Source: an uncultured Lachnospiraceae bacterium (GTDB lineage: Bacteria; Bacillota; Clostridia; Lachnospirales; Lachnospiraceae). Taken from it: a stretch of 15,717 bases of DNA. Where the stretch lies: positions 1 through 15,717 of the forward strand of contig CADBTO010000343.1 in NCBI GenBank assembly GCA_902797565.1. Direction: 5' to 3'. How positions within the stretch are numbered: position 1 is the stretch's first letter; the number at the start of each line of letters is the position of its first letter. This document shows, one piece after another, positions 1-15,717 of this stretch. Below the pieces are notes generated by a model. That model was not told the DNA's origin and made no database searches. It saw only the letters and a program-made list of their open reading frames with translations. Position numbers and translations under genes: made by a program.

Positions 1-78
1 AGGGATTTGGGCCATATGCACAGGTTGATTGCGGAATTGTGGCGTATCATTTCGAATTGGGATCCGGCAGGAACGTGA
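1..78 (+). CDS. Possible C-terminal end of an unknown gene (cut by window edge)
   Basis: Frame 1 is open from the first base to a TGA at 76-78 and would encode 25 residues ending in NWDPAGT. The composition (Leu, Ile, Trp, Arg, Glu) looks like a helical protein tail, but 25 open codons can occur by chance. I do not recognise the family. No clear terminator follows: a T-run at 105-111 has no convincing stem before it. It lies 94 bp upstream of the cupin gene. Confidence 0.35.
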   Translation, partial: RDLGHMHRLIAELWRIISNWDPAGT

Positions 79-172
79 AGGTACTATGAGGGCTGGTGCA
101 GGCTTTTTTTCGATTGCTTTTCTATGCAGGAGCGTGGGCCGGGAAGCGGTTTAGAATCAGGAGGGATGTGCA

Positions 173-523
173 ATGATTCGCAGGGCAGATGAATGCAGGG
201 TGGAAAACAAGGAGCATATGCGGGGTGGGGATGGCACGGTGGTCATTACAAACTGCATCACCGATGGGAAGGAGCTGAACGGGAAGGGACGGTTGTTTTC
301 CCGTATTACGCTGAATCCGGGATGCAGCATCGGGTTCCACGTCCATGAGGGAGAGAGCGAACTCTTCTATATTATGAAGGGTACAGCGGAGTACAATGAT
401 CAAGGAAAGATTGTAGAAGTCTCTGCCGGAGATGTCACGATCTGTCCGGACGGTGCAGGGCACGGGATCGCGAACCGGACGGATGAGGTGGTGGAAGTTA
501 TGGCGGTGATTGTTTTTTCGTGA
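173..523 (+). CDS. Small single-domain cupin protein
   Basis: This 116-residue protein is a single cupin_2 beta-barrel. Cupin motif 1 is visible as H56-x-H58-x4-E63-x6-G70, and motif 2 as PDGAGH with H97 followed by N101, so all the usual metal ligands (two His, Glu, third His) are present. Small cupins of this type bind a divalent metal and serve as isomerases, dioxygenases or sugar/ligand-binding proteins; the substrate cannot be told from sequence. The start is well supported by AGGAGG at 159-164, 8 bases before the ATG. There is no signal peptide, so it should be cytoplasmic. It lies 121 bp upstream of an alcohol dehydrogenase in the same orientation, with a long stem-loop between them, so co-transcription is possible. 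The fold assignment is firm and the function open. Confidence 0.88.
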   Translation: MIRRADECRVENKEHMRGGDGTVVITNCITDGKELNGKGRLFSRITLNPGCSIGFHVHEGESELFYIMKGTAEYNDQGKIVEVSAGDVTICPDGAGHGIANRTDEVVEVMAVIVFS

Positions 524-564
524 GTGCAGTTGCTGGAGCGACGTATCCTCACGCAGTCACAGGG

Positions 565-603
565 GATGTGTCATGCATCAGCGTGTCTGATGCATGACAC
601 ATT
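565..603 (+). repeat. Perfect 16-bp inverted repeat between cupin and alcohol dehydrogenase genes
   Basis: Bases 566-581 and 587-602 are exact reverse complements around the 5-base loop CGTGT, and a further G-T pair is possible at 565/603. The following bases are ATTAGTAACG, without a T-run, so this is not a classical intrinsic terminator. It ends about 40 bases before the dehydrogenase ATG. It could be an operator palindrome, an mRNA-processing or stabilising hairpin that uncouples the two genes, or a degenerate terminator. The structure is seen directly; its role is inferred. Confidence 0.7.
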
Positions 604-644
604 AGTAACGATATTGTTTAAGCACACAAAGGAGTTCTTAAATC

Positions 645-1739
645 ATGAAGTTCTATATGCCAACAAGGGTATTTGATGAGTATGGCGGGTGCGTGGCGGC
701 ACATGCGGCGCAGCTGGCTTCTTTTGGGAAACGGGCGCTTGTTGTCACGGGGAGGCATTCTGCGAAGGCGAATGGTTCGTTGGAAGATGTGGCGGCAGCA
801 TTGTCGGAGCATGGCACGGAGTACTGCGTGTTTGATGAGGTGGAAGAGAATCCTTCGATTGAGACGATCATGAAAGCAAGGGATTTTGGCGTGGCAGAAG
901 GGGTGGATTTTGTGATCGGAATCGGGGGCGGTTCCCCATTGGATGCGGCAAAGGCGATTGCGCTGATGATCCGGCATGCTGATGCGGATGCCAGCTATCT
1001 GTATGACAGGGAGGCGGAGACAACGGCGCTTCCGGTTGCTGCAATTCCGACCACCTGCGGTACGGGTTCCGAGGTCACCGGGGTTTCGGTGCTGACCGAC
1101 CATAAGAAGCGCACGAAGGCGTCTCTGCCGCACCGGATTTTCCCGGATCTGGCGCTTGTAGACGGGAAGTATCTTTTCGGGAAGGATGGGAATGTGCCGC
1201 TGGATATGATCCGGAACACATCGTTTGACGCATTGGCTCATATGATCGAGAGTGATCTGACGACCGCGACGGATGACTACAGCAAGATGGTGACAAATGA
1301 AGGGCTTGCGGTCTGGGGCAGGCTGAAGCCGGTGCTGCGCGGGGAGGAAGCGCTTTCTCCGGAATCAGCACAGCTTCTGATGCGGGCATCTACCTATGCG
1401 GGGATTGCGATTGCGCAGGCAGGGACGGCGATTCCGCATGCGCTGAGTTATATCCTGACTTATGAGGATGGCATTCCCCATGGAAAGGCGGCAGCGTACT
1501 TCCTGCCTCGATTTGTGCAGGAAGCGCCGGAGGAAGACCGGCAGCGGATTTTGCGCCTGACGGGTTTTGAAAGCATGGATGCGTTTGCGGGATTTTTCAC
1601 GGAGATCTTTGGAGAAGTTTCTGTGGCGAAGGAGAGCCTGGAACGCACGTTCGATACGGTATTCAGTAATCCGGTGAAGCTTGCGAGTATCAGTTTTCCG
1701 ATGGATGAAGCAGTACTGCGCCGGATCGTTTGGGGATAG
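645..1739 (+). CDS. Iron-containing alcohol dehydrogenase family protein
   Basis: The 364-residue protein belongs to the Fe-ADH/dehydroquinate-synthase-like superfamily, which interconverts alcohols or diols with aldehydes or ketones using NAD(P). The nucleotide-binding signature GIGGGSPLD lies at 92-100, followed by PTTCGTGSEVT (135-145). The four metal ligands of the family are all present: D195 and H199 in FDALAH, H265 in AIPHALSY and H279 in GIPHGKA. Length matches family members such as lactaldehyde reductase. The start follows AAAGGAG at 628-634 with a 10-base spacing. A hairpin terminator lies immediately downstream. The exact substrate (butanol, propanediol, glycerol or lactaldehyde type) cannot be assigned. 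The neighbouring cupin may act in the same carbonyl or sugar metabolism, but that is inference. Confidence 0.92.
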   Translation: MKFYMPTRVFDEYGGCVAAHAAQLASFGKRALVVTGRHSAKANGSLEDVAAALSEHGTEYCVFDEVEENPSIETIMKARDFGVAEGVDFVIGIGGGSPLDAAKAIALMIRHADADASYLYDREAETTALPVAAIPTTCGTGSEVTGVSVLTDHKKRTKASLPHRIFPDLALVDGKYLFGKDGNVPLDMIRNTSFDALAHMIESDLTTATDDYSKMVTNEGLAVWGRLKPVLRGEEALSPESAQLLMRASTYAGIAIAQAGTAIPHALSYILTYEDGIPHGKAAAYFLPRFVQEAPEEDRQRILRLTGFESMDAFAGFFTEIFGEVSVAKESLERTFDTVFSNPVKLASISFPMDEAVLRRIVWG

Positions 1740-1750
1740 CATGCGATGGT

Positions 1751-1780
1751 TGGGGACGGGTGAAACCGTCCCCATTTTGT
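1751..1780 (+). terminator. Intrinsic terminator after the alcohol dehydrogenase
   Basis: TGGGGACGG (1751-1759) pairs with CCGTCCCCA (1766-1774) around a GTGAAA loop and is followed by TTTT. It starts 12 bp after the dehydrogenase stop. On the minus strand no T-run follows, so it should act only on plus-strand transcription. The GGGGACGG...CCGTCCCC sequence resembles short REP-like palindromes that I recall from Lachnospiraceae genomes; that resemblance is from memory. Confidence 0.75.
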
Positions 1781-1829
1781 CTGCGCGATTTCGATGGGAG
1801 CGCAGCAGCTGGTTTGCTAGGCTGCTGTC

Positions 1830-3410
1830 CTATCTGGTTCTTTCTTCCGCTTCCCACCCGACCAGTTTTCGGGACTTCGAATCGAATGCCACACCGATCT
1901 TGTATAGCGTTCGCTGATCTGCCGCGAATGGCAGTGTATAATCTTTCGAATTGATTTGCTCTAATGCTGCTCTGGCAGTGTCATCCCGTTTGAATTCAAA
2001 CAGGTAGATATAATTCCGGGTTTCGACTTTGCAGTCAATGCGTCCGGAGTATGTGTGTACTTCGCAACTGGCAAACTGGCCGAGCAGTGTAAAGACAAGG
2101 TAGATCACAGCCTGGAAATAGTGCTCGAAGGGGTCTGCCTGCAGTGTATATGTGATGTTTGCGAACAGCGAGGAGAGGTCGTCCCGGATGGCGTCCAGAT
2201 TTCCCTGTTCGACATATCGGCGCAGTGTGAAGATATCGTTTCCGGAGCCGGCACCACAGTTTGATACATATTCCGGCATCAGGTTTTCCAGAAATCCATA
2301 CTTTACCTCTTCGTTTGGAAAAGATAAGGTATATTCCCGGCCGATCTTGTCAAAATCTGTAATCGTAAGATATCCTGTCTGGTACAGGAGAGGGATGGGA
2401 TCGGTTCCCTCGCCGGTATAGTCTTTCAGCATTCCATCACTGGCATAGAGGGTGTGGTCTGTAAGTTTTCGGACATCGAAGCCGGTATGGGCCAGTTTTT
2501 TCACGAGGAATGTGGGAGTTCCTGTTTCAAACCAGTAGGAAGCGAATTCACGGTCAGAAAGCGCATTCAAAAGGCTGTATGGATTATACACAGAGCATGC
2601 ATCTGGATGGAAACGGTAGCCATCGTACCTGCGTTTTAATGCAGAGATACACGCATCCTGCGTCAAATCCAGTTCCCAGGCAAGATCCATCAGTTCCTGG
2701 TCAAAATAATCCGTGAGTTCTGAGTCTGTGATTCCACAGAGGGCAGCATATTGTTTGGATAGAGAAATATCCTTGAGCTGGTTCAGGTCGCTGAAAATAC
2801 TGACCTTGTGGAATTTTGACACACCAGTGATGAAGAGAAACTGGATGGACTCATCAGCGTTCTTCAGCCTGCTGAAAAAACCTTTGAACACATCTTTGAT
2901 ATGTGTCTGCCGTGCTGGCTGGTCGATCGTGTCCAGCAGTGGTTTGTCGTATTCGTCAATCAGAACCACGCATCTTCGGTCTGTTTGACTGGCTGCCAAT
3001 TCTAAAACCTTTTGGAAACGGTCTCCCAAAGTACGAGTATGATACTCGTTGCCGTATAGCGCTTCCCAGTCTTCCAGCATCTCCTCCAGAACCGTTTCGA
3101 TCGGTGTTTCCAGATAATTATTTCCATTGAAGTCGAAGTAAAAGACTGGATGGGGCTGCCATGCATCCGGCTGCCCGTCTTCCAGTGTTTCGATTGCAAG
3201 CCCCTGGAACAGCTTGCGTTTCCCTTCCCAATAAGCTTTCAAGGTGGATAAAAGGAGGCTCTTTCCAAATCTACGGGGTCGGCTCAGGAAGTAAGGGATA
3301 TTGTTGTGTGCCAGCTGGTAGACATATTCTGTTTTATCCACATACAGGAAATGGTCATCCCGGATTTTTTCAAATCCCTGAATGCCGATCGGCAGTTTTC
3401 TTTGGTTCAT
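1830..3410 (-). CDS. AAA-ATPase-like / PD-(D/E)XK nuclease-like protein (DUF1703 type)
   Basis: The 526-residue protein has the two-domain layout of the 'AAA-ATPase_like plus PD-(D/E)XK_9 (DUF1703)' family. It opens with LPIGIQGFEKIR and FLYVDKT, then a P-loop-like RPRRFGKS (44-51) and a Walker-B-like IDEYDKP (151-157). Near the C-terminus, GRID, a hydrophobic strand, EFK and a downstream A-x3-EQI helix form the nuclease-like core. The family is common and often multicopy in gut Clostridia and Bacteroides; its role is not established and it has been suspected of mobility. I chose the ATG at 3410 because the family begins there and it lies 13 bases after the argH stop. The ribosome binding site is weak (GGA only), suggesting translational coupling to argH. 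The longer in-frame start overlaps argH and is unlikely. All key motifs look intact. Confidence 0.88.
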   Translation of the reverse strand: MNQRKLPIGIQGFEKIRDDHFLYVDKTEYVYQLAHNNIPYFLSRPRRFGKSLLLSTLKAYWEGKRKLFQGLAIETLEDGQPDAWQPHPVFYFDFNGNNYLETPIETVLEEMLEDWEALYGNEYHTRTLGDRFQKVLELAASQTDRRCVVLIDEYDKPLLDTIDQPARQTHIKDVFKGFFSRLKNADESIQFLFITGVSKFHKVSIFSDLNQLKDISLSKQYAALCGITDSELTDYFDQELMDLAWELDLTQDACISALKRRYDGYRFHPDACSVYNPYSLLNALSDREFASYWFETGTPTFLVKKLAHTGFDVRKLTDHTLYASDGMLKDYTGEGTDPIPLLYQTGYLTITDFDKIGREYTLSFPNEEVKYGFLENLMPEYVSNCGAGSGNDIFTLRRYVEQGNLDAIRDDLSSLFANITYTLQADPFEHYFQAVIYLVFTLLGQFASCEVHTYSGRIDCKVETRNYIYLFEFKRDDTARAALEQINSKDYTLPFAADQRTLYKIGVAFDSKSRKLVGWEAEERTR

Positions 3411-3423
3411 TGCATTGTCCGTG

Positions 3424-4800
3424 TCAGCTTTCCAGATATTTTTTTGCACCGGCGATTTCTGTTTCCAGTGCCGCCGCGCCGGGGCCGCCATAGGTGTTGC
3501 GTTTGTTGACGCAGGTTTCGAGGGAGATGGCGTCGTAGACGTCTGCCTCGATGACGGGGGAGAATGCCTTCAGTTCCTCAAGTGTGAGGTCATCAATGGC
3601 ACAATCCTTCTCATCGCAGGATACGACGACGCGGCCGACGATACCGTGGGCATCGCGGAAGGGGATGCCTTTGCCGACCAGGTAGTCTGCAAGGTCTGTG
3701 GCGTTCGTAAAGCCACCGGTGGCGGATGCCTTCATCACATCTTTCCGGAATGTGGTGGTTTCCAGCATATCAGAAAACAGTTCAATGCAGGCAAGTGCGG
3801 TGTCCATTGCGTCGAAAGCAAGTTCTTTGTCTTCCTGCATATCTTTGTTGTATGCAAGGGGAAGCCCTTTCATCGTCGTCAGCAGGGAGATGAGGGCGCC
3901 ATAGACCCGGCCGGTCTTACCGCGGACGAGCTCCGCGATATCCGGATTTTTCTTCTGGGGCATGATGGAGCTGCCTGTGCTGTATGCATCGTCAATCTCA
4001 ACAAAGCGGTATTCGTTGGAGTTCCAAAGGATGACCTCTTCCGAGAAACGGGACAGGTGCATCATCAGGATGGACAGGGCGGACAGGTATTCCAGCAGGT
4101 AATCCCGATCCGAAACGCCGTCCATGGCATTTTCCATTGGTGCATAGAACCCCAGTTCTTTTGCCGTGAAATCCCGATCCAGGGGATAGGTGGTTCCGGC
4201 GAGTGCACCGCTGCCCAGCGGGCAGTAGTTCATGCGTTCGAAGATGTCTGAGAGCCTGCCCCGGTCGCGGCGGAACATCTCAAAATAAGCCCCCAGATAA
4301 AAGCCCAGGGTCACAGGCTGTGCTTTCTGCAGGTGTGTGAAGCCAGGCATGTAGGTCTGCCTGTGTTCATCCATCAGATGGCAGAGGACGGACAGGAGCT
4401 GTTTCAAAGCAGCATCCGTTTCTTTCACTTTCTTCCGCGTATAGAGCCGCATATCCAGTGCAACCTGGTCGTTCCGGCTCCTGCCGGTGTGGAGTTTCTT
4501 GCCGGCGTCGCCGACGCGCTGTGTCAGGACAGCTTCTACGAAGCTATGGATGTCTTCATAGCTGCTGCTGATTTCCAGCGTCCCTTCTTCGACGTCTTTT
4601 CGGATCGAAGAAAGTCCGTCTAAAATTGCAGAGGCGTCTTCTTTGGACAGGATGCCCTGCTTTTCGAGCATCTTTGTGTGTGCCATAGAGCCTGCGACAT
4701 CTTCATAGAAGAGACGCTGGTCAAAGAGGATGGATGCGTTGAATGCGAAAACCTTCTGGTCGGTTTCTTTTGTAAAGCGGCCGCCCCAAAGCTGTGCCAT
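3424..4800 (-). CDS. argH: Argininosuccinate lyase
   Basis: This cytoplasmic enzyme cleaves argininosuccinate to arginine and fumarate, the last step of arginine synthesis. The 458-residue length is normal. Signatures are LWGGRF near the N-terminus, HTGRSRND (104-111), FTHLQKAQP with His156, and the fumarase/lyase signature GSSIMPQKKNP (276-286). The chosen ATG (MAQLWGGRF) has AAAGGAG 8 bases upstream. A second in-frame ATG seven codons earlier, at 4821, has its own AAAGGAG with 7-base spacing, so two nested starts are possible; family alignments favour the shorter. argG is not in the window. The gene sits between queH (upstream) and the DUF1703-type gene. Its leader contains two tandem structured repeats that include ribosome-binding-site sequence, hinting at control at RNA level. 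Confidence 0.97.
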   Translation of the reverse strand: MAQLWGGRFTKETDQKVFAFNASILFDQRLFYEDVAGSMAHTKMLEKQGILSKEDASAILDGLSSIRKDVEEGTLEISSSYEDIHSFVEAVLTQRVGDAGKKLHTGRSRNDQVALDMRLYTRKKVKETDAALKQLLSVLCHLMDEHRQTYMPGFTHLQKAQPVTLGFYLGAYFEMFRRDRGRLSDIFERMNYCPLGSGALAGTTYPLDRDFTAKELGFYAPMENAMDGVSDRDYLLEYLSALSILMMHLSRFSEEVILWNSNEYRFVEIDDAYSTGSSIMPQKKNPDIAELVRGKTGRVYGALISLLTTMKGLPLAYNKDMQEDKELAFDAMDTALACIELFSDMLETTTFRKDVMKASATGGFTNATDLADYLVGKGIPFRDAHGIVGRVVVSCDEKDCAIDDLTLEELKAFSPVIEADVYDAISLETCVNKRNTYGGPGAAALETEIAGAKKYLES

Positions 4801-4827
4801 AGTGGTTGCTCCTTTCTTCATTAACAA

Positions 4828-4926
4828 ACTCCTTTGCGTACGATTGCCGTGCGGGCCGCGCACGCCCGGAGTCTGGATTTTTGAAGACTCCTTTGTGCAC
4901 ATATGCCGCGCACACCCGGAGTCTGG
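4828..4926 (-). repeat. Two tandem imperfect repeats in the argH leader, each able to pair ACTCC with GGAGT
   Basis: Copy 1 (4828-4876, 49 bp) and copy 2 (4887-4926, 40 bp) share both ends, ACTCCTTTG and CCGCGCACrCCCGGAGTCTGG, and differ by a 9-bp gap and substitutions in the middle. In the minus-strand transcript each unit runs from GACTCCGGG to GCAMAAAGGAGT-like sequence, so an anti-Shine-Dalgarno ACTCC can pair with the AAGGAGT ending the same unit. In copy 2 an inner stem TGTGCGC/GTGCACA, with one G-U pair, closes around GGCATAT. In copy 1 an inner CGTGCG/CGCACG stem is available. The argH-proximal copy supplies the ribosome binding site of the upstream argH ATG at 4821. Repeat and pairing are seen directly; a regulatory role is inferred. 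Confidence 0.75.
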
Positions 4927-4933
4927 TTGAAAA

Positions 4934-5638
4934 TTATGCCGGGCCATTCGATTGTTTCCGGCGCTCCCGTTCTTTGGCAGAGAAGATGCAGCCGCAGTAA
5001 TCCTGACGGTACATACCGTATTCCCTGGAAATTTCGCAGGAGCGCAGGTAGCCATTTTTCTTTTTGAAGTCTGATGGCAGGAAGGGGACACCGCAGGACT
5101 CTCCGGCTTCCTTCCCGATGGTATTGAGCAGCGCGGCATCCTTCAGTGGAGAGATCGTCAGGGTGGTGGTGAAAAAGTCTGCACCGATGCGCGCTGCGGC
5201 TTTTGCGGCTTCGGAGAGCCGGAGCTCGAAGCAGGCCCTGCAGCGGCGTCCCCGTTCCGGTTCGTCTTCCAGTCCTTTGGATTGGGCATAAAAACGCCCG
5301 GTTTCATAATCGCCTTCGAGGAAGTGAACAGGATGCCTGGTCGGGAAGATTTCGATAAAATGTTTCTGTTCTGCAGCCCGTTTTCGGTATTCCTCTTCCG
5401 GGTATATATTCGGATTATAGTAAAATACAGTAATTTCGAAAAACTCTGATAAAGCCTCGATGCAATAGGTGCTGCAAGGGGCGCAGCAACTGTGCAGCAA
5501 CAGGCGAGGCGGCCTGCTGTCCGCTTCAGCGCACGTTTGATCGTTTTTTTCTGTGTTTTTCGTGTTTTCTTTTTTTTTCAGGCGCGTGAGTGCCTGGATG
5601 GTCTGCTCCATCAGGAGCTGGTAATTCTGTTTGTTCAT
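4934..5638 (-). CDS. queH: Epoxyqueuosine reductase QueH (DUF208)
   Basis: QueH reduces epoxyqueuosine to queuosine in tRNA, the final step of queuosine synthesis, and is the non-orthologous counterpart of QueG. The 234-residue protein carries the family cysteines: vicinal C51-C52 with C55 and C59 in LLHSCCAPCSTYC, C133 and C136 in RRCRACFELRL, and C215 and C217 in QDYCGCIFS. In the family, cysteines and an aspartate coordinate an Fe-S cluster and an iron. The first 42 residues are a charged, Lys/Asn/Glu-rich extension. The ATG at 5638 lies 9 bases after the upstream DUF5688 stop with only a weak ribosome binding site (TTGGGT), which suggests coupling. A tRNA-modification gene near a tRNA gene is notable, but tRNA-Thr is not a queuosine substrate (Asn, Asp, His and Tyr are). 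Confidence 0.93.
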   Translation of the reverse strand: MNKQNYQLLMEQTIQALTRLKKKENTKNTEKNDQTCAEADSRPPRLLLHSCCAPCSTYCIEALSEFFEITVFYYNPNIYPEEEYRKRAAEQKHFIEIFPTRHPVHFLEGDYETGRFYAQSKGLEDEPERGRRCRACFELRLSEAAKAAARIGADFFTTTLTISPLKDAALLNTIGKEAGESCGVPFLPSDFKKKNGYLRSCEISREYGMYRQDYCGCIFSAKERERRKQSNGPA

Positions 5639-5647
5639 AAACCCAAT

Positions 5648-6598
5648 CTAAATTACGGATATCGCGTTTTTGGCGCGGTCATACTGGTACAGGTTTTGTG
5701 ACAGGAAGTCTTCTTTACAAGGAAGCTGGCCGGTGCCCTCCCGAACCATGTGCCGGAGGCTTTCCTGCGGCAGCGGATAATGCTCCGGAATCAGGATCAC
5801 TTCATGGATGGAACTTGGAATGATGTAGCACCGTTCCATCTGTCGTTTTTCTGTAAATTGCCGCAGCAGGTTTTCGTACAGGATGGTACCCGCACCGTGG
5901 TGTTTTTTGTTGTTGGTCAGAATAAAAATTCCATCTGCAGGGGAATCCGGATCATCGGATTCTGGCAGAGTGTCAATCGTATATTCTTCCGGGCCGGATA
6001 GATCTGCTACATGTCCAAGAGGTATAAAGATATAGGGCAGTAGTGCAGGTGTATTACTTATGGCATCGGAAAAACATTTCTGCGGTGTGGACTCCCATCG
6101 GGCGATATGGCTGTTTTCGACCAGGAAGCTGGAACAGTAGGCATCGTTTTCTTCCATAAGCACCCGGAATACGACGGCCAGATCCAGATAACGGATGCAA
6201 GGCAGATCGTGCAGCTGCCGGGCGTTCCTGGCATAATTTACCAGGCGGCATGTGATGCGGTGCGAAGCCCAATCATAGTCCGATAGAAAGGAAAAATCAA
6301 TCGCGTATTTCTCTTCTACGGATTCATAAAGGGACATGATCTCGTCGGCTGCGTCCAAGACACGTCCTGCTTCTGCATAATGGCTGTAAAAGTGGCTCAG
6401 ATGGAAAGAAGGTGAAATCCCGGCTTCCCGGTTCTGTATCACAAGACAGTCTATCGTCTTTCCATTATTTGCAACCAACTGTTTATGATGTACTGTAATG
6501 AGATCATTGGCAGGAAATCTGCCACGAAGCTCTGAAATCAGAGCATCCCGAAATGTATTGTATGCTTCTTTCTTGCATGCTGCTTTCTTCATAATCAT
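5648..6598 (-). CDS. DUF5688 family protein
   Basis: The 316-residue protein matches DUF5688 as I recall it: a DCLVIQN strand, then SPSFHLSHFYSHY, DEIMSLYE, DFSFLSDYDWASHRITCRLVNYARN, IRYLDLAVVF, the 'ENSHIARW' segment and NTPALLPY, in that order. The function is unknown. There are no signal peptide or membrane segments, so it is probably cytoplasmic. In the family these proteins often occur in several copies per genome and the C-terminal part resembles a peptidase-like or regulatory fold, but I cannot support a reaction. The ATG at 6598 is preceded by AGGAGGGG (6604-6611), a strong site; an internal MKK start at 6592 is also possible. The longer upstream reading frame would run almost into the tRNA gene and is less likely. 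It precedes queH by 9 bases. Confidence 0.82.
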   Translation of the reverse strand: MIMKKAACKKEAYNTFRDALISELRGRFPANDLITVHHKQLVANNGKTIDCLVIQNREAGISPSFHLSHFYSHYAEAGRVLDAADEIMSLYESVEEKYAIDFSFLSDYDWASHRITCRLVNYARNARQLHDLPCIRYLDLAVVFRVLMEENDAYCSSFLVENSHIARWESTPQKCFSDAISNTPALLPYIFIPLGHVADLSGPEEYTIDTLPESDDPDSPADGIFILTNNKKHHGAGTILYENLLRQFTEKRQMERCYIIPSSIHEVILIPEHYPLPQESLRHMVREGTGQLPCKEDFLSQNLYQYDRAKNAISVI

Positions 6599-6688
6599 CC
6601 ACTCCCCTCCTGACTCCAATGGAATTGAAATCCTGAAACGAGGAATGGCGGCGAAGTAACTGGGGGGTATACTTACCAAAAAGGAAAA

Positions 6689-6760
6689 GCTCCGAATCCG
6701 ACTTGAACGGACGACCTACGCATTACGAGTGCGTCGCTCTACCAACTGAGCTATCGGAGC
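6689..6760 (-). tRNA. tRNA-Thr (anticodon CGT)
   Basis: The reverse complement folds into a full 72-base cloverleaf: acceptor GCTCCGA/TCGGAGC, D stem GCTC/GAGC around AGTTGGTA, anticodon stem ACGCA/TGCGT with loop CTCGTAA (anticodon CGT, reading ACG), a 5-base variable loop, and T stem GTCCG/CGGAT with loop TTCAAGT. The discriminator is U and the CCA end is not encoded. A consensus -10 lies a few bases upstream, and no hairpin terminator follows before the DUF5688 gene. Confidence 0.97.
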
Positions 6761-6769
6761 ACATCTGTA

Positions 6770-6797
6770 ATTATAGTTCTTTTTTTTCAAAATGCAA
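6770..6797 (-). promoter_or_regulatory. Promoter of tRNA-Thr (and perhaps the downstream operon)
   Basis: On the minus strand TTGCAT (6792-6797) and a perfect TATAAT (6770-6775) are separated by 16 bp. The expected transcription start is about 3 bases before the mature tRNA 5' end. This is the only clear promoter I see before DUF5688, queH and argH, so read-through from the tRNA is possible. Confidence 0.75.
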
Positions 6798-6850
6798 GTG
6801 TTTTTTTGAAAAAATTTGAAATTTTTATTTTTTTTTTCGCAGAGGTGGTT

Positions 6851-6856
6851 TATAAT
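6851..6856 (+). promoter_or_regulatory. Possible -10 box for the lipoprotein operon
   Basis: A perfect TATAAT lies 116 bases before the lipoprotein ATG, but at 17-bp spacing the -35 position is only a T-run. The A/T-rich stretch 6776-6838, with long T-runs, may act as an UP-like element. The call rests on the -10 alone. Confidence 0.35.
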
Positions 6857-6935
6857 GGGTGAAACGGTTGATTCTGCTAGGGAAAGTGAAGAAACCGGAA
6901 TGAAAATAAGGGGATGGATTACTGACTTAATGTAA
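6855..6935 (+). CDS. Possible 26-codon small ORF upstream of the lipoprotein
   Basis: ATG at 6855 opens 26 codons (MGETVDSARESEETGMKIRG... to TAA at 6933-6935). A GAGGTGG-like ribosome binding site lies about 6 bases before. However, the ATG overlaps the proposed -10 box, so both readings cannot hold with this promoter. I recognise no homologue. It could be a short leader peptide, but chance is the simpler reading. Confidence 0.15.
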   Translation: MGETVDSARESEETGMKIRGWITDLM

Positions 6936-6971
6936 TATTAAGGCAGTACGAATAAGAGAAAGGAGTATTTT

Positions 6972-7946
6972 ATGATCTCAAAAAAAGGCAGAGCGCGGCT
7001 TTGCGGATTATTTTCAGGTTGTTTTCTGGCGGTTTCACTGTCGGGATGCGGCCTGCTTCAAAGTATTTCGGGTGGCGGGGACGTCGTGCTGAATAAGACG
7101 GAAGCAACGATGAGTGTAGGGGACAAGCTGAATCTGAATATCATTTCTGATATTGATACGAGCAGGATTTCCTGGAATTCCAGCAATGATTCGGTGGCAG
7201 AGGTGTCTGATTCCGGTAGGGTGAAGGCAAAGAAGAGCGGTACGGTGACGATTTCCGCAATTTCACGGGATGGAAAAACTGCGGATTGTGAGATTACCAT
7301 CGAAGAAGTTGAGGTGGAGAAGGTACGGCTGAACAAGTCCACGGCATCGATCAAAGCAGGGAAGACGGTGCAGCTGAAGGTGAAGGTATATCCGGAGGAA
7401 GCGGATGACGAGGATCTGGACTGGGATTCTTCGGATGAATCGGTTGCAATTGTCAATAGTGACGGGCTTGTGACCGGAAAGAAAGCGGGGACGGCAAATA
7501 TTACCTGTACGGCTCCGAATGGACGGGATGCATCCTGTACTGTGACAGTAAAGTCCAATCAGAAATCGACAAACACGAATTCTTCGAATAGTTCCAGTAA
7601 TTCTGGCGGTGGGAGTTCCGGAACGTCTGCTGGACGCAGTTCATCGGGGAGTTCCGGAAGAGCGCATGTGGACACGGGTACGACGAACGGGCAGATTTTT
7701 ACCTGGTCTTCCGATTCTTATATTGACAGCAATGATATTGCCGGGCTTTCGAGCAATGACAAGCAGATGGCGGTCAATGAGATTTATGCGCGTAATGGGT
7801 ATTATTTCAGCAATACGGCGAGAGGGAATTCCCTGTATAATTATTATTCTTCATACTCATGGTACAGCCCGTATATCAGTTCGATGAACGATGTGCCGCT
7901 TAATGCTGTGGAGCGCGCGAATATCGCGTTCCTGCAGAGCCATTGA
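6972..7946 (+). CDS. Lipoprotein with two Big_2 (Ig-like) domains and a YARHG domain
   Basis: The 324-residue protein has a lipoprotein signal with basic residues, a hydrophobic core and lipobox LSGC, placing the lipidated Cys at 26, so it should sit on the outer face of the membrane. Residues about 36-111 and 112-195 are two bacterial Ig-like (Big_2) domains, each with an LNK-x2-A opening and a GT(V/A)-x-I-(S/T) strand. Residues 196-236 are a Ser/Gly/Asn-rich linker. Residues about 248-322 are a YARHG domain with EIYARNGYYF, where the usual His is Asn. Big_2 domains are adhesive or spacer modules; YARHG is a wall-associated domain of unknown function. AGGAG at 6961-6965 sets the start. The stop lies 14 bases before the amidase ATG, so the two are very likely one operon acting on the cell wall. 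Confidence 0.92.
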   Translation: MISKKGRARLCGLFSGCFLAVSLSGCGLLQSISGGGDVVLNKTEATMSVGDKLNLNIISDIDTSRISWNSSNDSVAEVSDSGRVKAKKSGTVTISAISRDGKTADCEITIEEVEVEKVRLNKSTASIKAGKTVQLKVKVYPEEADDEDLDWDSSDESVAIVNSDGLVTGKKAGTANITCTAPNGRDASCTVTVKSNQKSTNTNSSNSSSNSGGGSSGTSAGRSSSGSSGRAHVDTGTTNGQIFTWSSDSYIDSNDIAGLSSNDKQMAVNEIYARNGYYFSNTARGNSLYNYYSSYSWYSPYISSMNDVPLNAVERANIAFLQSH

Positions 7947-7960
7947 TGTCGGGAGGGATC

Positions 7961-8992
7961 ATGAAAAATACAAAGAAGAGCAAAACGATTCTGCTTGCGC
8001 TCATAGCGATTTGCATGGTGCTTCTTTTGACCAATGTTGTGATGGTGGCGCTGCTGCTTGGCGAGGTGCGTGAAAGGAAGTCTGCGGAGAGCCGCTATAG
8101 CCTGGCAATGCGGGAAAAGCAGAAAGCGCAGTCCAAGGTGGATGAGCTGGAACTGGATGTGCAGAAGGCGCAAAGCAAGCTGGCAGATACCCAGGAGGAC
8201 CTCAAGACGGCAGAGAAAGAGGCGCGGACGGCGATCCAGCGTGCTGCGGAGGCGGAACAGTCGAACCTGGAGAATGAGAAGAAGTCCGAAAAATCGGATG
8301 ATGCAGACGATGCGGATGCTGGAAACCAGTCGAAGGAGAAGAAAAAAGACAGGAAGGCATCATCATCCGGCGGGCATATCGTGGTGATTGATCCCGGCCA
8401 TCAGTCCCATGCGAATACAGCGCAGGAGCCTATCGGACCTGGTGCATCTGAAACGAAGTACAAGGTGACAGGTGGTACCAGGGGGACGACGACCGGGGTT
8501 TATGAGTATGAACTCGTGCTGGACATCGGGAAAAAACTGAAGAGCGAATTGGAAGGGCGGGGCTATACGGTGTATATGACGCGGGAGAGCCACGATGTGG
8601 ATATCAGCAACAAAGAGCGTGCTGCCTATGCGACTTCGGTGGGTGGAGAGATTTCTGTCCGGCTCCATGCGAATGGGGCAGAGAGCAGCAGTGCCCACGG
8701 GGCCTGCGCGTTGGTGCCGTCCTCGAATAATCCTTATGTGGCAAATCTTGCATCGGCCAGCCAGAAACTTGGGAAGTGTATCCTGGATAGCTATTGCAGT
8801 GCGACAGGTATGGCAAACCAGGGGGTGCAGGGGAGTGACAATATGTCCGGCATCAACTGGAGTACGATTCCCGTGATGATTATCGAGATGGGCTATATGA
8901 CGAATCCGTCCGATGACACCAACATGGAGGATGTTGGCTACCAGGAGAAGATGGTGCAAGGCATCGCGGATGGGATCGATGCGTATTTTTAA
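7961..8992 (+). CDS. Membrane-anchored N-acetylmuramoyl-L-alanine amidase (Amidase_3)
   Basis: This zinc enzyme cleaves the MurNAc-L-Ala bond of peptidoglycan. From the ATG at 7961 the protein has 343 residues: a basic start, one membrane segment (about 9-33), a coiled coil with Ala/Lys/Glu/Gln heptads (about 36-106), an acidic/basic linker (107-137), and the Amidase_3 domain (138-343). Zinc ligands are H147 in IDPGHQ, E182 in GVYEYE and H236 in RLHANG; E309 in IIEMGYMTN is the catalytic Glu. The architecture suits a cell-division or wall-remodelling amidase held at the membrane. The chosen start has GGGAGG at 7951-7956; an ATG at 7946 overlapping the lipoprotein stop (TGATG) lacks a ribosome binding site. 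A copy of its 3' end lies downstream. Confidence 0.95.
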   Translation: MKNTKKSKTILLALIAICMVLLLTNVVMVALLLGEVRERKSAESRYSLAMREKQKAQSKVDELELDVQKAQSKLADTQEDLKTAEKEARTAIQRAAEAEQSNLENEKKSEKSDDADDADAGNQSKEKKKDRKASSSGGHIVVIDPGHQSHANTAQEPIGPGASETKYKVTGGTRGTTTGVYEYELVLDIGKKLKSELEGRGYTVYMTRESHDVDISNKERAAYATSVGGEISVRLHANGAESSSAHGACALVPSSNNPYVANLASASQKLGKCILDSYCSATGMANQGVQGSDNMSGINWSTIPVMIIEMGYMTNPSDDTNMEDVGYQEKMVQGIADGIDAYF

Positions 8993-9011
8993 AAACCGGA
9001 TTGGAAAGTGC

Positions 9012-9059
9012 ACACAGGAGTTCTTGATAATTGCGGATGGGATTGATGCGTATTTCTAA
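9012..9059 (+). pseudogene. Remnant copy of the amidase C-terminus
   Basis: Bases 9030-9067 repeat 8963-8998, the last codons, stop and start of the following A-run of the amidase gene. Both encode IADGIDAYF and a TAA. The three substitutions within the coding part are all synonymous (ATC/ATT, ATC/ATT, TTT/TTC); the other difference is two extra A residues after the stop. The frame upstream of copy 2 reads TQEFL, loosely matching YQEKMVQG of the intact gene. The pattern suggests the last piece of a deleted second amidase gene, or a short gene-end duplication. No start codon or catalytic residue remains. Confidence 0.65.
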
Positions 9060-9096
9060 AAAAACCGCCCCCGGCTGTAGCCGGGGGCGGGCTTTC
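9057..9096. terminator. Two-way terminator between the amidase and tyrA
   Basis: CCGCCCCCGGCT (9065-9076) and AGCCGGGGGCGG (9079-9090) are perfect complements; in practice the loop is 4-6 bases. The minus strand then has a run of seven T (good for tyrA), and the plus strand has CTTTCTTATTT (moderate for the amidase operon). It lies directly between the convergent genes. Confidence 0.9.
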
Positions 9097-10206
9097 TTAT
9101 TTCTGTATCACATCATACTGCCGCTTTTTCAGAAGGCGGATTGCCTCTTCCATCGAAGGTTCGTCATACATTTCGACTTGCAGGACGCCCTGCTCGAATT
9201 CGCGGTTGTGCAGGATGCCGATATTTTTGATGGACAGCGCATTGGCTGCCAGAATCGATGCAATGGTCGCGATTTGTCCGGCTTCATCGGCAAGGTTTAC
9301 ATAAAACTCGAATGCCGCAGGCAGGACGCCGCCCTTTTTGCGCAGGGGCAGGGAATCGCGGAAGTTCTTTGCTTTGCCAAAGAGGCCGAGCAGTTCGTCT
9401 GCATCTGCCGCCTCCACACCGGCGCGGAAACGCGCCAGCTCTTCCTGATAGGTATCCAGAAGCTGCAGGATGGCCTCGCGGTTGGACAGGCAGATATGCT
9501 GCCACATTTGCGGCGAGGAGGAAGAGATGCGTGTGATGTCCCGAAAACCGCCGGCTGCGATCGTCTTCATCACCTCATCCTCGGAGTCCTGGTCGCAGAC
9601 CAGGTTTACGAGCGATGCGGAAATGATATGGGGGACATGGGAGATGGCGGCAGTCGCCAGGTCGTGCTTCTCCGGTTCCATCGTCAGTGTGATTGCGCCC
9701 AAAGAAGAGATGAACGCGGCAAAATCCGGCAGGAGCTCCCGTGCCTGTGGGGTTTCTGCAGTCAGGATATAATAAGCATTTTCCAGATAGGAAATATTGG
9801 AGTTTGCAAAGCCGATTTTTTCTGATCCGGTCATCGGGTGGCCGCCGATGAACTGGCCATCCAGTCCCAGATCCCGTATGACGGCGTGGATATCGCCTTT
9901 GACGCTGCCGACATCGGTCAGCAGCGTATCTTTTTGGATATACGGGTGTAATTTCCGGAGATAATCCGTATTTATCCCGACCGGCCCGCAGAGGAAGAGG
10001 ATGTCTGCCGCTGCAAGTTCCTGAGGGGAGAGGAAGGACTGGTTCTCGATGACCCCGGCCTCATAAGCTTCCAGGATCGTTTCTTCGTGTCCTGCTGTCC
10101 CAAGTATCTGTACTTCCGGGTGGAAGTGCTTGATTGCCCTGGCAATCGAGCCGCCGATCAGGCCAAGTCCCACCATAGAGATCCTGTTTGTGTGAAATGT
10201 CATCAT
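9097..10206 (-). CDS. tyrA: Prephenate dehydrogenase with C-terminal ACT domain
   Basis: TyrA oxidatively decarboxylates prephenate to 4-hydroxyphenylpyruvate with NAD, the tyrosine branch of aromatic amino-acid synthesis. The 369-residue protein has the dinucleotide loop GLGLIGGS (13-20), DVGSVKG (98-104) and catalytic GGHPMTGSEK with H123. After the helical dehydrogenase domain, residues about 298-367 form an ACT domain (VNLADEAGQIATIASILA, IKNIGIL), which in this family binds tyrosine for feedback inhibition. The gene begins ATGATG. AGGAG is only 3 bases from the first ATG and 6 from the second (10203), so initiation may be at the second. It follows aroF across a triplicated junction and ends at a strong terminator. 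Confidence 0.95.
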   Translation of the reverse strand: MMTFHTNRISMVGLGLIGGSIARAIKHFHPEVQILGTAGHEETILEAYEAGVIENQSFLSPQELAAADILFLCGPVGINTDYLRKLHPYIQKDTLLTDVGSVKGDIHAVIRDLGLDGQFIGGHPMTGSEKIGFANSNISYLENAYYILTAETPQARELLPDFAAFISSLGAITLTMEPEKHDLATAAISHVPHIISASLVNLVCDQDSEDEVMKTIAAGGFRDITRISSSSPQMWQHICLSNREAILQLLDTYQEELARFRAGVEAADADELLGLFGKAKNFRDSLPLRKKGGVLPAAFEFYVNLADEAGQIATIASILAANALSIKNIGILHNREFEQGVLQVEMYDEPSMEEAIRLLKKRQYDVIQK

Positions 10207-10216
10207 ATTCTCCTGT

Positions 10217-10246
10217 TTAGATCCTGATTGTGCGAAAAGTCATCAT
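10217..10246 (-). CDS. Mini-ORF 2 (MMTFRTIRI), tyrA-proximal
   Basis: ATGATGACTTTTCGC and four further codons end at TAA and encode nine residues, MMTFRTIRI. An AGGAAAA site lies before it, as in tyrA but weaker. The peptide is identical to mini-ORF 1 despite a synonymous CGC/CGT difference and resembles the tyrA start MMTFHTNRI. The stop lies 10 bases before the tyrA ATG. It may be translated through termination-reinitiation between aroF and tyrA, or be a passive by-product of the repeat. Confidence 0.35.
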   Translation of the reverse strand: MMTFRTIRI

Positions 10247-10257
10247 AATTTTCCTGT

Positions 10258-10287
10258 TCAGATCCTGATTGTACGAAAAGTCATCAT
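10258..10287 (-). CDS. Mini-ORF 1 (MMTFRTIRI), overlapping the aroF stop
   Basis: The ATG overlaps the aroF TGA in an ATGA arrangement (10284-10287), and nine codons run to a TGA at 10258-10260. The encoded peptide MMTFRTIRI matches mini-ORF 2. The ATGA overlap probably shows how aroF and tyrA were joined before the duplication. Ribosomes leaving aroF could restart here. Whether the peptide is made or matters is not known. Confidence 0.35.
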   Translation of the reverse strand: MMTFRTIRI

Positions 10288-11297
10288 ATTTTCCTGTTTA
10301 CAAGCTCCAGATAAGGACCGACTTCCTGGACACATTCCTCAAACTGGGGCAGGGTCAGTGACTGCGGTCCATCGGAGAGTGCTGCTTCCGGGTTGTTGTG
10401 GACCTCGATCATCACGCCGTCCGCATCGATGGCAGCGGCTGCTTTGGTCAGAGGCTTGATGAAGGAACGGACGCCAGTCGCATGGGAAGGATCCACGATG
10501 ACCGGAAGATGGGTCTTTTCCTTGAGTACCAGGACAGCGGAGATGTCCAGGGTGTTGCGGGTCGCTGTTTCATAGGTCCGGATGCCGCGTTCGCAGAGGC
10601 AAACTTTTTCGTTGCCGTTTGCACAGATGTATTCCGCGGCATTGAGCCATTCGTCGATCGTCGCCGCCAGGCCGCGTTTGAGCATAACGGGCAGGCCGCA
10701 TTTTCCGACTTCCTTTAATAATTCGAAATTCTGCATATTTCGGGCGCCGATCTGCAGCATATCCACGTACTTTACGGCAGCTTCCAGGGCATGGCGGCTG
10801 GTGACTTCGCAGATGGTCGGGATGTCAAACGCTGCGCCCGCTTCTTTCATAATGATCAGCCCTTCTTCTTCGAGGCCCTGGAAGGAGTACGGGGAGGTAC
10901 GGGGCTTGTATGCGCCGCCCCGGAGCAGTGTGGCACCGGCTTTTTTGACAGATTCTGCTATGGTGAAAAGCTGGTCGTGCGATTCGATCGCGCAGGGGCC
11001 GGCCATAATGGTGAAGCTGCCGGGCCCGATCCAGCTGTTTCCAACAGAAAAGCCGGAGTCTTTCGGATGGAATTTTCGGTTTGCCAGCTTGTAGGATTCT
11101 GTGACCGGAATCACTTTTTCTACGACCGGGTTTGCTTTCAGCTGGTCAATGTCCAGGACGGTTTTGTCGCCAATAATGCCAACGACCGTCGTTTCCGCGC
11201 CCCGGGAGATGTTGGTAGAAAGTCCTTTGGACTCGATCCGTTTGGAGAGTTTTTCAATCTCCTCTGCCGGGGTTTGTGGTTTCAGTACTAAAATCAT
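10284..11297 (-). CDS. aroF: 3-deoxy-7-phosphoheptulonate synthase (DAHP synthase, type I-beta)
   Basis: The enzyme condenses phosphoenolpyruvate and erythrose-4-phosphate, the first shikimate-pathway step. The 337-residue protein has an N-terminal ferredoxin-like regulatory domain (about 1-70) and a TIM barrel. Motifs are GPCAIES (100-106), RGGAYKPRTSPYSFQG (126-141), QIGARNMQN (182-190), KRG (207-209), CERGIRT (235-241) and DPSHATG (269-275). Metal ligands C102, H272, E298 and D309 fall at the positions I recall for the Thermotoga maritima enzyme, whose similar N-terminal domain mediates tyrosine/phenylalanine inhibition. The ATG at 11297 gives the family start MILVLKP and has GAGGA upstream; the 14-residue longer version is not supported. 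A strong promoter lies about 90 bases upstream. The stop overlaps mini-ORF 1 and the operon continues into tyrA. Confidence 0.96.
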   Translation of the reverse strand: MILVLKPQTPAEEIEKLSKRIESKGLSTNISRGAETTVVGIIGDKTVLDIDQLKANPVVEKVIPVTESYKLANRKFHPKDSGFSVGNSWIGPGSFTIMAGPCAIESHDQLFTIAESVKKAGATLLRGGAYKPRTSPYSFQGLEEEGLIIMKEAGAAFDIPTICEVTSRHALEAAVKYVDMLQIGARNMQNFELLKEVGKCGLPVMLKRGLAATIDEWLNAAEYICANGNEKVCLCERGIRTYETATRNTLDISAVLVLKEKTHLPVIVDPSHATGVRSFIKPLTKAAAAIDADGVMIEVHNNPEAALSDGPQSLTLPQFEECVQEVGPYLELVNRKI

Positions 11298-11389
11298 AGT
11301 GCAATCCTCATTTTCGGGAACTGCCTGCGATGGACGCACAGCAGCCCCTTGCCCTGGTTAACTGGTTTGTCTATTATCGATGTTGTTTT

Positions 11390-11418
11390 AGTATAAAGAT
11401 TTCCGGGAAAAATTTCAA
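11390..11418 (-). promoter_or_regulatory. Promoter of the aroF-tyrA operon
   Basis: On the minus strand TTGAAA (11413-11418) and TATACT (11390-11395) are separated by 17 bp, each one mismatch from consensus. The predicted start is near 11383, giving a leader of about 85 bases before the aroF ATG. I see no T-box or terminator-like hairpin in that leader. Confidence 0.75.
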
Positions 11419-11440
11419 AAAAAAATTGATAAAAAATATG

Positions 11441-11469
11441 TTGTAAAATTGATTCTGATTTGGTAAACT
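11441..11469 (+). promoter_or_regulatory. Possible promoter of the EF-G-like gene
   Basis: TTGTAA (11441-11446) and TAAACT (11464-11469) are 17 bp apart, and TGG just before the -10 gives an extended -10 (TGn). Each hexamer matches consensus at four of six positions. The predicted leader of about 60 bases contains a weak CTGG/CCAG hairpin (11480-11491). Confidence 0.45.
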
Positions 11470-11536
11470 TGCTAGAAGGCTGGTGAGCCAGTCTGTTATC
11501 CGAATGAGAATGAGAAACAGGTTAGGGGGTTTCGTA

Positions 11537-13630
11537 ATGAAGGTTTATACGACTGACAAAATTCGTAACGTGGTGGTCCTGGGACATGCCGGGAGCGGGA
11601 AGACATCGCTGGTCGAAGCGATGGCGTACCTTGCCGGGATGACGAAGCGTCCGGGTAATACGGCAGACGGGAACACGATCAGCGATTATGAGAGTCAGGA
11701 AAAGAAGCGGAAGATGTCGATCCGCACATCCCTGATCCCTGTGGAGTGGGAAGGAGACAAGCTGAACTTCCTGGATACACCGGGATCTCTGGATTTCACC
11801 GGAGAGGTCGCAGAGGCGCTTTCTGCGGCAGACTCTGCCATTATCGTGGTTTCCGGGAAAAACGGCGTGGAGAGCGGCACAAAGCGCGCATGGGATGAGT
11901 GCGAGAAGTACCATCTGCCCAGGATGTTCTTTGTGACCGATATGGATATTGATGATGCAAGCTACCGCGAGGTGGTGGAAGAGCTTCAGAAGCTCTATGG
12001 CAAGAAGATTGCGCCGTTCCATCTTCCGATCCGGGAGAACGGGCAGTTTGTGGGTTATGTCAATGTCATCCAGCAGCGGGCAAAGCGCTGGAAAGATGAT
12101 GGTACTGTCGAAAAATGCGATATTCCGGATTATTCACGGGAGAACCTGGAAAGCTATCGGGAGATCCTGATGGAGTCTGTGGCAGAAACCAGCGAAGAAT
12201 TTATGGATCGTTATTTTGGCGGCGAGGAATTTTCTGATGATGAGATCCGTCAGGCAATGCGTGCAAATATTTCCGAGGGCGGGATTGTACCAGTGCTGAT
12301 GGGTTCTAATACATTGTGCCGGGGGATGTACACCCTGATGGTGGATGTCGCGAAATATCTGCCCAGCCCGGAGAAACGGGAGTGTACCGGGATCAATGCG
12401 AAGTCAAACGACGTCTTTGCAGCAAACTTCGACTTTTCGAAACCGAAGAGCGCCTATGTGTTCAAGACGATTGTGGATCCGTTTGTCGGCAAGTATTCAT
12501 TGATTAAGGTCAATTCCGGGGTCATCAAGTCAGACGACACGCTTTTCAATTATCATCGGGACGCAGAGGAACGCGTGGGCAAGCTTTATGTGCTTTGCGG
12601 CTCGAAGGCTGAAGAGGTTTCTGAGCTGCATGCCGGGGATATCGGGGCGCTCTCGAAACTCCAGAAGACCCAGACGACGGATTCCCTGTCCACAAAGGCG
12701 CATCCGGTGGCATATCTGCGTGCGACCCTGCCGACGCCGTATACCTATCTGCGTTATACAGTGCCGAACAAGTCTGATGTGGACAAGGCTTCGACCGCGA
12801 TCAGCAAGATCATGCAGGAAGATCTGACTGTCCAGGTCAAAAACGACAGTGAGAACCACCAGACCCTGCTTTACGGTGTATCTGAACAGCAGCTGGAGAT
12901 CATCAAAGACCAGCTTCAGGAGAAATACAAGGTGGAGATCAACCTTGGAAAGCCCAGGATTGCGTACAAGGAAACGATCCTTGGCAAGAGCGACGTGGAA
13001 TACAAGTACAAGAAACAGACCGGCGGGCATGGGCAGTACGGGCATGTGAAGATGACGTTTGAACCGTCCGGGAATCTGGATGAGGGCTATGAGTTCTCGC
13101 AGACCGTGGTCGGCGGGGCGGTGCCGAAGAATTACTTCCCGGCGGTGGAAAAGGGTGTCATGGAGGCCGTGTCGGCAGGGCCGCTGGCGGCATATCCGGT
13201 GGTGGGCCTCAAGGCAAACCTGTACGACGGAAGTTATCATCCGGTCGATTCTTCGGAGAACGCGTTCAAGAAAGCAGCTTCGATGTGCCTGAAGAAAGGG
13301 ATGATGGAAGCGAAGCCGGTCCTGCTTGAGCCGATCGCGCTGCTGAAGGTGTATGTGCCGGATGCGAAGACCGGGGATGTCATGGGCGATCTGAACAAGC
13401 GGCGTGCGCGCGTCAATGGCATGAACATCGGGGAAGATGGCCGGCAGGAGGTTGTGGCGGAGATCCCGTATGCGGAGCTTTATGGCTATGGGACGCAGCT
13501 TCGGTCGATGACCGGGGGCAGCGGGGACTTCTCCTATGAGTTCCTCAAGTACCAGCAGACACCGCACGAAATCCAGGAAGCGGAGATCGAGCGGAGGGCT
13601 GCGATCGTGAAGGAAGGCGAAGAGGACTAA
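11537..13630 (+). CDS. EF-G-like translation factor (EF-G paralogue) with altered GTPase motifs
   Basis: The 697-residue protein has the five-domain plan of EF-G: G domain (about 1-275), beta-barrel domain II (about 300-390), III (about 400-475), IV with the tip YHPVDSSENAFKKA, and V ending in MTGGSGDFSYEF. It is not the main EF-G. G1 GHAGSGKT (16-23) is intact. Switch I reads RKMSI where EF-G has RGITI; G3 reads DTPGSLDF (80-87) with Ser84 in place of the catalytic His of DTPGH; and G4 reads TDMD (134-137) in place of NKMD. Paralogues of this group are widespread in Clostridia and poorly understood. The gene stands alone rather than beside ribosomal protein genes. The start at 11537 has AGGGGG 7 bases upstream; the 18-codon-longer start lacks support. 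Confidence 0.9.
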   Translation: MKVYTTDKIRNVVVLGHAGSGKTSLVEAMAYLAGMTKRPGNTADGNTISDYESQEKKRKMSIRTSLIPVEWEGDKLNFLDTPGSLDFTGEVAEALSAADSAIIVVSGKNGVESGTKRAWDECEKYHLPRMFFVTDMDIDDASYREVVEELQKLYGKKIAPFHLPIRENGQFVGYVNVIQQRAKRWKDDGTVEKCDIPDYSRENLESYREILMESVAETSEEFMDRYFGGEEFSDDEIRQAMRANISEGGIVPVLMGSNTLCRGMYTLMVDVAKYLPSPEKRECTGINAKSNDVFAANFDFSKPKSAYVFKTIVDPFVGKYSLIKVNSGVIKSDDTLFNYHRDAEERVGKLYVLCGSKAEEVSELHAGDIGALSKLQKTQTTDSLSTKAHPVAYLRATLPTPYTYLRYTVPNKSDVDKASTAISKIMQEDLTVQVKNDSENHQTLLYGVSEQQLEIIKDQLQEKYKVEINLGKPRIAYKETILGKSDVEYKYKKQTGGHGQYGHVKMTFEPSGNLDEGYEFSQTVVGGAVPKNYFPAVEKGVMEAVSAGPLAAYPVVGLKANLYDGSYHPVDSSENAFKKAASMCLKKGMMEAKPVLLEPIALLKVYVPDAKTGDVMGDLNKRRARVNGMNIGEDGRQEVVAEIPYAELYGYGTQLRSMTGGSGDFSYEFLKYQQTPHEIQEAEIERRAAIVKEGEED

Positions 13631-13682
13631 GACGGAAAGGGGGCTTTGCCGGCATGTTCCTGTCGGCGGCTCTGCAATAAAG

Positions 13683-13716
13683 AAAAGGGGATGGCAATGC
13701 CATCCCCCGTTTTCTT
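13683..13716. terminator. Two-way terminator between the EF-G-like gene and the secreted-protein gene
   Basis: GGGGATGGC (13687-13695) pairs with GCCATCCCC (13699-13707) around AAT, with AAAA on the left and GTTTTCTT on the right. It sits between convergent genes and should stop transcription both ways. A second hairpin (13648-13654 with 13661-13667) lies just after the EF-G-like stop but has no T-run. Confidence 0.88.
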
Positions 13717-13721
13717 CCGGA

Positions 13722-14174
13722 CTACTCAAGGTAGCGGACCTCGATGATCTTTTCATTTTTCACCAGAAACTGCACGGTGCCGCCTTCCGAGCCGAATTTT
13801 AACATGGCGCGGCGGTCTTTGGCGACGCGGTTTTTGAGTTTCTTGTAGGTGGTCTTTTCTTTGTATTTCCCCATAGAATAGATGGTGAATTTGACCTTTT
13901 TAATATATTTTTTCGAAAGAGTCTTTTCTTCCGTTTTGTCGTATTCCTTGTAGAAGATCCGGTCGGCTTTGATGTTCAGCTTCCCGTCTTTTTTCTTCAG
14001 GCTTTTGATATAATAGGAGTCGATCCACCAGGTGGTGACTTCGTCGCTGGTGTTGATCTCTGCAGTCTGGGTCGCTGCGGCAGGCTGCAGGACGCCGGGG
14101 AATCCCGGGAGGGAGCCGGCAGCGAAACACAGGCTCGTCAGCAGAGCCAGGCCGCGCAGAAATGTGTTCTTCAT
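13722..14174 (-). CDS. Small secreted basic protein, unknown family
   Basis: The 150-residue protein has a signal peptide (MKN..., hydrophobic LALLTSLCFAAGSL) with a likely cleavage near AAA-T at about 34-36. The mature part of about 115 residues is rich in Lys and Tyr, with KSLKKKDGK, YKEKTTYKKLKNRVAKDRR and alternating strand-like stretches (LNIKADRIFY, VKFTIYSMG, VQFLVKNEKIIEVRYLE). This suggests a small beta-rich exported protein that could bind anionic wall polymers or lipids. I recognise no family and there are no cysteines after the signal. AAAGGA sits 7-8 bases before the ATG. A near-consensus promoter lies 80-110 bases upstream and a terminator directly after, so it is a single-gene unit. 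Confidence 0.8.
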   Translation of the reverse strand: MKNTFLRGLALLTSLCFAAGSLPGFPGVLQPAAATQTAEINTSDEVTTWWIDSYYIKSLKKKDGKLNIKADRIFYKEYDKTEEKTLSKKYIKKVKFTIYSMGKYKEKTTYKKLKNRVAKDRRAMLKFGSEGGTVQFLVKNEKIIEVRYLE

Positions 14175-14218
14175 AATGTGTTCCTTTCTTAATCCTCTCT
14201 TATTCTATTCTGGAATTT

Positions 14219-14244
14219 CTGAAATCCGATGATTTCAGGATTTC
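14219..14244 (-). promoter_or_regulatory. Alternative-pairing hairpin at the 5' end of the secreted-protein mRNA
   Basis: In the minus-strand transcript, TGAAATCC and the adjoining CTGAAATC can each pair perfectly (8 bp) with the same downstream segment GGATTTCAG, so the two hairpins exclude each other. The element begins within a few bases of the predicted transcription start. It may be a stability hairpin, a switch, or a protein-binding repeat. Confidence 0.5.
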
Positions 14245-14252
14245 AAGCTTTG

Positions 14253-14281
14253 ATTCTATTCCTAATTCGACGCCCTGTCAA
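14253..14281 (-). promoter_or_regulatory. Promoter of the secreted-protein gene
   Basis: On the minus strand a perfect TTGACA (14276-14281) and TAGAAT (14253-14258, one mismatch) are exactly 17 bp apart. The predicted start is near 14246, giving a leader of about 70 bases. Confidence 0.82.
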
Positions 14282-14313
14282 GGTGGAATCTTTTTTTCGC
14301 TTGAATCCCGTAC

Positions 14314-14342
14314 TTGACTTTTTTTCATCATATTGCTAATAT
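14314..14342 (+). promoter_or_regulatory. Promoter of leuS
   Basis: TTGACT (14314-14319) and TAATAT (14337-14342) are 17 bp apart, with TGC before the -10 giving an extended -10. It is divergent from the secreted-protein promoter, with 32 bp between their -35 boxes. Confidence 0.8.
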
Positions 14343-14348
14343 ATCTCA

Positions 14349-14440
14349 TTATGGATTGGTATGTCCCGACCTCCGGATCATTGTTCCGGTGCGGGATGCC
14401 TGTGTACCTGCCGGGTACGCGTGAAGTTGGAAAGGAAAGC
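14349..14440 (+). other. leuS leader with two hairpins
   Basis: The leader of about 90 bases contains CCGGA/TCCGG (14372-14388) and a GTGTACC/GGTACGC stem (14402-14420, one G-U pair). It lacks the conserved T-box sequence and is too short for a classical T-box. The second hairpin ends about 10 bases before the ribosome binding site. An in-frame ATG at 14396 inside the leader lacks a ribosome binding site. Confidence 0.4.
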
Positions 14441-15717
14441 GTGGGAAAAGTGAAAGTGAATACGTATAACCATACAGCGATTGAAAAGAAGTGGAAGAAG
14501 GTCTGGGAGGAGCATCCCATTAACCCGAACGATGGGGAGAAGGAGAAGTACTACTGCCTGGATATGTTCCCGTATCCTTCCGGGAACGGCCTCCATGTGG
14601 GGCATTGGCGCGGGTACGTCATCTCTGATGTATGGAGCCGTTACAAGCTCATGCAGAATTATTATGTCATCCATCCGATGGGCTGGGATGCTTTCGGGCT
14701 GCCTGCGGAGAACTACGCCATTAAGATGGGCGTACACCCGGCGAAATCCACAGCAGAGAATGTGGCAAATATCAAACGCCAGATCCAGGAGATCTCTGCG
14801 ATCTATGACTGGGATATGGAGGTGAATACCACCGATCCGGACTATTTCAAATGGACCCAGTGGATTTTTGTCCAGATGTTCAAGAAGGGGCTGGCTTATG
14901 AGAAGGAAATGCCGATCAACTGGTGCCCTTCCTGCAAGACCGGGCTTGCCAATGAAGAGGTTGTGAACGGCAAATGTGAGCGCTGCGGAGCGGATGTTAC
15001 GAAGAAGAACCTGAAGCAGTGGATGCTGAAGATTACGGCTTATGCGGAGCGCCTGCTTGCAGATCTGGACAAGCTGGACTGGCCGGAGAAGGTCAAAAAG
15101 ATGCAGACGGACTGGATCGGCAAGAGCCACGGCGCGGAGGTGGACTTTGCGATTGATGGCAGGGAAGAGAAGATCCGGGTTTATACAACGCGCCCGGACA
15201 CGCTGCATGGTGCGACGTTTATGGTGCTTGCGCCGGAACACGATCTGGCGGCGTCACTTGCGACGGAAGAGCAGAAGGGCGTAGTGGAGGATTATATCTA
15301 CAAGACTTCGCTGAAATCCTCTGTGGATCGCCTTCAGGATAAGGAAAAGACGGGCGTTTTCACAGGTTCCTACGCGATCAACCCGGTCAATGGAAAGAAA
15401 GTGCCGATCTGGCTGTCGGACTATGTACTTGCGGATTATGGTACAGGGGCAATTATGTGCGTGCCGGCGCATGATGACCGGGACTTCGCTTTTGCAAAAA
15501 AATTCGATATTCCGATTATCCAGGTCATCAGTCCGGATGGGAAAGAAGATCCGGATATGCAGGAGGCGTATACGGATGCGTCCGGGATCATGATCAATTC
15601 CGGGGACTGGAACGGGATGGAATCTGCGGTGCTCAAGGAAGAGGCACCGGATATCATCGAAAAGATGGGGGCTGGGAAGAAGACGACAAACTTCAAGCTG
15701 CGTGACTGGGTATTTTC
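14441..15717 (+). CDS. leuS: Leucyl-tRNA synthetase, N-terminal part (cut by window edge)
   Basis: LeuS charges tRNA-Leu with leucine and removes mischarged amino acids. About 425 residues are present of the usual 800 or so. The sequence shows YPSGNGLHVGHWRG with the HVGH form of the HIGH signature (about 52-55), WDAFGLPAENYA, a zinc-type CPSC/CERC segment, and CP1 editing-domain motifs TTRPDTLHG and MCVPAHDDRDFAFA. The KMSKS loop and anticodon-binding domains lie beyond the window. The start is uncertain: GTG at 14441 (MGKVKVNTYNH) follows AAAGGA by 4 bases. GTG at 14450 or 14456 would fit the family N-terminus, and an ATG at 14396 lacks a ribosome binding site. The reading frame remains open to the last base. 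Confidence 0.95.
   Translation, partial: MGKVKVNTYNHTAIEKKWKKVWEEHPINPNDGEKEKYYCLDMFPYPSGNGLHVGHWRGYVISDVWSRYKLMQNYYVIHPMGWDAFGLPAENYAIKMGVHPAKSTAENVANIKRQIQEISAIYDWDMEVNTTDPDYFKWTQWIFVQMFKKGLAYEKEMPINWCPSCKTGLANEEVVNGKCERCGADVTKKNLKQWMLKITAYAERLLADLDKLDWPEKVKKMQTDWIGKSHGAEVDFAIDGREEKIRVYTTRPDTLHGATFMVLAPEHDLAASLATEEQKGVVEDYIYKTSLKSSVDRLQDKEKTGVFTGSYAINPVNGKKVPIWLSDYVLADYGTGAIMCVPAHDDRDFAFAKKFDIPIIQVISPDGKEDPDMQEAYTDASGIMINSGDWNGMESAVLKEEAPDIIEKMGAGKKTTNFKLRDWVF

Follow-up and report, generated by a model that had tools for sequence, protein, structure and literature searches.

The aroF-tyrA junction

The window, that is the whole stretch of 15,717 nucleotides analysed from a draft Lachnospiraceae genome, carries on its minus strand the genes aroF and tyrA, and between them two mini-ORFs encoding an identical nine residue peptide (Table 1). 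The start of aroF was set at MILVLK, within a listed ORF that extends to 11339, and its product matches NCBIfam NF006421 (468.4 bits, cut-off 335) and lies above cut-off for Pfam PF00793 and PF18152. The tyrA product is likewise above cut-off for PF02153 and PF20463, and its best NCBIfam model is a prephenate dehydrogenase, matched below that model's own cut-off (333.6 vs 414). The divergent neighbour of aroF encodes an elongation factor G-like protein (11483-13630, plus strand), and at 1830-3491 on the minus strand there is an ORF with AAA-ATPase_like (PF09820) and PDDEXK_9 (PF08011) domains.

Table 1. Features of the aroF-tyrA junction, in order of transcription (positions in the window)
Feature	Position	Strand	Details
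aroF, 3-deoxy-7-phosphoheptulonate synthase	10284..11297	-	stop TGA 10286-10284
SD-like AGGAAAA of mini-ORF 1	10289..10295	-	within final aroF codons; duplex -4.3 kcal/mol
mini-ORF 1, MMTFRTIRI	10258..10287	-	stop TGA; ATGA overlap with aroF stop
SD-like AGGAAAA of mini-ORF 2	10249..10255	-	duplex -4.3 kcal/mol
mini-ORF 2, MMTFRTIRI	10217..10246	-	stop TAA; 11 nt past mini-ORF 1 stop
SD-like AGGAGAA of tyrA	10208..10214	-	duplex -7.4 kcal/mol
tyrA, prephenate dehydrogenase	9097..10206	-	start 10 nt past mini-ORF 2 stop
whole tandem array	10179..10300	-	3 copies, spacing 41 and 40

The preliminary description had reported three direct repeats of 40-41 bp over this junction, and they are found again both by TRF (3.0 copies, period 40, score 193) and by a repeat search (three 41-nt copies at spacings of 40 and 41). 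Each repeat covers the aroF stop, an SD, an ATGATG start and the first tyrA codons, and the mRNA reads, as had been described, aroF, MMTFRTIRI*, MMTFRTIRI* and tyrA, with the ATGA overlap at the first step. Stop-to-start distances are -4 nt between aroF and mini-ORF 1, +11 nt between the two mini-ORFs and +10 nt between mini-ORF 2 and tyrA, so that the 10-base gaps first given for both later steps hold only for the one before tyrA. The synonymous base (CGT/CGC) and the inserted base (one extra T before the second ATG) that were said to distinguish the two mini-ORF units are indeed present; their stop codons, TGA and TAA, also differ. The third repeat copy is tyrA itself, which begins MMTFHTNRI, two residues off the mini-ORF peptide, and which starts 10 nt past the mini-ORF 2 TAA (mRNA reading MMTFHTNRISMVGLG). 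In the 28-base stretch running from ATG to ATCT there is one difference between mini-ORFs 1 and 2, three between mini-ORF 2 and tyrA, and four between mini-ORF 1 and tyrA.

The array is more than chance: a self-repeat scan gives 33 at the aroF-tyrA junction against at most 10 in 34 other tyrA 5' regions adjacent to aroF, and in 64 other tyrA 5' regions lacking an adjacent aroF it gives none at the printing cut-off of 16. With a draft of 428 contigs, 81% complete, a misassembly could produce such a repeat, but we regard this as extremely improbable, as the three copies differ among themselves and about 120 bp lies, as is generally known, within ordinary short reads. A TyrA protein (P0001) with an identical N-terminus and two residue differences, from a 2254-base contig, also speaks against an artefact, though its source is blank and it does not itself show the repeats.

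The junction in related genomes

Comparison of the junction with related genomes, proposed when the repeat was first described, has now been made for 98 tyrA 5' regions (29, 2, 27 and 40 loci, own genome excluded), which after removal of three second loci of already counted genomes represent 95 genomes. Eleven of these belong to the genus, all others but two to the rest of the family, and those two to the order only. The regions are part of the search yield, one search having matched 284 of 299 genomes, own included. A comparable direct repeat in the tyrA 5' region was found in none of the 95. Close spacing of the two genes is by contrast common: aroF is directly upstream of tyrA in 32 of the genomes, at distances of -13 to +98 nt, and in these adjacent pairs the aroF stop and tyrA start overlap in 17 cases and the distance falls between -13 and +12 nt in 24. 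Among the 11 genus members examined the genes adjoin in two, G001 and G006, each with a single ATGA junction and an SD within the last aroF codons. Used as a nucleotide query against all 13 genus genomes, the junction had matches in G000, G001 and G006 only, and those in G001 and G006 were confined to gene sequence. Genome contigs were also scanned for DNA of the same species: the junction pattern gave no match and a protein scan confirmed no relative, in collections from which records very near the window may be absent. The single-copy relatives together with the frequent close aroF-tyrA spacing indicate, by sequence comparison, that the triplication is the derived state. At the aligned position relatives have FRN, the mini-ORFs FRT and tyrA FHT, a faint hint that Arg5 may be the older residue.

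Tandem arrays in the host genome

The unit is confined to the junction. A pattern allowing up to three mismatches finds only its three copies in the draft genome, and other own-genome BLAST matches to it, at E up to 10, extend over only 19 and 14 bases (E 2.28). Short tandem arrays of other sequence were counted by TRF (period at least 24, score at least 80) in an own sample of 80 stretches plus the window and in four relatives, G001, G011 and G012 of the genus and G085 of the family; ten G006 contigs were left out, being essentially N (G+C 0.081). There are 36 arrays in 435,616 own bases and 19 in 469,659 bases of the relatives, and outside ORFs 11, including the aroF-tyrA array, and two. When the aroF-tyrA array is excluded the figures become 35 vs 19 for all arrays (rate ratio 2.0, p 0.020) and 10 vs 2 outside ORFs (rate ratio 5.4, p 0.019), the latter p value changing to 0.033 if L218 132-190, which looks coding when read, is removed (nine arrays), and to 0.057 if the L209 element is removed too. 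ORFs were called by a crude rule, by which alone the two outside-ORF arrays of the relatives were counted, the own ones having been read by eye as well. Short tandem arrays are thus about twice as dense in the own genome as in the four relatives. This excess is suggestive only, because sampling was uneven: the own stretches came mostly from short contigs, whereas the relatives were sampled at the beginning of contigs that were mostly long.

Several own arrays lie, like that at aroF, at gene ends and have diverged copies: at L100 4891-5027 the end of an smpB-like gene is copied (35 bp, 3.5 copies, 74% matches by TRF), and at L212 372-459 and L211 624-704 the ends of a methyltransferase-like and a glycosyltransferase-like gene, respectively, are copied, the gene names here being tentative and in part assigned by eye. 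All 10 other own arrays outside ORFs were read by eye, and in none of them are a stop, an AGGA-type SD and a start repeated as a complete set.

Downstream of the methyltransferase-like gene there is a chain of small ORFs with ATGA overlaps, made by 35-bp repeats (L212 393-487), which was considered as a second example of serial starts and stops and rejected. Its starts have no SD-like stretch before them, and the downstream gene has, by eye, an apparently better start further on (AAGGAG before MEHSMEH); for these reasons we class it among the gene-end arrays with diverged copies. The chain was not found elsewhere in the own genome.

The array at L209 repeats AAGGAG, as part of a dispersed element of about 150-160 bp that occurs at L209 1465-1805 (contig C65) and at other own-genome sites, none of them in the window. 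At least 43 matches at E <=0.01 were counted in the own genome, three of them at L209, with 40 of 64 first-look candidates scored, whereas 12 other genus genomes gave a single 19-base match. In 11 aligned copies, judged by eye, the hairpin arms vary in sequence and still look complementary, and the borders of the copies resemble GCGCACACAAAGGAGTTCT; the final border could, from its appearance, serve as SD for a gene that by eye is hisH-like. The L209 copy has a folding energy of -74.1 kcal/mol and no Rfam match.

Start sites, small ORFs and neutral expectation

Calculated anti-SD duplex energies bear out the earlier statement that the mini-ORF SDs are weaker than that of tyrA (Table 1), and of the three starts that of tyrA has the least structure as well, with a mean unpaired probability of 0.60 against 0.42 and 0.36 for the mini-ORFs. 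The coding strand has no terminator-like site between aroF and tyrA and no promoter-like site within the array, so that nothing points to an internal promoter; there is no inverted repeat in 10050-10450, and in the whole window Rfam identifies a tRNA at 6688-6760 only and no leader RNA family. A ribosome trap, one of three roles first suggested for the units, is not indicated, given that nothing terminator-like was seen there on the coding strand. Short ORFs ahead of a tyrosine pathway gene also call to mind leader peptides for amino-acid-dependent attenuation of tyrA, but this seems to us highly improbable: such a leader requires a terminator hairpin and codons specifying the amino acid under regulation, whereas each mini-ORF encodes a single Phe and has neither a Tyr nor a Trp codon, and the leader family, terminator-like site and inverted repeat are lacking as just given. 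The mini-ORFs were rejected as attenuation leaders on this basis.

In a neutral simulation starting from one unit and introducing two substitutions and one indel, both nine-codon frames survived in 22% of trials and both peptides were unchanged in 4.7%, figures from a model designed post hoc that ignores the shared history of the copies. Under neutrality the identity of the two mini-ORF peptides would then be only weakly unusual (about 0.05, post hoc). This identity, the stop-to-start distances and the weaker mini-ORF SDs would all fit a ribosome relay, in which weak-SD mini-ORFs each hand on only some of the terminating ribosomes, so that the aroF:tyrA ratio depends on how many units there are, and in which the mini-ORFs stay open under selection. 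We consider such a relay unlikely, as no array is present in the 95 relatives, the own genome has many arrays lacking any such logic, and the 4.7% probability is marginal as well as post hoc.

The difference in SD strength can also be read as the gain itself. The SD of a single-copy junction would be constrained because it also encodes the last aroF residues, and duplication could have freed the tyrA SD from the aroF frame, the change from AGGAAAA to AGGAGAA strengthening direct tyrA initiation while the first copy still ends aroF. The energies of the aroF-internal copy and the tyrA copy (-4.3 vs -7.4 kcal/mol) and the open tyrA start are in keeping with this, but in G001 and G006 strong SDs (-8.4 and -8.1 kcal/mol) lie within aroF with no duplication, and therefore the constraint is not general; the one base that differs may reflect drift, and either state could be ancestral. 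We judge this explanation improbable. A selected two-step relay would join the two ideas, tandem copying of a coupled start site having freed the tyrA SD, and two weak start-stop units in series determining, in a way that unit number could adjust, how the first aromatic-pathway enzyme is balanced against prephenate dehydrogenase; this too we judge improbable.

A probably tolerated duplication

The explanation we prefer, with a probability of about 0.7, is that two slippage duplications of a coupled junction gave rise to the array, which was tolerated, and that the mini-ORF peptides are without function of their own. The ancestral aroF-tyrA junction would have been an ATGA stop/start overlap, probably translationally coupled, and two successive local tandem duplications by replication slippage would have expanded it to three units. 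In the simplest form of this history one duplication was followed by some divergence, after which the outer unit was copied again, an order suggested by the distribution of one, three and four differences among the copies. The stop of each mini-ORF falls at the join between tyrA codons and the copied aroF tail, and from this position the duplication itself seems to have been the source of the stop. Ribosomes finishing aroF would terminate, restart at each mini-ORF and so arrive at tyrA, which keeps the strongest SD of the three and could be initiated directly too. With a stop, an SD and a start in every unit, the insertion would have been nearly silent and hence tolerated, and the peptides it created would be functionless.

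This account builds on direct observation of the junction anatomy, the single-copy relatives, the absence of other copies from the draft genome and the density of similar arrays; the confinement of the unit to one place, the many own arrays and the 22% frame survival favour an accident. Counting against an accident are the conservation of peptide, start, stop position and SD in both mini-ORFs despite divergence of the units, the low proportion of simulated trials in which both peptides were unchanged and the better SD at tyrA. The absence of any other own outside-ORF array repeating stop, AGGA-type SD and start counts against it too, as does the persistence of the array for long enough that its copies diverged, tandem copies of such size being readily lost.

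The interpretation originally offered is supported in part. Its three options included a neutral expansion, and this is the best supported of them, given the absence of a comparable repeat from 95 relatives and the many comparable own arrays. We conclude that the array is real, that the triplicated state is derived, and that it is probably an accident tolerated by a lineage with many short tandem arrays. Termination-reinitiation across the units would fit the anatomy, and the units could in principle tune tyrA. The array shows how a closely spaced operon junction can grow with no obvious damage to the operon, since what is duplicated includes a stop, an SD and a start; if ribosomes are indeed coupled across it, it would exemplify termination-reinitiation in series in nature. 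The host genome appears to gather both short tandem arrays and a dispersed structured repeat.

Comparison with known systems

The closest known architecture is the mycobacterial MIRU, a unit foreign to the genes flanking it, which likewise forms short tandem units between two genes and contains a small ORF. MIRUs are described as mobile and occupy many loci, whereas the aroF-tyrA unit, of 40-41 bp, has a single place in the draft genome. It was rejected as a dispersed MIRU-like element, having only three copies in one place of an 81% complete draft, and as a foreign one, being made of the aroF tail and the tyrA head. In a 2025 review (PMC12548453) MIRUs are said to appear mobile and to insert at start codons, where an ORF inside the unit becomes coupled to the gene (-4 nt) and the impact is minimal, whereas in our array the ATGA overlap is on the aroF side and mini-ORF 2 is at +10 nt from tyrA. 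Between senX3 and regX3, as PMC4213456 reports, there are three tandem 77-bp units in one strain and two of 77 bp with one of 53 bp in another, and these tandem MIRUs can drive independent regX3 expression; the aroF-tyrA array differs in having no promoter-like site on the coding strand. The array resembles a MIRU in layout but lacks its dispersal and foreign origin, and we place it as a local variant among junctions of the coupled type that are repeated in tandem.

The layout of coupled gene pairs, with stop and start overlapping or close and an SD present, is found at all three steps of the array (-4, +11 and +10 nt). Short upstream ORFs that deliver ribosomes are also used in engineered bicistronic designs. 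The array shares with translational coupling and short upstream ORFs, as outlined in the review (PMC12548453), an upstream stop near a downstream SD and start, and such ORFs may deliver ribosomes to downstream genes. It differs in having two identical ORFs in series, duplicated between genes that were already close. As short imperfect tandem copies at a gene junction, probably from slippage, it also resembles variable-number tandem repeats. An engineered 'tandem translation initiation' is described in PMC10821235; in a literature search that most subscription papers fell outside, we came across no naturally occurring coupled start site repeated in tandem. The aroF-tyrA array is mildly interesting as a natural serial start-stop arrangement.
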